Shown in pieces: positions 1 through 64,000 of a stretch of DNA of 64,000 nt (the stretch's first letter is position 1; the number at the start of each line of letters is the position of its first letter). The DNA lies in NCBI RefSeq assembly GCF_000758685.1, contig NZ_CP009286.1, positions 3,254,501 through 3,318,500 of the forward strand. The letters are read 5' to 3'. The notes under the pieces are model-generated. The model had not been told where the DNA came from. It saw only the letters and a list, made by a program, of their open reading frames with translations, and searched no databases. A program made the translations under genes and the position numbers. Source of the DNA: Paenibacillus stellifer. GTDB taxonomy: Bacteria; Bacillota; Bacilli; Paenibacillales; Paenibacillaceae.

Positions 1-2429
1 GAGATCCGGGTCTTGGTGAACTTGCGGGTCAACGCTGCTCCGCCTACCATAATCGGCACATCGATGCCGGCGGTCCGCAAATCCTGTGCGGTCAGCACCA
101 TCTGCTGCGCCGACTTCACCAGGAGGCCGGACAGTCCGATGGCATCCGCTTTCTCGCGGCGGAACGCTTCAATGATCGTCTCCGGTGGTACTTTTATACC
201 CAAATTGACGATCTGGTAACCGTTGTTGGAGAGAATGATCTCCACGAGGTTTTTGCCGATGTCATGCACGTCGCCTTTCACGGTGGCGAGCAGTATTTTA
301 CCCTTGACCGAAGTTTCATTCTTCTGCATGAACTGCTCCAAATGCGCGACCGATGCCTTCATGACTTCCGCGCTCTGCAGCACCTCGGCTACGATCAGCT
401 CATTGTTGTTGAACAAACGGCCTACTTCCGACATCCCTTCCATCAGCGGGCCGTTAATTATTTCGAGTGCGCCGTATTTCTTAAGCGCTTCGTCCAGGTC
501 AGGTATAAGCCCATCCTTGCTGCCTTCCACAACATATGACGCAAGGCGCTCCTCCAGAGTCAGGTTGGAGATTTTCTCCTTCTTCTCGACCTTCTTCCCC
601 CGGAAAGCGGCGACGAATTCGGCCAGCGTCTCATCGTTCGTATTATAAATTAATTCTTCCGCCAGACGGCGCTCTTCTTCGGGAATCGAAGCGTATCGCT
701 CCACCTTCTCCGTGTTGACGATCGCATAGTCCAGTCCGGCCTTGGTGCACTCGTACAAAAAGACCGAATTCAGCACCTCACGTCCTGCTTCCGGGAGACC
801 GAACGAGACATTACTGATGCCCAGAATCGTATGCACGCCGGGCAGTGCTTCTTTGATGAGGCGGATACCGTCTATCGTCTCCTTGGCGGACCCGATGTAC
901 TGCTCATCCCCTGTTCCGACCGGAAAGACAAGTGTATCGAAAATGAGATCCTCTGGATGAAGACCATATTTGTTCACCAGCAGCTCATAGGAGCGCTTGG
1001 CGACATCAAGCTTGTCCACAGCTTTGATCGCCTGTCCGTTCTCATCAATGGTGCCGACGACGACAGCCCCGCCGTATTTATGAATAAGCGGCGTAACATG
1101 TTCGAACTTTTCTTCACCATCTTCAAGATTAATGGAGTTAATGATCGCCTTGCCTTGGCTGTATTGCAGTGCCAGATCAATAACCTTTGGATCGGTAGTA
1201 TCGATCATAAGCGGAACCTTGACCTTTTTGACGACCAGCTCCAGAAATGACTTCATATCCTCGGCTTCATCCCGGTCCGGGTCCTGCACGCACACATCGA
1301 CAACCTGCGCTCCGCTCTTGACCTGGGCGCGGGCGATTTCGGACGCTTCCTCGTATTTCCCTTCGACAATCAGTCGCTTGAACTTCCGCGATCCCAGCAC
1401 ATTGGTACGTTCGCCTACCATATATGGACGGTTATCCTGCTCCACATAGACGGGATCGATACCGGATAGTGCAGGAGGATGACTGCCTTCCAGCAGACGA
1501 GGCGGATACGCTTCAAGCGCTTCAGCCATTGCCTTGATATGCGCGGGCGTTGTGCCACAGCAGCCGCCGGCAATATTCAGCCAGCCTTTCTCGGCAAAGG
1601 CCGAGATTTTGCGGGCCAGGGAATCCGGCGATTCATGGTAATTGCCGTTCTCATCGGGCAGTCCCGCGTTCGGATAGCAGCTGACCGCAACCGAGGCCAT
1701 TCCAGCCAATGAACGGATATGGTCGCGCATAAACTCCGGCCCTGTCGCACAGTTCAATCCGATGGAGATCGGGTTCAGATGCTCCAGGGAAATATAGAAG
1801 GCTTCGATATTTTGGCCGGCAAGCGTCGTTCCCATGGGCTCGATCGTCCCGGAAATCATAATCGGCAGAGTGACGCCTGTCTTGCGGAAAGCCTCGCGGA
1901 TTCCGATGCTGCCCGCTTTGACATTCAGCGTATCCTGCGAAGTCTCCAGCAGCAGCGCGTCAACGCCCCCCTCAATCAGAGCAACCGCCTGTTCTTCATA
2001 GCTTGCCGTAAGCTCGGGGAACGTCACGCCGCCTGTAACGGACAGCGTCTTCGTCGTCGGTCCCATCGCGCCCACCACATAACGAGGCCGTTCCTCCGTA
2101 CTGAAGCGGTCAGCCGCTTCTCTCGCTATAGCCGCAGCTGAGAGATTGATTTCACGCGCTCTCTGCGGAATGTCATATTCGGCTAGAACCACAGAGGTGG
2201 CGCCGAATGTATTCGTTTCAATCAGATCGGCTCCTGCTTCCAGGTAAGCCTCGTGTATCTTGCCGATGACTTCAGGACGTGTCAGCACCAGCATTTCGTT
2301 GCAACCCTCAAGCTCTTCTCCGCCGAAGTCGTCGGCAGTAAGCGGAACCTGCTGGATCATCGTCCCCATGGCTCCGTCCATTATTAAGATGCGCTTCGCC
2401 AGCGCTTCCGATAGTGTAGGTTTTGCCAA
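1..2429 (-). CDS. metH: Cobalamin-dependent methionine synthase, 3' end outside window
   Basis: Transfers a methyl group from methyltetrahydrofolate to homocysteine through enzyme-bound cobalamin, in the cytoplasm. The first 809 codons are present; full-length MetH is roughly 1150 residues, so the rest of the B12-binding domain and the reactivation domain lie beyond the left edge. Visible in order: a homocysteine-binding domain with the zinc cysteines (GLNCATG and GGCCGTT), the pterin-binding domain, the helical cap, and the start of the B12 domain with the cobalt-ligand motif DVHDIGKN and then VGGAALT near base 30. The start is TTG, chosen because AGGGGG sits 8 bases upstream; translation begins MAKPTLSEAL. 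It stands alone behind its own promoter. I found no S-box or cobalamin riboswitch in the leader. Confidence 0.95.
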   Translation of the reverse strand, partial: MAKPTLSEALAKRILIMDGAMGTMIQQVPLTADDFGGEELEGCNEMLVLTRPEVIGKIHEAYLEAGADLIETNTFGATSVVLAEYDIPQRAREINLSAAAIAREAADRFSTEERPRYVVGAMGPTTKTLSVTGGVTFPELTASYEEQAVALIEGGVDALLLETSQDTLNVKAGSIGIREAFRKTGVTLPIMISGTIEPMGTTLAGQNIEAFYISLEHLNPISIGLNCATGPEFMRDHIRSLAGMASVAVSCYPNAGLPDENGNYHESPDSLARKISAFAEKGWLNIAGGCCGTTPAHIKAMAEALEAYPPRLLEGSHPPALSGIDPVYVEQDNRPYMVGERTNVLGSRKFKRLIVEGKYEEASEIARAQVKSGAQVVDVCVQDPDRDEAEDMKSFLELVVKKVKVPLMIDTTDPKVIDLALQYSQGKAIINSINLEDGEEKFEHVTPLIHKYGGAVVVGTIDENGQAIKAVDKLDVAKRSYELLVNKYGLHPEDLIFDTLVFPVGTGDEQYIGSAKETIDGIRLIKEALPGVHTILGISNVSFGLPEAGREVLNSVFLYECTKAGLDYAIVNTEKVERYASIPEEERRLAEELIYNTNDETLAEFVAAFRGKKVEKKEKISNLTLEERLASYVVEGSKDGLIPDLDEALKKYGALEIINGPLMEGMSEVGRLFNNNELIVAEVLQSAEVMKASVAHLEQFMQKNETSVKGKILLATVKGDVHDIGKNLVEIILSNNGYQIVNLGIKVPPETIIEAFRREKADAIGLSGLLVKSAQQMVLTAQDLRTAGIDVPIMVGGAALTRKFTKTRI

Positions 2430-2586
2430 CTTCAAATCCCCCTAGTCAAACATTAGAGTAAGTTTAGCAGAATAAAGGGGATTCGAAAAGTCTCCCGGCC
2501 ACTCTGCAGCCCGCCGCCGTTCCGGCGGCATTTCGTTTCCTGGACAATGACATCGCACGTAAGTCCTGCGTTAATAAATTTCTTTT

Positions 2587-2615
2587 ATTATACACGGTTT
2601 CGGGTCATATGAAAG
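2587..2615 (-). promoter_or_regulatory. Probable metH promoter
   Basis: The minus strand has a perfect -10 hexamer TATAAT (2587-2592) with a weak -35 (CTTTCA or TTTCAT) 16-17 bases upstream. It lies between the terminator of the HAD gene and metH. A GC-rich hairpin (about 2511-2530, CCGCC/GGCGG arms) follows in the untranslated leader. Confidence 0.45.
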
Positions 2616-2660
2616 CAGGAATACGAAACTCAACATGTAATCGCCCAGGCAGTAGAGGTG

Positions 2661-2700
2661 AAAAAAAGGACCGATCCTCACTCTGAGGCTCTGTCCTTTT
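2661..2700 (-). terminator. Rho-independent terminator after the HAD gene
   Basis: Read on the minus strand, arms AAGGAC/GTCCTT and CCTCA/TGAGG form a long stem followed by seven T. It separates the HAD gene from metH. Confidence 0.85.
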
Positions 2701-2718
2701 TAATATCACAATAATGTC

Positions 2719-3513
2719 TTATAAAGATTCCACAAGCGGCAGCAGCTCGGTCAAATGCTTGATCTCGTAATTCGGTACAATCTCCGGATCCGAAGGCTTG
2801 CCAGTGCGGTTGATCCAAACCGTAGTCAGTCCGGCAGCCAAACCGCCGCGAATGTCGGTCGTCAGCTTGTCCCCGACCATAACGCCTTCCTCAGGCTTGA
2901 TGTTCAGGCGTTCCAGCGCATGCGCAAAAATCGCAGGGTCCGGCTTGCCTTTGCCGAAGTTTCCGGAGATCACGATATGATCAAAGAATGGAGTCAGCTC
3001 GGGGACGCCATCCAGCTTCTCCTGCTGAAGCGCAGGACAGCCGTTCGTCAACAGCAGAAGCTTCACTTTACCCTGGAGCGTCTTCAGCACTTCGAGCGTC
3101 TCTTCGTAGATATACGGACGGCTGCGGCGTTCTGCGGCGAAGCGGGCTGCAAGGGTCTCGGCCAGAGCCTCGTCATCAATCCCGACCGACAACAGTCCAC
3201 GGCGCCACGATTCCTTCCGGTAGACAGGTGCCAGCTGCTCCAGCTTCCGGAACTCCGGTTGTTCCCCGGCAGTGAAGTTAGCCCAGAGCGCCTCAAACGG
3301 GTTGATGCCGATCATTTGGGTAAACGGGAACGTTTCGTAAGACTCGTACAAGCTCCGCGCTTCCTTGCGTACAGCGGTCTCCAGCAGCTTGGGGTCTACG
3401 GCGTCGCCGGCAGCCAAGCAAGCGTGCTCAAAAGCTTCTTCAATGCTTCGTTCATCCCATAAAAGCGTATCGTCCAGATCAAACAGTACAGCAGCAATCG
3501 GCATTTCCTCCAC
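2719..3513 (-). CDS. HAD-superfamily hydrolase (YjjG/YsaA-like phosphatase)
   Basis: 264 residues, a cytoplasmic phosphatase by family, substrate unknown. All four HAD motifs are visible: DLDDT with nucleophile Asp12 and acid Asp14, LLLTNG, the lysine of GKGKPDP, and GDKLTTDI. A helical cap lies between motifs I and II, as in nucleotidase-like HADs. The GTG start follows AGAGAGGAAG; the ATG three codons later has its GGAGG only 2-3 bases away, which is too close. It is last in a minus-strand run with yneA, ynzC and a membrane protein, and is followed by a strong terminator. A second HAD of the same type lies at 39073-39741. Confidence 0.85.
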   Translation of the reverse strand: MEEMPIAAVLFDLDDTLLWDERSIEEAFEHACLAAGDAVDPKLLETAVRKEARSLYESYETFPFTQMIGINPFEALWANFTAGEQPEFRKLEQLAPVYRKESWRRGLLSVGIDDEALAETLAARFAAERRSRPYIYEETLEVLKTLQGKVKLLLLTNGCPALQQEKLDGVPELTPFFDHIVISGNFGKGKPDPAIFAHALERLNIKPEEGVMVGDKLTTDIRGGLAAGLTTVWINRTGKPSDPEIVPNYEIKHLTELLPLVESL

Positions 3514-3560
3514 TACTTCCTCTCTTCATCCAGATTATGCGGTATACAGTTTCAAAAAAC

Positions 3561-4088
3561 TTACTCGCTCTCCAACGGAATGCGGTGCTGTTTCGCGAAC
3601 TGCTCCATACGTTCACCCATGGCAGCCGTATCGTAACGGTTGATCAGCTTGGAGAAGACCCAATTTCCCCGCTTGGCTTTTGGCTTAATGCTCACGGCGC
3701 GGCGAGATACGATAATCTTCTCGATCTGGTCAGCTTCCAGGATTCGGTTCCTATTGAACTTAAAGGTGGACACCTTTGAACGTTCGACTTTGAGATAAGG
3801 GCGGCGGAAGTAGATCAGGGCCGCGAGACCGAAATAGAGCACTACCCCGATCCAGTTCATCACGGAGTTGTTCTTCGAACCGTTTGCTGCCGCGTCAACC
3901 TGGGCGATAAAGGCATACAAAATGCCGAGCGTCACAAGGACAACCGGAAATGCAATGTTTCTTCCTTTAAATACATCGCTTTCAGCCTGTGAACGGGAGG
4001 CATGAATCGATTCCTTGCCTTCCTTCTTCCTTTTTTTGTTAAGCTGCTGTGAATTGCGTTGAACCATTCTTTCCCAAGAACGGGCCAT
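3561..4088 (-). CDS. Small membrane protein of unknown function
   Basis: 175 residues. I do not recognise a family beyond similarity in style to uncharacterised Bacillales membrane proteins. A basic N-terminal 40 residues (Lys/Arg/Gln-rich) is followed by two hydrophobic segments at about 45-65 and 80-95, then a basic soluble C-terminal domain of about 75 residues. The start is well supported by AGGAGG nine bases upstream. It lies 48 bases downstream of ynzC and 47 upstream of the HAD gene on the same strand, so it is probably co-transcribed with them. Confidence 0.75.
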   Translation of the reverse strand: MARSWERMVQRNSQQLNKKRKKEGKESIHASRSQAESDVFKGRNIAFPVVLVTLGILYAFIAQVDAAANGSKNNSVMNWIGVVLYFGLAALIYFRRPYLKVERSKVSTFKFNRNRILEADQIEKIIVSRRAVSIKPKAKRGNWVFSKLINRYDTAAMGERMEQFAKQHRIPLESE

Positions 4089-4136
4089 TTCCTTTCCTCC
4101 TAGTCATACTGAAATATCTATGAAAGGACAGGCCCC

Positions 4137-4346
4137 TTAGTGCAGGGGCTTGCTGCCGTTCCCATCATTTCCTTCGTTATCTACAATTTCAATGGATTCA
4201 AGCTGAGCGCGGAAGTTACGGCGCACGTTGCCCAGATAAATTTCACGGAGCCTGGCGCGTTCCGCCAATTCTTCCTCGTTAAGCCCTTCGCTCTTCTGCT
4301 TGCGGGCAAGCTCGTTAATCCGGTTAACCAGTTCATCTATGTTCAA
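4137..4346 (-). CDS. ynzC: DUF896 / YnzC-family small protein
   Basis: 69 residues, highly charged and helical, matching the short YnzC family (UPF0291) with the typical N-terminus IDELVxRINELARKxKxEGL. Function is not established; in Bacillus subtilis ynzC belongs to the SOS-induced yneA-yneB-ynzC operon. The start codon is TTG, placed 7 bases after AGGAGG. Here it follows yneA directly with no yneB resolvase between them, and a terminator-like hairpin lies in the gap. Confidence 0.85.
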   Translation of the reverse strand: MNIDELVNRINELARKQKSEGLNEEELAERARLREIYLGNVRRNFRAQLESIEIVDNEGNDGNGSKPLH

Positions 4347-4398
4347 ACCATTTCCTCCTGTCGAAACATGACATTTAAGTCATTCTAACTTTGCCATG

Positions 4399-4437
4399 AG
4401 AAAAAGAGCTTGTCAAGGCGATCCCCTGAAAGCTCTT
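4399..4437 (-). terminator. Terminator-like hairpin between yneA and ynzC
   Basis: Minus strand: AAGAGCTT, an 18-base loop region, AAGCTCTT, then TTTCTC. It would reduce read-through from the SOS promoter of yneA into ynzC. Confidence 0.6.
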
Positions 4438-4502
4438 CGACATCTGATATTGGGTTGGATTGTGATCATTAGCTAAAGATCGCTGTGCTGGTAGCGCCTG
4501 TC

Positions 4503-4910
4503 TTACTCTTCATAGATAGGAACCGAAATCACCTGGCCTGCCTGCAGCCCGCTGACATTCAGATGATTATGCTCACGGATCGCCTGCATGTAGACTACTG
4601 TTCTCATATTCGACGGCTTGTACTCCTGAGCGATGCCCCACAGCGAGTCTCCCGATTCTACAACAACCTTACGTTCCTGCTGAGGCGATTTCTCGGAGCT
4701 GGCGAACACCTGGTTCACAAGCGTGAAGCCGGAAATTATCATAAGAAGAATTAACGAGATCTTGAACATGCCAATACGGTTCAACACCGTTATAGAATTG
4801 ACACTTCGGTTAGATCCCGAACCGTTGACTTTGTTCGTCGAGCGGGTTTCCTGTCTAACTGCCGGAACAGATTCTTCATTATAGATGCTCTTATATGTAC
4901 CATATCTCAT
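4503..4910 (-). CDS. yneA: YneA-like SOS cell-division suppressor with LysM domain
   Basis: 135 residues. In B. subtilis YneA delays septation during the SOS response, acting at the membrane/wall. Here an N-terminal cytoplasmic stretch of about 45 residues precedes a single membrane segment (about 48-68), followed by a LysM fold (VVVESGDSLWGIAQEY) ending in VISVPIYEE. I chose the inner ATG because GGAGG lies 9 bases before it and directly touches the outer ATG. It is divergent from lexA, and its promoter contains two perfect LexA boxes, which fixes the identification beyond the weakly conserved protein sequence. The N-terminal cytoplasmic extension looks longer than in B. subtilis YneA. Confidence 0.85.
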   Translation of the reverse strand: MRYGTYKSIYNEESVPAVRQETRSTNKVNGSGSNRSVNSITVLNRIGMFKISLILLMIISGFTLVNQVFASSEKSPQQERKVVVESGDSLWGIAQEYKPSNMRTVVYMQAIREHNHLNVSGLQAGQVISVPIYEE

Positions 4911-4950
4911 GGGTATCATCCTCCAAACACTTGTTCTTACTTACAAAACT

Positions 4951-4979
4951 AATATAGCACGAACATGCGTTTCGATCAA
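4951..4979 (-). promoter_or_regulatory. SigA-type promoter of yneA
   Basis: Minus strand: TTGATC (4974-4979), 17-base spacer, TATATT (4951-4956). A LexA box fills most of the spacer, so bound LexA would exclude RNA polymerase. Confidence 0.8.
4960..4973. promoter_or_regulatory. LexA (SOS) box 1
   Basis: CGAACATGCGTTTC matches the Bacillus consensus CGAACRNRYGTTYC at every position. It sits between the -35 and -10 of yneA. Confidence 0.92.
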
Positions 4980-4988
4980 GAGGTTTTT

Positions 4989-5002
4989 CGAACGAGTGTT
5001 CC
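4989..5002. promoter_or_regulatory. LexA (SOS) box 2
   Basis: CGAACGAGTGTTCC also matches the CGAACRNRYGTTYC consensus fully. It lies 15 bases upstream of box 1, just beyond the yneA -35. Confidence 0.9.
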
Positions 5003-5111
5003 CTTTATTTTTTGAAGCAATTTAAGCCTCTTCTTTACTACTAAACTGAAGTTGAGAGGTTACTATTTCTTAATGCAGATTCAGCCATTACAGGTTTGCT
5101 TCATCAATTTT

Positions 5112-5151
5112 AGAACTTATGTTTGTGCGAACGAAGGTTCTGTGTTATAAT
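5112..5151 (+). promoter_or_regulatory. lexA promoter with two imperfect SOS boxes
   Basis: TTGTGC (5123-5128), 17-base spacer and TATAAT (5146-5151) give a good promoter. Two degenerate LexA boxes overlap it: AGAACTTATGTTTG (5112-5125, three mismatches) and CGAACGAAGGTTCT (5128-5141, two mismatches). Weak boxes would suit partial autoregulation of lexA, in contrast to the perfect boxes at yneA. Confidence 0.75.
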
Positions 5152-5184
5152 TTTCCCAAACATTACTACATGGGGTGTATTCCG

Positions 5185-5811
5185 ATGTCAAAGATCTCGA
5201 GTCGCCAGCTGGCGATCCTGGAGTTTATACGCAACGAAGTTCGCAGCAAGGGGTACCCGCCCTCAGTCCGGGAGATAGGTGAAGCCGTTGGACTAGCCTC
5301 CAGCTCGACCGTTCACGGTCATCTGGACCGGCTGGAGAAGAAAGGCCTTATCCGCCGCGACCCGACGAAACCCCGGGCCATTGAACTGCTTGGCCAGGAG
5401 GAATCCGAGAATGTTCATCAATTTGTCCAGACGGTCGCAAGAGTACCGGTTGTCGGCAAGGTTACCGCAGGCATACCGATTACGGCGACAGAGAACATCG
5501 AAGATTACTTCCCCCTTCCTACTCATTATGTTGGGGACAACAAGGTATTTATGCTCTCCGTGTCGGGTGACAGCATGATTGAAGCGGGCATTATGAATGG
5601 CGATTATGTCATCGTCCGGCAGCAGCAGACCGCTGACAATGGTGATATCGTCGTAGCGATGACCGAGGAAGATGAAGCTACAGTCAAGACCTTCTATAAG
5701 GAAAGGGATCATATTCGGCTTCAACCAGAGAATCCGTCTTACGAACCGCTTCGCTTGAACCGGGTTACGATTCTCGGCAAGGTTATTGGTCTTTTCCGTG
5801 ATATTCATTAA
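5185..5811 (+). CDS. lexA: SOS repressor LexA
   Basis: 208 residues, the usual length. Represses SOS genes and cleaves itself when stimulated by RecA filaments. An N-terminal winged helix (about 1-65) is followed by a short linker and the S24 peptidase-like domain. The scissile bond is Ala95-Gly96 (VTAGIP), with catalytic Ser130 (GDSM) and Lys168 (ATVKTF). The start was taken at the ATG 7 bases after GGGGTG; the upstream 22 codons of the same frame overlap the promoter and carry no similarity. Divergent from yneA and followed by a strong terminator, so monocistronic. Confidence 0.97.
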
Positions 5812-5835
5812 GCTACTATAACAGCAGCACTTAAA

Positions 5836-5866
5836 GGCAGAGCCGTACAACGGCGCTGCCTTTTTT
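5836..5866 (+). terminator. lexA terminator
   Basis: GGCAG-A-GCCGT / ACGGC-G-CTGCC stem followed by six T. Confidence 0.9.
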
Positions 5867-5927
5867 CATTATGATTAGCATTTCATATGAATTTGGGGGC
5901 ATAGGATGATAAAAAGGGGGAATCACT

Positions 5928-6266
5928 GTGCCCAACTACCGCATCATAGTCGATCTGTCCGACCATATGCTGTATCTCCTGGATCAGGACACCGTAATTC
6001 GGGGCTTTCCCGTCGGGATCGGTAAAATGCTGACCGTAACCCCAGCCGGTGAATATACCATAATCAATAAGCAGCCAAATCCTGGCGGGCCCTTCGGCGC
6101 TTATTGGCTCGGGTTATCCAGACCGCATTACGGGATTCACGGCACGAACAATCCGGCTTCCATCGGCGGCAACGTGTCGCATGGCTGCATCCGGATGCAT
6201 AATCAGGATGTGCTGGAGCTGGCCCGCACCGTTCCGCTTCATACCCGGGTCACAATCCGGAAGTAA
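5928..6266 (+). CDS. L,D-transpeptidase (YkuD domain), minimal form
   Basis: 112 residues consisting of little more than one YkuD catalytic domain. Motifs HGT (His71) and SHGCIRM (His85, catalytic Cys87, Arg89) are intact. The family makes 3-3 crosslinks or attaches proteins in peptidoglycan; in Bacillus such short forms are often spore-associated. There is no signal peptide, membrane segment or LysM domain, so export, if any, is by another route such as forespore lysis. GTG start, 7 bases after AAAAGGGGG. Terminators on both sides make it a single-gene unit. Confidence 0.9.
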
Positions 6267-6582
6267 GGCGGCGCTATTTGTAAGCTAAAGACTCAGCGCA
6301 AAAACCGCCGCCCGGCGGTTTTTTACGATGGCGGTCATTTTGCCAATACTGATTCTTCAATTGAAGTTCGAAGCAAATGACGATCGAGTTGCGTTATCCG
6401 CATGAATCAGCATTTAAGCTGGCAGAACGCCCCTCCTGTCCGATCCAGAACAGCCGCAGTTTCAATTTCCCGTGCAATTCAATGCCCGATTAACCAAAAA
6501 CTTAGAGTACGCATAGAGTGTGATACGGAGGATGCGCTCAATATCCATTTTCGAAATTATGCTCAGGGAGGAAGGAAAGACC
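6267..6582. other. Intergenic stretch without a recognised gene
   Basis: It holds the terminator at 6301-6324 and presumably the promoter of the next gene. An 81-codon open frame at 6402-6647 has no RBS and overlaps the better-supported gene at 6583, so I do not call it. Confidence 0.6.
6301..6324 (+). terminator. Terminator after the L,D-transpeptidase gene
   Basis: ACCGCCG, four-base loop, CGGCGGT and a run of T. The left arm is preceded by a run of A, so it could work in both directions. Confidence 0.88.
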
Positions 6583-6891
6583 ATGGCTCCTCTCGGAAAC
6601 CGCAACAATTCAGGCGCCAAGAAGAAAAGCACAGCGTCGACAGTTAAGAAGAATAAAGGGCTTGAAGTGGCGGTGGCTGCATTGTTGTTGAGCGGTAAGC
6701 TTAAGGTTGATTCCGTTCAAATGTTCACCGACGCTTCTCTGTTCGTCAGCCTGGTGGGGAAATACAAAACATTGAGCGATATGGGCGACACCAATGTCGA
6801 TAAGCTGGTTAACTTTATGAACGAGAACGGCAACTTAACATTGAACGATTTGATGGGAGCTCTAAAAAAGCAAACCGGGAATAACAAATAA
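6583..6891 (+). CDS. Hypothetical 102-residue protein
   Basis: Not recognised. Starts MAPLGNRNNSGAKKK after a strong GGGAGGAAGG, which favours this ATG over the one 21 codons upstream. A basic, Ser/Lys-rich N-terminal 25 residues precedes a hydrophobic helix (about 27-40, VAVAALLLSGKL) and two amphipathic helices rich in Leu, Val and Asn. No cysteine and no signal peptide; it looks like a small soluble or membrane-associated helical protein. It lies 22 bases upstream of a 39-codon membrane-peptide gene and probably shares a transcript with it. Confidence 0.65.
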   Translation: MAPLGNRNNSGAKKKSTASTVKKNKGLEVAVAALLLSGKLKVDSVQMFTDASLFVSLVGKYKTLSDMGDTNVDKLVNFMNENGNLTLNDLMGALKKQTGNNK

Positions 6892-6913
6892 CTTCAAAAG
6901 AAGGTGTGTCCGA

Positions 6914-7033
6914 ATGAGCGATTTTGACGGCGAAGGGTTTGCTGTGAACATACTCCTGGTAATTGTAATTACATTGTTGATTATGGGATCGACAGATATC
7001 GAGGATTTGACCGGCGCCCCTACTTCTTCCTGA
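6914..7033 (+). CDS. Small single-span membrane peptide (39 residues)
   Basis: ATG preceded by AGAAGGTGTG. The peptide has an acidic N-terminus (MSDFDGEG), one hydrophobic span from about 9 to 24 (AVNILLVIVITLLIMG) and an acidic tail ending APTSS. It resembles the short sporulation-associated YjcZ-type peptides only in size and shape; I cannot assign it to that family. The stop is followed by about 300 non-coding bases and a terminator. Confidence 0.6.
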   Translation: MSDFDGEGFAVNILLVIVITLLIMGSTDIEDLTGAPTSS

Positions 7034-7341
7034 ATACCGCCCAGGCTTTGCCTTGGGTCTCCCATGATCAATCAGCCTAATATGTAAAACTCCCCGCAAG
7101 GTGGTCAAGCCCTCATGCACCGATTGATCTTCTTCACGATAACATTTCAACATATCACTGCATGAAAAATTGCACTCTTAAAGCCAGTTCCGAAAGAGCC
7201 ATTGCCGCCTGATTGAGAAGAGCTTAGACATCCAATTCGAAAAGTGTCTCCACAGGAGGAATAACCTGGGCCACTTGAAGAACTTACTGTTTTTTATTCA
7301 GCGGTAAGGATCAAAATCAAAGAAGACATCTACCCCGGCAA

Positions 7342-7384
7342 AAAAGGTACAGCCTCCATTTTCTGAAGGACTGTACCTTTTTCT
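7342..7384 (+). terminator. Rho-independent terminator
   Basis: AAAGGTACAG and CTGTACCTTT arms with an inner CTCC/GAAGG pairing, followed by five T. It closes the transcript of the two small genes at 6583-7033. Confidence 0.85.
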
Positions 7385-7610
7385 ATGAATGGAATTTTCC
7401 AATGGACTCGGCGAATATCGACAGCCTTTAAGGTGACTTTTGTGCTTCCTTCCTGTTTATCGACCTTTTATGACATATTATCCCATATATTATTCTAGTA
7501 CAATGTTACTTTATTACTATTTACATATAATTCTGCTAAAGATATCCTTATTGATAGGAAATAATTAACATTCAACAATTTACAACCAATTCTCAAGTTT
7601 CAAAGGAGGA

Positions 7611-7679
7611 ATGAAAAAACACAAAGAAATGTGCAAACGTATGAACAACATTCTTGTCGGCTCAAGACCCGGTGTTTAA
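7611..7679 (+). other. Possible 22-codon leader ORF before the CBM21-like gene
   Basis: ATGAAAAAACAC opens a 22-codon frame ending GSRPGV, 26 bases before the next start. A near-perfect AAAGGAGGA sits immediately before the ATG, one or two bases away, which is closer than normal for translation. It could be a leader peptide, a ribosome standby site or part of a structured leader. Evidence is weak. Confidence 0.25.
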
Positions 7680-7705
7680 AAATTAAAATTAGAGGAGAGA
7701 TAGCA

Positions 7706-8473
7706 GTGAAAGCAATTAAAAAACTTTTTGCTGGATTGATGATGTTTACTCTGATTTTTGGTGTATCCTTTGTGGGATCGGCATTTGCCAGCGGTGATGA
7801 GGTCAAGCTTCTTGATTCGGATGTCAGCGTTATTTATAAACCTGGATATGTCGGATTCAGCGGAAATATTGATGTTGCTAATCTGGGAACCGTGAAAAAT
7901 GTCACTGTCCATTACACGACAGATAACACAAATTGGTATGATACCAGTGCGAGTTATGTAGGGCCGACGGATGGAACCCATGAGAAATGGAATTTCAGCA
8001 TCTTCACAAATGATTCTACAACAGATCATTCCGAGTTGAAGAATCTGAGCTTCGTAAAATTCGCAATCAAATACGAAGTGAATAACCAGACCTATTGGGA
8101 TAACAACGGGGGAGTAAATTATTACAATGAAGTCAACAGTACAGTTCCCCTCGATTCCGTTATTTTGGGATTACCAAATGTGCTTAACGCCAAAAGTACT
8201 CTGAGCAATGGTGAGTTTAGCGGAAACATCTACGTTAAAAACCTGAGTTCGACGAAAACAGTAAAAGTCGTATACACAACGGACAACTGGGCAACGGTTC
8301 AGGAGGGCTTCGCTACTTACAATGGCTCCTTGAACAATTTCAATAGTGTTGAAAGATGGAGCTACAGCTTCAATGTTCCTGGTGCTGCAGATGTTAAATA
8401 TGCGATTTCGTATACAGTTGGCGGGCAGACGTATTGGGATAATAACTATGGCCATAATTACGAGGTCCAATAA
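7706..8473 (+). CDS. Secreted protein with two CBM21-like carbohydrate-binding domains
   Basis: 255 residues. The GTG start follows AGAGGAGAGA, and an N-terminal signal peptide (VKAIKKLF, a hydrophobic core, then AFA-S at about 28) indicates export. Two homologous beta-sandwich repeats follow (about 35-140 and 155-255). Each starts GFSGNIDV/GEFSGNIYV, has VHYTTDNTNWY/VVYTTDNWATV in the middle and ends in the diagnostic QTYWDNNxGxNY motif. That ending is the CBM21 signature, known from starch-binding domains and glycogen-targeting subunits. There is no catalytic domain, so binding of starch- or glycogen-like glucan is an inference from the family. It is a single-gene unit with its own terminator, and its base composition is more AT-rich than that of its neighbours. 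Confidence 0.8.
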   Translation: MKAIKKLFAGLMMFTLIFGVSFVGSAFASGDEVKLLDSDVSVIYKPGYVGFSGNIDVANLGTVKNVTVHYTTDNTNWYDTSASYVGPTDGTHEKWNFSIFTNDSTTDHSELKNLSFVKFAIKYEVNNQTYWDNNGGVNYYNEVNSTVPLDSVILGLPNVLNAKSTLSNGEFSGNIYVKNLSSTKTVKVVYTTDNWATVQEGFATYNGSLNNFNSVERWSYSFNVPGAADVKYAISYTVGGQTYWDNNYGHNYEVQ

Positions 8474-8537
8474 TTCATTTTAAGAGTGCAGCTAATAGCA
8501 GGATCGCAGGCGAATTATTATAATTCCTTGAACGCGA

Positions 8538-8572
8538 AACGAGCCTTAGAAGAGATCTAGGGCTCGTTTTTA
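8538..8572 (+). terminator. Terminator after the CBM21-like gene
   Basis: AAACGAGCC-TTAGA and TCTAG-GGCTCGTTT arms, ending in a run of T. Confidence 0.9.
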
Positions 8573-8626
8573 GTGACCTAAAGGTGATCGGAGCATGGTC
8601 AGCCACCCAGTTCCACACCCACACAC

Positions 8627-8660
8627 CAAAAAACCCTCAGAGCCTTACGGCCCCAAGGGT
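8627..8660 (-). terminator. glnRA terminator
   Basis: Minus strand: ACCCT...GGCC-GTAA-GGCT...AGGGT followed by six T, 17 bases after the glnA stop. Confidence 0.85.
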
Positions 8661-8676
8661 CTCGTCCATTAATACA

Positions 8677-10005
8677 TTAATACAGCGTCAAATATTGATT
8701 CCGCTCCCAATCGTGAACCTGGGTCCGGTAAATATCCCACTCAATTTCCTTCAACTCATAAAAGTGAGCCAGCGCATGCTCGCCGAGAGCATCGGTAACT
8801 ACAGGATTGCGGATCAGCTCGTTCAGCGCTTCCTTCAGATCGGCCGGCAGACTCGGAATGCCTTCCTCAATACGCTCCTCTTCGGACATCACATAGATGT
8901 TCCGGTCGATCGGGGCGGGCAGATCCAACTGGCGTTTGACGCCGTCGAGACCGGCTTTCAGCATAACGGCCAGAGCCAGGTAAGGGTTGGCCGCAGGGTC
9001 CGGGTTACGAACCTCCACGCGGGTGCTGAGGCCTCTCGATGCCGGGATACGGATCATCGGGCTGCGGTTGCTGGCGGACCAAGCTACATAGCAAGGCGCT
9101 TCATAACCAGGAACCAGACGTTTATACGAGTTGACGGTCGGGTTCGTAATCGCTGCCATAGCGCGGGCATGCTTCAGCAGTCCGGCCATGTAGCTGCGGG
9201 CGATGCTGCTCAAGCCCAGTTCGTCGCTCTCGTCGTAGAACGTGTTCTCACTGCCCTTGAACAAAGACTGGTGGCAGTGCATACCCGATCCGTTCATTCC
9301 AAAAAGAGGCTTCGGCATGAAGGTAGCATGCAATCCATGCTGACGGGCTACCGTCTTTACAACAAGCTTGAACGTCTGAATCTGGTCAGCGGCTTTGATC
9401 GCATTTGCATACTTAAAGTCGATCTCATGCTGGCCATAAGCAACCTCGTGGTGGGAGGCTTCGATTTCAAAGCCCATTTCCTCGAGTGTAAGTACAATTT
9501 CTCTGCGGCAATTCTCGCCCAGATCCATCGGAGCCAGATCGAAATATCCACCCTGATCGTTGAGCTCGGTGGTCGGGTTGCCTTTCTCGTCTGTCTGGAA
9601 CAGGAAGAACTCGGGTTCCGGACCGACATTCATCGCGGTGAAGCCCATTTCTTCCGCTTCCTTCAGGCAGCGTTTCAGAATACCGCGCGGGTCTCCGGCG
9701 AACGGAGTTCCGTCCGGCATGTAAATATCGCAGATGAGCCGCGCAACGCGGTCCTGCGCAACCCATGGGAAAATAACCCATGTGTCGAGATCGGGATATA
9801 AATACATATCGGATTCTTCGATGCGCACATAGCCTTCAATGGAAGAACCGTCGAACATCATTTTGTTGTCCAGTGCCTTCTCCAGCTGGCTTACTGGAAT
9901 TTCCACGTTCTTGATCGTACCGAGCAGATCCGTGAACTGAAGACGAATGAACCGGACGTTCTCTTCCTTCGCAATGCGCAAAATATCTTCTTTACTAAAG
10001 CTCAC
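8677..10005 (-). CDS. glnA: Glutamine synthetase type I (GlnA)
   Basis: 442 residues, the length of the Gram-positive GSI-alpha form. Makes glutamine from glutamate, ammonia and ATP in the cytoplasm. Conserved pieces are [46 protein letters not shown], the flap [13 protein letters not shown] and [13 protein letters not shown]. The adenylylation tyrosine region of enterobacterial GSI is absent, so control is by feedback inhibition and by the GlnR interaction. GTG start after GGGAGAGGG. It follows glnR by 30 bases; the pair forms the standard Bacillales glnRA operon. Confidence 0.97.
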
Positions 10006-10035
10006 TATACCCTCTCCCTTTCGCGCTTCTGTGAA

Positions 10036-10446
10036 TTATTTATTGAAAAACCGGGATAGCTCTCCTTGAATAAGCGAAACCTGGCCCGGTCTCTTCCCGG
10101 ACACCAGCTCCTGCTTCAGCAGGCGGTGCAGTTGGGAATCGGACAGCTCGCGCCGCCGGACCTCCGTATCGGGAGTAATGACGGTCGCTTCTTCAGATTC
10201 CTTGGATACCGGATTCATGACTTGCTTGATTCCGGCAATGTTGACACCTTTTTCAATCAAAGCTTTAATTTCGAGCAGACGCTCCACATCGTTAAAAGAA
10301 AATAACCGCTGATTGCCCGAAGTACGGGCAGGTACGATCAGACTATGCTGTTCATAATAGCGGATTTGCCGCGCAGATAAATCGGTAAGTTTCATTACTA
10401 TACCAATTGGAAATAATGCCATATTTCTGCGGATTTCATCACCCAT
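10036..10446 (-). CDS. glnR: Nitrogen-status repressor GlnR (MerR family)
   Basis: 136 residues. The N-terminal MerR-type winged helix (about 10-80, LTDLSARQIRYYEQHSLIVPARTSGNQR region) is followed by a short C-terminal tail that in B. subtilis senses feedback-inhibited glutamine synthetase. The start MGDEIRRNMALFPIG matches the family. The gene is directly upstream of glnA and is preceded by a consensus promoter and a perfect GlnR operator, so autoregulation is expected. In nitrogen-fixing Paenibacillus GlnR also controls nif operons; I found no GlnR box at the nitrogenase-like operon near 63700. Confidence 0.95.
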   Translation of the reverse strand: MGDEIRRNMALFPIGIVMKLTDLSARQIRYYEQHSLIVPARTSGNQRLFSFNDVERLLEIKALIEKGVNIAGIKQVMNPVSKESEEATVITPDTEVRRRELSDSQLHRLLKQELVSGKRPGQVSLIQGELSRFFNK

Positions 10447-10483
10447 GACTCATCCAACCTTCCAATGATCTTTTTCTCATCTC

Positions 10484-10512
10484 ATTGTACATTTGGTTAT
10501 ATGGCGTGTCAA
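10484..10512 (-). promoter_or_regulatory. glnRA promoter
   Basis: Minus strand: perfect TTGACA (10507-10512), 17-base spacer, TACAAT (10484-10489). Confidence 0.88.
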
Positions 10513-10517
10513 TGGTG

Positions 10518-10534
10518 TGTTAGGAATACTCACA
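10518..10534. promoter_or_regulatory. GlnR operator
   Basis: TGTTAGGAATACTCACA fits the GlnR/TnrA consensus TGTNA-N7-TNACA exactly. It lies immediately upstream of the glnRA -35 and overlaps the last codons of ynbB. Confidence 0.9.
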
Positions 10535-11792
10535 ATAATTTACGATCTCGCATGCTCTGCAGGGCCATAAGTACACCGTACTTTACATGTGAATAGGTCA
10601 GCCCGCCCTGCATATACCCAATGTAGGGGGCCCGGATCGGCGCATCCGCCGACAGTTCCAGGCTTCCGCCCTGAATGAACGTACCTGCGGCCATGATAAC
10701 AGGATGCTCATATCCCGGCATGTCCCAAGGCTCCGGAACGACGTGGCTGTCGACGGCGGCCGCCTTCTGAATGCCCTGTACGAAGGCGATCAAATGCTCC
10801 GGCCCGTCGAAGGCTACCGCCTGAATGAGATCCGTACGGGGCTCGTTCCAGGCCGGCTTCGTCTTGAAGCCGCAGCGGGCAAATACGGACGCGGCGAAGA
10901 TGCTTCCCTTGATAGCCTGTCCAACTGTGTGCGGCGCCATGAACAGCCCCTGATACAGCCCTCGCGTCGTGCCCAGCATCGCGCCGACTTCCCCGCCGAT
11001 TCCCGGCGCCGTCAGCCGGTAGGCCGACAGTTCCACAAGTTCACGGCGCCCGCAAATGTATCCGCCTGTCTCCGCCAGTCCGCCCCCCGGATTCTTGATA
11101 AGGGAACCGGCCATCAGATCAACGCCGAGCTGCGTAGGCTCCAGTGCCTCGGTAAATTCTCCATAGCAGTTGTCCACGAAGACAATGGCTTGCGGCGCCA
11201 GCTCCTTGATGCGTGCCGCCATTTCGCCGATTTGGGCGACCGAGAATGAAGACCGCCAGTCATACCCGCGCGAGCGCTGGATGCCTACCACCTTAGTACG
11301 GGGCGTTAAAACCGCCTCAACCGCAGCCCAGTCCACATCACCCGTTTCTGAGAGCGCCACTTCCCCGTAAGTAATACCGAAGTCAGCCAGGGACCCGGTT
11401 CCGTCTCCCGGCTGTCCGATCACCTTATGAAGCGTATCATATGGTCTTCCGGTTATATAGAGCAGCTCGTCCCCGGGTCTGAGAACCCCGAACAGCGCAG
11501 TTGAAAGCGTATGCGTTCCGGAAGCAAAATGCGGCCGCACCAGAGCCGCTTCTGCTCCGAACACATCGGCATACACTAAATCCAGCACTTCTCTTCCTCT
11601 GTCGTTATATGCATAGCCGGTAGATCCGGCAAAATGAAAATCGCTGACCTGATGCCGCTGAAACGCCTGAATGACTTTCCATTGGTTATGGTCGACCACC
11701 CGGTCAAGCGCTCTTACTGCTTCCTGAATCTCCAGTTCGGCTGCTTCCGCCGCCTGTAAAATATCTTCTGCAAACCCTGCCATCTTCCCCAT
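10530..11792 (-). CDS. ynbB: PLP-dependent YnbB family (methionine gamma-lyase-related, 'aluminium resistance')
   Basis: 420 residues, fold-type I PLP enzyme of the Cys/Met-metabolism clan. The cofactor lysine lies in GSLIKNPGGG, with FVDNCYGEF before it and HFASGTHTLS near the N-terminus, all characteristic of the YnbB family. Reported annotations are 'aluminium resistance protein' and 'methionine gamma-lyase'; the true substrate is uncertain. Its place between hflX and glnR matches B. subtilis. The outer ATG has AGGAG only 3 bases away and an ATG three codons later is also possible. The stop codon lies inside the GlnR operator of the next operon. Confidence 0.88.
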   Translation of the reverse strand: MGKMAGFAEDILQAAEAAELEIQEAVRALDRVVDHNQWKVIQAFQRHQVSDFHFAGSTGYAYNDRGREVLDLVYADVFGAEAALVRPHFASGTHTLSTALFGVLRPGDELLYITGRPYDTLHKVIGQPGDGTGSLADFGITYGEVALSETGDVDWAAVEAVLTPRTKVVGIQRSRGYDWRSSFSVAQIGEMAARIKELAPQAIVFVDNCYGEFTEALEPTQLGVDLMAGSLIKNPGGGLAETGGYICGRRELVELSAYRLTAPGIGGEVGAMLGTTRGLYQGLFMAPHTVGQAIKGSIFAASVFARCGFKTKPAWNEPRTDLIQAVAFDGPEHLIAFVQGIQKAAAVDSHVVPEPWDMPGYEHPVIMAAGTFIQGGSLELSADAPIRAPYIGYMQGGLTYSHVKYGVLMALQSMRDRKLL

Positions 11793-11934
11793 TCGCTCCT
11801 AACATCTACATTCCATGGTGTTAACAGGACAAGGCAGAACCATGCCAGCCTGTCCTGCTGTAGTGTACACGACGATGACGAATATCCAGATATCCCCTGG
11901 TAATCACGCCACTGCCGAATTGTCTGTATCCAAG

Positions 11935-13254
11935 CTACTCCTGAACGTTACCAGTTGCTTCCTGAGAATTGGTCTGGTCTTTGAAGTCGGACAGCATATA
12001 TCCCCATTTCTCATAGTCGTCTTTATTGACCCGAACCGTATAGATCACATCGTCGCCTTCAAACGTCTGATCGAGAACATCCCCCACCCGGTACAGAAGC
12101 GAGGACAAGTCTCCGCGGCTTGGAGGAATCCGAAAGCTTAACGTATCACCAGACATCTCCGATTGGACAATATCGGTTATCCGTTCCAAATCGCCCTGGT
12201 CAAACGCGCTGACCTTCAAATACCCGGGGCCTGACGGCAGCATTTCAAGCTGCTCCGGACTGCACAGATCGATCTTGTTGAACAGAACGATCTGCGGCTT
12301 GTCCGCCGCACCCAAATCCTGCAGGATCGAGGCCACAACCTTCATCTGCTCATCCCGCATCGGAGAGGAGGCGTCCACCACATGAAGCACCAAGTTCGCT
12401 TCATTAACCTCCTCCAGCGTTGCCCGGAACGATGCAACGAGATCATGCGGAAGGTTCTGAATGAAACCTACGGTATCGGTCAGAACGACGTTTTTGCCCC
12501 CTGGAAGCTCCAGAAGACGCGAAGTCGGATCCAGCGTCGCGAACAGCTGGTTCTGGATATAGACATCAGCGTCTGTCAGCTGCTTAAGAAGCGTAGACTT
12601 ACCGGCGTTCGTATAGCCGACGAGAGCGACCTGCACGACACCGCTTTTGCGCCGGCGCTCGCGGTGAAGATTGCGGGTCTTCACCACTTCTTCTAGCTGA
12701 TGCTTCAATTCACCGATCCGGTCGCGGATATGCCGGCGGTCGGTCTCCAGCTTGCTCTCGCCGGGACCGCGCGTGCCGATGCCGCCGCCGAGGCGCGACA
12801 GATTCTTGCCATGTCCCGACAGGCGGGGAAGCAAATAAGACAGCTGGGCCAGCTCGACCTGAATGATGCCTTCACGCGTTTTGGCACGTCCTGCGAAGAT
12901 ATCCAGGATCAGCTGGGTGCGGTCGATTATTTTGAGGTCCAGCGCCTCCTCCAGGTTCCGGACCTGAGCACCGGACAGCTCCTGGTCAAAGATCGCCGTA
13001 TTAGCTCCGAGGCCGTCAGCGGCCATCCGGAGCTCCTCCACTTTCCCTTTGCCTATGAACCACTTGGAGTCGGGTGTCTCCCGGTTCTGGCGCAGCACCT
13101 CCAGCACTTCAACACCGGCAGTCTCCGCTAACTGCACCAGCTCCTGTAGCGAGTATTCCGGATCAATCCCGGTCCGCTTCACGGCATCGGTAACAAGACT
13201 GACCAGAATCGCCCTGTCCTGAATGTCCATATTTGTGTCGTATGTCGTCGCCAT
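11935..13254 (-). CDS. hflX: Ribosome-splitting GTPase HflX
   Basis: 439 residues. A GTPase that dissociates stalled or hibernating 70S ribosomes. The N-terminal HflX domain with GKGKVEEL and DRTQLILDIFAGRA is followed by the glycine-rich LSRLGGGIGTRGPGESKLE linker, a coiled segment, then the G domain with P-loop GYTNAGKST, DTVGF and NKID, and a short C-terminal domain. I start at the second in-frame ATG because AGGAG is 7 bases before it and only 1 base before the first. It lies between spoVK and ynbB as in B. subtilis. Confidence 0.95.
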   Translation of the reverse strand: MATTYDTNMDIQDRAILVSLVTDAVKRTGIDPEYSLQELVQLAETAGVEVLEVLRQNRETPDSKWFIGKGKVEELRMAADGLGANTAIFDQELSGAQVRNLEEALDLKIIDRTQLILDIFAGRAKTREGIIQVELAQLSYLLPRLSGHGKNLSRLGGGIGTRGPGESKLETDRRHIRDRIGELKHQLEEVVKTRNLHRERRRKSGVVQVALVGYTNAGKSTLLKQLTDADVYIQNQLFATLDPTSRLLELPGGKNVVLTDTVGFIQNLPHDLVASFRATLEEVNEANLVLHVVDASSPMRDEQMKVVASILQDLGAADKPQIVLFNKIDLCSPEQLEMLPSGPGYLKVSAFDQGDLERITDIVQSEMSGDTLSFRIPPSRGDLSSLLYRVGDVLDQTFEGDDVIYTVRVNKDDYEKWGYMLSDFKDQTNSQEATGNVQE

Positions 13255-13296
13255 CTGCATTCTCCTCTTGCGGAATGCGGCCTATCCGCATCCGCC

Positions 13297-14262
13297 CTAT
13301 AGTTTAAAGTCCTCAGTCCGCAGCGTCATCAGTTCCTGCCTGCCTGGACTTGCATGTTCATACTGGTTGAGCAGCCTGACCGCCTGGCTCCTGACCGCCT
13401 TCTCGATTGCATTTCGGACGTAACGGGCGTTGCTGAACGCATGCAGGCTTTCATCCTTCTCCTGCAGCAGCCGCTGCTTCAGCTTCACCACCGCCTGCGG
13501 CATCAGAATATAATCCCTCTCCTTGGCCATAAGCTCCGCGATCTGCAGAAGCTGATCAATCGAATAATCGGGAAATTCAACCTGGATGGGAAACCGCGAC
13601 GGAAGCCCCGGGTTGCTCATCAGAAAATAATCGATCTCGCTGGAGTACCCGGCAAGGATCAGCACGAACTGGCTGCGGTGATCCTCCATCGCTTTGACCA
13701 ATGTATCGATCGCTTCCTTGCCGAAATCCTTCTCGCCGCCGCGGGCCAGGCTGTAAGCTTCATCAATGAATAGTATGCCGCCTAGCGCCTTTTTTACAAG
13801 GTCGCGGGTCTTCTGTGCGGTATGCCCGATATATTCGCCCACAAGATCCGCCCGCTCCACTTCAATCAGATGCCCCTTGGAGAGCACACCCATACGTTGA
13901 AACAGCTTGGCGACAATTCGGGCGACCGTTGTCTTGCCAGTGCCGGGATTCCCTTTAAACACCATATGGTAAGCCTGGCCGCCGCTTGCGAGACCGGCTT
14001 CGCTCCGCATCTGCGCCACCTGAAGAAGAGCGTATATCTCAAACACAAGCTCCTTGATATTGTCCAAACCCACCAGCGCGTCCAACTCTCGTCCGATCTC
14101 CTGAAAAAGGCCGGCATGGGCGGCGCTTTTGGCAGGCACCGGTTCGCTGAGCGCGGATGTGCCGCCCACTGCCGGAGCATCATGGCTCCGCAGGACAATG
14201 TTGATTTGACGCGACGGTCTGCCTTCCTCCCGTTCGCTTGAAGCCGCGCTGCGTATACTCAT
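13297..14262 (-). CDS. spoVK: Stage V sporulation protein K (AAA ATPase, CbbX family)
   Basis: 321 residues. A mother-cell AAA+ ATPase required for spore maturation in B. subtilis. A disordered N-terminal 45 residues precedes the AAA module: GNPGTGKTT (Walker A), GGILFIDEAYSL (Walker B), and the GLPSRFP sensor/arginine-finger region. A C-terminal helical lid carries FSNARYVRNAIEKA. Start ATG after GAGGTGAAAC. It is followed 42 bases later by hflX, the conserved order. Confidence 0.93.
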   Translation of the reverse strand: MSIRSAASSEREEGRPSRQINIVLRSHDAPAVGGTSALSEPVPAKSAAHAGLFQEIGRELDALVGLDNIKELVFEIYALLQVAQMRSEAGLASGGQAYHMVFKGNPGTGKTTVARIVAKLFQRMGVLSKGHLIEVERADLVGEYIGHTAQKTRDLVKKALGGILFIDEAYSLARGGEKDFGKEAIDTLVKAMEDHRSQFVLILAGYSSEIDYFLMSNPGLPSRFPIQVEFPDYSIDQLLQIAELMAKERDYILMPQAVVKLKQRLLQEKDESLHAFSNARYVRNAIEKAVRSQAVRLLNQYEHASPGRQELMTLRTEDFKL

Positions 14263-14357
14263 AGTTTCACCTCGTCACTTAAGGCTGACTGCTCTACACC
14301 AGTCTATTCCCGGTAGCGAGATGATATTAGAAGAATTGCACTTTTGTCCGGCTCGGC

Positions 14358-15005
14358 TTAGAACGTCTCCTGGAGCTTCCATTTCGTATACGCGAGAATC
14401 TCCCTTGTCTTATATTTAACCATAGACATCGTCTCAGATTCGGTTAATCCAAGCTCCGGATTATCATAACCCAAATACTTGGCGATTTCTTGGGCCCGTC
14501 TGCCGTGAAAAGTATGCGTCACAATCACCACTGAGGTCCAACCCTCCTCCTGCATAATCTTCCGGCTGAACAGCAAATTCTCATAGGTTGAGGTCGCTTC
14601 GTTCTCTACCTTGACAGCGCTGTCTGGAATGCCCTTGGAGATCAAATAATTCCGCATGCCCTGGCCCTCGGTATACCGGTAGCCCGCACGGTCAAGCCCC
14701 CCGGTCACGATAATGTGATCATAAGCACCCTGCTTGTACAATTGAATTGCATAATCGAGACGCTCCCGGAGTCCCGGGCTGGGCTCATCACCCCACATCG
14801 CCATCCCCAGCACAATGCCGGCATCCGCCTTGCGCATCGGCTCGGTAGTCCGGGCTCCGTTGATCCGAATCAGGACGTAAGCGCTCCACATTAAACCGAT
14901 TGCCAATAGAAGGGCAAGCAAAAGGAGCAGGCCCCTGCGATAACGTCTTTGAGGCCGGCTCTTGAACGGCCGTATCGGACCGGCGGGTGTCAAATCCCAT
15001 TTCAT
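14358..15005 (-). CDS. YdcF/SanA-like DUF218 membrane protein
   Basis: 215 residues. A basic N-terminus (KSRPQRRYRR) and one membrane span (about 25-45) anchor a DUF218 Rossmann-like domain. That domain has GIVLGMAMWGDEPSPGLRERLDYA, HIIVTGG, the acidic EATSTYENLLFS and VTHTFHGRRA. The family is linked to cell envelope or vancomycin-tolerance phenotypes in enterobacteria, but the biochemical role is unclear. It starts 3 bases after the DUF402 gene ends, so the two are probably translationally coupled. Confidence 0.85.
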   Translation of the reverse strand: MKWDLTPAGPIRPFKSRPQRRYRRGLLLLLALLLAIGLMWSAYVLIRINGARTTEPMRKADAGIVLGMAMWGDEPSPGLRERLDYAIQLYKQGAYDHIIVTGGLDRAGYRYTEGQGMRNYLISKGIPDSAVKVENEATSTYENLLFSRKIMQEEGWTSVVIVTHTFHGRRAQEIAKYLGYDNPELGLTESETMSMVKYKTREILAYTKWKLQETF

Positions 15006-15008
15006 AGC

Positions 15009-15566
15009 TTAGCTCTTCCTCCTGAATTCCCCGTGATGAAACAGTTCGGCCCGGTGCTTCAAAGAGAGCGTGAAATAGGGAAACGCATGAGCGTCGATCC
15101 CTTTCATTATGCTGCGGGCCGTGTCCCAGGCAAGATGGTATTCGCTGTCGGTTATATCACCGCGCTCCAGCGCCTCCTCCAGCTCATCCTCGTCCAGAAG
15201 GAACACTTCTCCATTCCACAGCACTACGACATCGAGATACAAATCATCGAACCAGGGAACCCCCTGATCGGTGACGCCCTGCACCTTGCATGTATCGATG
15301 TACCACTGAATAATGTTCTGCCGCTCGTCGAACATCGCGGTCACAATATAGTGGCTGTCCTTCGGAAAGTACTGGAGCCATGAATAGCCTTTGTCCGCAA
15401 TGCGGTATGTATGCCGTCCATAGCTTTTCCACAGCGGCTCTTTCAATCCATAGATGGTATATAAAGTAATGTAACCGCTGAATTCCCGGGTCTCCACGTA
15501 GCGGCAGGCGAACCCGCGCCGGGTAATTCGGCGCCAATTGGCACGGTCTCCGAATTTACGTTTCAT
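15009..15566 (-). CDS. DUF402 nucleoside di/triphosphate phosphatase (NtdP/YgaC family)
   Basis: 185 residues with the conserved DUF402 core: YITLYTIYGLKEPLWKSYGRHTYRIADKGY region near 32-60, QWYIDTCK, and WFDDLYLDVVVLWNG with the metal-binding aspartates, then LDEDELEEAL. Staphylococcal and Bacillus relatives hydrolyse nucleoside tri- and diphosphates. Cytoplasmic, no membrane segment. GAGAGGATT precedes the start. Upstream partner of the DUF218 gene. Confidence 0.85.
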   Translation of the reverse strand: MKRKFGDRANWRRITRRGFACRYVETREFSGYITLYTIYGLKEPLWKSYGRHTYRIADKGYSWLQYFPKDSHYIVTAMFDERQNIIQWYIDTCKVQGVTDQGVPWFDDLYLDVVVLWNGEVFLLDEDELEEALERGDITDSEYHLAWDTARSIMKGIDAHAFPYFTLSLKHRAELFHHGEFRRKS

Positions 15567-15780
15567 ATAATAATCCTCTCGGGTTATGGTGACTCCAGCT
15601 TACCACATTTAGGAGATGCACTCAAAACCCAAAGCAAGCAGAATGCACTTCACTTATCATATTGCATAAATCGATTTAGTGATTTCGAATCAACATTATT
15701 TAGATCTGAAGGATAGGAGCTGTCTATTAATTGCACCTTTAAGCATAAGAGCCTAGTTACAAATCACGCAAATGCTGCAT

Positions 15781-15838
15781 AAAAAAGGCTCCGCCTCCGG
15801 ACTTCCTGCGTGCATGGAAGCCTCCGGCTGCGGAGCCG
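15781..15838 (-). terminator. ponA terminator
   Basis: Minus strand: GGCTCCGC...CCGGAGG and the matching right arm ending GGAGCC, then six T. A very long stem just after the PBP1A stop. Confidence 0.9.
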
Positions 15839-15863
15839 CTACTTCAATTTCTGCCTTCTGTCG

Positions 15864-18497
15864 TTACTGGGTCACAACGCCTGCATCGGCGCCGCCTGTT
15901 ACATTCTGGGTGTCGGTTTCGGGGACGGCAGCCCCACCAGCCGCAGCCCCGTCAGCGGGACTGGCAGCTGGTGAAGGGGAAGGCGTGGTAGTAACCGGAA
16001 GCTCTCCACCGCCCTGATTACCATTGCCGTTACCATTCCCGTTTCCGTTGCCGTTGCCATTACCGTTACCATTCCCATTTCCGTTTCCATTGCCATCGAC
16101 GTTCCCGCCGCCATTCCCGTTGCCGTTGTCTGTTCCGCCGCCGTTATCGCCGCCCGGCACAGTTTGCTCCGGACCTCCTCGTGCGCCTTGGTCAGGTGAA
16201 GGAGAAGGTTCAACGGAAGGAGATGGTGAAGGCGACGGAGACGGCTCCGCTCCTTCAATCAGGATGGTTGCCGTGTTGGACGGATCGCTCTCCGTCCCCG
16301 TGGCAGGATCATAGACCGTTACATAATACTCATAGGTCAGCCCCGCCATGGCGCCGATGTCTGCCGCATTTGGCGACAGTGTGCTGACGAGCTGGGTGAA
16401 GTCCGCCTCTGAAGTCTCCTTCCGGTATACGCGATATTCTTTACCCTCGCCCGTAACCGGATTCCAGGCCAGGTTAACGGTGCCGGTCGATGACTCATAC
16501 GCAGCAGTCAGTCCGGTAACGGCCTGAACCTGCTCGGTAACCTGCTCAGACGGCTTCGGTATATCCAGATTATCCGGTTTCGGGAACGATTTCTCCGGAT
16601 AGTTCTTCACGACCTCGCCCATAACTTTGCCCCAGAACGCCGCAGCCAGCGGACTGCTGTTCTTCAGCAAATGCTTACGGTCGGGATTGTCATAGCCCAT
16701 CCAGACTGCTGCGGTAAGCTCCGGCGTATAGCCGACGAACCAGACATCGCGGTTGGAGCTCACGCCGCTGTATCCGCTTTGGGTCGTGCCAGTCTTGCCC
16801 GCAACCGGACGGTCGATCTTGGCCTTCTTGCCCGTACCGCTCTGCACGACCTCCTGCATCATTTCGGTCATCTGGTAAGCGGTACTCTCCTTCATGACCC
16901 GCTCGGCGGTCGTGTTGGCTTTGTAGGCCGTTTCACCCGTGCTGTCCGCAATCGACTTGATCGCATAAGCCTGCCGCTCCTCACCGCCTGTTGCAAAGGC
17001 CGTATAGGCTTGAGCCATCTCTAGCGTGTTTGTTCCCTTCTCCATGCCGCCAAGCGCAAGTGAAAGGTTGCGGTCATTATCGCCTACGCCGATTCCAAGC
17101 TTCTTGGCAAAATCATAGCCGGTTCCAACCCCGATCTGGCTCAGCAGCCATACAGCCGGAATATTCTCGGACTTCGTCAGCGCCTCGCTCATGCTGATCG
17201 TGTTCGAATACCCGTGAAGGTTGGTCGGACAGTAATCGCCGAAGCACTGCTTCGCGTTGCTGATCTGGGAGTCCATCGAGAACTTGCCGGACTCAATCGC
17301 TGGCGCATAGGACACGATCGGCTTGATCGATGATCCCGGCGAGCGGCGGCTGTCATTCACGCGGCTGAAGCCCTTCTTCTCATAATTGCGTCCGCCCATC
17401 AGCGCCACAATACCGCCGGTCTCCTGGTTAATGATAACCATGGAGCCTTGAACCGGCTCGTCATCAACGCTCTTCTCGAAATTGTCAGCGTCGGCAAAAG
17501 CGTTCTCGACCGTCGTCTGGGCATCCTTATCCATCGTGGTATAGATTTTGTAGCCGCCGATATTCAGATCGTCTTCAGTCAGGCCATACTTGTTCTCGGC
17601 TTCGTCAATGACGTAGTCGATGAACGCCTGATACTTCTGCTTCGTGGCCGGCGGCTTATAGTTATAATTAATCACCTTCGCCTGATTCATTTCTTCCTGC
17701 GTAATGTAGCCCTGCTCATTCATCAGCTGGAGCACAACTCCGCGCCGCTCTTTGGACAGCTCGGGATTGCGCAGCGGATTATAGCGGGAAGGTCCCTTCG
17801 GCATGGCCGCAAGCGTGGCGATCTGCCATAGCTTCAGCTCATTCAGGTTGCTGACTCCGAAATAATGCTCGGAAGCCGCCTTGATTCCATAGACCGTGCC
17901 TCCGAAGTTGATCCGGTTCAAATACAGCGTAATGATTTCATCCTTCGATTTGTGACGCTCCAGCGCCATCGCGATCGACATCTCCGTCGCTTTGCGGAAG
18001 AAGGTTTTGTCCCGGGTCAAGAAGATGTTCTTGGCCAGCTGCTGGGTAATGGTACTGCCGCCTTCCACCATGCTCCGGGCAATAACATCTTTGACCGCCG
18101 CACGGCCGATTGACCACAGATCGACCCCCTGATGCTCGTAGAAACGTTTATCCTCGGTTGCTACGAACGCATCCTTGATGATCTGGGGAATCTTATCGCT
18201 CTCGACCGGATCGCTCTTCTCAAGAGCCAGCTCGGCGATTTGATTCGCATTCCGGTCATAAATCTTCGTAGTCGGATTGACCGTCAGTTTGCCTTCATTC
18301 TCGGTCAGCAGCTTCTCTCCGTTAATGGTAATGAACAAATAGCCGCCTAGTGCACAAAAAATGGCCAATGCCATGGTGAAAAACAGCGTCCACAGCACAC
18401 GCTTTCGGGTCAGCTTTCTCTTCTTCTTCGGTTTTGGCGGTTGCCCCCCTCCGGATTTCCGGTGACGGTTCGACCGCAAAATTTCGTCGTTCGACAT
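15864..18497 (-). CDS. ponA: Class A penicillin-binding protein 1A with FN3 domain and Gly-Asn tail
   Basis: 877 residues. A bifunctional peptidoglycan synthase. Basic cytoplasmic N-terminus, membrane anchor at about 33-57, GT51 glycosyltransferase with ATEDKRFYEHQG (catalytic Glu115) and GGSTITQQLAKN, then a transpeptidase with SSIK (Ser389), SEN and KTGTTQ. A fibronectin type III-like domain (about 660-750) follows, then a Ser-Pro repeat (PSPSPSPSVEPSPSP) and a long Gly-Asn repeat around 15 units long before a Thr/Pro/Ala-rich end. The catalytic part is typical of Bacillales; the tail is probably a flexible wall-spanning or surface extension. The Gly-Asn tract is encoded by near-identical hexamers (16020-16110), a candidate for length variation. 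Confidence 0.95.
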   Translation of the reverse strand: MSNDEILRSNRHRKSGGGQPPKPKKKRKLTRKRVLWTLFFTMALAIFCALGGYLFITINGEKLLTENEGKLTVNPTTKIYDRNANQIAELALEKSDPVESDKIPQIIKDAFVATEDKRFYEHQGVDLWSIGRAAVKDVIARSMVEGGSTITQQLAKNIFLTRDKTFFRKATEMSIAMALERHKSKDEIITLYLNRINFGGTVYGIKAASEHYFGVSNLNELKLWQIATLAAMPKGPSRYNPLRNPELSKERRGVVLQLMNEQGYITQEEMNQAKVINYNYKPPATKQKYQAFIDYVIDEAENKYGLTEDDLNIGGYKIYTTMDKDAQTTVENAFADADNFEKSVDDEPVQGSMVIINQETGGIVALMGGRNYEKKGFSRVNDSRRSPGSSIKPIVSYAPAIESGKFSMDSQISNAKQCFGDYCPTNLHGYSNTISMSEALTKSENIPAVWLLSQIGVGTGYDFAKKLGIGVGDNDRNLSLALGGMEKGTNTLEMAQAYTAFATGGEERQAYAIKSIADSTGETAYKANTTAERVMKESTAYQMTEMMQEVVQSGTGKKAKIDRPVAGKTGTTQSGYSGVSSNRDVWFVGYTPELTAAVWMGYDNPDRKHLLKNSSPLAAAFWGKVMGEVVKNYPEKSFPKPDNLDIPKPSEQVTEQVQAVTGLTAAYESSTGTVNLAWNPVTGEGKEYRVYRKETSEADFTQLVSTLSPNAADIGAMAGLTYEYYVTVYDPATGTESDPSNTATILIEGAEPSPSPSPSPSVEPSPSPDQGARGGPEQTVPGGDNGGGTDNGNGNGGGNVDGNGNGNGNGNGNGNGNGNGNGNGNGNQGGGELPVTTTPSPSPAASPADGAAAGGAAVPETDTQNVTGGADAGVVTQ

Positions 18498-18724
18498 GCT
18501 GCCTCCTGACTCCCCAATCGGCCTTGCCCCTAAGCAAAGCCTTTCTTTTTATCTTGTACCTTTGAGTCGAGCGGGGACCCCTTTTTTTAGTATGGGCGAA
18601 ATTTCATTTCAATGAAAAGAACAACCTTGTTCAGGTTGCTCTCTACGCCCTTCTATTCAAACGTTACTCAAGCAAAAAGGTTTCGCTATCCGGAACACCG
18701 AGGCGATTTGCCCTTCAAAATCAA

Positions 18725-18967
18725 TTATTCTTCACCCGTACCGCTGTCTTGCATTAAAGATACGCTGCGCTGCGGCGTAAAGGTCGAGATCGCATGCTTG
18801 TACACCATCTGCTGACGGCCGTCGCTGTCGATCACGATTGTGAAATTGTCAAAAGCTTTAATGATCCCGCGGATCTGAAACCCGTTGGTTAAATATACGG
18901 TTGCAGGGATATTTTCTTTGCGAAGTTGGTTCAAGAACGTATCTTGGATGTTAATGGACTTGTTCAT
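18725..18967 (-). CDS. hfq: RNA chaperone Hfq
   Basis: 80 residues. Sm-fold hexameric RNA-binding protein. [40 protein letters not shown] is the Sm1 motif and YKHAISTF is the Sm2 motif. The ATG is chosen after GGGGG at 8 bases; the longer frame upstream is leader. In B. subtilis hfq follows miaA directly; here about 2.7 kb of accessory genes separate them, so this copy has its own leader. Confidence 0.95.
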
Positions 18968-19297
18968 ATGCCGTACCCCCAATGGTTCAAATAGATTGTT
19001 CAGAAGTATATTCAAGACCTGTGAGAAACTTTCCTGCTATTATATCACGTATTCTACAACAAGGAAAACACGCGTTAAGAGCATCTGATCGGAGACAAGT
19101 TTCATCGGTCATGGATATAATTATGCTCAAAATGCAAATACAAAATAAATATGAAAAATGAACTCGACCACCCTCTCGCAGCTCAGATTAACAGGCCTGA
19201 GTTGTCGGTCTAATGCCAATACTACCCCTTTTGCCTGCCGGTCGTCAAACGGTTCATACAAATGGAGCGCAAGTTCGTCATCGTGCCGGTTCTCCCG
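18968..19297. other. hfq leader and intergenic stretch
   Basis: On the minus strand a TATAAT (19039-19044) lies about 72 bases upstream of the hfq start, with only a poor -35 before it. It is a possible hfq promoter. No gene seen in the remainder. Confidence 0.45.
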
Positions 19298-19546
19298 TTA
19301 TTTTCGTTTCCACGTCGGTTGGGGATCTTCACGTTCCCATCCCTCCAGGATGACGGCGGTTTCCGGGGGATCTCCGGGCCGCCAAGCAATATAATGCCCG
19401 TCAGCCAGTTCCTGAAGCGCAGCTCTAATCTGTTCGGGCCTGCGGCTGGATTTGCGCTTGAGCTGCCTCATTGGCGGTACTGCACCAAAATGCTGGCGGT
19501 GATAATACATAATACGCAGGATCTTGCGGGCATTATCCGACAGCAT
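19298..19546 (-). CDS. Small hypothetical protein, possibly winged-helix
   Basis: 82 residues, basic. The pattern NARKILRIMYYHRQHFGAVPPMRQLKRKSSRRPEQIRAALQELADGHYIAW (spread over residues 5-55) looks like a small winged helix: a helix, a turn, a recognition-like helix, then a beta hairpin. I do not recognise a named family. The start overlaps the end of the next gene upstream by 14 bases, which suggests coupling. Confidence 0.6.
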   Translation of the reverse strand: MLSDNARKILRIMYYHRQHFGAVPPMRQLKRKSSRRPEQIRAALQELADGHYIAWRPGDPPETAVILEGWEREDPQPTWKRK

Positions 19547-19733
19547 GTCTCTTGGTTACCGAACGCCAGGTGAGAATACTCACTGCCAGGAAGACGCGGG
19601 ATTCGCCTGTGGCCAGACAAGTTGCCCGGATGCGGCCGCCTTGCACTCGCTTGACCTCTATTATACGCTGAGTGATTTTTCCTGCTTGATCTAAATACAC
19701 CATTTCCACAGTCTGGCCTGTGTGCATATGCAT
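19533..19733 (-). CDS. Small WYL-like domain protein
   Basis: About 65 residues from an ATG behind GGGGTGGGG. The sequence VEMVYLDQAGKITQR, IEVKRVQGGRIRATCLATGE and SRVFLAVSILTW fits a minimal WYL-type small beta-barrel (a V-x-x-x-Y start, a Gly-Arg turn, and a SRxF end). WYL domains bind ligands or nucleic acid in regulators; here the domain stands alone next to a possible winged-helix protein, so the pair might form a split WYL-type regulator. That is inference. Another ATG two codons in is equally possible. Confidence 0.55.
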   Translation of the reverse strand: MHMHTGQTVEMVYLDQAGKITQRIIEVKRVQGGRIRATCLATGESRVFLAVSILTWRSVTKRHAVG

Positions 19734-19967
19734 AGTACCCCACCCCAAACTAGAACATTTGTTTGTATTATATGCGAACTTACGTGCTTTATTCAATGTA
19801 TAATAATCCCTCACGGCATAAAATGTATTCAGATTCATAACAATGTTTTACTTCTGATGTTCAAGAAATATAAATAAAAATATAATATAAAACAGTATTT
19901 TTTTATTGTTTTTCGATAAATCACATGCTAAAATCATAATCAACTTTAACAAGTGAGGAGCATTTGT

Positions 19968-20441
19968 ATGAAACGAGAAACACTTTTTCTGAAGATTGCT
20001 GTGTTTCTTATGGGAGTTCCAATTCTTGCTTTATGTGTATTAGGGATACCTTCCATAGTTAAAGAAACTGCAGAACGCTATCCGGGATATTGGCTATACC
20101 CCCTATTAATCATCTTGTATGGATCGGCGATACCGTTCTTTGCAGCATTGATTCAGGCTTTTAAACTTTTAAGCTATATTGACAAGAACAATGCTTTCTC
20201 CGAGTTATCCGTAAGGGCTTTGAAAATTATTAAATACTGTGCATTTATAATCAGTATCTTGTTTACGGCAAGCCTGCCGTTTTTATATTTCATAGCGGAT
20301 GAAGACGACGCTCCTGGTCTAATCGTAATCGGATTGGTCATTATTTTTGCTTCCATTGTGGTTGCGGTGTTTGCCGCCGTTCTTCAAAAGCTGTTAAACA
20401 ATGCCATCGACATCAAATCTGAAAATGATTTAACGGTCTGA
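19968..20441 (+). CDS. DUF2975 membrane protein
   Basis: 157 residues with four hydrophobic segments (about 7-30, 43-67, 90-112 and 122-145) and the DUF2975 hallmark LLSYIDKNNAFSELSVRALKIIKY between segments two and three (residues 70-92). These proteins regularly sit next to a small Cro/C1-type regulator, as here. Function unknown. The ATG is supported by GAGGAG 7 bases upstream. More AT-rich than its neighbours. Confidence 0.82.
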   Translation: MKRETLFLKIAVFLMGVPILALCVLGIPSIVKETAERYPGYWLYPLLIILYGSAIPFFAALIQAFKLLSYIDKNNAFSELSVRALKIIKYCAFIISILFTASLPFLYFIADEDDAPGLIVIGLVIIFASIVVAVFAAVLQKLLNNAIDIKSENDLTV

Positions 20442-20451
20442 GGTGAAGACA

Positions 20452-20670
20452 ATGGCGATTATCATTAATATTGACGTGATGCTGGCGAAGCGGAAAATGA
20501 GCGTTACCGAGCTTTCGGAGAAGGTTGGAATTACGATGGCTAATCTTTCTATCCTGAAAAATGGCAAAGCCAAAGCGATCCGTTTATCCACCTTAGAGGC
20601 GATATGCAAGGCTCTGGAATGCCAGCCTGGAGATCTTTTGGAGTACCGAAGCGATGAAGAGACTCTTTAA
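20452..20670 (+). CDS. YozG-like HTH regulator (Xre family)
   Basis: 72 residues, a single helix-turn-helix of the short Cro/C1 type: INIDVMLAKRKMSVTELSEKVGI, TMANLSILKNGKAKAIRLSTLEAICKALECQPGDLLEY over the whole length. It starts 10 bases after the DUF2975 stop, with GAGGTGAAG as RBS. The pair is a common two-gene module in Bacillota and is likely autoregulated. Not a restriction-modification C protein, as no such genes are nearby. Confidence 0.85.
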   Translation: MAIIINIDVMLAKRKMSVTELSEKVGITMANLSILKNGKAKAIRLSTLEAICKALECQPGDLLEYRSDEETL

Positions 20671-20712
20671 GCAGAGGCTGAGCATTTACAGAAGCGCCTT
20701 AGGGAGCGTAAA

Positions 20713-21492
20713 ATGAGGGCACTAATACAGTTGGTTCGTTTTGGCCGTGAGCAGGCCTTGTCCTGTTTGTTTCCGGTTGTTATTTTCGCCTCTTTGGCAA
20801 TTACAAAAATCCTGCCGCTTCCCTTCCTGCCACGGTATGACTGGCTGCTAATCATTTGCCTGCTGATGCAGTGGCTGATGGTGTATTCCGGGCTTGAGAC
20901 AAGAGATGAGCTTAAGGTGATCACTTTGTTCCATCTAATCGGACTTGCGCTTGAGCTGTTCAAAGTACATATGGGCTCCTGGTCTTATCCGGAGGAGGGG
21001 TATTTTAAAATTGGCGGAGTACCATTGTACAGCGGATTCATGTACGCAAGTGTGGCAAGCTATCTGTGCCAGGCATGGAGGAGGTTTGAGGTTGAACTGG
21101 TCAAGTGGCCGCGGTTCTGGGTCGTTGTAGTTCTTGCAGCTGCGATCTATTTGAATTTTTTCACCCATCATTACTGGATTGATGTCCGCTGGTGGTTGTC
21201 AGGGCTTGTACTGATCCTGTTCTGGCAATCATGGGTTACATACAAGGTGGGCGGAACCCGTTACCGTATGCCGCTTGCGCTTTCTTTTGGACTTATTGGA
21301 TTTTTTATATGGATCGCCGAAAATATCGCAACATTCTTTGGAGCCTGGCAATACCCGAATCAGAGAGAAGCCTGGAGTCTCGTTCATCTGGGAAAGGTGA
21401 GCTCCTGGCTGTTATTAGTGATTGTCAGTTTCCTTATAGTAGCGACGTTAAAGCAGGTTAAGGGAAAAATTCCGCCAGAATCGAAATCCTAA
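20713..21492 (+). CDS. DUF817 integral membrane protein
   Basis: 259 residues with about eight membrane segments. Conserved pieces are HLIGLALELFKVHMGSW, SYPE, GVPLYSGFMYASVASY and IAENIATFFGAWQYP, matching the DUF817 family. Function is not known. RBS AGGGAG. Lies downstream of the DUF2975/HTH pair and before a DUF5808 mini-gene; all four genes form a plus-strand island inside otherwise minus-strand housekeeping genes. Confidence 0.82.
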   Translation: MRALIQLVRFGREQALSCLFPVVIFASLAITKILPLPFLPRYDWLLIICLLMQWLMVYSGLETRDELKVITLFHLIGLALELFKVHMGSWSYPEEGYFKIGGVPLYSGFMYASVASYLCQAWRRFEVELVKWPRFWVVVVLAAAIYLNFFTHHYWIDVRWWLSGLVLILFWQSWVTYKVGGTRYRMPLALSFGLIGFFIWIAENIATFFGAWQYPNQREAWSLVHLGKVSSWLLLVIVSFLIVATLKQVKGKIPPESKS

Positions 21493-21520
21493 TCTTCTCT
21501 AAAAAGGCTGGGTTGATGTC

Positions 21521-21661
21521 ATGACATTTAAAAAAGTAAAATTGTTAGTTCCAAAAGACTCCGGAATCGGATGGACCCTTAATTTACGCCATCCTTTCAC
21601 TTGGCTCGTTCTCGCTGCTCTGTTTGTAATCGCGGTGATGCGTTCCTTTTTTATCAAGTAA
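21521..21661 (+). CDS. DUF5808-like small protein (46 residues)
   Basis: MTFKKVKLLVPKDSGIGWT continuing LNLRHPFTWLVLAA fits the DUF5808 pattern 'V/P-K-x-x-G-x-G-W-T-x-N', followed by one hydrophobic span (about 27-42). Usually this domain forms part of larger membrane proteins with DUF1648 partners, so a stand-alone form may be a remnant. The RBS is weak (AAGGCTGGG). It ends just before a bidirectional terminator. Confidence 0.55.
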   Translation: MTFKKVKLLVPKDSGIGWTLNLRHPFTWLVLAALFVIAVMRSFFIK

Positions 21662-21678
21662 TCGTGGAGAAAATGAAG

Positions 21679-21710
21679 CGCCCCGCTGACCTATCAAGGT
21701 TAGTGGGGCG
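21679..21710. terminator. Bidirectional terminator between DUF5808 and miaA
   Basis: CGCCCCGCTGACC / GGTTAGTGGGGCG stem, with moderately T-rich flanks on both strands. It serves converging transcripts. Confidence 0.75.
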
Positions 21711-21722
21711 TATTTATAAGGG

Positions 21723-22670
21723 TTATCCCATTGAAGCTGCTATTATGTCCCGGATCTTGGCAAAATTCACGGAAAAGTCTGTCCCGCCGCCAACGTCGAT
21801 CCAGTGTATGTCCTTCATGTGGCGGAACCAGGAGAGCTGCCGCTTGGCAAAGCGCCGGGTATCTCTCTTTAGCAGTGTAACCGCCTCTTCGCAGGTCATT
21901 TCGCCCTCGAGATAAGCGGCGATCTCCTTGTAGCCCAGTCCCTGCATGGATACGAGATTTCGGCTGCATCCGCGTTCCATTAGAGCTTTCACCTCGTCAA
22001 CAAGCCCATCCGCCAACATTTCATCGATCCGTTCTTCAATACGCTGATACAGCATTTGACGGTCCATTGTCAGACCGATCAGACAGAGGTCGTAAGGCGA
22101 CTCCGGCTTGACGGCTGCAGGAGACTGGGAGAGCGGAGTATTCGTCTGCCGGAAAATCTCAAGCGCCCGGATAATCCGCCGGCGATCGTTCGGATGAAGC
22201 CTTTCAGCGCTTTCCGGATCAACCTCGGCCAGCCTTGCGTGCAGCGCAAACGCCCCATGCTCCTCGGCGAACCGGTCCATTTCGCTGCGGAACGCCTCGT
22301 CCGCCACCGCCTCCGAGAAGCGGAAGCCGTAGCATAGCGATTCGATGTACAGCCCCGTCCCTCCAACGATGAACGGCAGCCTGCCTCTTGCGCTGATTTC
22401 ACCGATCAGCCTGCGCCCCTCGGCCTGAAATTCGGCGACTGAATACGGCTCAGTCGGGTCCAGAACATCAATCAGATGATGAGGAATCCCTTCCATCTCC
22501 TCCGGCTTGATTTTGGCCGTGCCGATATCCATCCCGCGGTACACCTGCATGGAATCACCGGAGATGATTTCGGCATGGAGTGCGGAGGCGAGGCTGAGGC
22601 TGAGCCGCGTCTTGCCGACTGCGGTCGGACCCAGCAGCACAAGCAGCTTCGGTTTAGCTTCGGTTGTCAA
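21723..22670 (-). CDS. miaA: tRNA dimethylallyltransferase MiaA
   Basis: 315 residues. Adds the isopentenyl group to A37 of tRNAs reading UNN codons. P-loop GPTAVGKT at about 14-21, DSMQVYRGMDIGTAK, VGGTGLY, and DRRRIIRALEI; the C-terminal part has TRRFAKRQLSWFR. The TTG start lies after GGGGTGATC and is inside the preceding methyltransferase gene (17-base overlap), so translational coupling is likely. Fourth gene of mutS-mutL-methyltransferase-miaA. Confidence 0.95.
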   Translation of the reverse strand: MTTEAKPKLLVLLGPTAVGKTRLSLSLASALHAEIISGDSMQVYRGMDIGTAKIKPEEMEGIPHHLIDVLDPTEPYSVAEFQAEGRRLIGEISARGRLPFIVGGTGLYIESLCYGFRFSEAVADEAFRSEMDRFAEEHGAFALHARLAEVDPESAERLHPNDRRRIIRALEIFRQTNTPLSQSPAAVKPESPYDLCLIGLTMDRQMLYQRIEERIDEMLADGLVDEVKALMERGCSRNLVSMQGLGYKEIAAYLEGEMTCEEAVTLLKRDTRRFAKRQLSWFRHMKDIHWIDVGGGTDFSVNFAKIRDIIAASMG

Positions 22671-23439
22671 TGGCGATCACCCCGTACGATGTTTTATTGC
22701 CCTGCCGAAGCTGCTCTTGGAAGCCAAGACGGCTGAATTCGCCGCTGCCACGCTTCTCCTTCAGCACGACGGACTTGCGGGCGACCCGCAGCGCCTCGGC
22801 CACACTGCCTTCCGAAAGCGCTGAGCTGTCAGCGAAAGAACGCAGCGGCGAGATCGCGGCGGAATCATGCAGCGGCTCCCGGAACATCGGGTCAAAATAG
22901 ACGATGTCGACGCTCCGGTCAGGGAGGCTGTGCAAATAGTCCAAATGACCGCTGTTCACGACCTCAATCCGCCTTAGAGCGGAATCGACCTCGGGCAGGC
23001 CGGAATCATAGCTGGCCATGCCTTCGCTCAGCAGCGCATACAAAGGGAGCGAGCTTTCAAGCGCTGTGACGCTTGTCTCCTCGCCACCGGAGACCGCAAG
23101 CACCAGCGAGTCCGCGCCGAGCCCGGCCGTACAGTCCAGCACGCTGTCTCCCGGAACCATCCCGGCTGCGGCTGCCAGCGGATCTGTCTCTCCTTTTAAT
23201 ACCCGCTTGGCGCGGACAAAACCCATGCTGGGATGGAACTGAAGCGGAGCCGCGCCGCTGCGCAGCAGCCTGACTCCCTGGTGAAGGACGATGAGCAGGT
23301 CATCGTCCCGGTACTCCGCAAGAAGCTTCGCAACAGAAGCGTTGCCGCGCGGGGCGTATGAGACGCCAAGACGCCCGGCTAATGCACGGGCGCGCTCGGC
23401 AACCTCCGGTTTCGGGCGTTCGCCCGTCGATATAATCAT
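22654..23439 (-). CDS. RsmJ-like SAM-dependent methyltransferase
   Basis: 261 residues. A Rossmann-fold methyltransferase with VLDCTAGLGADSLVLA (SAM-binding glycine motif) and the catalytic-type VYFDPMFREP, the pattern of RsmJ (16S rRNA m2G1516) and its Bacillota relatives. The N-terminal HQGVRLLR, HPSMGFVRAKRVL is also typical of the family. rRNA as target is inferred from E. coli RsmJ. The start was placed at the ATG after GGAGG, seven codons inside the longest frame. Sits between mutL and miaA. Confidence 0.8.
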   Translation of the reverse strand: MIISTGERPKPEVAERARALAGRLGVSYAPRGNASVAKLLAEYRDDDLLIVLHQGVRLLRSGAAPLQFHPSMGFVRAKRVLKGETDPLAAAAGMVPGDSVLDCTAGLGADSLVLAVSGGEETSVTALESSLPLYALLSEGMASYDSGLPEVDSALRRIEVVNSGHLDYLHSLPDRSVDIVYFDPMFREPLHDSAAISPLRSFADSSALSEGSVAEALRVARKSVVLKEKRGSGEFSRLGFQEQLRQGNKTSYGVIAIDNRS

Positions 23440-23478
23440 GGTACCTCCGTAATCAAGCAAAACGCCTGTTGTAATATG

Positions 23479-25617
23479 CTACATGACCCTCTTAAACAGC
23501 TTCTCCAGATCGTAGGGCGAGAATGAAATGAGAATCGGACGGCCGTGCGGGCAGGTGTAGGGCTGACGGCAGGCAGCGAGCCGGTCCAGCAGGCTCATCG
23601 CCTCCTGCTCGGTCTGCTTCTGGTTGGCCTTGATCGAGGCTTTGCAGGAACAGAGAATCGAAGATTTCTCGCGCAGCTTCGCCAGATCGATGTTCTTCTC
23701 GCTAAGCACCCATTCCGCCATATCTTCGACGATCTCCTTCTCCTCTCCTCTAGGGAACCAGTATGGAAGAGAACGCACCAGAAACGTCTGGCCGCCGAAA
23801 TGCTCCAGATATACGCCAGCCTGCTGGAACCAATTCAGGCGCTCGCTGAGCTTCTGACTCTCCGAGGGCGTGAATTCCAGCGTAATCGGCAGCAGCAGCT
23901 CCTGCGAAGCCTCCGCGGGACGCCCGAATTTCTCATAGTAATATTCGTAGTTAACCCGTTCATGAGCGGCATGCTGGTCGATCAAATACAGCCCGTCATC
24001 ATTCTGGGCAATGATATATGTTCCATGATGCTGGCCGATATAGCTCAGCTCCGGGAAAGGCGGCAGCGTGGACGGGCTCTCAGGCGCTGGCGCATACAGC
24101 TCGCGTCCCGCCTGGGGCGGCAGGGCGTTCCGTCCTGCGGCGGCGGGACCCGAAGCCCGGTAACCCGCGCCGAATGCCGATGCATCGCGCACCCTGGACG
24201 CGGAATTGCCTCCGGAGGAGCTGTATGGCGCTCCGGAGCTTCCGCCCTCCCGCGTCTGGAAGGCGGCGGTTCCTGATGAGGCCGCCGCGCTTTCAAGCAA
24301 ACCGGATGGCCCACCGGCAGCGGGAGAACCAGCCGCCTGTCTGCCCGGCGCAGAGCCAAAGGAGGCGCCGGAAGGCGAACCGTTAACGCCAAGGTTACCC
24401 GGCAGTTCCTGATGAGACCCGCCCAGATATCCGGCTGCCGGACCGGCCGGGTCGCCCTGTGCGCCTTGAGGTCCGAACAATCTTCCCTCTCCATTTGCGC
24501 CCTTGTTCACAGCATCCTGCGCCGTCTCAGCCGTCTGCGATGCCGGTTTGGTGAACGAGAACTGCTCCTGAATAAAGGACGTGCTGCCCTTCGGCCCGAT
24601 CGTTTCTCTTCCAGGCCGGGGAATGAGATTCTCTCCCAGCAGCACCTTCCGGAGCTCCTGCTCCACGAACTGATACAGCTCGTTCTCCTTGCTGAACCGC
24701 ACCTCCAGCTTGGCGGGATGCACATTGACATCCACCAGGGAAGGATGCATATCCAGCTTGAGCACAAGCAGCGGATACCGGTTGATTGGCAGCAGGGTAT
24801 GGTAAGCCCTCATAATGGCCGCATTCAGCCCTCCGCTGCGGATATAGCGCCCGCCGACGATTGTTGTAATCGCATTGCGGTTGGCCCGCGTCCATTCCGG
24901 GCGGCTGATATAGCCGGAAATCCGGTAGTCGGGGTCCTCCGCCTCAACGGGAAGCATCGCTTTGGCTGCCGATGTGCCGTATACGGCCGCGATCACCTGC
25001 AGCAGATCGCCTCCGCCCAGCGTTTGCAGCAGCTGGTTGCCGTTATGGCGCAGCGTGAATGAAATCTGCGGATGGGCAAGAGCCATCCGGTACATCGCGT
25101 CCGAGATATGCCCAAGCTCCGTCTGGATGCTCTTCATATACTTTAGTCTTGCAGGCGTATTATAAAACAGCTCCCGTACTGTCATCTCCGTACCTCTGCC
25201 GGAGGGCGCTGGCTCGTTCACCATCAGCTTGCCGCCTTCGATCTCAAGCAGCTTCCCTTTGCCATCATCCGAGCTTGCCGTAAGCAGCGACACCTTCGCC
25301 ACGGCAGCGATACTGGGCAGCGCCTCACCGCGGAAGCCGAGGCTCGTAATCTGGAACAAGTCCCGGCCGCTCTCGATTTTGCTGGTGGCATGGCGGTAGA
25401 AGGCGGTCTCGCAGTCCTCCGGCTCGATACCGAAGCCGTTGTCCTTGACCTTGATGCTCTGCAGCCCGCCCTCCTCGATGGACACCTCAATGCGGGTGCT
25501 TCCCGCATCGATGGCGTTCTCCACCAATTCCTTCACCACCGAAGCCGGCCGTTCCACCACCTCGCCGGCTGCAATCTGGTTGGCAATATGCTCGTCCAGC
25601 ACATGGATTCTCGCCAT
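23479..25617 (-). CDS. mutL: DNA mismatch repair endonuclease MutL
   Basis: 712 residues. The GHKL ATPase domain has ENAIDAGSTRIEV, DNGFGI and TSLGFRGEAL; the C-terminal endonuclease has DQHAAHERVNYE from residue 548 and a final CPHGRP, so the nicking activity is retained. QELLLP at 572-577 corresponds to the beta-clamp-binding motif described in B. subtilis MutL (QEMIVP). Between the domains lies an unusually long linker of about 170 residues rich in Gly, Ala, Ser and Pro. Downstream of mutS by 30 bases; same operon. Confidence 0.96.
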   Translation of the reverse strand: MARIHVLDEHIANQIAAGEVVERPASVVKELVENAIDAGSTRIEVSIEEGGLQSIKVKDNGFGIEPEDCETAFYRHATSKIESGRDLFQITSLGFRGEALPSIAAVAKVSLLTASSDDGKGKLLEIEGGKLMVNEPAPSGRGTEMTVRELFYNTPARLKYMKSIQTELGHISDAMYRMALAHPQISFTLRHNGNQLLQTLGGGDLLQVIAAVYGTSAAKAMLPVEAEDPDYRISGYISRPEWTRANRNAITTIVGGRYIRSGGLNAAIMRAYHTLLPINRYPLLVLKLDMHPSLVDVNVHPAKLEVRFSKENELYQFVEQELRKVLLGENLIPRPGRETIGPKGSTSFIQEQFSFTKPASQTAETAQDAVNKGANGEGRLFGPQGAQGDPAGPAAGYLGGSHQELPGNLGVNGSPSGASFGSAPGRQAAGSPAAGGPSGLLESAAASSGTAAFQTREGGSSGAPYSSSGGNSASRVRDASAFGAGYRASGPAAAGRNALPPQAGRELYAPAPESPSTLPPFPELSYIGQHHGTYIIAQNDDGLYLIDQHAAHERVNYEYYYEKFGRPAEASQELLLPITLEFTPSESQKLSERLNWFQQAGVYLEHFGGQTFLVRSLPYWFPRGEEKEIVEDMAEWVLSEKNIDLAKLREKSSILCSCKASIKANQKQTEQEAMSLLDRLAACRQPYTCPHGRPILISFSPYDLEKLFKRVM

Positions 25618-25647
25618 TTCCGGACCGCCTCTCTTCCTCTCAAATCT

Positions 25648-28590
25648 TTATTTTGCGCGAATTTTCATTTTCAAATCGTTCAGCAGCTGCATCGCCTGCA
25701 GCGGGGTCATGTTCATCAGGTCCGCCGCACCGACGGCGGCCATTACATCATCCGCGACCGAATGTTCCCGCTGTCCGGCTCCCTTGCGGCCGCGCCGCGG
25801 CTCCTCGTCCCCGAAGATCGAGAGCTGGACCACCTCGCTGCCGAAATCGGAACCGGAAGCAGAGGATGAAGAGAAATGATCTTCTTCCAGAGCCGCTGCC
25901 TCCTGCCGCTGATAATCCGTCTCCCCGGAAGGATTCACGGCCTTTGGCGCGCCCTCAGCCGCCAGCGCGCCCGGATTAACAATCCGTCCAGCGCCAGCAC
26001 CAGCGCCAACCGGCTCCGCTGAAGGGGAGGAAGCAGGCGATCCTGCGTCGCGCCTCGTAGCGATTCCCGCAGCTGCTTCCCGAATCGCAGCTTCCGTGAT
26101 TGCAGCTTTCCGGGTCGAAGCTTCTGTGTTCGCAGCTTCCCGAATTGTTGTTATACCGGCTCCATTTTCAGCGCCTTCACGAATTCCGCCAGCAGGTGAG
26201 GTCATCTGCTCCATATTTTGAAGCAGGCCATATGCCCGGTCGATGATGCTGCCCGGCAGACCGGCAAGCCGTGCGCAGTAAATGCCGTAGCTGCTGTCTG
26301 CCGGACCCGGAATCAGCTTCCGCAGGAATTGGACTTTGTCCCCGCTCTCCTGGACGGCCATGGAGTAGTTCCGCAGCCCCTCCAGCATTTCTTCCATATG
26401 GGCAAGCTCGTGGAAATGCGTCGACACCAAAGCCTTGCAGCCAATAACATCATGCACATATTCAATGACCGCCTGGGCGATCGCCATGCCCTCGCCCGTC
26501 GATGTACCCCGGCCCAGCTCGTCGATAATAATAAGGCTGCGCGGCGTCGCCTGCTCCGTCATCAGCTGGATGTCGGCCATTTCGACCATGAACGTGCTCT
26601 GGCCGCCGATCAGATCATCCGCGGCTCCGATCCGCGTGAACACCCGGTCGATCACCGGAATCTCCGCCTTGTCTGCCGGCACGAAGCAGCCGATTTGCGC
26701 CAGGATGCAGATGAGAGCCACCTGGCGCATATAGGTGCTTTTGCCCGCCATATTCGGACCGGTAATAAGCAGAATCCGTCCGTTCTGCTTCGACAGGCTG
26801 CTGTCGTTCGCAATGAACGAGGCATCTTTGAGAACCGCCTCAACGACCGGATGGCGTCCGCCCTCGACATGCAGATCATAGCCGTCGGTCAACGTCGGCT
26901 TGACGAACCGGTGCTCCGCGCTGACGGCGGCGAGACCCTGGTACACATCGATTTCCGCGACATTCTCCGCGAGCCTCTGCAGCCGTGGAATCTGCGCGCA
27001 CAGCCGGTCTCTCAGCTCGCTGAACAGCGTATACTCCAAATCCGTCATTTTATCCTGGGCTTCCAGAATCAGTGCTTCCTTCTCCTTCAGCTCCGGCGTG
27101 ACGAACCGTTCCGCGTTCGCCAGCGTCTGCTTGCGCTCATACCGTCCTTCCGGAAGCGATGACAGATTGCTGCGCGTTACTTCAATATAATAGCCGAACA
27201 CCTTGTTGAAGCCGATCTTCAGCGACTTGATGCCGGTTGCCTGGCGCTCCTTCGCTTCCAGCTCGGCGATCCAGCGTTTGCCGCTGCTGCCGGCCTCCCT
27301 AAGCTCGTCAAGCCGTTCATGATAGCCCGGCCGGATCATGCCGCCGTCACGGATGGACACCGGCGGGTCGTCGATGATCGCTTTCTCGATGATCTCCCGC
27401 AGGTCGGCACACTCGTCTATGGCTTCCCCGAGCTCCCTCAATGTGGATGAAGCGGAGGAGAGACACAGCTCTTTAAGGGATGGAATTTGCGCCAGGGACA
27501 GCTTCAGCGCATTCAGGTCGCGGCCGTTCGCGCTGCCGTAGGCTACCCGGCCCGTCAGCCGTTCCAGATCATAGATTTCTTTCAGAGCCAGCCGCAGTTC
27601 CTCACGCAGAATAAACTGATTGTACAGATGTTCCACGGCCTCAAGGCGCCGTTCGATCTGGTGGCGCTGCAGCAGCGGTTTGTCGATCCGCCGCCGGAGC
27701 AGCCTCGCGCCCATCGAAGTCTCGGTACGATCGAGCAGCCAGAGCAGCGAGCCTTTCTTGGAGCGCTCCCGGACTGTCTCGGTCAGCTCCAGATTCCGCC
27801 GTGTGAAGGGATCGAGAATCATGAAATTGCCCGGTTCATAGGAGGAAATGTGGCTGAGCTGCCCCAGCGAACGCCGCTGGGTCTCATTCAGATAGGAGAT
27901 CAGGATCGAGAGGCACTGTGCGCGTTCCCGTTCCAGCCGCGCCCAGACGGCCTCGCCGAACTGTCCGCGAGCTTTCTCCTCATCCTTCTTCTCCCATGGC
28001 GTATAGACGATCGGCTTACCGCCGGGAAGCGAATCACTCCGCAGTCTCTCCAGCAGCTCGCCGTCTCCGAGAATTTCGGCAGGCTCGTAAATGCCGATTT
28101 CACCGCGCAATCCCTCTTCGCTAGCAGGCGAAGAAGTGACATAGAGCTCGCCGGTCGTCAAATCGCAGGCGGCCAGCGCCGCCATCCCGTCCAGTTCAGT
28201 GACACAGACGAGATAATTGTTGTTCTTGTCGGCCAGCGTCCGGCCTTCCATGACCGTTCCAGGGGTCACGACCCGGACGATATCCCGCCGGACCATGCCT
28301 TTGGTCGTCGCCGGATCGTCGAGCTGTTCGCAGATGGCGACCTTGTAGCCCTTCTCGATCAGACGCTGAATATAGCCTTCGGCCGAATGATATGGAACGC
28401 CACACATCGGAATGCGCTCGTCGCCTCCTCCTTCGCGGCCGGTCAATGTAATTTCGAGCTCCTTGGAAGCCAGCAGGGCGTCCTCAAAGAACATTTCATA
28501 GAAATCGCCCAGCCTGAAAAAAAGGAAGGCATCCTTTGCCCCTTCCTTTACCTTCAAATACTGTTCGATCATCGGTGTATATTTTGCCAT
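25648..28590 (-). CDS. mutS: DNA mismatch recognition protein MutS
   Basis: 980 residues against roughly 860 in B. subtilis. The mismatch-binding domain carries the FFRLGDFYEMF wedge motif; the ATPase has GPNMAGKST and DELGRGTST. The extra length is a Thr/Ala/Arg/Glu- and Gly/Ser-rich insert of about 110 residues (about 805-915) containing imperfect repeats of REAA/TEA units. After the insert comes QLSIF (922-926), a beta-clamp-binding motif, and a C-terminal tetramerisation-like helix (DLMNMTPLQAMQLLNDLK). The ATG follows GGAGG at 6 bases; six more codons upstream are not needed. Confidence 0.96.
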   Translation of the reverse strand: MAKYTPMIEQYLKVKEGAKDAFLFFRLGDFYEMFFEDALLASKELEITLTGREGGGDERIPMCGVPYHSAEGYIQRLIEKGYKVAICEQLDDPATTKGMVRRDIVRVVTPGTVMEGRTLADKNNNYLVCVTELDGMAALAACDLTTGELYVTSSPASEEGLRGEIGIYEPAEILGDGELLERLRSDSLPGGKPIVYTPWEKKDEEKARGQFGEAVWARLERERAQCLSILISYLNETQRRSLGQLSHISSYEPGNFMILDPFTRRNLELTETVRERSKKGSLLWLLDRTETSMGARLLRRRIDKPLLQRHQIERRLEAVEHLYNQFILREELRLALKEIYDLERLTGRVAYGSANGRDLNALKLSLAQIPSLKELCLSSASSTLRELGEAIDECADLREIIEKAIIDDPPVSIRDGGMIRPGYHERLDELREAGSSGKRWIAELEAKERQATGIKSLKIGFNKVFGYYIEVTRSNLSSLPEGRYERKQTLANAERFVTPELKEKEALILEAQDKMTDLEYTLFSELRDRLCAQIPRLQRLAENVAEIDVYQGLAAVSAEHRFVKPTLTDGYDLHVEGGRHPVVEAVLKDASFIANDSSLSKQNGRILLITGPNMAGKSTYMRQVALICILAQIGCFVPADKAEIPVIDRVFTRIGAADDLIGGQSTFMVEMADIQLMTEQATPRSLIIIDELGRGTSTGEGMAIAQAVIEYVHDVIGCKALVSTHFHELAHMEEMLEGLRNYSMAVQESGDKVQFLRKLIPGPADSSYGIYCARLAGLPGSIIDRAYGLLQNMEQMTSPAGGIREGAENGAGITTIREAANTEASTRKAAITEAAIREAAAGIATRRDAGSPASSPSAEPVGAGAGAGRIVNPGALAAEGAPKAVNPSGETDYQRQEAAALEEDHFSSSSASGSDFGSEVVQLSIFGDEEPRRGRKGAGQREHSVADDVMAAVGAADLMNMTPLQAMQLLNDLKMKIRAK

Positions 28591-28699
28591 CGGGTACCTC
28601 CAGGCCATAACATGCTTATCTGTTCATTATAGCAGAAGTTGAAGATCAGGTGGAATCCGAAAGCGAAACAAATGTTCTTCTTGTACATGCCACAACAAA

Positions 28700-28725
28700 G
28701 CGGACCCGTCCATGGGCGGGTCCGC
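28700..28725 (-). terminator. Terminator after the amidoligase gene
   Basis: GCGGACCCG / CGGGTCCGC stem, then TTTGTT on the minus strand. Confidence 0.75.
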
Positions 28726-28767
28726 ATAATGACTTATTACACCAGCAAATCCAGCGCTAAATAATCT

Positions 28768-30201
28768 TTAGCGCGACGGGATGGATATGCTCGCAGGGCG
28801 CCGGCCAAGGGCCTTCACCCGGTCGAATTCCTGACGCCACAGCTCCCGGATATTCCGGGACTCATCCCACCGCCGCCCCTCCTCGATCATCCGGAGCAGC
28901 GGCTCCGCATCTCCGCGGAGCGCGGCGTATTCCGGCAGCGCCCGCAGCTGCCGGAGAAGAGGCCCTGCCGCCGCGCGCAGCGTCTCCCTGCCGCCGCCGT
29001 AATAGGCGGCGTGCACCGGCTCGCGGTCCAGCGGCCGCAGCGGCAGGGCCTCGTAGCGGCTCACTATCAGGTGAGCCAGCGCGATCACTCCCCGGGCGAT
29101 CTCCGGGGAGACCAGGAAGCTCGGCAGGGTCCGGTACTCGAAGCCGCCATGCGGCTGGAGCCGGAAATCGCCGAGCGTCCCGTACCGGGGACGGCGGCCG
29201 GAGGCGCGCTCGTCCTCCAGCAGTGCAACCGGCAGCGCGAGATAGTTGTCGAGCGCGCGCAGCAGCGGCGCCGTCAGCACGACGCCGCTGAAGTGCAAAT
29301 GCCCGCCGAGGGCCCAGCCCCTCAGCGGCATCCCCCCGGCCCGCCAGCCGATGCCGGGGCCGGGAATGAGCCGGTCCGCGAGCATCGCCGCGGACCGCAG
29401 CTGCGCCATCAGCGCGCGCGGCGCCGCGCGCGGGCCGGGGCGCAGCTCTGCGACCGGGAACACGCCGCGCGTTCCCGGGGGACCGGCGTCGCAGCCTGCC
29501 GCGCCGCCGAGGGGCAAGTGCCGCGACGCAGGCACGACGCGGCCGGTGTCCTCCCGGAGCAGGAGGAACTCCGGGTCCATGCCCAGCTGCAGATCCGGCC
29601 GCCGCGGCCCCTCCCCTGCCAGCGCCAGGCGAAGGGCCTCCTCCGCCTGGCGGTAGGGCTCGGGCAGCGAGCGGCCGTCCTGCGGGGCCAGCGGAGAGAT
29701 GCCTGACACGATATAGCGGCCCTCTCCTCCGGCCGTAATGAAGACCTCTCCGCTGTCCAGTCCGAGGCCGTACAAGGCTTTGACGGCGAGGCTGCCGAGC
29801 CGCTTGTATAAGCCGCCCCGTTCTCCAGATATGTTCGGAAGATCTTCCTCTGTATCAGAACCAGAGCCGGGATGGCCGCCAGGCGTAAGCGAAGGACGCA
29901 CCCACACCGACTGAAAGGGCATGCGTTCCATTCCTGTACCAAGCGGCGCCGTTCCGAGATGATGCAGATTGAAGACCGCAGTTCTATACCGCTGGCGATA
30001 AGTATCCTCCTTGTGGGATTCCTTCATCCGGTTCTGCTGCATAAGATTTTCACCGGACCCTAACTCATCCGGCATCCTGCGTTTACCCTTCGACAGCGAA
30101 CCGGCTCCCGAGACGAACTCGGCATGAATCCCCGCCCTTCCCAGCCGCCGCTCACGGCCCCTTGGCGTCAGCGAGAGGTATACCTCCATTCCTTCGTTCA
30201 T
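28768..30201 (-). CDS. Putative amidoligase (COOH-NH2 ligase type 2 family)
   Basis: 477 residues with strikingly high GC content. An N-terminal part (about 1-150) has no recognised domain. The C-terminal part resembles the amidoligase (glutamine-synthetase-like ATP-grasp-analogue) family: DPEFLLLRED, CDAGPPG...VAELRP, GWRAGGMPLRGWALGGHLHFSGV, ALPVALLEDERASGRRPRYGTLGDFR and GGFEYRTLPSFLVSP. The family is predicted to form amide bonds on peptides or cell-envelope molecules, and the actual substrate is unknown. The ATG behind GGGGGTGACGGG is preferred. Its position next to cotE hints at a sporulation or spore-coat role, which is inference only. Confidence 0.7.
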   Translation of the reverse strand: MNEGMEVYLSLTPRGRERRLGRAGIHAEFVSGAGSLSKGKRRMPDELGSGENLMQQNRMKESHKEDTYRQRYRTAVFNLHHLGTAPLGTGMERMPFQSVWVRPSLTPGGHPGSGSDTEEDLPNISGERGGLYKRLGSLAVKALYGLGLDSGEVFITAGGEGRYIVSGISPLAPQDGRSLPEPYRQAEEALRLALAGEGPRRPDLQLGMDPEFLLLREDTGRVVPASRHLPLGGAAGCDAGPPGTRGVFPVAELRPGPRAAPRALMAQLRSAAMLADRLIPGPGIGWRAGGMPLRGWALGGHLHFSGVVLTAPLLRALDNYLALPVALLEDERASGRRPRYGTLGDFRLQPHGGFEYRTLPSFLVSPEIARGVIALAHLIVSRYEALPLRPLDREPVHAAYYGGGRETLRAAAGPLLRQLRALPEYAALRGDAEPLLRMIEEGRRWDESRNIRELWRQEFDRVKALGRRPASISIPSR

Positions 30202-30319
30202 CCCGTCACCCCCTGCGAACAAATAATGAAAGACAATAATGAAAGAAGTCTCCGGTAAATTGAGGCCGTCCTCTTCTCCTGTGGACTGCTGCCGTGAAGC
30301 GACAGCGTCCAGTCTGAAA

Positions 30320-30352
30320 AAAAATTCAAAAAAAGGAGGGCATCCGCCCTCT
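30320..30352 (-). terminator. cotE terminator
   Basis: Minus strand: GAGGGC-GGAT-GCCCTC followed by seven T, a further GAA and more T. Located 110 bases after the cotE stop. Confidence 0.85.
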
Positions 30353-30461
30353 ACGTCCCCGCTCCCGGTACATATGATACTGTATATTCCGTTTCCGCTC
30401 CCGCCGGCACGGATATACGCGTACCGGGCAGCGGGAGACGCCGGCGGGCGTCTGAGCCGTC

Positions 30462-31019
30462 TTACAGCTCATCGTCCAGCGCGTCGGGGTCCAGATCCTC
30501 GTAGTCGAAGCCTTCGGACTCGTAGTCGTAGTCCTTGTCTTCCGGGTCGCTCTCCGCATCGCTGACGTATACACGGAGCTTCGTCTCCGCAACCAGCTCA
30601 GCTTCGAATTCCCGTTCGACCCGGATGGTGACACTGCCGCCGCCCGAGGTTACACCCGCTTCCACACAGTTCGGTTCCTGCGTTGCCTCCGCAGACACCT
30701 CGACGGTGGAAGCCCGGTGTTTCGGATCGAGATAAGAGAGCGGAATCGGCTCCACATAGGAGACCGTCTCCTTCGCTACCTCGGTCTGTTTGTTCTTGTC
30801 GTACGAATACCAGATGTTGATATCGTAAGTACCGATCACCTCAATTCCGTTTCCGGCGGCAACCGCTTCGTACTGGTGGTTGATGATCCAAGCCCCCAAA
30901 ATACTCGTCGGATGATGTGGCGGAGTTACGGTATGGGTTACGGTGGAGAACTTACGACCCTTGCCGCAGATCGCTTTCGTAATGATCTCCCTTGTTTGGC
31001 GTTTATGGCCTAATGACAT
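30462..31019 (-). CDS. cotE: Outer spore coat morphogenetic protein CotE
   Basis: 185 residues, the length expected. CotE assembles the outer coat on the mother-cell side of the forespore. The start MSLGHKRQTREIITKAICGKGRKFS and then HHPTSILGAWIINHQYEA and GTYDINIWYSYDKNKQTEVAKETVSY are strongly family-specific, and the end is the usual acidic DYESEGFDYEDLDPDALDDEL tail (residues 165-185). The ATG was chosen for GGAGGAGG 7 bases upstream. In B. subtilis cotE lies just upstream of mutSL, as here with the amidoligase gene inserted. Confidence 0.96.
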   Translation of the reverse strand: MSLGHKRQTREIITKAICGKGRKFSTVTHTVTPPHHPTSILGAWIINHQYEAVAAGNGIEVIGTYDINIWYSYDKNKQTEVAKETVSYVEPIPLSYLDPKHRASTVEVSAEATQEPNCVEAGVTSGGGSVTIRVEREFEAELVAETKLRVYVSDAESDPEDKDYDYESEGFDYEDLDPDALDDEL

Positions 31020-31192
31020 CTTTGAACCTCCTCCATACAATCATTCACTATGAAGTGTATGCAGGGCATTGGCCCAGAGTGACAACTATTTTTGGATAAG
31101 TTCGAGAAGTCTCCGAAACCCTTGCTGTTCAAGCAAAAAAACGGCTGCACCATGTCCGCCGGGGCAGAAATCTGTTAATCGCATATCGCCTA

Positions 31193-31230
31193 GAAGGCCG
31201 CTCTTCCCATATAGCGAAAGAGCGGCCTTC
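31193..31230. terminator. Terminator-like hairpin
   Basis: GAAGGCCGCTCTT / AAGAGCGGCCTTC arms with T-rich sequence (TTCTTCTTG) on the plus strand. It lies after the exporter gene at 31273 and before cotE. Confidence 0.6.
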
Positions 31231-31272
31231 TTCTTGCCAGCCAATATTTTATAGATAAGTCTGGGCCTCAGC

Positions 31273-32259
31273 CTACCGGCTGCCGGCAGTCTCCGCAGAT
31301 GTCTGGCGGCCTGAAGTGATCGGTGCCTTATACTGCTTCGCGATCTTCAGATAGAGCGCCAGTTCCCGGCAGAGCTGGAGAATGGCGGACCGCACCTCAA
31401 ATTCCTCCCGCGATGAAGGCAGGGACATTTCCTTGAAGCTTTCCTCAAGATCGGTCAGCAGGCTCTCCGTCCGCCCCGTGTACCCTTCGTTAAGCACATC
31501 CTGGCTCAACTGCTCGAACAGCTCGGCGACCATTTTACCGTGAGGCAGATGTTGATACACCTGAGAGAGCAGCTGCAGCATGTTCTGGATCGATTCGAGC
31601 TGCTCCTTCCTCATATAGAAGTAGACATTCCAAGCCTCGTCCGGATGAATGACGCTGTTCTCCATTTCCCGGGCCGCAGCCGACAGACCGCGCTGAATTG
31701 CGCCGCCCGCCTGAATCAGTTCTTTGCCGTCCCATACATACTGCGGGTCACGCAGCGATTGCGAGAACTGCCGGAAGATTACGGAGAACAGGCCGTCCAC
31801 TTCCTTGCGGATTCCGTACATCATCTGATCGGACTTCGGCATGTAGATCAGGTTGCAGAGTCCGGCAGATCCAAGGCCGATAATAAGCAGCTCCACCTGC
31901 TGAAGAATGATTCCAAGGTTCAGCTCAGCTTGTCCAAACACGCGGAACACGATAACGGAGCTGGTAACGATGCCTTCTTTGAAGCCTGAACGGACGATCA
32001 GCGGAAATCCGAGCAGAACGAACAGCCCGAGAACCCAGTACTCGAAGCCGAAAATTTCAAAGAGGCCGCAGCCGATCAGCAGTCCGACCAAGGAGGCGAC
32101 AAAACGCGCCGTTATAGTCCTGAGACTCCGCTTTCTTGTCACCTCCACGCCCAGAATGGCCAGCAGCCCGGCGCTCTGCGCATTCGGAATGCCGGCAGCC
32201 GCAGCCAGAAGTACAGACAGCAGCGTCGCCGCCGCCGTCTTGATGATGCGAAATCCCAT
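31273..32259 (-). CDS. Aromatic acid exporter family membrane protein (ArAE/DUF939)
   Basis: 328 residues. The N-terminal half has four to five membrane spans (GFRIIKTAAATLLSVLLAA; FVASLVGLLIGCGLFEIF; VLGLFVLLGFPL and others) with the ArAE-type RKRSLRTITARF motif. The C-terminal half, from about 150, is a soluble helical domain as in ArAE_1_C proteins. The family relates to aromatic-acid and fusaric-acid exporters, but Bacillota members are uncharacterised. RBS GGCGGGG. Single gene between cotE and an SsuABC-type operon. Confidence 0.82.
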   Translation of the reverse strand: MGFRIIKTAAATLLSVLLAAAAGIPNAQSAGLLAILGVEVTRKRSLRTITARFVASLVGLLIGCGLFEIFGFEYWVLGLFVLLGFPLIVRSGFKEGIVTSSVIVFRVFGQAELNLGIILQQVELLIIGLGSAGLCNLIYMPKSDQMMYGIRKEVDGLFSVIFRQFSQSLRDPQYVWDGKELIQAGGAIQRGLSAAAREMENSVIHPDEAWNVYFYMRKEQLESIQNMLQLLSQVYQHLPHGKMVAELFEQLSQDVLNEGYTGRTESLLTDLEESFKEMSLPSSREEFEVRSAILQLCRELALYLKIAKQYKAPITSGRQTSAETAGSR

Positions 32260-32454
32260 GAACTTTACCCCGCCTTGTCACATTTTCGATCCTTACCGGA
32301 TGTTTGACGTACTTTCGATCAAGTTCATGGTACTTGATTTTCAGAAAAGTCACAATACTGAACGCAAACCGGACTTAACATAATCCGGACTGGGTTCAAC
32401 CGGAACCGGACACACTTCCGCCTCTCATTGAGCATTCATCCGGCCATGTATGGA

Positions 32455-33300
32455 TCAGCGCCGGTTCAGCAGCAGCTTCTCCAAATACACGACAACCTGA
32501 TACATGAGCGTCGCGACAATCGCGATGACGAGCAGGCTGGACATCACCAGCGTGAAATTGAACACCTGAAAACCGTAGATGATCAAGTATCCCAGACCCG
32601 ATTTCGCCACCAGAAATTCGCCGACGATGACACCAACCCATGACATGCCGACATTAACCTTAAGTGTCGAGATAATAGCGGGAAATGACGCCGGCAGTAT
32701 GACTTTGCCGAAGACCTGGCGCCGCCCTCCTCCGAACGAACGGATCACCTTCACATAATTGGGATCGACTCCCTGAAAGCTGTTGTACACGACCAGCGTC
32801 GTGACGATAACGGTGATGGAGAGCGTCGTCATGACGATCGCCGTAAAACCCGCACCGAACATCACGATGAAGATTGGACCAAGCGCGACCTTCGGCATGC
32901 TGTTGAAGACGACCATATATGGATCGAGCACAGCCGACAAAAAAGGCGACCACCAGATCAGAGCGGCCAGCAGCGTGCCCAGCAGTGTGCCCAGGACAAA
33001 ACCGGCCGCCGTCTCCCAGACGGTAATGCCGAGATGATGCCATAGACTCCCGTCAAGCGCACTCTTCAAGAGCTGTTCCCACACTTTCGATGGACTGCTG
33101 AACAACAGCCGGTCGATCCAGCCTTGCCGCGCGGCGATTTCCCACATACCGAAGAAGAGGAGCAGCAGGCAGGCCTGAACATACCGGACGTATCTGCGGT
33201 GCTTTCGCTTGGCCCGAAGATAATCACCATGCTCGGCGGCCAGCCATTCAGCTCCTGACGCCCCCGCCTCGCCGCTCTCTCCCAGAGTCACCTGCTTCAC
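32455..33300 (-). CDS. ABC transporter permease (SsuC/TauC/ThiX-like)
   Basis: 281 residues, six spans, one BPD_transp_1 domain with the EAA-loop sequence [26 protein letters not shown] (residues 185-210). The GTG start follows AAAGGAGG. Third gene of a binding protein-ATPase-permease operon read on the minus strand (34162-35187, 33334-34119, then this gene). Substrate is not evident: sulfonate, thiamine-precursor and nitrate importers share this architecture. Confidence 0.88.
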
Positions 33301-33333
33301 GCTTTTGCACCTCCTTTCATTAAATTACCGGAA

Positions 33334-34119
33334 CTATCCGGGCGAACCTCCGGCTCCTTCCAGCTCCATTTCTCTCCAAACAGTATGGAACAGTTCGGCA
33401 AATCCCGGCTGGTCCCGGGCGTACAGCGGCGGTGTATCCGCGATGTTTCGGGGGATATCGAAGATGCGGCGGATTCTTCCTGGGTTCCGTCCCATAAGAA
33501 CGACTCTGCTGCTGACCGCAATCGCCTCCGACAGATCATGGGTGACCAGCAGCGCCGTCTTCCCCCTGCTTCGGAGCGTCTCCGACACGAGATCCTCAAG
33601 CTGGAGCTTGATCTGGTAATCCAGCGCGGAGAACGGCTCGTCAAGCAGCAGCAGCTCCGGATCGGTAGCAAGCGTCCGGACGAGCGCGACCCGCTGGCGC
33701 ATTCCGCCCGACAACTGGCCGGGGAGGGAGGATTCCTTCCCCTTAAGGCCCATTTCGGCAAGCAGCGCTGCCGTCTTGTCTCGATCCTCCGATCTCAGCC
33801 TGCCGGTCAATTCAAGACCGAGCAGCGAGTTCTCCAGAATCGTCCGCCACGGAAAGAGATAATCCTGCTGCAGCATGTACCCGATATGCGGCGAAGTCCC
33901 CGAGACCGTAGAGCCGTTCACCAGCACCTCGCCCTTCGACGGCTTCAGCAGGCCGGAGATGATGGAGAGAAGCGTCGTTTTGCCGCAGCCGCTCGGTCCG
34001 ACCAGGCTGACGAACTCCCCTTTTTCGATGACAAGACTGATCTGATCAAGGGCCAATGAGGCGCTCCGGTCCTCCAGATAAGCGTGTGAGACTGAACGCA
34101 GCTCCACTACCGGCGGCAT
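33334..34119 (-). CDS. ABC transporter ATP-binding protein (SsuB/TauB/ThiZ-like)
   Basis: 261 residues with GPSGCGKTT (Walker A), LSGGMRQRVALVR (signature), LLLDEPFSALD (Walker B) and the switch histidine in LVTHDLSEA. Q-loop at MLQQDYLFPWRT, as in nitrate/sulfonate/taurine-type ATPases. RBS AAAAGGAGGG. Middle gene of the importer operon. Confidence 0.92.
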   Translation of the reverse strand: MPPVVELRSVSHAYLEDRSASLALDQISLVIEKGEFVSLVGPSGCGKTTLLSIISGLLKPSKGEVLVNGSTVSGTSPHIGYMLQQDYLFPWRTILENSLLGLELTGRLRSEDRDKTAALLAEMGLKGKESSLPGQLSGGMRQRVALVRTLATDPELLLLDEPFSALDYQIKLQLEDLVSETLRSRGKTALLVTHDLSEAIAVSSRVVLMGRNPGRIRRIFDIPRNIADTPPLYARDQPGFAELFHTVWREMELEGAGGSPG

Positions 34120-34161
34120 GGCGGCTCCCTCCTTTTCATCGCTTAATTGCCTTACTCATTC

Positions 34162-35187
34162 TTATTTATCGTCCTTTACTTCCGACAGCGCCTTCTCCGC
34201 GAATGAGTTGTTCACAATTTTGGATGCCGGCACACGTTCTTTCAGCTCGCCCGCATTGTCCATAACATCCAGGAGATTATTCCATTCCGCATCGTCGATA
34301 ACCGGGTTCAGCGCATATGTGTCCTGATCCTTATATCGCTTGATCGCAGAGACAAGAACATCCTTATCTGCATCCTTGAAGTATGGCAGTACGGCATCCG
34401 CAATCTCTTCCGGAGTGTGGTCCTTTACCCAGTTCTGTGCTTTCTGCAGGGCATTCGTGAATTTCTGAACCGTTCCGGAGTGTTTCGTGATGAAGCTGAG
34501 CTTCGTCATGAACACCGTGTAAGGCAAATATCCGCTCTCGACCCCGAACGACGCTACCACCTTGCCCCGGCCTTCCCGTTCAAAGATGGACGCCTGCGGC
34601 TCAAACAGCTGCACATAATCGCCTGTGCCCGAAGCGAAAGCTCCCGCTATATTCGCAAAATCGATATTCTGAATAAGGGTCAAATCCTTGGACGTATCGA
34701 TCCCCTTCTTCTTGAGCGTGAAGTCACCGGCCATCTGCGGCATGCCGCCTTTGCGTTGACCCAGGAAAGTTGATCCCTTGAGCTGGCTCCAATCAAAATT
34801 TGACTGCTCCTTGCGGGCGAACAGGAAGGTGCCGTCGCGCTGCGTCAGTTGGGCAAAATTGATCACCGGATCGTCGCTGCCCTGCTGATAAACATAGATC
34901 GACGTCTCCGATCCCACCAGCGCCACATCGATCGCCCCGGACAGCAGCGCCGTCATGGTCTTGTCGCCCCCGGGAATCGTCTGGAGCTCGACATCCAGTC
35001 CCTCATCCTTGAAAAACCCTTGAGACAGCGCCACATACTCAGGCGCATAGAACACGGAACGCGTTACCTCTCCGACCTTCACCTTAACCGAGGCTGACTC
35101 GCTCTTCCCGCCGCAGCCGGCGAGCATGGAGACGGCCATCCCGACCGCAAGCGCCAGCGCCGCGGCTCTGTACCCTTTACGCATCAT
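34162..35187 (-). CDS. ABC transporter substrate-binding lipoprotein (NMT1/SsuA-like)
   Basis: 341 residues. The signal peptide ends in the lipobox LAGC, so it is lipid-anchored outside the membrane. The mature part begins with KVGEVTRSVFYAPEYVALSQGFF and LDVELQTIPGGDKTMTALLSGAIDVALVGSE over residues 45-100, characteristic of the NMT1/SsuA family. No cysteine other than the lipidated one, unlike the second binding protein at 60683. No TPP riboswitch was seen upstream, so a thiamine-precursor role has no regulatory support. Start at the ATG pair after GGAGAG. Confidence 0.88.
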   Translation of the reverse strand: MMRKGYRAAALALAVGMAVSMLAGCGGKSESASVKVKVGEVTRSVFYAPEYVALSQGFFKDEGLDVELQTIPGGDKTMTALLSGAIDVALVGSETSIYVYQQGSDDPVINFAQLTQRDGTFLFARKEQSNFDWSQLKGSTFLGQRKGGMPQMAGDFTLKKKGIDTSKDLTLIQNIDFANIAGAFASGTGDYVQLFEPQASIFEREGRGKVVASFGVESGYLPYTVFMTKLSFITKHSGTVQKFTNALQKAQNWVKDHTPEEIADAVLPYFKDADKDVLVSAIKRYKDQDTYALNPVIDDAEWNNLLDVMDNAGELKERVPASKIVNNSFAEKALSEVKDDK

Positions 35188-35319
35188 GCGTCTCTCCTCT
35201 CTCCCTTGCCCTTGCGGGGGATGACGGTCCGAATATCGGAGATAAGCCATCCGCTCCCCCGGAGCGGGATAATCCAGCATATGCAGACGCCCAGGAATCG
35301 GTTATTCCACTCCCATGCC

Positions 35320-35357
35320 AAAAAAAGACGGCCTGGCCGCGTTGGCCAAACCGTCTT
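35320..35357 (-). terminator. Terminator after the VOC gene
   Basis: Minus strand: AAGACGGTTTGGCC / GGCCAGGCCGTCTT and seven T. It separates the VOC gene from the importer operon. Confidence 0.88.
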
Positions 35358-35375
35358 GTATTCCGAAAACCTGTA

Positions 35376-35828
35376 TCAGTCGTTCTCAAGCAGCTCCACA
35401 AGCACCTTCAACTCATCGAGCGTATTCATATAGGCGTATCTTCCGCCCGTAAACTCCCCTTTTTGAATAAGCGGCATGCCTTTATTCCCCAGCAGCGCGA
35501 TTTTCTCCTTCATTCCCTTGATGCCGAAGGCGATATGGTGAACGCCCTCTCCCTGCTTGTCCAGGAACTCGCGCCAGGTAGAAGGTCCTTCATCCGGCTG
35601 AATCAGCTCGATTTGCAGCTGACCCATATCGAAGAAGGCCAGTTTGGCCCGCGCGGGCGTCGGTTGCCCCTCATATTCCGTCTGCGCCAGGTCCGCTGTA
35701 TCCGTCCAGAACGATTCCGGCTCCGGTATGCCGAAGAAATCGGCATAGCTCCGGGCAGTCTTTTCCACATCCTTAACAATAATGCCGATCTGGGTTACAA
35801 CCTGCGTACCTAATACTCCATTATCCAT
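35376..35828 (-). CDS. VOC-family protein (methylmalonyl-CoA epimerase/glyoxalase-like)
   Basis: 150 residues, one vicinal-oxygen-chelate fold made of two beta-alpha-beta-beta-beta units. IGIIVKDVEKTARSYADFFGI begins the first and GVHHIAFGIKGM begins the second. Candidate metal ligands are in the family positions: the acidic residue of IELIQP, His in GVHHIAFG and Glu in VELLEND; the first-position His is replaced by the Q of TQIGI. Sequence style is closest to methylmalonyl-CoA epimerases, but no partner mutase is near. RBS AGGGGGTG. Confidence 0.75.
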   Translation of the reverse strand: MDNGVLGTQVVTQIGIIVKDVEKTARSYADFFGIPEPESFWTDTADLAQTEYEGQPTPARAKLAFFDMGQLQIELIQPDEGPSTWREFLDKQGEGVHHIAFGIKGMKEKIALLGNKGMPLIQKGEFTGGRYAYMNTLDELKVLVELLEND

Positions 35829-35849
35829 ATTGCACCCCCTGAAATTGAT

Positions 35850-36527
35850 CTATCCCACATCCTGCTGGCGTGTCGGCCCCCAATGAAGCAGCCACTCCAG
35901 AAAAATCGAACAGTACTGCTCCTTGTCCATCGTCGATGCCGATACCCATTCCTCCCCTTCTCCGCAGCTCATCCGAAGCAGCCAGCCGCACCACCGGTTA
36001 GCGAGAAAGGACGCGTACTGAAACGTCCAGTCCCGTCCATGTCTGGAGCAGAAGCGCAGCTCGCCCGAAGTGCGGGGAGACCGGACGCAGAACGCGAACC
36101 GGATCGAGAGCCGCGAATCTCCGGTAATCCGCTTCACAAAGCGGCACAGCTGCAGCACGGAGCCGGACGCCCGGTTCAGAATTTCTCTATACTGGGGCTT
36201 GGACATGAGCAGTGCGGGATCAAGTCTACCCCCGGATGAAGCTTCGGGGAGAATGATGCCTTCCAGAATGGCTTCCCGGATTGCTTGTTCATGACCAGGA
36301 TCATCCAGCGCATGGCATTCAGGCTCCGCTCTTCCTTTGCGAATAATGATGACCTGCCGGGGATTAACATATATAAGCAGATCACAGTCCTTGTTCCCGC
36401 TCCGGTAACTCAGACGGCAGATCCTTTGGATTTCCGGTTGTTCAGCGGGCAGTCCGCTGCTTCTTACAAGCTTCTCTTCTTCGGGCATCAGGAACCGCAA
36501 GAATTTCTTCGATTGATCTTCCATCAC
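35850..36527 (-). CDS. Hypothetical 225-residue protein
   Basis: Not recognised. Soluble, mixed alpha/beta, with six or seven cysteines and many Trp/Arg in the C-terminal half (RFCSRHGRDWTFQYASFLANRW, spread over 160-181). No membrane segment or signal peptide. It starts at a GTG directly followed by ATG; GGAAGG lies 11 bases upstream. It ends 22 bases before the VOC gene on the same strand and may share its transcript. Confidence 0.6.
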   Translation of the reverse strand: MMEDQSKKFLRFLMPEEEKLVRSSGLPAEQPEIQRICRLSYRSGNKDCDLLIYVNPRQVIIIRKGRAEPECHALDDPGHEQAIREAILEGIILPEASSGGRLDPALLMSKPQYREILNRASGSVLQLCRFVKRITGDSRLSIRFAFCVRSPRTSGELRFCSRHGRDWTFQYASFLANRWCGWLLRMSCGEGEEWVSASTMDKEQYCSIFLEWLLHWGPTRQQDVG

Positions 36528-36653
36528 TGCGATCGTATCCTTCCGGTCTTAAATCTACCAATCTTTATGTTATCATAAGCTAATTTTAAGGTAAAATTAA
36601 GAAAAGAGAGATATTATGTATACCATGAAATAACTGTAACGAGGTGATTTCTA

Positions 36654-36893
36654 ATGAGAATGCTGATTACTTTCCAGAACAAGAGTGTTCCGGTATATTT
36701 TACTACAGACAACAAGCAGCCAACTCAAAAAGTACTTAAACTGCTGACAAGCGCGCTGGATCTCAAAATCAACAAAGGGAAAAACGCGCTCAAGAAATGC
36801 CTGAACTCCCTGATCAGTATCGAGATCAAAGGCTCCGAAGCCATCCTGCACAGCTTTAGCGAAGACGATACTCTGGCGCTGTCTCTCTATTAA
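36654..36893 (+). CDS. Hypothetical 79-residue protein
   Basis: Not recognised. Starts MRMLITFQNKSVPVYF after GAGGTGATTTC. A beta-rich start, a helical basic middle (KVLKLLTSALDLKINKGKNALKKCL in two parts), then two more strands suggest a compact alpha/beta fold. Isolated, followed by two strong terminators. Confidence 0.6.
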   Translation: MRMLITFQNKSVPVYFTTDNKQPTQKVLKLLTSALDLKINKGKNALKKCLNSLISIEIKGSEAILHSFSEDDTLALSLY

Positions 36894-36979
36894 AGTCATG
36901 AACTCAATTTACCCTTGAATATGCAAGTCTACCAAGGATAAACGCTGACGGCGTCCTTTAGGCCCGGGCGTTTACCGAG

Positions 36980-37025
36980 AAATAGAAGACCAATTATAAG
37001 CCATAACTTATAGGTCTTCTATTTT
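36980..37025 (+). terminator. Terminator 1 after the 79-residue gene
   Basis: AATAGAAGACC / GGTCTTCTATTTT, long stem with an AT-rich loop and a T tail. Confidence 0.75.
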
Positions 37026-37026
37026 C

Positions 37027-37062
37027 AAAAAAGCATCCTTCCGGACGGAAGGATGCTTTTTT
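37027..37062. terminator. Bidirectional terminator
   Basis: AAAAAAGCATCCTTCC / GGAAGGATGCTTTTTT perfect stem. It can stop transcripts from both sides. Confidence 0.88.
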
Positions 37063-37103
37063 ATATTGAATCTGACTGTCTCCGTTAAAGTAAAGCTTCT
37101 GTG

Positions 37104-37241
37104 TCATGTTCCGGTTCGATGATTTCGATCCTCCGCCTTCTCCGCCTTCTGAATCCGAAGCTGAAACAGCTTGACCAAGTTGATCTTCGTCTGCTCGTGA
37201 CAGTTGTCCAACTTTTTGATTATAAAACGGTCAATGGACAT
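37104..37241 (-). CDS. Small 45-residue protein
   Basis: ATG after AAAGGAGCG at 6 bases; MSIDRFIIKKLDNCHEQ then TKINLVKLFQLRIQKAEKAE, ending HRTGT. Basic and helical with one cysteine, no membrane span. The good RBS, codon pattern and facing terminator (37027-37062) support a real gene. Family unknown. Confidence 0.6.
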   Translation of the reverse strand: MSIDRFIIKKLDNCHEQTKINLVKLFQLRIQKAEKAEDRNHRTGT

Positions 37242-37498
37242 GTCAATCGCTCCTTTATCTGAAATGCAGAAGGGACAGGAAATGATTTCCTGAGCATCTG
37301 GTAATCCTATATAACCCTGTCCGTCACATTTTAAACGGAAGAGAAATGAGCATCGGATAGCTCTCTTCTAGGGCAAGGAGATTACGGTCATCCATATCTA
37401 GAGGCTGTACCGGATATAAGAACGCTCCCATTCAAAGATGTAGGTGAGAGTGCCTTGAGATGTCATCATTTATGCTCCCAAAAAATATTTTTACCCGT

Positions 37499-38587
37499 TC
37501 ATTCATCCATTTCGGCACGCCAGTCATACTTCCGGGCACGTGAGCCGGAGCCTTTGGTTCCGGCTGCTGCCGCGGCTGCGCCCTTGCGCTTGAGGCGCGA
37601 TTCCTTCGTCGCCTGAAACTGCAGCTCGCGCTGGGTTTTATGGTAGCTCCGGAGACGCTTCTCCGCTAGCTCCCCGCTCTCCACCGCCTCGCGGACAGCG
37701 CAGCCTTCCTCCCGCTCATGGCGGCAATCCGCAAAGCGGCAGCCTGCCGACAGCTGGGCGATATCGGCGAATGCCAAATCCAGGCCGCCTTCATCCTCCC
37801 ACAGCTGAAGCTCGCGCATGCCGGGCGTATCGATGATGATTCCACCGTCCGGCAGCACAAACAGCTCCCGCCGCGTCGTCGTATGCCGTCCCCGGCTGTC
37901 GTCCTCCCGGACAGCGCCGGTCAGCTGGACTTCTTCTCCGCTCAGCCAGTTGACGAGCGTCGATTTGCCGCAGCCGGAGGAGCCGGTAAGTGTGGCGGTT
38001 CTTCCCTCGCCGATATAAGGCATCAGTTTGGCCCGTCCCCGGTCCTTGACAGCGCTAACCGCCAGCACCGGCACACCGGGCGCGGCCAGCTCCATTTCGC
38101 GGAGCCTGCTCTCGGGATCATCGCACAAGTCCGCCTTCGTCAGCACAATAACAGGCGAAGCACCGCTGTTCCAGGCCATGATCAAATACCGCTCCATCCG
38201 GCGGATATTGTAATCATCATTCAAGGCGCTGACCAGAAAGAGCGTGTCGACATTGGCAGCGACGATCTGCTCACGGGGCTGGCTCCCGGCTGCCTTTCTT
38301 GAAATCTGGCTGCGCCGTTCCAGCACTCGCTGAAGTATATACGGTCCGGCTTCCGATTTTCTAACCTCTGTCCAGTCCCCGATCGCCGGGTAATCGCCGA
38401 AAGTCTCCAGAGAATGTCTCAGCTTGCCGGAGAGTTCACCCCAGCCTTCCCCTTCTTCGGTCACGACCCGGTAACGGCTTCCGAAGTCGCCGACGATACG
38501 GGCCGGCATCGTTCCTTCGGTCCGGTCTCCGTTCCGATTCCATAGTTGATTCCAATCTTCATTCCAACCGTACTGCTCTAAAGTCAT
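37499..38587 (-). CDS. rsgA: Ribosome small-subunit-dependent GTPase A (RsgA)
   Basis: 362 residues. A circularly permuted GTPase for 30S maturation. An OB-fold N-terminal domain is followed by motifs in the order G4 (TKAD), G1 (GSSGCGKST), G3 (DTPGM), which is the permutation signature. A zinc knuckle with C-R-F-A-D-C-R-H and a later Cys, and a basic Lys/Arg tail, follow. I start at the ATG after GGAGG (6 bases); the reading frame is open for 99 more codons upstream but runs through two terminator hairpins. It is longer than a typical B. subtilis RsgA (about 300), so it may be the second, YjeQ-like paralogue often found in Paenibacillus. Confidence 0.9.
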   Translation of the reverse strand: MTLEQYGWNEDWNQLWNRNGDRTEGTMPARIVGDFGSRYRVVTEEGEGWGELSGKLRHSLETFGDYPAIGDWTEVRKSEAGPYILQRVLERRSQISRKAAGSQPREQIVAANVDTLFLVSALNDDYNIRRMERYLIMAWNSGASPVIVLTKADLCDDPESRLREMELAAPGVPVLAVSAVKDRGRAKLMPYIGEGRTATLTGSSGCGKSTLVNWLSGEEVQLTGAVREDDSRGRHTTTRRELFVLPDGGIIIDTPGMRELQLWEDEGGLDLAFADIAQLSAGCRFADCRHEREEGCAVREAVESGELAEKRLRSYHKTQRELQFQATKESRLKRKGAAAAAAGTKGSGSRARKYDWRAEMDE

Positions 38588-38660
38588 GTAATACCTCCAT
38601 TGTTTGAGTGTTGATCTTGTCTTCCTTAACCTGCAACGTTCTTCCGGGAATCCGCGCACA

Positions 38661-38696
38661 CAAAAGCCCGCCGTACCTTTCGGTTCCGGCGGGCTA
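38661..38696 (-). terminator. Terminator-like hairpin 75 bases upstream of rsgA
   Basis: Minus strand: AGCCCGCCGGAACC / GGTACGGCGGGCT followed by TTTG. Its left arm repeats the CCGCCGGAACC of the next hairpin upstream. Confidence 0.65.
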
Positions 38697-38837
38697 AATA
38701 AACCGCTCCTGTGCATATGCGCTTCGGAGCGGGCCTCTACAGCTTCTTCTCGCGCAGGACGGGGAGAGAATTCCCCGACAGCTGCGCGTACGGGCACAGG
38801 GAAGGCGGGATGTTGCAACTCCACCTCCCCCTGCCGC

Positions 38838-38876
38838 AAAAAAAGCCGCCGGAACCTGGATACGGTTCCGGCGGCT
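38838..38876 (-). terminator. Strong terminator in the rsgA leader
   Basis: Minus strand: GCCGCCGGAACC / GGTTCCGGCGGC followed by seven T. It lies after the 26-codon ORF. Confidence 0.85.
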
Positions 38877-38911
38877 TCATACAAGCGCGGCGTGTCAGCC
38901 GCGGTGTCTAA

Positions 38912-38992
38912 TCAGCGCAAGCGGCCTATTCCCGGAAGAGACGTATCCCAATCAGCAACAACTGGCAACATCTTGACCATTTGAACTGTCAT
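38912..38992 (-). CDS. Possible 26-residue small protein or leader peptide
   Basis: ATG ten bases after GGAAGGAG opens MTVQMVKMLPVVADWDT and ends PGIGRLR. A GCGGC/GCCGC hairpin and a strong terminator follow within 70 bases, then a second terminator, then rsgA. The arrangement (short ORF, hairpins, terminator, gene) resembles a ribosome-controlled leader, but it could equally be an independent micro-gene. Confidence 0.35.
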   Translation of the reverse strand: MTVQMVKMLPVVADWDTSLPGIGRLR

Positions 38993-39072
38993 ATTACATC
39001 TACTCCTTCCGGTAATTAATGGACCCATCATAAACGGGAAGACCAACTATTGTCAACCCGCTTCAACCTCAT

Positions 39073-39741
39073 TTACAAAATTTCTTTGAGCTCGCAGAGC
39101 TCATCGATCGTCCGCCATGGGCGAACGCCAAGCTTATCGTCCCAAGGATGATTGCGCCGCAGCCAGATCCCCTGCATGCCTGTGCGTCCCGCTCCCCAGA
39201 TGTCGTTAACAGGATGATCTCCGATAAACAGCGTTTCCTCTGCCCCGAAGCCAAGCCTTTCCAGTGCAAGGCGGTAAATCGCCTCATCCGGCTTGCTGAT
39301 TCCGGCTTCGCCGGAGATCACAATCGTCTTGAAGTAATCTCCCAGGTTCAGCATTTCGATTTTTCCCCGTTGAATATCACTTTTCCCGTTGGTGACAAGC
39401 CCGAGCACATAGCCGCTGGCGGCCAAATACTCAAGGCATTCCACCGCATCCTTCATCAGCGCGCCGTGTCCTGCATAATTCGTATCGTAATATTCCCTGA
39501 TGTCCGCTGCAGTGACGGGCTCCTTCCAGGGCAGCACCTCGCTGAGCTCGTGAAAAAAACCGTCCTTGTCCCTGTAGCCGTCCGCATCGCGGACGATCAT
39601 GTCCTCGACCAGCACAAGCTGTTCACTAGAATTCAAGTGTCCGAAATAGTGCGATATGAATTGTGTGCCAAAGCTGCGGAATGTGGAATCACGATCCATC
39701 AGCGTATTGTCCAGATCAAATAATAATGCTTTGGGTGTTCC
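39073..39741 (-). CDS. HAD-superfamily phosphatase (YjjG-like)
   Basis: 222 residues. Motif I DLDNTLMDR, motif II LGLVTNGKSD, motif III GISKPDEAIY and motif IV IGDHPVNDIWGA are intact; the helical cap lies between motifs I and II. By family a nucleotide or phosphosugar phosphatase. The ATG behind CGGAAGA starts MGTPKALLFDLDNT; the longer frame upstream has no RBS. It is a paralogue of the HAD gene at 2719-3513. Confidence 0.85.
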   Translation of the reverse strand, partial: GTPKALLFDLDNTLMDRDSTFRSFGTQFISHYFGHLNSSEQLVLVEDMIVRDADGYRDKDGFFHELSEVLPWKEPVTAADIREYYDTNYAGHGALMKDAVECLEYLAASGYVLGLVTNGKSDIQRGKIEMLNLGDYFKTIVISGEAGISKPDEAIYRLALERLGFGAEETLFIGDHPVNDIWGAGRTGMQGIWLRRNHPWDDKLGVRPWRTIDELCELKEIL

Positions 39742-40134
39742 CATTCTTCCGATTCTCCCTGCCTTGTTTCTATTCTCCATCCTCACAGGACAGATACTCA
39801 TAGGCATTATACTTGAAAATCAGACAGATTGTTAGACCAGGCAGGCAAAGACGGGCTTCGTTTTGTTCTTGTTGTAGCTCGGCCGGCAGCCGCATGACAC
39901 AACGATCACCACAGTTCTGCGCAAGGCCGAATATTTTACAGAACATAAATCCTATTGCAGCCCAGTTGTTGTTAACGCTTCCATTATAGAAACCCGAAGG
40001 GCTTTTGCAGAGTGCAAACACCCTTGCTTCGGTCAGAAGGCATACGGCGAGAATGGACCATCAAGCATCTTAATACCGCCGCGCCTTTCGCAGGCTTCTC
40101 CATAGCGGCCGATATCGGCCACCGAGAAATCCAT
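39742..40134. other. Stretch without a supported gene
   Basis: Lower GC than its surroundings. An 83-codon minus-strand frame (39770-40021) has no RBS and no recognisable sequence. Near 40100 there is a GC-rich palindrome GGCCGATATCGGCC. Nothing else seen. Confidence 0.55.
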
Positions 40135-40590
40135 TTACTTGAAATGTTCGGAGCGATGGGTCAGCATCAGCTCTTCGTCGGTAATGTACAGAGGAAAAGG
40201 CGGAACCTCCTTCAAATACCGCTGGCTGGCCAGAAGGCGGAAGTGAACCTCGGGAAGCGGCGCCTCTTCGAGCAGGGGCAGCTTGCCGGTATCGCTGAAA
40301 TAGCTGTCCACGGCGCTCTGGACCAGATCGAGAAAGTAGGGAATATCCTTCTCCCCTTCATCAAAAATCTCAAACGTTTCGCGGGACATATAGAACTTCT
40401 GATCCGACACGCCTCCCAAGTACCGGGTTAGACGGGAGAGGTCGATGCTTTTGTCTTCTTTGAGCAGCACTGTCCGGTTAATCTTCGGGGGCATGTCATT
40501 CTCGAATTGGCGTACAGCTTGTTTAACTTCCGGCAAGGTGACAGTGATCCGGGACGGAGCGGCTTCTTTCTTGAACCTTTTGAAGATCAT
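40135..40590 (-). CDS. DUF3939-like protein
   Basis: 151 residues, soluble alpha/beta. ITVTLPEVKQAVRQFENDMP, the central YFLDLVQSAVDSYF and PLYITDEELMLTHR fit the DUF3939 pattern found in Bacillales. Function unknown. A good RBS (AAAGGAGTC) supports the ATG. Single gene downstream of the ArsR-type gene on the same strand, 126 bases away. Confidence 0.7.
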   Translation of the reverse strand: MIFKRFKKEAAPSRITVTLPEVKQAVRQFENDMPPKINRTVLLKEDKSIDLSRLTRYLGGVSDQKFYMSRETFEIFDEGEKDIPYFLDLVQSAVDSYFSDTGKLPLLEEAPLPEVHFRLLASQRYLKEVPPFPLYITDEELMLTHRSEHFK

Positions 40591-40716
40591 GCGAAAGACT
40601 CCTTTCTTGCTGCCAGATTTAATATCTATAACGCTTTCAATTCCAGTTTATTCAATCCCGAAAATTTTAATCAATTATAATTAACCTGTCACAGAAATGT
40701 ACGAAACTTTAGAATA

Positions 40717-41313
40717 TTATTTGACGGATTCCCATTTCGTCCACATCTCTCTTGGATTCAGCTCATAGACATCGTTCTCTCTATACATAAACTGGTGCAT
40801 AATGAACTCACGGCGTATGGTCGCGAAATCTTCATGGTACTCCTTGATAAAAGCGTTGATCTCCTTCTCGCTGTAAGTCACCCCCTGCTGCAACTGCTCC
40901 GCCATATGCTGGAGGGCAATCAGCTTCTTCTTGTACTGTGCCGGAATCTGCCGCAGCTTCCCTTCTTTGGAGAAAAAGTTGCGGATCACTGACTCCTGCA
41001 GGCTCTGATCCTTGCTGATCTCATCCATTTCTTCTGCCCCCTTGTCAAAAATAAAGGATAACGACGCCTCGCTCCCCTTCCGGATAAACTCCGGATTGAG
41101 CTTGAAGTACACGGTGTTCTTGTCCCTGCGTTCCAGGATCATCGCTGCGGCGCGCAGCTTGGCCGCATGATGGGTTACCGTGGGTTGGGACAGCCCGAGC
41201 GCTTCCGCCAGCGCCTGCCCGTGCATCTCCCCCTTGGACAGAAGAAGCAGCATCCGCATGCGGGTAGGATCGGCCAGCGCTTTATGATAATTGACAATTT
41301 TATCGAGCTGCAT
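40717..41313 (-). CDS. ArsR-type regulator with DUF2087 domain
   Basis: 198 residues. An N-terminal winged helix (HKALADPTRMRMLLLLSKGEMHGQALAEALGLSQPTVTHHAAKL across 10-55) is joined to a C-terminal DUF2087 domain (about 120-185) starting KLRQIPAQYKKKLIAL and containing YSEKEINAFIKEYHEDFATIRREFI. No Cys pairs of the metal-sensing type, so the signal is probably not a metal. The ATG 8 bases after AGGAG is used in place of the GTG three codons earlier. Divergent from ypdA with about 215 bases between them. Confidence 0.82.
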   Translation of the reverse strand: MQLDKIVNYHKALADPTRMRMLLLLSKGEMHGQALAEALGLSQPTVTHHAAKLRAAAMILERRDKNTVYFKLNPEFIRKGSEASLSFIFDKGAEEMDEISKDQSLQESVIRNFFSKEGKLRQIPAQYKKKLIALQHMAEQLQQGVTYSEKEINAFIKEYHEDFATIRREFIMHQFMYRENDVYELNPREMWTKWESVK

Positions 41314-41529
41314 CAGAGACACTCCTCATTCAACAAACATGTTATTAGATATATATCTAATTATATAATAATCCTCAAGTTCTGGCAACCGTTCGTTCTG
41401 CGGCTGATCCTTACGCTTTGCTTCTCCCTGGCAAAAGGGCGATAATTACGGTACGATTTAGGTTGCGATACTCACCGTATACCCAGCGTATACTTTAGAA
41501 CAAGAAAATAGCGGGAGGTCTTTGCGTAT

Positions 41530-42534
41530 ATGCATGATGTGATCATTATCGGAGCGGGGCCCTGCGGGCTGTCCGCTGCAATCGAGTGCCGGCGGCTGGG
41601 ACTGTCCGCGATTATCGTCGAGAAGCATTTTATCGTCCATTCCATTTACCGGTATCCGACACATATGCAGTTCTTCAGCACACCGGAGCTGCTGGAAATC
41701 GGGGGAATCCCATTTACTTCGCCTCATGATAAGCCTTACCGGCATGAAGCTCTGGTCTATTACCGCAAAGCCGCTGAGCTGCATCAGCTTGACATCGCGG
41801 CTTATGAGGAAGCTGTCTCCATCGAGAAGCTTGAGGACGGAGCCTTTGCCGTACATACGGAGAACCGGCGCGGAGAACGGAAGACCCGGCACGGCTCAGC
41901 CGTCATCATCTCGACCGGTTACTTCGATCAGCCGAACTGGATAGGCATTCCGGGCGAAGATTTGCCCAAGGTTACCCATTACTTCGGGGAAGCCCACCCG
42001 TATACCGGCATGAAGGTCGCGATCATCGGGGGCAGCAACTCGGCGGTAGATGCGGCTCTTGAGCTGATGCGGGTCGGAGCAGAGGTAGATATGGTCTACC
42101 GCGGCGACAGCATTTCCGCCAATATCAAGCCGTGGGTAAGGCCGATCTTCGAAAGCATGGTTGACAAAGGCCGGATCAGGCTGCATCTGTCATCCCGGGT
42201 AACAGAAATTACGCCGTCCTATGTCACGGTCACACCTGCGGACGGAGAAGCCCCCCTGCGGCTGGAGAACGACTTCGTGCTCGCGATGACCGGCTTTAGG
42301 CCGGACCGCAGACTTGTCACTGATCTGGGCGTCATTATGGATGATGAGATGGATAAGCCGGTCTTCGACCCGGCCACCATGGAGACGAACATCCAGGGCG
42401 TGTATGTCGCGGGCGTTATCGCCTCAGGACGCAACGCGAACGAGATCTTCATCGAGACAGGACGCCGGCACGGCGCGCTGATCGCCGAGCATCTGGCATC
42501 GAGACGGCCGGCCCGTGCAGGGGAGAGCCGGTAA
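41530..42534 (+). CDS. ypdA: YpdA family bacillithiol disulfide reductase-like flavoprotein
   Basis: 334 residues. An FAD/NADPH-dependent oxidoreductase that reduces bacillithiol disulfide in staphylococci and Bacillus. FAD site [19 protein letters not shown] at the N-terminus (the Cys of GPCG matches the catalytic Cys of YpdA), NADPH site [17 protein letters not shown], and the end [19 protein letters not shown]. Cytoplasmic. Two bases separate it from the downstream DUF441 gene. Preceded by AGCGGGAGG. Confidence 0.9.
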
Positions 42535-42536
42535 TC

Positions 42537-42980
42537 ATGGACTACGTCTCTCTCCTACTGCTCGGGTTCGCCGGACTCGGAATCGTGAGCAGCAATTCAA
42601 CCGTAACGATCGCGATGCTGGTGCTTCTGCTTCTGAAGCTTCTCGGACTTTCGCAGACCTTTCCCTGGCTGGAGAAATACGGCCTTACGGCAGGGATTAT
42701 CATTCTGCTTATCGGCGTTATGACCCCATTGGCGAGCGGCCGCATTTCCCTGCAGACGGTCGGCCAGGCCTTTCTGCACTGGAAATCGCTGTCCGCGATT
42801 GGAATCGGCATGATGGTCGCTTACTTGGGCGGCCGGGGAACAACCCTGCTCGGAAGCCAGCCGACGATTGTCGCGGGCCTTCTGATCGGAACCGTTCTCG
42901 GCGTCGCGCTGTTCAAAGGCGTTCCTGTCGGACCGCTGATTGCCGCCGGTATTCTCTCTTTGATTATCGGCAGAGGATAA
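42537..42980 (+). CDS. DUF441 membrane protein (YtwI family)
   Basis: 147 residues, four membrane segments covering most of the protein. Typical features are the N-terminal [19 protein letters not shown] and the central [44 protein letters not shown]. Uncharacterised family. RBS GGGGAGAG inside the end of ypdA; clearly one operon with it. Confidence 0.88.
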
Positions 42981-43096
42981 TGCATCCCCCTGGGCAGCGG
43001 CTTGGCGCCCGGTGGGCCGGGGCTTATTGACTTTTGTTCCGTACAGTGTTTTGATAATTTTATTACTGGCAGTACCCGAATTTCAGGAGGATAATG

Positions 43097-43612
43097 ATGT
43101 CTAGACAATTTGTGACGGAAGCCGTTATGATGGCTATTTACGGCCAGCTGCTGGTTCCCGGCAGCTCTGTGGAATATATTGTGCCCTACACGACCATTCT
43201 GGAGCTGTACGAGCTAAGGGACAGCGATGAGCCGCTCATGAACATCCCGGACGAAGACCGGCATGTGAAGGTCAAGATCGGTGAATTGATCGCGTATTTC
43301 GAGGAGCCGCTCAACCAGAAGAAAATCCGGAGATGCCTGACCATTCCCTGGGCGAAGAGTCCGGCCATTGTGCTCGGTGAACAGGCGAGGGTTACCGTCA
43401 TCAACAGTGTGGACAACGCAAGCTACGGCGAAATTTTCGATCCCATTGAGACCGAACTTCTCCTGGCCTCCCAGCGGGAAAAGATTCCGATTCTGACCGA
43501 CCAGATCGAGCTGATTCACCGCATCATTGACGGCGGCGTCCCCGTAACGGTGTATGACATCGACGATTTTGAATTTGCGGTGGAGGAAGAAACATTCCGC
43601 CGTTCACACTGA
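43097..43612 (+). CDS. Hypothetical 171-residue protein
   Basis: Not recognised. Soluble and acidic (many Glu/Asp), rich in Ile and Val, with alternating strands and helices and a single Cys. The second of two adjacent ATGs is favoured because AGGAGG lies 6 bases before it. It may be specific to Paenibacillus. Followed by a bidirectional terminator. Confidence 0.6.
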   Translation: MSRQFVTEAVMMAIYGQLLVPGSSVEYIVPYTTILELYELRDSDEPLMNIPDEDRHVKVKIGELIAYFEEPLNQKKIRRCLTIPWAKSPAIVLGEQARVTVINSVDNASYGEIFDPIETELLLASQREKIPILTDQIELIHRIIDGGVPVTVYDIDDFEFAVEEETFRRSH

Positions 43613-43646
43613 TGCATCCTCTCCATCACCATACGGACATCCAGAT

Positions 43647-43688
43647 AAGAGCAAGGCCCCGGCCGAATATGGCTGGGGCCTTGCTCTT
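43647..43688. terminator. Bidirectional terminator
   Basis: AAGAGCAAGGCCCC / GGGGCCTTGCTCTT perfect arms between converging genes. Confidence 0.82.
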
Positions 43689-43749
43689 CATGCATATTGT
43701 CCGGTATTGCAGTCACCGGCACTGCCTGCCGTTATGGACTGCATGTTCT

Positions 43750-44097
43750 TCAGGAACGAACCGCACTATCCGGCTCGGCGGCGTTTCCGTTCTGCACTCC
43801 GCCTGAAACAGGGATATACCGGTATTCAATATCATCCTCATTCTTGTCATAGAGGATCGACAAATCATGACCTTCCATATACCAGAGATCCTGTTCCTCC
43901 ATGTAGAACACAATCCCCTCCGACTCCGTAAGGAGTCCCGGACGTCCCGGAGGCTCGACCGCTATTCCGAGCGAGAAGCCCGGATGCAGTCCGCCGCCCG
44001 AGCTGTAGCGGGGGAACAGGCGAATACTTGACCCGTTATCCAGACCCAGCTCACGCTTGAACCAGCCGGACGCTTCGGAACTTACGGAAATACCCAT
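43750..44097 (-). CDS. HesB/IscA-like protein lacking cysteines
   Basis: 115 residues. Fits the HesB/YneR-like branch of the A-type carrier fold (ISVSSEASGWFKRELGL, GFSLGIAVEPP, EGIVFYMEEQDLWYMEGHDLSILYD). True A-type Fe-S carriers use three conserved cysteines; this protein has none, so it cannot bind a cluster in the same way. Function unknown. RBS AAAGGAG. Confidence 0.8.
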   Translation of the reverse strand: MGISVSSEASGWFKRELGLDNGSSIRLFPRYSSGGGLHPGFSLGIAVEPPGRPGLLTESEGIVFYMEEQDLWYMEGHDLSILYDKNEDDIEYRYIPVSGGVQNGNAAEPDSAVRS

Positions 44098-44337
44098 CTG
44101 TCATTCATCTCCTTTGTCCAACTGAACCTAACTATGTCCTGCAACTCAGGCGCTATATGGAAGCCGTGAATTTGGCGAAGCCAAACCCCGGACCTTCATC
44201 GACATTTCATTATTTGGGCTCTGTGAGAAGCTGCATGAATGTCTATTAACTTTATCATACCTCAATCCCGCCTCTATTCCAACTTGCCGGACTTAGCCCG
44301 GTTTTCCGCGAGGTCCACGATTTGCTCGAAAAATGGT

Positions 44338-44367
44338 TTGACATTTTTGGAGAACGGGGTGTAAACT
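44338..44367 (+). promoter_or_regulatory. Promoter of the bmrCD-like operon
   Basis: TTGACA (44338-44343), 18-base spacer, TAAACT (44362-44367). The next features are the leader ORF (44426) and attenuator (44612). Confidence 0.65.
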
Positions 44368-44425
44368 CATGAGTAGCGAAACGTCTTCAAGTAATTACCA
44401 AATCTCTAACGAAAGGGTGATCTTA

Positions 44426-44527
44426 GTGTTTAAACCATTGGATTCTCATCGCACTATTGTCGGCAGCTTTATCCAATCGAATACTAAGTCAGCCCTGCAG
44501 GTGGAACCCTTCTTGAACAGTCATTGA
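44426..44527 (+). CDS. Leader peptide of the multidrug ABC operon (BmrB-like role)
   Basis: 33 codons from a GTG with GAAAGGGTG upstream: it starts MFKPLDSHRTIVGSF and ends VEPFLNSH. The stop lies in the loop of a hairpin (CTTCTTGA...TCAAGAAG, with GAACAG/CTGTTC inside). A second hairpin (CGGTGC/GCACCG) and a terminator precede the ABC genes. In B. subtilis, bmrCD expression is controlled by ribosome pausing on the bmrB leader; the layout here is the same. I cannot claim sequence homology to BmrB. Confidence 0.6.
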   Translation: MFKPLDSHRTIVGSFIQSNTKSALQVEPFLNSH

Positions 44528-44611
44528 CCATGCTGTTCACTGCTCAAGAAGAGGTATTCGTTTCACGCCGGTGCTGCAACGCACCGTGCGCATGATACGT
44601 ACTTGTAACCA

Positions 44612-44649
44612 AGGCATATCGTCCGTCAGCGGATGATATGCCTTTTTTT
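44612..44649 (+). terminator. Attenuator in the bmrCD-like leader
   Basis: AGGCATATC-gtCCG / CGGatGATATGCCT and seven T, 57 bases before the first ABC gene. A terminator between promoter and gene implies conditional read-through. Confidence 0.85.
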
Positions 44650-44705
44650 GTTGACCGCTATCCCCTATGCCGACACAACCTTTACTCGAAAGGAAGGGAT
44701 TCTTC

Positions 44706-46448
44706 ATGTTTTCTGTGTTAAAAGATCTTGGCTGGTTCTTCAGCCGGGAGAAAAAGCGCTATGCGATCGGACTTATCCTTCTGATCGTAGCCGGCGTCTT
44801 TGAACTGCTTCCCCCGCGTCTCTTGGGGAGCGCCATTGATGAAATCGTACGCGGCTCCATCACCTCCGGCTCGCTGATCCGGTACATCGTCATGATACTG
44901 GCTTTGCTGCTCATCATTTACTGGATGACGTACATATGGATGCATAATCTGTTCGGAGGCTCCAACCTTGTTGAGCGGCTGCTGCGTTCCCGGTTCATGG
45001 GACGCTTGATGACGTTGACACCGTCTTTCTTTGAGAAGAACCGCACCGGCGACTTGATGGCCCGCGCAACCAATGATATCCGCGCTGTCTCCGCTACCGT
45101 AGGCTTCGGTATGCTGACGCTTGTCGACTCTACCGTGTTCTTCTCCGTTGTGTTGTTCGCCATGGGCTTTCTCGTCAGCTGGAAGCTGACGCTTGCCGCG
45201 GTGCTGCCGCTGCCCTTGATTGCCATCGCCATGGCCGTATATGGCAAAGCCATCCACGACCGCTACACACTGGCGCAGGACGCGTTCGGCGATATGAACG
45301 ATCAGGTGCTGGAGTCGGTCTCCGGCATCCGCGTCATCCGCGCCTATGTCCAGGAGCGGCATGACGAGAAGCGGTTCGCGGATATAACGGATGATGTGTA
45401 CCGCAAAAATATGGCCGTCGCCCGTGTGGACTCCTTCTTCGAGCCAACCATCCGCTTCTGCGTCGGACTGAGCTACATCATCGGACTGACTTACGGTATT
45501 TACCTTGTCTTCCGGAACCAGATCACACTCGGTGATCTCGTGTCCTTCAATATGTATCTCGGGATGATCGTGTGGCCGATGTTCGCCATCGGCGAGCTCA
45601 TCAACGTCATGCAGCGGGGCGGCGCCTCGCTGGAACGGATTGACGAGACGCTGAATTCCGTGCCTGATGTGCGTGACCCGGAAGTGACCGTTCCGGTTGC
45701 TTCGCCGGATACCATTCAATTCAACCATGTGACGTTTCGCTACCCTACGTCACCTATCGATAATTTGACCGACATCAGCCTCACTCTGCACAAAGGCCAG
45801 ACTCTCGGGATTGTCGGGCGGACCGGCAGCGGCAAGTCAACGCTGCTGAAGCAGCTGCTGCATGAATATCCCGCCGGCACCGGCAGTCTTACGATCTCAG
45901 ATGTTCCGATCCAGGACATTTCACTGGATCGGCTGCACAGCTGGATGGGCTATGTGCCGCAAGAGCAAATTCTGTTCTCCAAGACCGTCCGCGAGAACAT
46001 TCAGTTCGGACTTGAAGGCGCAAGCGACGACAAGGTCCTTGAAGCGGTATCCACCGCCGCCTTCCTGGGAGATTTGGAGACGCTGGAGAGCGGGCTGGAC
46101 ACACTTGTCGGCGAACGCGGCGTCTCCCTCTCCGGAGGCCAGAAGCAGCGGGTATCCTTGTCCCGGGCGTTCATTGCCGAGCCGGAGATTCTGATCCTGG
46201 ACGACGCCTTGTCAGCGGTGGACGCACGGACCGAAGCACAGATCGTCGAGAATATCCGATCCCGGCGGGCGGGCAAGACTACCCTGATCTCCACCCACCG
46301 CCTGTCCGCGATCGAACATGCCGATCAGATCGTCGTGCTTGACGGCGGCGTGATCACTGAACGCGGCACCCATCAGGAGCTGCTGGCTAAGGGAGGCTGG
46401 TACCGTGAGCAGTACGAACGCCAGCAGCTGGAGAATAATTTGTCCTAG
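44706..46448 (+). CDS. bmrC: Heterodimeric multidrug ABC exporter, BmrC-like half
   Basis: 580 residues (BmrC/YheI is 585). Six membrane segments in the first 310 residues, then a nucleotide-binding domain with GRTGSGKST, signature LSGGQKQR and Walker B ILILDDALSAVD. The residue after the Walker B Asp is Asp where the catalytic Glu belongs. That makes its site non-catalytic and fits the BmrC type, while the signature is canonical. The ATG follows AAAGGAAGGG. The partner gene starts 106 bases downstream. Confidence 0.85.
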   Translation: MFSVLKDLGWFFSREKKRYAIGLILLIVAGVFELLPPRLLGSAIDEIVRGSITSGSLIRYIVMILALLLIIYWMTYIWMHNLFGGSNLVERLLRSRFMGRLMTLTPSFFEKNRTGDLMARATNDIRAVSATVGFGMLTLVDSTVFFSVVLFAMGFLVSWKLTLAAVLPLPLIAIAMAVYGKAIHDRYTLAQDAFGDMNDQVLESVSGIRVIRAYVQERHDEKRFADITDDVYRKNMAVARVDSFFEPTIRFCVGLSYIIGLTYGIYLVFRNQITLGDLVSFNMYLGMIVWPMFAIGELINVMQRGGASLERIDETLNSVPDVRDPEVTVPVASPDTIQFNHVTFRYPTSPIDNLTDISLTLHKGQTLGIVGRTGSGKSTLLKQLLHEYPAGTGSLTISDVPIQDISLDRLHSWMGYVPQEQILFSKTVRENIQFGLEGASDDKVLEAVSTAAFLGDLETLESGLDTLVGERGVSLSGGQKQRVSLSRAFIAEPEILILDDALSAVDARTEAQIVENIRSRRAGKTTLISTHRLSAIEHADQIVVLDGGVITERGTHQELLAKGGWYREQYERQQLENNLS

Positions 46449-46554
46449 GCAGCATAATCAAGCAACTAAGCTTGTTACTTAAGCAAGTGACTTAAACAGT
46501 GCGCCCAATCACGACTACAATTTCTACACCGAACCTTCAGGAGGTGCCATCACC

Positions 46555-48696
46555 TTGAAACCTAATACAGGCAGGCGTCTATTGCAGTACGCCCTGCAAG
46601 CCAAAACCACATTCATCGCAGCGCTGCTGCTGCTCTCCATCGGAGTAGCGGCGGAGCTCGCCGGCCCTTTCATCGCCCGGAGCATGATCGACAATCATAT
46701 GCTGGCGATTGAGAAGCCTTACTATCAGACCCAAAACGCAGAAGGAGCTGTCTCCTACAACGGCGTCTACTACAAGCGGGGTGACCGGTTCGAGTCCGGA
46801 GAGATTAAAGGCCAGGAAATCCGGCTTGTCCAAATCGGGCGCAGCTTCTATTTCATCAACGAGCCCGTGAAGTCGCTGTCCGGAGACCGGACTTTCACGG
46901 ACGGCCAAGTGGTCGTTCGTGACGGCGGCGAGACTGCCAGTTATCCGGCCGTGAAGCTCTCGTCGAGCGACGTATTTGCTTTTTACAAACCTGAATTTCC
47001 CGGCATTTATCAGCTGGTAGGTCTGTACGGCCTGTTCCTCGTCATCTCGATCTTTGCCGAATTCGGCAAGACGTATTGGCTGCAATCCTCGGCCAACCAG
47101 GTTGTCCGCAAGCTTCGTACGGATGTATACGCACATATTCAGCGTCTTCCGGTATACTTCTTCGATAACCTGCCCGCAGGTAAAGTCGTGTCCCGGGTCA
47201 CCAACGACACTGAGGCAATCAAGGAATTGTTCATTGCGGTGCTGTCGAATTTCGCTTCCGGCATTATCAACATCATCGGCGTGTACATCGCTCTGTTCCT
47301 GCTGGATTTCCGGCTGGGTCTGATCAGTCTGTTCATTGCACCGATCATCGTTGTCTGGATCATTCTGTACCGTAAAGTTGCAACGAAATACAATACGATC
47401 ATTCGCTCGCGTCTGAGCGAGATCAACGCCATTATCAACGAATCGATCCAGGGGATGTCCATTATCCGGATCTTCCGCCGCCAGAAGCAGCGGATGGCCG
47501 AATTCGAGACACTGAACGAGGATTATTTGAAGTATCAGGATAAAATGCTTAATCTGAACTCGCTGACCTCCCACAATCTGGTTGGATCGCTGCGCAACTT
47601 CGCTTTTGTGCTTGTACTCCTGTACTTCGGATTCGGCAGCTTGGGCGGCGGTACAATCGTCTCGCTGGGCGTCCTGTACGCGTTCGTCGATGTGCTCGGC
47701 CGCATGTTCCAGCCGATTATCGGCATGGTCAACCAGCTCGCCAACCTGGATACCTCCATGGTATCCGCAGGCCGTGTGTTTAAGCTCATGGATGAACCGG
47801 GCGAGCCCGTCACCGACGGTGAAATGCCGCGCTATAAAGGCGATGTGGTGTTCGAAGACGTGTCTTTTGCCTATAAAAAAGATTACGTTCTGCGCGACAT
47901 CTCCTTCGCGGCTCGTCCCGGCGAGACGGTTGCCCTCGTAGGACATACAGGCTCCGGCAAAAGCTCGATCATCAATCTGCTGTTCCGATTTTATGATCCG
48001 CAGAAGGGTTCGATCTATATCGACGGCAAGAAGACAACTGACATTCCGAAGCAGTGGCTGCGCAAGCATATGGGGATCGTGCTTCAGGACCCTTATCTCT
48101 TCACCGGCACGATCGCGTCCAACGTCAGCCTGGGCGATGAACGCATCTCCCGTGAGCGCGTAGAAGCCGCGCTTCGCGAGGTCGGTGCGGACCGGCTGCT
48201 GGCCCATCTGCCGCAGGGCTTCGACGAACCTGTCGTCGAGAAGGGCAGTACGCTCTCGGCAGGCCAGCGCCAATTGATCTCGTTCGCCCGGGCGCTCGCT
48301 TTCGATCCGGCGATTCTGATTCTGGACGAAGCTACGTCCAATATCGACACCGAGACGGAGAGCATCATCCAGCAGGCGCTGGAGGTTCTGAAGCAAGGGC
48401 GGACCACCTTTATCATCGCCCATCGCCTCTCTACCATCCGCAGTGCGGACCAAATTCTCGTCCTGCACCGCGGAGAGATTGTCGAGCACGGCAGCCACGA
48501 CGAATTGATGGCGCTCGGCGGCCGGTACCGGCGCATGTATGAGCTGCAGAGCGGTTCCACCATGGCGGAACCGGCTGCTGCAGCTGCTATGCAGGGGGCC
48601 GCTATCCAAGCGGAGAGCCCGGACTCCCCGGCAGCATCGGCAGAGGCTGCAGCCAAGGAACAGCCGGCGCTGCAGTCCGCGAACCGGCAGGGATAA
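46555..48696 (+). CDS. bmrD: Heterodimeric multidrug ABC exporter, BmrD-like half
   Basis: 713 residues (BmrD/YheH is 673). A roughly 90-residue extracytoplasmic domain is inserted between the first two membrane segments (about 55-145: YYQTQNAEG, NGVYYKRGDRFESGE, FTDGQVVVRDGGETA), as known for BmrD. The ATPase domain has GHTGSGKSS, a degenerate signature (LSAGQRQL) and a complete Walker B ILILDEATSNID. Together with the BmrC half this gives one consensus and one degenerate ATP site. A Gln/Ala-rich tail of about 45 residues follows. TTG start after AGGAGGTG. Confidence 0.87.
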   Translation: MKPNTGRRLLQYALQAKTTFIAALLLLSIGVAAELAGPFIARSMIDNHMLAIEKPYYQTQNAEGAVSYNGVYYKRGDRFESGEIKGQEIRLVQIGRSFYFINEPVKSLSGDRTFTDGQVVVRDGGETASYPAVKLSSSDVFAFYKPEFPGIYQLVGLYGLFLVISIFAEFGKTYWLQSSANQVVRKLRTDVYAHIQRLPVYFFDNLPAGKVVSRVTNDTEAIKELFIAVLSNFASGIINIIGVYIALFLLDFRLGLISLFIAPIIVVWIILYRKVATKYNTIIRSRLSEINAIINESIQGMSIIRIFRRQKQRMAEFETLNEDYLKYQDKMLNLNSLTSHNLVGSLRNFAFVLVLLYFGFGSLGGGTIVSLGVLYAFVDVLGRMFQPIIGMVNQLANLDTSMVSAGRVFKLMDEPGEPVTDGEMPRYKGDVVFEDVSFAYKKDYVLRDISFAARPGETVALVGHTGSGKSSIINLLFRFYDPQKGSIYIDGKKTTDIPKQWLRKHMGIVLQDPYLFTGTIASNVSLGDERISRERVEAALREVGADRLLAHLPQGFDEPVVEKGSTLSAGQRQLISFARALAFDPAILILDEATSNIDTETESIIQQALEVLKQGRTTFIIAHRLSTIRSADQILVLHRGEIVEHGSHDELMALGGRYRRMYELQSGSTMAEPAAAAAMQGAAIQAESPDSPAASAEAAAKEQPALQSANRQG

Positions 48697-48729
48697 ACCC
48701 TGACGGCGGTGACCGCCCTTTGCATCAAG

Positions 48730-48777
48730 AGCTGCTCCAAAACGTAGAATGATCTACGATTGGAGCAGCTTTTTTTG
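48730..48777 (+). terminator. Terminator after bmrD
   Basis: AGCTGCTCCAAAACGTAGA / TCTACGATTGGAGCAGCT, then seven T. Confidence 0.9.
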
Positions 48778-48828
48778 TAAGAATGACAGCAGGGCATCCC
48801 GATAAGGTTCACAGCGATTTCTGAAAAC

Positions 48829-48878
48829 AAAAAAAGAGGAGTCCAAAAGCCATCAACTGGCTCATTCGGACACCTCTA
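48829..48878 (-). terminator. Terminator after the HEPN-like gene
   Basis: Minus strand: AGAGGTGTCC / GGACTCCTCT with an inner GCCAGTTGATGGC hairpin, then seven T. Confidence 0.8.
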
Positions 48879-48943
48879 TTTGTTGGATGACGGAAGTTTT
48901 CGTCTGTCATATGGAGAGCGGAGTAATCCCCTTTCCCTCATAG

Positions 48944-49462
48944 TCAGTGAGGCCGCCGCTTCAAATCAGCCGCAGGATAATGGCCGAGCAGCTCCTCTTC
49001 GTCCAGCTTGCCTTCCAGTCCAAGCTTCCGGTACAACTCGTTGCAGTAGCCCTGCAGCTTGAGTTCAAGCGCTCCCGCCTTGTTCTTAAACCGTTTCAAC
49101 TCCCGGATGATCCCGGCCCGCCCCGATGGCGTGAACGTATCCTGAATACGCTCCTTGAAATAATCGTGTACGATATAATTCCGCTGCTTCCACACATGAT
49201 GAAGCTGGGCCGTCTCTTCTTCCGAGAATGAGAAATGATGTTGGATTTCCTTGATGAGCTGGCCGAGTGAGTTGCCGAGCTTGCGTTGATACAAATCCGC
49301 CAAATCCGCCTCGGACGGCAGGGTTCCCTGTGATAGCTTCGTCAGCAGAAGCAGATTGGTCAACTGCTGTTCGATCGCTTGGCAGTAATAAACAGCCAGT
49401 CCGAAATAGGCGAACAGCTCCTTGGATTGTTCACTCTCCGTTGATTGTGTATCCTCCTTCAT
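48944..49462 (-). CDS. HEPN-like helical protein
   Basis: 172 residues, all-helical. Contains RNYIVHDYF (about 94-102), an R-x4-H motif in the style of HEPN/HepT-type RNases, where 'RNxxVHxYF' is typical, preceded by long helices (AIEQQLTNLLLLTKL). A nucleotidyltransferase antitoxin partner, usual for HepT toxins, is not adjacent, so a toxin role is unproven. The membership is judged by motif only; the protein could be an unrelated helical bundle. Start after ACGGAGGG. Confidence 0.5.
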   Translation of the reverse strand: MKEDTQSTESEQSKELFAYFGLAVYYCQAIEQQLTNLLLLTKLSQGTLPSEADLADLYQRKLGNSLGQLIKEIQHHFSFSEEETAQLHHVWKQRNYIVHDYFKERIQDTFTPSGRAGIIRELKRFKNKAGALELKLQGYCNELYRKLGLEGKLDEEELLGHYPAADLKRRPH

Positions 49463-49640
49463 CTGCCCTCCGTTTGTTTCTTCTTAAATTATGGCTGTGT
49501 AGATGTTCTATGTATAACCTGTCAGGCCTGAATGGAAGCGATGAGGCTTACTGCTTACTGTATATAAATTTCGCCGGGCCAACTCCCTTTTCCTCCAAAA
49601 CAAAAGAAAAATTCAATAACAAGACTCAAATCTGGCAGAG

Positions 49641-49669
49641 CAAAACCGGCTTCACCCGAAGCCGGCTTT
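49641..49669 (-). terminator. Terminator after the copper-binding protein gene
   Basis: Minus strand: AAGCCGGCTTC-GGGT-GAAGCCGGTT followed by T-rich sequence. Confidence 0.8.
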
Positions 49670-49721
49670 CTGTGCTGCCTCTATCGGTCAATCGTTCTTC
49701 TACATTATTAGTCTGCATTTA

Positions 49722-50069
49722 TTATACAAGTACGGCTGCGGCTTCGCTGACCTGACGGCAGGTTTCGGCACATTTCAGGCAGGCTTCGATGCAGTCGCGG
49801 CAGTGTGTCCGTTCATAACGTCCGCACTCATTGGCTGTAGCTTCACATACTTCTGCACAGAGACGGCAGATTTCGGCGACGAACGGACTTTGACGGGTCA
49901 TAGCTTCAATTGCAAACGCACACATGTCAGCGCATTCCCGGTCCATCCTGATCCATTCCCTCAAGCGCGCAAGGTCGTATTCTTTTAGGCTTGAGACATA
50001 GCTAAAGTTACAGGCGTCTATACATTTCAAGCAAGCTTCAATGCAGTCCTGATAATGAATTCGGGTCAT
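49722..50069 (-). CDS. Four-helix bundle Cys-rich copper-binding protein (Csp/DUF326 family)
   Basis: 115 residues with about fifteen cysteines spaced as CxxxC along four helices: DCIEACLKCIDAC at the start, MDRECADMCAF, EICRLCAEVCEATANEC and HCRDCIEACLKCAETC near the end. This is the copper-storage-protein pattern, in which Cys thiols line the core of a helical bundle and hold many Cu(I). No signal peptide, hence probably cytosolic. ATG after GCAGGAGG at 9 bases. Confidence 0.9.
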   Translation of the reverse strand: MTRIHYQDCIEACLKCIDACNFSYVSSLKEYDLARLREWIRMDRECADMCAFAIEAMTRQSPFVAEICRLCAEVCEATANECGRYERTHCRDCIEACLKCAETCRQVSEAAAVLV

Positions 50070-50181
50070 AGCCTTTAACCTCCTGCAATCTTTTGTGGTA
50101 TGCCTAAGTATTAACCCTCGTCTGTTCCGCCGAATCAATCAGCAAGTGATGTCACTATCGCAGAAATACACCTATTAAAGC

Positions 50182-51186
50182 TTACAGACTGCGTCTGACC
50201 GCCGCCGGCCGGTTCGGCAGACGCCCTTCCAATCTGAGCAGTTTCCTTCTTAATTCTCCCGCTGAAAAATGCTCCCCAATGAACACTGCAACATCGGCAA
50301 CCTCTCCCTGTGGATTAATCTTCAGGAAATCCGTTTCCCGGTAAGCGTACTGGAACAGGAACCTTCCGGATGTATCGCTGAAGGACAGCACTCCCTTGGC
50401 CCTGTATACGTCATTCGGCAATTCCTTGATGAACGCCTCAAATGCTTCGCTGTTCACCGGGTGCTCGAAATAATGGGTATATGCCATAACATGATCATGC
50501 GAAGCATGCTGCTCTCCCTGGCTCTCCACATCCGCGCCGTCATCATCGGCCTCCGGCTGTCCCGTAACCGGGACTTCCGCCATCGCCTCCATCAAATTCT
50601 TAATCTCGACGTCACAGCGTACGGCAGGAATGATCTCGGCGAAAGCGTTCCATTTGCGGACCAAGCTTTGGACTTCCTCCGCTTCCTCCGGCGATACCCG
50701 ATCCTGTTTATTCAGAATCAGCGCCGACGCGCTGCGGATCTGTTCCTGCATGAGACGATAGGTCGCGCCTTTCTGCTCTCTGTACAAACCAAGCAAGTGC
50801 GCAGCGTCGACGACCGTAATCAAACCCTTCAATTCGACCTTGGTGTACAGCGAGGTCTCCGTTACATTGTCGATAATATCGAGCGGGTTCGCCGCACCCG
50901 TTGCTTCAATCACAATGACATCCGGCGCGTCACGCTTGACCAGCGTCGTCAGCTCCATACTGAGATCCGCGCTCGCGGAGCAGCAAATACATCCGGCCAG
51001 CAGCTCAGCCATTGGAACAGAGCGGTCTACCAGCATGCCGTCAAAGTTCACTTCCCCAAGCTCGTTCATCACCACGGCCGGAAGCAGGTTCTGCTCCTTC
51101 CAATCGTCCAGCAGCCGGTGCAGCAGCGTTGTCTTGCCGCTCCCCAGAAACCCGGACAAAATATATACCGGAACCGTATTCTCCAT
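50182..51186 (-). CDS. CobW/ZNG1-type GTP-binding metallochaperone
   Basis: 334 residues. G1 GFLGSGKTTLL, the metal-binding CxCC-type motif AGCICCSASADL, G3-region VIEATGAANP, LNKQDR, and a C-terminal CobW_C domain after a His-rich linker (HASHDHVMAYTHYF). The family delivers Zn, Co or other metals to client proteins; the substrate metal cannot be told from the sequence. RBS AAGGGAG. Divergent from moaB. An imperfect palindrome TTACATTGTAA is in the shared upstream region, a possible metal-regulator site. Confidence 0.88.
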   Translation of the reverse strand: MENTVPVYILSGFLGSGKTTLLHRLLDDWKEQNLLPAVVMNELGEVNFDGMLVDRSVPMAELLAGCICCSASADLSMELTTLVKRDAPDVIVIEATGAANPLDIIDNVTETSLYTKVELKGLITVVDAAHLLGLYREQKGATYRLMQEQIRSASALILNKQDRVSPEEAEEVQSLVRKWNAFAEIIPAVRCDVEIKNLMEAMAEVPVTGQPEADDDGADVESQGEQHASHDHVMAYTHYFEHPVNSEAFEAFIKELPNDVYRAKGVLSFSDTSGRFLFQYAYRETDFLKINPQGEVADVAVFIGEHFSAGELRRKLLRLEGRLPNRPAAVRRSL

Positions 51187-51274
51187 TTCTTATTCTCCCT
51201 TAATTCTGTTATCGCCTTTTGCTTCCTGTGTTAAGAAGTTTACTACACCGACATTGCCCCTGCAAGCGCCAGGC

Positions 51275-51285
51275 TTACATTGTAA
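51275..51285. promoter_or_regulatory. Palindrome between the CobW and moaB genes
   Basis: TTACATTGTAA (arms TTAC/GTAA around a 3-base centre). It resembles the core of Zur or Fur-like sites, but it is too short to assign. Confidence 0.25.
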
Positions 51286-51401
51286 TTGCTTTTTTGGTTA
51301 TTTTTATGACATTTTCTATACCATCTCCCCTCCTTGCATGCTTTCGTTATCCCTCTATGATAAAATCAGTAAGGTTACACTAACGCCAAGGAGTGAGCTC
51401 T

Positions 51402-51917
51402 ATGAACTCAGTCGAACAGCATCGGCGCGAAGCACCGTCTTCCGTCAACTGCTTTATTGTTACGGTTTCGGACACCCGCACGCCGGAGACAGACAAAGGA
51501 GGACAGCTGGCCGAAACACTGCTTGTGGAAGCCGGCTATACGGTCGCCGGAAGAGAAATCGTCAAAGACGATTATGACGAAATTCGCGAACTGTTGTATA
51601 AATGCACAGCGGACGATCAGATCGAAGCCGTTGTGCTGACCGGAGGCACAGGGATCTCTCCTAGAGACTGTACCTATGAAGCGGTGGAGTCCCTGCTGGA
51701 CAAAGAGCTTCCCGGCTTCGGGGAGATCTTCCGATACTTGAGCTACGCGGAAGATATCGGTACGGCAGCTATCCTGAGCAGAGCGATTGCAGGCACCATC
51801 GGGCGGACAGCGGTATTCTCCGTGCCAGGGTCGGTTGGCGCGGTCAAGCTGGCTGTGACCCGCTTGATAGCTCCGGAGCTCAAGCATGTCATGCGCGAGC
51901 TGTATAAAGCCAACTAA
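51402..51917 (+). CDS. moaB: Molybdopterin adenylyltransferase-like MoaB/MogA
   Basis: 171 residues. Activates molybdopterin with ATP during molybdenum-cofactor synthesis. VSDTRTPETDKGGQLAETLL, VVLTGGTGISPRD and VFSVPGSVGAVKLAVT are family motifs. The ATG is placed 8 bases after AAGGAG. No other moa/moe genes are in the window. Followed by a strong terminator. Confidence 0.9.
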   Translation: MNSVEQHRREAPSSVNCFIVTVSDTRTPETDKGGQLAETLLVEAGYTVAGREIVKDDYDEIRELLYKCTADDQIEAVVLTGGTGISPRDCTYEAVESLLDKELPGFGEIFRYLSYAEDIGTAAILSRAIAGTIGRTAVFSVPGSVGAVKLAVTRLIAPELKHVMRELYKAN

Positions 51918-51967
51918 ATAGGAGGCTCCCTAGCCTCTTCATTTCATCAATTTCATACAAAAACCGC

Positions 51968-52036
51968 ACTCCCGGAACGGACAGGCTGCATAACAGGCTA
52001 TCGAAATGCATCTGTTCAACGTTACGGGAGTTTTTT
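51968..52036 (+). terminator. moaB terminator
   Basis: ACTCCCGGAACG / CGTTACGGGAGT arms enclosing about 40 bases, then six T. Confidence 0.75.
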
Positions 52037-52047
52037 ACGACATTCAC

Positions 52048-52076
52048 TTGACGTCACGACATTATCCACATATAAT
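52048..52076 (+). promoter_or_regulatory. Promoter of the ArsR/ABC-2 operon
   Basis: TTGACG (52048-52053), 17-base spacer, TATAAT (52071-52076). Confidence 0.85.
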
Positions 52077-52082
52077 ATTGAA

Positions 52083-52099
52083 CACTTTTCGCGAAAGTG
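52083..52099. promoter_or_regulatory. Inverted repeat 1 downstream of the ArsR promoter
   Basis: CACTTT-TCGCG-AAAGTG palindrome starting 7 bases after the -10. Candidate operator. Confidence 0.6.
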
Positions 52100-52105
52100 C
52101 GATTT

Positions 52106-52125
52106 GATTAACCAGATGGTTAATC
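52106..52125. promoter_or_regulatory. Inverted repeat 2 (probable ArsR operator)
   Basis: GATTAACC-AGAT-GGTTAATC, perfect 8-base arms, directly before the RBS of the ArsR-type gene. Confidence 0.7.
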
Positions 52126-52138
52126 AGAAAGGAACTGG

Positions 52139-53167
52139 ATGAGCTCATCTCTGCACCACAAAATCAAAATTGTAGTCAGCCCTTTTCATGAACTGCTCTG
52201 CTGTCTGCATGTACTGACACAGCCCGGACACCATCCGGGGCGTCTGGCTTGGGCCACAGCGGCGCTTCAGCAGCTTTCCGGTGGCCTTGCGGATGAAATC
52301 CGGGAAATCGGCCGGGTGAGCGACGACTGGGCCGCATTGCATGATCTGGCGGACGCCTGGGGAAGATCCCGAACCTGCGAGGAAGGAATTCAGGAGCTGC
52401 TTGCTCTGCCTGATGCGGAACTTGTGCATTTGATGCTGAATGGAAAAGTCCCGGTCAGCACCGTTCTGCTGTGGGTGAAGGGCGAACGGGGTTTGACTGA
52501 GGAAGGACTGGAAGCTGACGGGATTGATCTCCTGGAGAACCTGGACAGTTTCCGATTACGTCTTGCCGCGACATTGAGGAAGGTTGAGGCAGAACTTTTT
52601 CGGGATGAATGGAAGGTTATCGAGCCTTTTTTACAAGCTGCGGCTGGAGATTTCCTTAGTGAAGCCGATCGTTCCCCCGAACGGGCGCTAAATTCCCTTC
52701 ACCCCAGGCTTCGCGCGGAAAAAGGAACGATTACTGCCCAGAAAGCGCGGGCCTATCTGTTCGACTATGAGACCCTGGAGCATATTTACATCTTCCCGAG
52801 TACCTTTATTGCGCCTCATCTGCTCCTCGGCATCCATGCCAATGATGTCTTCCTTCCGCTCGCGGTAGAAATTCCCGGGCCCGAATCCTCGGACTCGCCA
52901 CCGGCCGACCTGCTGCTGCGCTACAAAGCGCTTTCCGACGAGACGCGTCTGCGCATAATCCGCCTTCTCTGGAGAAATCCGCACTGTACGATGCAGCTCG
53001 CGCCCATTCTTGGCATATCCGAGGCTGCTGTATCCAAGCATTTGAAGCTGCTCTCCGAGGCAGGACTTGTGCAATCCAGAAGACGGGGCAGCTACCAGTT
53101 CTACTCGGCGGTTAAAGAGGAGCTGGAGATGCTGATCGTTTTGCAGCGGCAGTATTTGGAGCAATAA
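52139..53167 (+). CDS. ArsR-family regulator with DUF5937-type N-terminal domain
   Basis: 342 residues. The C-terminal winged helix (about 255-335) shows LLRYKALSDETRLRIIRLLWRNPHCT and LGISEAAVSKHLKLLSEAGLV. The long N-terminal part begins VSPFHELLCCLHVL and matches the DUF5937 arrangement found in regulators of ABC-2 exporters. Two inverted repeats lie between its promoter and its start, so it probably represses its own operon. First gene of regulator-permease-ATPase-permease. Confidence 0.85.
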   Translation: MSSSLHHKIKIVVSPFHELLCCLHVLTQPGHHPGRLAWATAALQQLSGGLADEIREIGRVSDDWAALHDLADAWGRSRTCEEGIQELLALPDAELVHLMLNGKVPVSTVLLWVKGERGLTEEGLEADGIDLLENLDSFRLRLAATLRKVEAELFRDEWKVIEPFLQAAAGDFLSEADRSPERALNSLHPRLRAEKGTITAQKARAYLFDYETLEHIYIFPSTFIAPHLLLGIHANDVFLPLAVEIPGPESSDSPPADLLLRYKALSDETRLRIIRLLWRNPHCTMQLAPILGISEAAVSKHLKLLSEAGLVQSRRRGSYQFYSAVKEELEMLIVLQRQYLEQ

Positions 53168-53215
53168 AGATCTTTTTCATGGAAAGGGCCGGGCCGTCTG
53201 AAAGGAGTTAAATGC

Positions 53216-54013
53216 ATGTGGCATACCGCCATGGCGACGTTGCTGCGCAACCAGAGATCCAATCTGCGCGCTTATCCTTGGACTTTTACGTTAGGTCATA
53301 TCATTGACGGCGTTTATCTGGTGCTTGTTTCGTATTTTTCATATGTGTATCTCATCAAGGGGGATATTGATTCCAGGTTCGCGGTTTATACAGGAACTAC
53401 GGACTACGTGACATTTGCAATCATCGGTGGAGCGCTCAGCCTGTTATCGGTCAGCATGATGATGAACGTATCCCGGGCGCTGATTACCGAGTGGCGGGAA
53501 GGGACGCTTGAGACGGTGCTGCTATCGCCTTCGAGCCGTTTCGGCTACTTCGCAGGAACTGTCGTGCAGCAGCTCTACCGCTGCATGTTGGAGCTGGCAG
53601 CCGCTCTGATCGTCGGGGTAATTGCCGGGCTGAGGCTGCCCCATGCAGAGTTTCTGCCTGTTCTGACCGGAATTTTGCTATACCTGCTCTCCTGCTTCTC
53701 GATGGGACTTCTGCTCGGATGCGTCATGCTGTATACACGGGATACTTATTTTGTGCAAAATACACTCTTTGCGCTCACCTCGCTGCTCTGCGGATTTCAG
53801 TTCCCGAGAGAGTATTTGCCGGCCATCCTGCGAACAGCGGGCGAGGTGTTTCCGCTGACGGGTGCGCTTCAGGGTCTCAGACAAAGTCTGCTGACCGGTC
53901 AAATGCCGTCCGGCGGCAGCCTCCTCCGTGTTCTTCTGCTCTCCGCCCTCTATATTCTGATTGCTCTACCAGCAGAAAGGCGTATTGAGCGGCGGATGTT
54001 CGACCGTTACTGA
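53216..54013 (+). CDS. ABC-2 type permease (subunit 1)
   Basis: 265 residues, six membrane segments. ABC-2 features are the amphipathic N-terminal helix, WREGTLETVLLSPSSRFGYFAG after the second span, and a re-entrant PREYLPAILR-TAGEVFPLTGAL near the end. Pairs with the permease at 55090 through a shared ATPase. Probably exports a small molecule or antibiotic; substrate unknown. Confidence 0.85.
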   Translation: MWHTAMATLLRNQRSNLRAYPWTFTLGHIIDGVYLVLVSYFSYVYLIKGDIDSRFAVYTGTTDYVTFAIIGGALSLLSVSMMMNVSRALITEWREGTLETVLLSPSSRFGYFAGTVVQQLYRCMLELAAALIVGVIAGLRLPHAEFLPVLTGILLYLLSCFSMGLLLGCVMLYTRDTYFVQNTLFALTSLLCGFQFPREYLPAILRTAGEVFPLTGALQGLRQSLLTGQMPSGGSLLRVLLLSALYILIALPAERRIERRMFDRY

Positions 54014-54064
54014 CAGAAGCAGAACGGTGTATCGACAGATTTTTTAGAAAGGCAGGACAGTAAC

Positions 54065-55093
54065 ATGATACATATGCAGGACGTAAGTAAAACGTATGTT
54101 ACCAAAGAGCGGCTGAGCCGTTTTCGTACCCGGAAGGTTGTCACCGAGGCTGTCAAATCGCTGTCACTATCCATCGAACCGGGCCAAATCACCGGACTGC
54201 TCGGCCTCAACGGAGCAGGCAAGACGACCACTATCCGCATGCTCTCAACACTGCTGGACCCGACGGAGGGACATATCGAGGTTGATGGCCTGGATATGAG
54301 AACGTCCCGAAAGGCCATTCAGCGGAAAATCAATATGATCGCAGGCGGCGAACGCATGCTGTACTGGCGGCTCACCGGCCGGGAGAACCTGCAATACTTC
54401 GGGGCTCTATACGATCTGGATTCCCGCCTGCTCAAATTAAGAAGCGACGAGCTGCTTAAGGAAGTAGGTCTGAGCGATGCGGCAGACCGCCCGGTGGAGC
54501 AGTACTCCAAGGGAATGAAGCAGCGGCTGCAGATTGCAAGAGGACTCATCAACGATCCGGACTACCTGTTTCTCGACGAGCCAACGCTTGGGCTTGATGC
54601 GCCTATTGCGCGCCAGCTGCGCAGCATGGTTCGCAGATTGGCCAGAGAACAGGGCAAGGGCATTCTCCTGACCAGCCATTACCTCCAGGAGGTGGAGGAG
54701 CTGTGCGACACTGTCCATGTGCTGAACCGCGGCAGCCTGATTATGTGCGATACGCCGGAACGCATAACAACGCAGGTCGCCGGACTCCAGACCGCCCATT
54801 TTCAGCTTGAGGGCTGGCGTGACGAGCTGCTGCCCGATCTGCACGACTATCTGCATGCGGAAATCGGGCTCGAAGCGCATGATCTGTCAGATTTGCGGCT
54901 GTCCGGAAGCGCCGCTGAGCCGGGGCATGACGAAGGCGTGCGGCTCAGTCTCAAAAGCCGGTCCGCCGACAAACTGATCGCAGGACTTCTCCCCTGGACG
55001 GCGACTCACGGGGTGAAGGTGCTCTCTTTCGCGGCAGAGAAGCCCGGTCTGGAAGACGCGATCATTCTGCTGTCCGAAGGAGGACGGCCTTGA
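54065..55093 (+). CDS. ABC-2 transporter ATP-binding protein
   Basis: 342 residues. GLNGAGKTTTIRML (Walker A), YSKGMKQRLQIARGL (signature), DYLFLDEPTLGLD (Walker B) and LLTSHYLQEVEEL (switch His). The accessory C-terminal domain of about 110 residues is as in NatA/DrrA-type ATPases. ATG at 54065 after GGCAGGACAG; another ATG three codons in is possible. It overlaps the next gene by 4 bases. Confidence 0.9.
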   Translation: MIHMQDVSKTYVTKERLSRFRTRKVVTEAVKSLSLSIEPGQITGLLGLNGAGKTTTIRMLSTLLDPTEGHIEVDGLDMRTSRKAIQRKINMIAGGERMLYWRLTGRENLQYFGALYDLDSRLLKLRSDELLKEVGLSDAADRPVEQYSKGMKQRLQIARGLINDPDYLFLDEPTLGLDAPIARQLRSMVRRLAREQGKGILLTSHYLQEVEELCDTVHVLNRGSLIMCDTPERITTQVAGLQTAHFQLEGWRDELLPDLHDYLHAEIGLEAHDLSDLRLSGSAAEPGHDEGVRLSLKSRSADKLIAGLLPWTATHGVKVLSFAAEKPGLEDAIILLSEGGRP

Positions 55094-55908
55094 TGCTGCG
55101 GAGCTGTCTTCAACACCTGACCGCGGAAATCCGCAAACAGCATCGAAGTCGCACCAAGGGGAAGGCTGCGCTGTTCTCCATGCTGCTGTGGCCGGCGTTG
55201 ACTCTGCTGACCTCCTATTACGCGATGAAGCCTTATCGTGCGGGAGCCGGCTCCGAACTTGCAAATGCCATCGCAGGCGGAAATGTCCCTTTGTTTCTGC
55301 TGAGCGGATATTTGGTGTTCCAGCTGTATTGGACGACGGTCCAGGCGGCATGGCTGTTCGAACTGGAGCGGAAGGAAGGAACGCTTGAATTGATTTTTCT
55401 TTCGCCCTCTTCCAAGATGGCTTTCTTGTTCGGCCGGTCCATTTACGCTCTGCTGGGCGGGATATGGATGTTCGCGGGCTTCTCGCTTCTGACCTTTCTC
55501 TTCATCGCCGACTTCACCGTTATCGACTGGGCACGGCTTATCCCTGTTATATTGTTAATCGTTATTTCGGCCGTGATCTGGGGGGCGATGCTGAGCGCAG
55601 TGTCCCTGTTCTCGCGCGATTCCGGCATTCTGTATTACGTCTTTCAGGCGCCGATGGAGCTGTTCGGGGGCGTGCGCATCCCTCCCTCTGTTTTTCCGGT
55701 ATGGGCCAAGGGTCTGTCCCTTCTGTTCCCTGTAACCTACAGTCTGGTTCTTCTGCGGGGTGCATTGTACGGGACAACTGACGGCAATTGGAACACCGCG
55801 CTGGCCATTCAAATCATCGCCGATATTCTCCTTGTTCTGCTCACCCGCTATCTGTTGGTCAAGGCGGAACGATATGCCCGGATTAGAGGCAGTTTGGGTT
55901 TATTTTAA
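55090..55908 (+). CDS. ABC-2 type permease (subunit 2)
   Basis: 272 residues, six spans; ELERKEGTLELIFLSPSSKMAFLFGRS and PPSVFPVWAKGLSLLFPVTYSLVLLRGALYG (across 205-235) are ABC-2 features that mirror those of the first permease. The 4-base ATGA overlap with the ATPase gene indicates coupled translation. Followed by a terminator shared with the converging nitrogenase-like operon. Confidence 0.88.
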   Translation: MMLRSCLQHLTAEIRKQHRSRTKGKAALFSMLLWPALTLLTSYYAMKPYRAGAGSELANAIAGGNVPLFLLSGYLVFQLYWTTVQAAWLFELERKEGTLELIFLSPSSKMAFLFGRSIYALLGGIWMFAGFSLLTFLFIADFTVIDWARLIPVILLIVISAVIWGAMLSAVSLFSRDSGILYYVFQAPMELFGGVRIPPSVFPVWAKGLSLLFPVTYSLVLLRGALYGTTDGNWNTALAIQIIADILLVLLTRYLLVKAERYARIRGSLGLF

Positions 55909-55915
55909 GAAAACA

Positions 55916-55965
55916 GGGCACTCCCGCACGTCAGCTTCAACTGTCCGCGGGGATGCCCCTTTTTT
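55916..55965. terminator. Bidirectional terminator between the ABC-2 and nitrogenase-like operons
   Basis: GGGCACTCCCGC / GCGGGGATGCCC with TTTTTT on the plus strand and TGTTTTC on the minus strand. Confidence 0.82.
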
Positions 55966-55990
55966 ACGTATTCACGCTCAATGACTCTCC

Positions 55991-57316
55991 TCAACGATAG
56001 GTATGGAGGACACGGTCATATATATCCTCGATCAGGCGAAGCCCCCCGTTGAATCCGGCATAACCGCCATTCAGGATCAACCGGTATGTGATCGGTACAC
56101 CTACAGGCAGCAGATCGCCGCCGATATCGGTGGCAAGATCCCGTTCCCAACCGCTGCCCAGAATAAGCGCGCGCTGCTTCGGCGCCGATTGGCGGATCTT
56201 CGCCTGAATGTCGCCGCCGTCCACCGAGAATTCCGCCTTCGCCGACCTTCTGTCGGATATTGACGCAAACTGCTGCCTGATGCCTTCCCGGTAGGATTCA
56301 GGCGTATCATCGACAATGTACTGCGTCTCCGCCGGAATGATGCCCAGCTCGTTCAGCAGAAATTTCGACAGTCCGACGGCATAAGTCGCGTCAAGAATCG
56401 TATAGAATACTCGCGGAATGCCGTAGCGGAACTCCAGCATGAAATCGGCCGTACGCTCGATATGCGTATAGAACTTGTATTCTTCGTTGCTGATGAACGC
56501 TTCCGCCTGCGTGGCATCCACGCTCTCACCGAACGCGGCGATTTCCCGCAGGAACCGTCCCGTCTCCGCCCCGCCCACCGGCAAATAAGGGAAATGATAG
56601 AACGGCGTTCCGTATTTCCGCTTCAGCAGCTTTGCGGTCTTAAGTCCCGGCCATGCAGATATAACGATATTGAACTCGGCGCGCGGAATCGTCAGCCATT
56701 CGGATACACCTTCCGATTCAGGCCCGAATAGAATGTTCGGCGTGAGGCCAATACCGGTCAGGAGCCGCTTGATTTCCTGCAAATTGCCAATCCAGTAAGG
56801 GTCCTGATACGGTATGGACGCGAATACATTGACGAGACCCGGAATCACCTGATCCTTGTTCTCGGCGTACCGGTCAACATACTGCTCGATAATGGCTTTG
56901 AGAATCAGATCATGGCTGACATAGTTATTGCTCTTGAAGCCGCCGGTTTCCGCGAATACGATGGGGCGGCCTTCGTTCTGAAAATCCCTCGTCACCTGCC
57001 CCACATCATCGCCCACGATATCGGAGGTGCAGCCGGTCAACACGACGAATAAGTCGGCGTCGATTACCTTAAATGCCCCTTCGATAACGCCGCGCAGCTT
57101 CTTCTCTCCGCCGAACACAACTTCCGATTCACTGGAGTTCGTGCAGGGAATGGTACTGCCCCCCGCATAGCCCTCGCCTTGGCCGAGCAGGCCATGAATC
57201 TTCGTGCTGCAACCCGGTCCGGCATGAACGACGGGCACGGCGCGCTTGATCGCGATTACCGACTGCTGTACACCAAGTGCGCAGGAATACCGCGGCTGCT
57301 CAATAAGCTTTGACAT
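55991..57316 (-). CDS. Nitrogenase-like protein, K (beta) subunit
   Basis: 441 residues. Three cysteines sit where NifK has its P-cluster ligands: Cys12 (YSCALG), Cys36 (HAGPGCSTK) and Cys96 (LTGCTSDIVGDD). SESEVVFGGEKKLRGVI corresponds to the NifK-type 'AVFGG' segment. It is shorter than NifK (about 510-520 in A. vinelandii) because the N-terminal extension is absent. GGGAGG precedes the ATG, which lies inside the end of the D-like gene (17-base overlap). Last gene of the operon. A NifN scaffold is an alternative, but pairing with a D-like subunit carrying both cofactor ligands argues for a catalytic complex. Confidence 0.85.
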   Translation of the reverse strand: MSKLIEQPRYSCALGVQQSVIAIKRAVPVVHAGPGCSTKIHGLLGQGEGYAGGSTIPCTNSSESEVVFGGEKKLRGVIEGAFKVIDADLFVVLTGCTSDIVGDDVGQVTRDFQNEGRPIVFAETGGFKSNNYVSHDLILKAIIEQYVDRYAENKDQVIPGLVNVFASIPYQDPYWIGNLQEIKRLLTGIGLTPNILFGPESEGVSEWLTIPRAEFNIVISAWPGLKTAKLLKRKYGTPFYHFPYLPVGGAETGRFLREIAAFGESVDATQAEAFISNEEYKFYTHIERTADFMLEFRYGIPRVFYTILDATYAVGLSKFLLNELGIIPAETQYIVDDTPESYREGIRQQFASISDRRSAKAEFSVDGGDIQAKIRQSAPKQRALILGSGWERDLATDIGGDLLPVGVPITYRLILNGGYAGFNGGLRLIEDIYDRVLHTYR

Positions 57317-58781
57317 GCGCGTTACCTCCCAGGAAGGTGTACGGGTCCTGCTCCAGCCACCATTTGGTGTATGGCATGGAGCTGTGCTTGGCCAGATTAG
57401 TCACAAATTCCCTGTTATCCAGCGTCTCCAGAATCCGTTCAGCGTAATTGAGCAAGCCTTGATAGCCCCAGCTAAAATGCTCATCACCGATCAGGAGCGT
57501 CGGAATGCCCAGTTTGGCGCCCCATAGCGTCATGCCGCCGTGCCGGGCGATCATCAGATCCGGCCGGACACGGTTCAAAATGTTAACCAGCTCGTAAGCC
57601 TGCTTGTTGCAGACATTGTAGCTTTTTACATCTCCATAGGTTTTAACTGTATGATCCAGCATATCGGCTTCGGGACTTTCATTATCATAAATGGGATCAT
57701 GATGAAAAATAGCTGCGCCCTGCACGTCAATTCCCAGCTCGCGGAGCAGGGCGATCAGCGCGTGGCCATGGGCTGACCCCGCCGTCAGATAGCAAGTCGT
57801 CCCGGTCAGCTTGGCACGGTATTCCTCCAGCTTCGGAAGCACCGCCGCTCTTTCTTCGAGGATGATCTCTTCAATTACATCTTCGCGGCCCAGCACCCGG
57901 CCGAGTTCCCGCATCCACGCGTCGGTTCCTGCTAAACCGTATGCCATCGGAGCCTTGATCTCGGGAACTCCGTAGACCTGCTCCAGCGCGGCTCCCATGT
58001 AGGTGCCGAGCGTCGGGCAAACTTGAATGGTCGCAGCAGCCTCCGAAATCGTCTCGAGCTGGCTGACCGTAGAGAACGGGACAATATAATTTGCCTCGTA
58101 GCCCAGTCTTTCCAGCAGCTTCGAGAAGACGTCACTGCCCCAGAAGTTGATAATATTCACCTTGTTGGTCTTCTTGGTCGGCGGCTTCACAAGCCCGCGC
58201 ACAACGGAGTGGTAGGCGGAGTCGAACCCGGAGGTCCAGATCTTGGATCGGAATCCTTCACAGACACAGTTCACGACCGGGATGCCGAGTTCTTCCGTCA
58301 ATTTGGTCGTGACGCTCTCTACATCTTCGCCGACGATGCCAGAGGCGCAGGAAGTTGTAATGAAGATAGCGTTTGGGCTAACCCGCTCATAGGCCAGGCG
58401 GATGGTCTTCTCAAGCTTGGTCAGCGCGCCGAAGACCGTATCCATCTCATCAATATTAGTATTGAAGTAACGGCCGATCGACGACGGCAGCTCCCGTTCC
58501 ATCTGTCCGACCCGATAGACAAAATTAAACCCGGCAAAATCGCCAGCGCAGCCGACAGGCGCGTGATTGATAACAGCGGCGTCGCGAATCATTGACAATT
58601 GGCAGAAGGCGTTCCCCGAACCGCATCCCATGCACTGGCTGAAGGAACGGGTGCCGTCCTTAAGGCAGCCTTCATTGGAGCAGCCTACCAGTTCGCCGGC
58701 CGATCCCGCGAATCCGGTAATCGAGCCCAAGCGTTTTTCGCGAATCGGGACCTCGGACAAGTTGAGATTAACTTTGGGCAT
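57300..58781 (-). CDS. Nitrogenase-like protein, D (alpha) subunit
   Basis: 493 residues. P-cluster cysteines are at Cys53, Cys78 (HAPVGCAGD) and Cys145 (TTSCASGIVGEDVES), with the same 25-residue spacing as in NifD/NifE. The cofactor ligands of NifD (Cys275, His442) correspond to Cys255 (IQVCPTLGTYMGAALEQVYG) and His435 (DEHFSWGYQG). At the NifD Gln191 and His195 positions, in CEGFR-SKIW-TSGF, this protein has Trp182 and Phe186, so classical N2 reduction is unlikely. The N-terminus has extra cysteines (34, 39, 50, 60) around the first ligand. NifE usually lacks the His ligand, which argues against a scaffold role. RBS AAAGGGG. Sulfur-substrate reduction is inferred from context. Confidence 0.87.
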   Translation of the reverse strand: MPKVNLNLSEVPIREKRLGSITGFAGSAGELVGCSNEGCLKDGTRSFSQCMGCGSGNAFCQLSMIRDAAVINHAPVGCAGDFAGFNFVYRVGQMERELPSSIGRYFNTNIDEMDTVFGALTKLEKTIRLAYERVSPNAIFITTSCASGIVGEDVESVTTKLTEELGIPVVNCVCEGFRSKIWTSGFDSAYHSVVRGLVKPPTKKTNKVNIINFWGSDVFSKLLERLGYEANYIVPFSTVSQLETISEAAATIQVCPTLGTYMGAALEQVYGVPEIKAPMAYGLAGTDAWMRELGRVLGREDVIEEIILEERAAVLPKLEEYRAKLTGTTCYLTAGSAHGHALIALLRELGIDVQGAAIFHHDPIYDNESPEADMLDHTVKTYGDVKSYNVCNKQAYELVNILNRVRPDLMIARHGGMTLWGAKLGIPTLLIGDEHFSWGYQGLLNYAERILETLDNREFVTNLAKHSSMPYTKWWLEQDPYTFLGGNAHVKAY

Positions 58782-58799
58782 AACCTATTCCCCTTTATG

Positions 58800-59606
58800 T
58801 TATAAGTAATATTCGAGTGCTCGGCTCTTACCCCCAAAATGGAGGGATTCCAAGATCTTTGAACGATAGGCAATGAAATCCGGACTGTTCCGGTCGCGCG
58901 GACGTTCCAGATTGACATCAATAACTTCCTTGATCCGCCCCGGACCCGGAGTCATGACGACGATCCGGTCGCTCAGGTAGACCGCTTCATCAACATCATG
59001 CGTAACCAGAAGCATCGTTGTGCCCCGCAGCTTCCACAGCCGCAGCAGCTCATCCTGCAGGTTCATTCGGGTAAAAGCATCCAGAGCGCCAAGCGGCTCG
59101 TCAAGCATCAGCACCTTGGGCTGATTGATCAGTGCGCGCGCCAGTGAAGCGCGCTGGGCCATACCGCCCGACACCTGATGCGGATACGCTCCGCCGAAGT
59201 CCTTCAGGCCTACCAGATCCAAATACTGGTCCGGCTTGCTGGCGTTCTGTTTATAGATTTTCCGAGCTTTCAGCCCGGAGGCGATATTCTGCCGCAGCGT
59301 CATCCATGGAAACAGATTCGCCTGCTGGAAGACGTATCCCCGCTCGTAATTCGTTCCTTTAATCGGCACGCCGTCAAGTTCAAGCTCTCCGGCTGCGCAT
59401 TCGTCCAGACCGGCAATCAGCCGCATCAAGGTCGTCTTTCCGCAGCCGCTCGGACCAATGAACGACACGAAACTGCACGCCTCAATCTCCAGACTGACAT
59501 CGTTCAGCGCCTCCACCCGGCTGCCTGAATCGTCGGTGTAAACGCGGCTTACCCGACTGATGGAGACGTTTCCCGCCGGCTTGCCCCATTCGGTCTGCAC
59601 ACTCAT
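58800..59606 (-). CDS. ABC importer ATP-binding protein (SsuB/TauB/NrtD-like)
   Basis: 268 residues with GPSGCGKTTLMRL, VSGGMAQRASLARAL, VLMLDEPLGALD and LLVTHDVDEAV. Overlaps the permease gene by 4 bases and ends 18 bases before the D-like subunit gene. The chain of short spacings places transporter and nitrogenase-like genes in one transcript. Substrate by family: sulfonates, taurine, nitrate or similar small oxyanions; the neighbouring metY favours a sulfur compound. Confidence 0.9.
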   Translation of the reverse strand: MSVQTEWGKPAGNVSISRVSRVYTDDSGSRVEALNDVSLEIEACSFVSFIGPSGCGKTTLMRLIAGLDECAAGELELDGVPIKGTNYERGYVFQQANLFPWMTLRQNIASGLKARKIYKQNASKPDQYLDLVGLKDFGGAYPHQVSGGMAQRASLARALINQPKVLMLDEPLGALDAFTRMNLQDELLRLWKLRGTTMLLVTHDVDEAVYLSDRIVVMTPGPGRIKEVIDVNLERPRDRNSPDFIAYRSKILESLHFGGKSRALEYYL

Positions 59607-60595
59607 TTGACCAGTCCTTTCTGCCAGCGAAGCACTCTGTCTCTAACGCGGAAGATTATCGCCATCACAATGGAGAAGGCGATCGCCATAATAATGATCG
59701 ACGCATACACCTTGGCGTAGTTGGACCAGCCCTTGGCCCAATTGATATACCAGCCGAGTCCCGCCTTGGCCCCGATCATTTCGGATACGACAAGAGTGGC
59801 GAATGAAATGCCCGTCGCCGTGTAGATGCCGGTAAATATCGAAGGCATTGCCCCCGGAATGGCTACACGGAAGATCAGAAACCGTTCATCCGCTCCAAGT
59901 GTACGGGCTGCTTCGAAATAGGTCTTCTGCACATTAGCTATGCCTACACCAGTCATGAAGGCGACCGGGAAGGCGACCGCAATTACGATCAGCAGCACTC
60001 CGGCATAAAAGCTGGACGGTACAATAATCATAACAATCGGAATCAGCGCCGTAGCAGGTACCACTCCCATGAACTTGATAACGGGAAACATCCAGTAGCT
60101 CCACTTCTGATACCAGCCGATAAGCACTCCCAGAACTATGCCGATTATCGAACCGATTACGAAGCCTACAGCCAGCAGCCGTACCGAGTATGCTGTGCTC
60201 AGCAGCAGCGTGTTCCAGTCTTCTTTCATGACTGAAATAATCTGCGCCGGTCCCGGCACGAATGGCAGCGGCAAAATATTCAGCTTGGTAGACAGCGTAT
60301 CCCACAGCGCGACTAGCAACCCTGCCGCCGTATAAAATGGCGAGTCTCGCAATACCTTGGCACGCCTCTTCTCACTAAACGACGATAAGCCAGCACGCAG
60401 TGCATAAATAATAACAGCCGCTGTCAGAAGATAGCGGTAAGGCTCCGAATCCACATCCTGGCGTGTCTGCATTAGTAGGCTTATGCCAAGCGCAACCGCG
60501 AATGCCACGGCCGGCAGCGACGACTTGAGCGAAGCGGGTAAGCCGAAGGAGCGCCGGGAGCCTTCGAGTCTCAAATTTCGATCAACAATACTCAT
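59603..60595 (-). CDS. ABC importer permease (SsuC/TauC-like)
   Basis: 330 residues, longer than the usual 250-280 because of an N-terminal part with two extra hydrophobic segments (about 25-42 and 57-68). The core has six spans with EAARTLGADERFLIFRVAIPGAMPSIFTG (the EAA loop, about 225-255). A GAGGG RBS lies before the ATG. It is preceded by an intercistronic hairpin that separates it from the binding-protein gene. Confidence 0.88.
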   Translation of the reverse strand: MSIVDRNLRLEGSRRSFGLPASLKSSLPAVAFAVALGISLLMQTRQDVDSEPYRYLLTAAVIIYALRAGLSSFSEKRRAKVLRDSPFYTAAGLLVALWDTLSTKLNILPLPFVPGPAQIISVMKEDWNTLLLSTAYSVRLLAVGFVIGSIIGIVLGVLIGWYQKWSYWMFPVIKFMGVVPATALIPIVMIIVPSSFYAGVLLIVIAVAFPVAFMTGVGIANVQKTYFEAARTLGADERFLIFRVAIPGAMPSIFTGIYTATGISFATLVVSEMIGAKAGLGWYINWAKGWSNYAKVYASIIIMAIAFSIVMAIIFRVRDRVLRWQKGLVK

Positions 60596-60617
60596 GTTTT
60601 GCTTCCCTCCAAACCCG

Positions 60618-60667
60618 GCCGTTCTTCCCGTATTCGCTGGTCAGCGAATTATCGGGTTTAGAACGGC
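60618..60667 (-). repeat. Long intercistronic stem-loop between binding protein and permease
   Basis: Minus strand: GCCGTTCT, CCCG and ATTCGCT arms pair with AGCGAAT, CGGG and AGAACGGC in a stem of about 20 pairs with bulges. No T run follows, so it is not a terminator; it may protect the 3' end of the upstream mRNA. Confidence 0.75.
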
Positions 60668-60682
60668 GCGGAATTTGAGCAA

Positions 60683-61789
60683 TTATTTGCCTGAATTTAA
60701 AATGTCGGAATAAGCATCATTCGCGAATTTCTCCGGATCGGTATCCTTCTTCAAGAACCCGGTCTTGCTGAATTGCCCTACGAAATAACGAATGTCGTCC
60801 TTGGCGGCGTCAGTCGTGTATTCGAAGTGATAGCTCTTGATCAAATCAGTTACGAGCGCCAGATCATCGGTGGCGACATACTTCTTCTCGATCTCGATTT
60901 TAGCCGTCTCTTCAGGGTTCTGAGCAATCCAGGCTGCTGCCTTCTGGTACGCACGAGCAATTGCTTGCACCTTCTCCGGGTTATCCTTGATCTGTTTGCC
61001 GGAGGCGTACAGGAAGCAGCAGCTCTTGCCGGCGAAGATCGGATCGCTGGAAATATCGGACAGCACCGTGTAGCCGTTGTTTACCTCAGCCAGCTTGCCG
61101 AACGGGTCCCATGCAGCATAGACGTCGATTTCGCCCTTCTTGACGCCTTCCTGCAGCTGATCCAGCGGATACGCCCGCCATTCCACGTCCTTCTGCGGAT
61201 CAAGACCCGCATTGCTCAGTACGACGCTTGCCACCGCCATTGGAACTCCGCCGATTTCATCGACACCGATTTTCTTGCCTTTAAGATCGGCGGCCGATTT
61301 GATGCTGGATCCAGGTGGCACAACCAGCTTGATGCAGCCGTGATGAAGCCCGCCGATCACCTTCAGGTCGAGACCCTGCTGGATGGAGGTGAACCATACG
61401 AAGTCGCCGTTCGTCACTGTGAATTCGCCTGTCGCAAGTCCCGCCTTCATGGAATCCATCGAGCCGCTGACAAGTTCCACATCCAATCCTTCTTCTGCGA
61501 AGAAGCCTTTCTCGTAGGCGATATAGCTGGGCGCTCCGCACACGGCGCCGCTCAGCGCCTGTATCTTCAGCTTGCCGAACTTGTACGAGGTCGGCTTCGC
61601 CGCTGCAGCCGTGCTTGCGGCGGGTGCCGACGGAGATCCGGCAGTGCTTGCGCTCTGTGTCGCCGTATGATTCGCGTGATTCTCTGTGTTAGAAGTAGCA
61701 GTTGATGATTGATTATTGCCGCAAGCGGTGATTGCCACCAACGCAGCTGTAACCAGCAGTATTGCCGGCAGCTTTACTTTGTTCCTCAT
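60683..61789 (-). CDS. Substrate-binding lipoprotein with unusual cysteines (NrtA/SsuA-like)
   Basis: 368 residues. Signal peptide with lipobox ending at Cys23, a Ser/Thr/Ala/His-rich linker (25-65), then an NMT1/SsuA-type domain: GAPSYIAYEKGFFAEEGLDVEL and KGKKIGVDEIGGVPMAVASVVL over residues 85-190. Besides the lipidated Cys there are Cys84, Cys152 (in LHHGC, beside two His) and the pair Cys257-Cys258 (KSCCFL). Four cysteines in an exported Bacillota binding protein are uncommon and could bind a metal, a thiol or a metal-thiol complex. Downstream of metY in the same operon. Confidence 0.88.
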   Translation of the reverse strand: MRNKVKLPAILLVTAALVAITACGNNQSSTATSNTENHANHTATQSASTAGSPSAPAASTAAAAKPTSYKFGKLKIQALSGAVCGAPSYIAYEKGFFAEEGLDVELVSGSMDSMKAGLATGEFTVTNGDFVWFTSIQQGLDLKVIGGLHHGCIKLVVPPGSSIKSAADLKGKKIGVDEIGGVPMAVASVVLSNAGLDPQKDVEWRAYPLDQLQEGVKKGEIDVYAAWDPFGKLAEVNNGYTVLSDISSDPIFAGKSCCFLYASGKQIKDNPEKVQAIARAYQKAAAWIAQNPEETAKIEIEKKYVATDDLALVTDLIKSYHFEYTTDAAKDDIRYFVGQFSKTGFLKKDTDPEKFANDAYSDILNSGK

Positions 61790-61850
61790 GATCCCTAGAT
61801 CCTCCCTACTTATGCTTGTTTCTTCTCTCTTTTTCTTTAGATGTGTTTCT

Positions 61851-63173
61851 CTATACTACTGCTTTGACAAAAGCCTGATTGAACGCTTGCTCCAGATCGG
61901 CAATCAAGTCTTCGGCAGATTCCAGCCCGATAGATAGCCGTACGGTTTCCGGCTTAATGCCGGCCAGTGCCTGCTCCTCCGGATTCAATTCTCCATGAGT
62001 TGTCTTTGGTGAATTGATGATAAGCGACCGGGCATCCCCTACATTAGCGTGATAGCTGAACAGCTTCACTGAGTTAAGGAAGACCTTCAGTTGCTCATCA
62101 TTTCCACTAAAGCCAAAGGAGAAAATCGATCCGGCGCCTTTCGGGAAATATTTCTCCGCAAGCTCCCGATACGGATTTCCCTCCGCAGCAGGATGACTCA
62201 CCCAGCTTACCTTATCGTTCTGTTCCAGATATTTTACAACTTTCAAAGTGTTCGCAATTTGCTTGTCGACCCGTTCAGTAAGAGTCACCAATCCTTGAAT
62301 CAGCAGAAAAGCGTCAAACGGGCTCAGTGCCGCCCCGAAATAGGCCAGGTAGCTAAGCCGGATTCTAGATGTGAACGGTGCGTCAGGGAAGACTTCCAAA
62401 GTGCTGCGCTCACGCCCGGTGGCCTGATCCCGCAGTAGAAACTGCGGTTCTTCAAAATGAGGGAATTTGCCGTTTGCCCAGTTGAACTTGCCGTTCTCCA
62501 CAATTACTCCGCCGATTGTCGTGCCATGCCCGCCGATCGCCTTGGTCGCCGAGTAAATGATAATATCAGCACCATGGGAGAACGAATCGAACAGGTATGG
62601 CGTACCGAACGTATTATCAATAACCAGAGGAAGTCCGTTGTCATGCGCAATTTCAGCAATGGCTTCTACATCCAGGATCGTCGCATTAGGGTTGCTGATG
62701 CTCTCGATCAGTATCGCTTTTGTGTCCGGTCCGATCGCCTGCCGGAAAGATTGAGGATCATCCGAATTCTCTACAAACTCCACTTTGACACCGAACTTCG
62801 GGAACAGATGCTTGATTGCGTCAAAGGTTCCGCCGTAAAGTCTCGGTGTCGTCAGAATCGTTCCGCCCCCTTCCGCTAGGTTCAGCAGCGTGTATCCCAC
62901 CGCAGCCATGCCGGATGCGACTGCGACCGCTCCCGTGCCCTTGTCCAAAGCCGTCAATCGTTGTTCCAGCACCGCTACGGTTGGGTTGCCAATCCGGGTG
63001 TACAGATAGCCGGCTTCCTCCATCCCGAACAGCTTCTCTGCCCGCTCGACGCTGCCAAGATCATAGGATGCCGTCTGATAGATCGGCACCGATACCGCAT
63101 ATTGATGCTCACTGGAATCGTAACCTGCTCTAACCTTCAAAGTGTCAAAGCCCAAAGGCTGATGTTCCGTCAT
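61851..63173 (-). CDS. metY: O-acetylhomoserine sulfhydrylase (MetY)
   Basis: 440 residues. PLP enzyme that joins O-acetylhomoserine with sulfide to give homocysteine, or with methanethiol to give methionine. PLP lysine Lys211 in YSATKAIGGHGT; DNTFGTPYL and YTRIGNPT are family motifs, and the length (about 430-440) fits MetY rather than the shorter MetB/MetC. RBS GTGGGGA. Its place between the NifX-like gene and a transporter for a likely sulfur compound suggests that it assimilates the sulfur product of the nitrogenase-like reductase. Confidence 0.94.
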   Translation of the reverse strand: MTEHQPLGFDTLKVRAGYDSSEHQYAVSVPIYQTASYDLGSVERAEKLFGMEEAGYLYTRIGNPTVAVLEQRLTALDKGTGAVAVASGMAAVGYTLLNLAEGGGTILTTPRLYGGTFDAIKHLFPKFGVKVEFVENSDDPQSFRQAIGPDTKAILIESISNPNATILDVEAIAEIAHDNGLPLVIDNTFGTPYLFDSFSHGADIIIYSATKAIGGHGTTIGGVIVENGKFNWANGKFPHFEEPQFLLRDQATGRERSTLEVFPDAPFTSRIRLSYLAYFGAALSPFDAFLLIQGLVTLTERVDKQIANTLKVVKYLEQNDKVSWVSHPAAEGNPYRELAEKYFPKGAGSIFSFGFSGNDEQLKVFLNSVKLFSYHANVGDARSLIINSPKTTHGELNPEEQALAGIKPETVRLSIGLESAEDLIADLEQAFNQAFVKAVV

Positions 63174-63199
63174 TTCAATTCCCCACTTCCCTGATTAAA

Positions 63200-63556
63200 T
63201 TATTCTCTTGCCAGAATCGAACCCCTATTGGACTGAAGAAACCGAGTCAATCGATTCAGCGCCTTGTCTATAGGGGCCTCTACAGCCAGCGCCGTAACGC
63301 CGAATTGGCTCAATGCACCGATCGCTCCCCGCCCGATTTGTGCCGCAAGCACGCAGCCGCAATCGGACAATTCCTCCGCCATTGTCCGCAGCCTGTTAGG
63401 CTCATGTCCCTCTTGAGTTCTATCAGGCACAACCACTCTGCTCTCAATGAACGCATATTCTCCTGCATCTGAGATCTCATAGATCAGGAATCGGCTGCAT
63501 CGGCCGAAATGCTCATCCACGGTATAACCGTCGGAGCTGCCAACCGCCACTTTCAC
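63200..63556 (-). CDS. NifX/NifB C-terminal-like cofactor-binding protein
   Basis: 118 residues, a single dinitrogenase iron-molybdenum cofactor biosynthesis domain. VKVAVGSSDGYTVDEHFGRCSRFLIYEI and CGCVLAAQIGRGAIGALSQFGV are typical of NifX, VnfX and NafY-core proteins that carry cluster precursors. The GTG start lies 9 bases after AAGGGGGAG; a longer frame begins with an ATG inside the terminator T run and is therefore rejected. First gene of the operon, ahead of metY by 26 bases. Carrying a NifB-co-like cluster to the D/K complex is inferred. Confidence 0.85.
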   Translation of the reverse strand: MKVAVGSSDGYTVDEHFGRCSRFLIYEISDAGEYAFIESRVVVPDRTQEGHEPNRLRTMAEELSDCGCVLAAQIGRGAIGALSQFGVTALAVEAPIDKALNRLTRFLQSNRGSILARE

Positions 63557-63652
63557 CTGTATGTTCTCCCCCTTCCGGCTTTCTGCTGCCTTGTCATGTT
63601 CAGCAATTCTCAAATGACCGTTTGTCTTTGTGTATGGGCCCCCTTCACCGTT

Positions 63653-63690
63653 AAAAAACAAAAGAGGCCCCTGTATAAATCAGGGGCCTC
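63653..63690 (-). terminator. Attenuator ahead of the nitrogenase-like operon
   Basis: Minus strand: GAGGCCCCTG-ATTTATA-CAGGGGCCTC, perfect 10-base arms, then TTTTGTTTTTT. It lies about 105 bases after the predicted transcription start and 97 bases before the first start codon. Confidence 0.85.
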
Positions 63691-63710
63691 CATTGATATG
63701 GTCGGCATGT

Positions 63711-63730
63711 GAAGTTGTTCACAACAGTTC
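63711..63730. repeat. Inverted repeat in the leader of the nitrogenase-like operon
   Basis: GTTGT-TC-ACAAC with further pairing of the flanks (GAA/TTC). It lies between promoter and attenuator; it may be an RNA hairpin or an operator. Confidence 0.45.
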
Positions 63731-63766
63731 TTATTACTATATTTCCAATTGAATTACTATGCTTTA

Positions 63767-63795
63767 AATATAGCGAATTCACTAAGATACTTCAA
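63767..63795 (-). promoter_or_regulatory. Promoter of the nitrogenase-like operon
   Basis: Minus strand: TTGAAG (63790-63795), 17-base spacer, TATATT (63767-63772). Downstream at about 63741-63760 is an AATTC-AATTGGAA element that loosely recalls cysteine-regulator (CymR) sites; I cannot confirm it. Confidence 0.7.
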
Positions 63796-63870
63796 TCCTT
63801 ATTCCGTGAATAAACTGTGATATTTTCAGAATAAGGGATCATTCTCACTTATATTTTGGTTAAAGCAAAC

Positions 63871-63898
63871 GGCAGACCCCGTAGGGCCCGCCGCTGCC
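63871..63898 (-). terminator. Terminator of the gene at the right edge
   Basis: GGCAG-A-CCC...GGG...CTGCC stem; on the minus strand followed by GTTTGCTTTAA. It shows that the next operon starts from its own promoter. Confidence 0.6.
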
Positions 63899-63917
63899 GA
63901 TCTATTACACTTCGATC

Positions 63918-64000
63918 TTATAGTTCCGGATGCTCGTGCTTCGCTTTCAGGCGGCTCCAGCGGCGCTCGACTTCTTCTTTGAAGCTGTTCAGCGCGGGCT
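63918..64000 (-). CDS. C-terminal end of an unidentified protein
   Basis: Only the last 27 codons are visible: PALNSFKEEVERRWSRLK then AKHEHPEL and a TAA stop. It is a charged helix with no recognisable domain. The 5' part lies outside the window, so no function is assigned. Confidence 0.6.
   Translation of the reverse strand, partial: PALNSFKEEVERRWSRLKAKHEHPEL

What the first reader, a model, noticed from the sequence alone, without database searches (positions are those of the whole stretch)
55991..63795. Operon combining a nitrogenase-like D/K pair, NifX-like carrier, metY and an SsuABC-type importer
Seven genes on one strand with spacings of -17 to about 90 bases: nifX-like, metY, binding protein, permease, ATPase, nifD-like, nifK-like. 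Established: nitrogenase-like methylthio-alkane reductases release methanethiol from organic sulfur, and MetY can fix methanethiol or sulfide into methionine or homocysteine. Inference: this operon imports an organic sulfur compound, cleaves C-S bonds with a nitrogenase-like reductase and assimilates the product. A dedicated importer and a NifX-type carrier in the same transcript as the reductase would make a self-contained sulfur-scavenging module.
Basis: partly seen in the sequence, partly recalled or inferred. Interest (0 to 1): 0.93.

Follow-up and report, generated by a model that had tools for sequence, protein, structure and literature searches.

The report
Nitrogenase-like sulfur-scavenging operon, group IV-A
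This Paenibacillus operon codes for a relative of nitrogenase that probably cuts sulfur out of an imported organic compound rather than fixing nitrogen, and it belongs to a widespread enzyme family whose job has been disputed.

Summary
In detail: seven minus-strand genes (55991-63556) plus a leader to 63795. The reading is partly right. D and K are nearest to R. rubrum methylthio-alkane reductase (Mar; 45/48% identity) but are not Mar: the genome has a separate Mar pair (72/67%) and the window lies outside the Mar clade (AU p 4e-6). Its clade is group IV-A ("Nfa"), which some papers call a nitrogenase. In 195 relatives (partly redundant) the P-cluster and [Fe8S9C] ligands of Mar (C53, C78, C145, C255, R413-H414) are invariant, NifD's Gln191 and His195 are Trp and Phe as in Mar, and Mar's His194 is Ile, Val, Leu or Met. 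In relatives the operon can sit under SAM riboswitches or Cys-type T-boxes (6 of 53 loci scanned) and beside a dedicated MetY, MccB/CysK, NifH, NifB and Met- or Ssu-type importers. Best explanation: an ATP-driven C-S bond reductase for sulfur assimilation, substrate unknown. It is not self-contained here: NifH and NifB are missing. By-product: a covarying leader RNA and a CRP/FNR-type box shared with the genome's other nitrogenase-like clusters.

The parts
55991..57316 (-). K subunit, group IV-A nitrogenase-like; P-cluster Cys C12, C36, C96
   Evidence: PF00148; 48% to R. rubrum MarK; the three Cys in 19 of 19 W-clade K examined
57300..58781 (-). D subunit, group IV-A nitrogenase-like; P-cluster C53, C78, C145; cofactor ligands C255 and H414 with R413
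   Evidence: PF00148; 45% to MarD; residues
58800..59606 (-). ABC importer ATPase (Ssu/Tau/nitrate type)
   Evidence: below every NCBIfam cut-off shown
59603..60595 (-). ABC importer permease (Ssu/Tau/nitrate type)
   Evidence: below every NCBIfam cut-off shown
60683..61789 (-). Substrate-binding lipoprotein, SsuA/NMT1 family; ligand unknown
   Evidence: only weak solved relatives; lipobox-like ITAC (motif recalled)
61851..63173 (-). MetY-type O-acetylhomoserine sulfhydrylase of the subfamily found beside D
63200..63556 (-). NifX-like carrier (PF02579), GTG start proposed
63652..63709 (-). Leader RNA element: short hairpin plus terminator-like hairpin (63691-63663)
   Evidence: model R1, 30 bits, not in the training set; terminator scan; covariation
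63708..63723 (.). CRP/FNR-type palindrome TGTGA-N6-TCACA
   Evidence: 1 of 21 such sites in the genome; present in 8 of 8 Paenibacillus leaders compared
63767..63795 (-). Promoter-like site TTGAAG-17-TATATT
   Evidence: pattern found in 7 of 8 leaders compared
55913..55927 (-). Weak terminator-like hairpin after K
   Evidence: consensus match only, 14 found against 7.9 expected in the region

Best explanation
The operon makes a two-component, ATP-driven reductase of group IV-A for sulfur assimilation. (1) A small organic sulfur compound enters by the SsuABC-type importer (inferred). (2) A NifH-type protein encoded elsewhere in the genome passes electrons, perhaps from the neighbouring 2-oxoacid:ferredoxin oxidoreductase, to the P-cluster and then to an [Fe8S9C] cluster held by Cys255 and His414 of D (ligands shown by alignment; clusters inferred from the solved Mar structure). 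(3) A C-S bond is cut and a thiol, methanethiol or sulfide, is released (inferred). (4) The operon's own MetY adds it to O-acetylhomoserine to give methionine or homocysteine (family knowledge). NifB and NifX-type proteins build and carry the cluster (inferred). The substrate differs from that of Mar because the pocket differs (inferred). Likelihoods: sulfur-assimilation role about 0.85, C-S cleavage about 0.75, any single substrate under 0.3.
For: Best solved relatives are MarDK (474 and 437 bits, against 122 and 67 for the best nitrogenase-family chain that is not Mar). The Mar P-cluster and cofactor ligands are invariant in 195 of 195 relatives. NifD's Gln191 and His195 are Trp and Phe, as in Mar (PMC12552129 section 8). 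A SAM riboswitch lies directly upstream of the operon with D in 4 loci and a T-box, read as Cys (TGC), in 2, of 53 loci scanned (specifier read). In C. beijerinckii one run reads T-box, D, K, MetY, NifH, MetN, MetI, MetQ, NifX, NifB, MccB, CysK. In 8 of 16 genomes the MetY next to D is 59-98% identical to the window's, while every other copy found in those eight is 54% or less. The window genome also carries a full-scoring NifDK with NifE and NifB and an AnfDGK, so it does not need this pair for N2. Precedent: isethionate reductase, whose SsuCAB importer is needed for growth on isethionate (PMC11423573, passages).
Against: There is no biochemistry for this clade that I found. E. proavitum is reported, and H. 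fasciatum predicted, to fix N2 with group IV-A proteins (passages in PMC9147875, PMC11257099, PMC8399215). 16 of 40 loci have no MetY, MccB or CysK detected within 8 kb, and 47 of the 53 loci scanned have no SAM riboswitch or T-box in front of the operon, among them all Paenibacillus loci scanned. The loci are the 80 best of 558, so they lean towards close relatives. In P. sabinae the nifHDK-like genes did not change between N2-fixing and non-fixing conditions, which does not support the oxygen control suggested by the CRP/FNR-type box; sulfur was not varied. No H or B gene lies in this operon.
Confidence: 0.76

Rival explanations
1. It is a functional but minor nitrogenase (the Nfa view): group IV-A D-K with an L-type cluster reduces N2 without NifEN.
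For: E. proavitum is reported diazotrophic with only group IV genes, and H. fasciatum is diazotrophic without nifDKEN (passages). L-cluster-bearing NifEN and NifB can reduce N2 (PMC13245594, abstract passage).
Against: Mar-type first shell without Gln191 and His195; Mar itself does not reduce N2 (PMC12552129 section 6). SAM and Cys leader control in relatives. The window genome already has Nif and Anf. None of five nifD-like genes of P. sabinae restored a K. pneumoniae nifD mutant, though swapping one divergent subunit is a weak test.
Confidence: 0.08
2. It is methylthio-alkane reductase itself, with the same substrates (methylthioethanol, DMS, ethyl methyl sulfide).
For: Sister-like position and conserved ligands, W182, F186 and H360.
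Against: A 72%-identical Mar pair sits elsewhere in the same genome. His194 is His in 120 of 120 Mar and in none of 195 W. AU p 4e-6 against a clade of Mar plus the four Paenibacillus rows. 27 columns are fixed differently.
Confidence: 0.12
3. It reduces a sulfonate (isethionate- or taurine-like) and releases sulfite.
For: SsuABC-type importer; isethionate reductase precedent.
Against: IsrD has one conserved P-cluster cysteine and neither FeMoco ligand (PMC11423573 section 13); that pattern fits the L027 pair of this genome, not the window. MetY uses thiols or sulfide rather than sulfite (family knowledge).
Confidence: 0.12

Closest known systems
Methylthio-alkane reductase MarBHDK (R. rubrum, group IV-C; PDB 9FMG, 9D9U)
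   Same: P-cluster cysteines, C270/H429 cofactor ligands, R428, W195, F199, H375
   Different: 45/48% identity; separate clade; His194 replaced; no own H or B here; importer present; co-exists with a true Mar pair
Group IV-A NflDK1/NfaDK (H. fasciatum, E. proavitum, P. riograndensis)
   Same: The window clade holds the H. fasciatum D-K-H locus that by contig, order and gene numbers is NflDK1, and two Endomicrobium MAG sequences (L088 in the trees, L093 by search)
   Different: Published readings call it a probable nitrogenase; here a sulfur enzyme is argued. The E. proavitum and P. riograndensis sequences themselves were not compared
Isethionate reductase IsrBHDK (R. capsulatus)
   Same: Nitrogenase-like sulfur enzyme with an SsuCAB importer
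   Different: IsrD lacks two P-cluster cysteines and both cofactor ligands; the L027 pair of this genome fits it better. IsrD itself was not aligned
nifDK-like pairs of Paenibacillus sub-group II (PMC3961195, PMC4246453)
   Same: The window organism has five such pairs; P. sabinae T27 carries a 91% orthologue of D
   Different: Those papers report the FeMoco ligands as not conserved and leave the function open

Membership tests
Methylthio-alkane reductase (Mar) | P-cluster cysteines in D and K | tested here: met
   D 195/195; K 19/19
Methylthio-alkane reductase (Mar) | Cys270 and Arg428-His429 of MarD | tested here: met
   C255, R413, H414 in 195/195
Methylthio-alkane reductase (Mar) | His194-Trp195 beside S2B | tested here: not met
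   Trp kept in 195/195; His in none (I169 V21 L4 M1), His in 120/120 Mar
Methylthio-alkane reductase (Mar) | Falls within the Mar clade | tested here: not met
   AU p 4e-6; separate
Methylthio-alkane reductase (Mar) | Releases methanethiol and a hydrocarbon | not testable with these tools
   needs enzyme
Group IV-A (Nfa) | Same clade as H. fasciatum NflDK1 | tested here: met
Group IV-A (Nfa) | Same clade as E. proavitum NfaDK | tested here: inconclusive
   only Endomicrobium MAGs L088 and L093 in hand; a search of the two genomes held for L088's genus did not give the type strain's gene
Nitrogenase (Nif/Vnf/Anf) | NifD Gln191 and His195 | tested here: not met
   Trp182 and Phe186, 195/195
Nitrogenase (Nif/Vnf/Anf) | Passes NCBIfam NifD/VnfD/AnfD cut-offs | tested here: not met
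   124 bits of 654 for nifD; the genome's own NifD scores 803
NifEN scaffold | Closest to NifE/NifN | tested here: not met
   26% to the genome's NifE against 45% to MarD; nifE model 148 bits of 505
Isethionate reductase (Isr) | One P-cluster Cys in D and no cofactor ligands | tested here: not met
   window D has all; L027 D fits Isr
Known riboswitch or T-box in the window leader | Rfam match at gathering score | tested here: not met
   none in window or L020

The most novel reading that the evidence does not exclude
Group IV-A ("Nfa") is not a nitrogenase but a widespread, distinct ATP-dependent C-S reductase of anaerobes with a substrate different from Mar. Paenibacillus runs at least four of its five nitrogenase-like gene clusters, with their sulfur-type importers, as one regulon read out by an undescribed leader RNA and a CRP/FNR-type box.
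Probability: 0.5. Interest if true: 0.87.

Novelty: new variant of a known kind. Interest (0 to 1): 0.77.

Why it matters
It turns an open question into a test. In 2014 the authors asked why these Paenibacillus carry so many nifDK-like genes (PMC3961195, passage), and group IV-A is still cited as a nitrogenase outside groups I-III (passages). If group IV-A is a sulfur enzyme, claims of diazotrophy that rest on it need re-examination, an outgroup used when reconstructing nitrogenase ancestors (PMC9641968, passage) gains a function, and a second family of [Fe8S9C] C-S reductases (a possible biological source of methanethiol and hydrocarbons) opens up; its members in the tree come from Bacillota, Spirochaetota, Synergistota, Actinomycetota (Coriobacteriales) and Elusimicrobiota.

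Tried and rejected
Considered and rejected: NifEN scaffold, canonical nitrogenase, Mar proper and Isr (see the membership table). A known riboswitch in the window leader: none at gathering score. The binding protein did not reveal its ligand: five weak solved relatives, best 47 bits. The E. proavitum gene was not found. A GCC/GGC antiterminator pairing that I noted in some leaders does not hold in all of them and is not claimed. The branching order is not settled: W with X and Mar outside is not rejected (AU p 0.078), W has only 81/73 support there, and in the K tree W needs 2 changes. The neighbourhood counts are automatic and undercount (they miss the importer of L028 because of overlapping ORFs). 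No structure was predicted; with a solved relative at 45% identity I judged it of little use.

Literature: in ten searches of the held open library, among the listed titles and abstracts and the passages I opened, I saw no paper that links group IV-A to SAM riboswitches or T-boxes, or that describes the leader RNA; the lists are capped and subscription papers are missing. North 2020, Murali 2025 and Zheng 2016 were not read (seen only as citations). What I saw of the papers: PMC12552129 outline, passages and sections 4, 6, 8; PMC11423573 abstract, passages and sections 13, 16; PMC4246453 passages and sections 12-14; PMC3961195 passages and section 19; PMC9147875, PMC10418091, PMC11257099, PMC8399215, PMC9641968, PMC13067680 and PMC13245594 passages only.
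Full report
What is there. The NifX-like gene most likely starts at GTG 63556. A promoter-like site lies at 63795-63767. Upstream, outside the window, lies a two-gene 2-oxoacid:ferredoxin oxidoreductase on the same strand. It is next to the operon in the window genome, L028, L030, L125 and L126, so it may supply electrons, but the promoter-like site lies between the two.

The genome. It is one contig of 5.66 Mb with 18 PF00148 genes and five NifH genes above 300 bits. They make a nif set (L025: NifD, NifK, NifE and NifB above NCBIfam cut-offs), an Fe-only set (L023: AnfD, AnfG, AnfK above cut-offs) and five nitrogenase-like pairs: window, L021, L022, L024 and L027. L022 is a true Mar pair (72% and 67% to R. 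rubrum MarD and MarK). The window pair is at 45% and 48%, L024 at 36% and 47%, L021 at 29% and 36%, L027 at 27% and 34%. L027 D has one of the three P-cluster cysteines and no cofactor ligands, as described for isethionate reductase (PMC11423573 section 13), and a radical SAM gene beside it.

Family. Solved relatives: MarD 474 bits and MarK 437 bits, with the best nitrogenase-family chain that is not Mar at 122 and 67. In a tree of 87 D proteins the window's clade (31 rows, here "W") is one side of a branch (SH-aLRT 85) and pairs with Mar (96); L024-type ("X") lies outside. A careful tree of 36 rows gives W 81/73 and Mar 100/100, and AU p 4e-6 against a clade of Mar plus the four Paenibacillus rows; the alternative W+X is not rejected (p 0.078). 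In the K tree (31 rows) W needs 2 changes. The sister relation to Mar is therefore likely, not certain.

Which published group. L031 is Heliophilum fasciatum contig NZ_SLXT01000007 (145,157 bases). Its D-K-NifH run, and the reversed K-D pair after it, match NflDK1-NflH and NflDK2 of PMC9147875 by contig, order and gene numbers (passages). That paper puts NflDK1 with E. proavitum and P. riograndensis NfaDK, group IV-A, and predicts a nitrogenase. An Endomicrobium MAG (L088) is in W, and a second one (L093, 55% to the window D) was found by the same search. L093 has MetY and an SsuABC-type importer beside D, and L088 has CysK. The genome of L088 also holds a D/K pair that scores like the canonical pairs of C. 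beijerinckii and A. tundrae, though it is a MAG. A preprint noted IV-A genes near sulfur-type mlp clusters (PMC10418091, passage).

Active site. My MarD numbering gives all nine residues named in PMC12552129 section 8. In W (119 database proteins plus 76 loci, partly the same sequences, n=195): C53, C78, C145, C255, W182, F186, H360, R413 and H414 in 195; C60 in 194; Q61 in 168. His194 of Mar (120 of 120) is Ile 169, Val 21, Leu 4, Met 1 in W. 27 columns are fixed differently in W and Mar. So the metal centres look like those of Mar and the pocket does not. The 2014 reports that the cofactor ligands are not conserved (PMC3961195 section 19; PMC4246453 section 12) compared with NifD, where the His lies on another loop.

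Regulation in relatives. The 80 loci are the best of 558 that matched, so they lean towards close relatives. I scanned 53 of them with Rfam. A SAM riboswitch lies directly upstream of the operon with D in four (L040, L046, L071, L073) and a T-box in two (L045, L047). I read the T-box specifier as TGC, Cys, from GAA-TGC-A in both (the rule is recalled). The other 47, Paenibacillus included, had no such leader; some of them are cut short upstream of D. L106 has a TwoAYGGAY RNA upstream of D.

Neighbourhoods. Of 79 loci with D, 40 remain after asking for 4 kb on both sides (45) and dropping five near-duplicates. Within 8 kb: NifH 25, NifB 24, NifX 17, MetI 20, MetQ 19, full SsuABC 5, either importer 22, MetY 14, any of MetY, MccB or CysK 24, none of these 16 (undercounts). 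A MetY of the window's own subfamily (530 bits or more) lies within 8 kb in 19 of 79 loci; among the 36 loci with 8 kb on both sides it is 8, plus 4 with another MetY. In 8 of 16 genomes the MetY next to D is 59-98% identical to the window's and every other copy found in those eight is 54% or less; in at least one more (G012) such a copy lies away from D. The window genome has a second, 49% identical MetY elsewhere.

Paenibacillus. D orthologues (84% or more) occur in 8 of 60 genomes searched, own genome included. In four genomes (L029, L030, L125, L126) MetY is followed directly by D without an importer. G031, G047 and P. sp. S150 carry H and NifB in the operon. G052 is P. sabinae T27 by its exact length of 5,270,569 bases. 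There all five nifD-like genes failed to restore a K. pneumoniae nifD mutant, and the nifHDK-like genes did not respond to N2-fixing conditions. Both fit a non-nitrogenase; the first is a weak test, and the second does not support my oxygen-control idea.

A shared leader. TGTGA-N6-TCACA occurs 21 times in the genome (reversed-pattern control 2). Four of the 21 lie at the front of nitrogenase-like clusters: window; L021, before CysK-K-D; L024, between NifB and the importer genes that precede D-K; L027, at the start of metK, before H-D-K. The L022 Mar locus has none. Poisson P is about 5e-9 for 1-kb windows and 3e-6 for 5 kb, with the motif chosen after seeing the leaders. All eight Paenibacillus leaders of this operon that I compared have it.

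A model (R1) of a hairpin-plus-terminator leader was built from six W leaders and the own L021 and L027 leaders. It also matches, untrained, the window leader (30 bits), the leaders of NifB and of the importer binding protein at L024, a site before the ABC ATPase at L027 (21 bits; ATPase), and a site in the nif region with no same-strand gene for 1.6 kb (35 bits). The whole-genome form of the search scores only part of its candidates and missed the window site, so its counts are lower bounds. On 41 distinct matches the first hairpin is 100% paired, with changes on both sides at 4 of 4 pairs (the alignment was fitted to the structure, and shifted controls fall to 23-55% paired). Of 36 matched loci shown, 26 have NifX, NifH, CysK, MetK, NifB or an ABC importer gene next on the same strand; of the other ten, L162 and L167 lie just before X- and Y-type operons, four come from two genomes without D, and four (L130, L133, L154, L165) have no such gene. 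R1 matches at E 1e-4 or better occur in 8 of 8 genomes with D, seven of which gave training sequences, and in 7 of 29 without. I looked at six of those seven: G034, G050 and G053 keep the leader, followed by a flanking gene like the window's 50182-51186, without D-K matches; G051 and G055 have an importer behind it; G038 has genes that I could not tie to sulfur.

Verdict. A new, well-supported functional reading for a known but contested family. The sulfur role is strong, C-S cleavage likely, and the substrate open.

Noticed in passing
window 63652-63709 (-); L021 5685-5753; L024 1725-1798 (-) and 4263-4332; L027 12374-12459 (-) and 5890-5952 (-): Undescribed leader RNA: 4-bp hairpin followed by a terminator-like hairpin, covarying across Paenibacillus, mostly in front of nitrogenase-like operons, NifB, MetK, CysK and ABC importers.
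   Followed up: partly
window 63708-63723; L021 5645-5660; L024 1855-1870; L027 12334-12349: 4 of the 21 TGTGA-N6-TCACA sites in the genome lie at the front of nitrogenase-like clusters.
   Followed up: partly
L106 9580-9745: TwoAYGGAY RNA (Rfam RF01731; function unknown as far as I recall) directly upstream of a group IV-A D gene.
   Followed up: no
L046 11369-11470, L071 6898-7006: Second SAM riboswitches just after the D-K pair, in front of further genes.
   Followed up: no
L021 15740-17764: Fused BadF-type ATPase and 2-hydroxyglutaryl-CoA dehydratase D-component protein downstream of a CysK-K-D-ATPase-H nitrogenase-like cluster.
   Followed up: no
L026 5845-7256 (-): Second NifH with a NifX-like gene just upstream, with no PF00148 match nearby; a candidate reductase for the H-less pairs.
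   Followed up: no
L170, L171, L172: Three Paenibacillus keep the operon's leader and a flanking gene but gave no D match.
   Followed up: partly
L034 6566, L038 3700, L055 1720: A further deep nitrogenase-like D lineage (Z) beside group IV-A in two Sporomusa and a Bacillota MAG.
   Followed up: no
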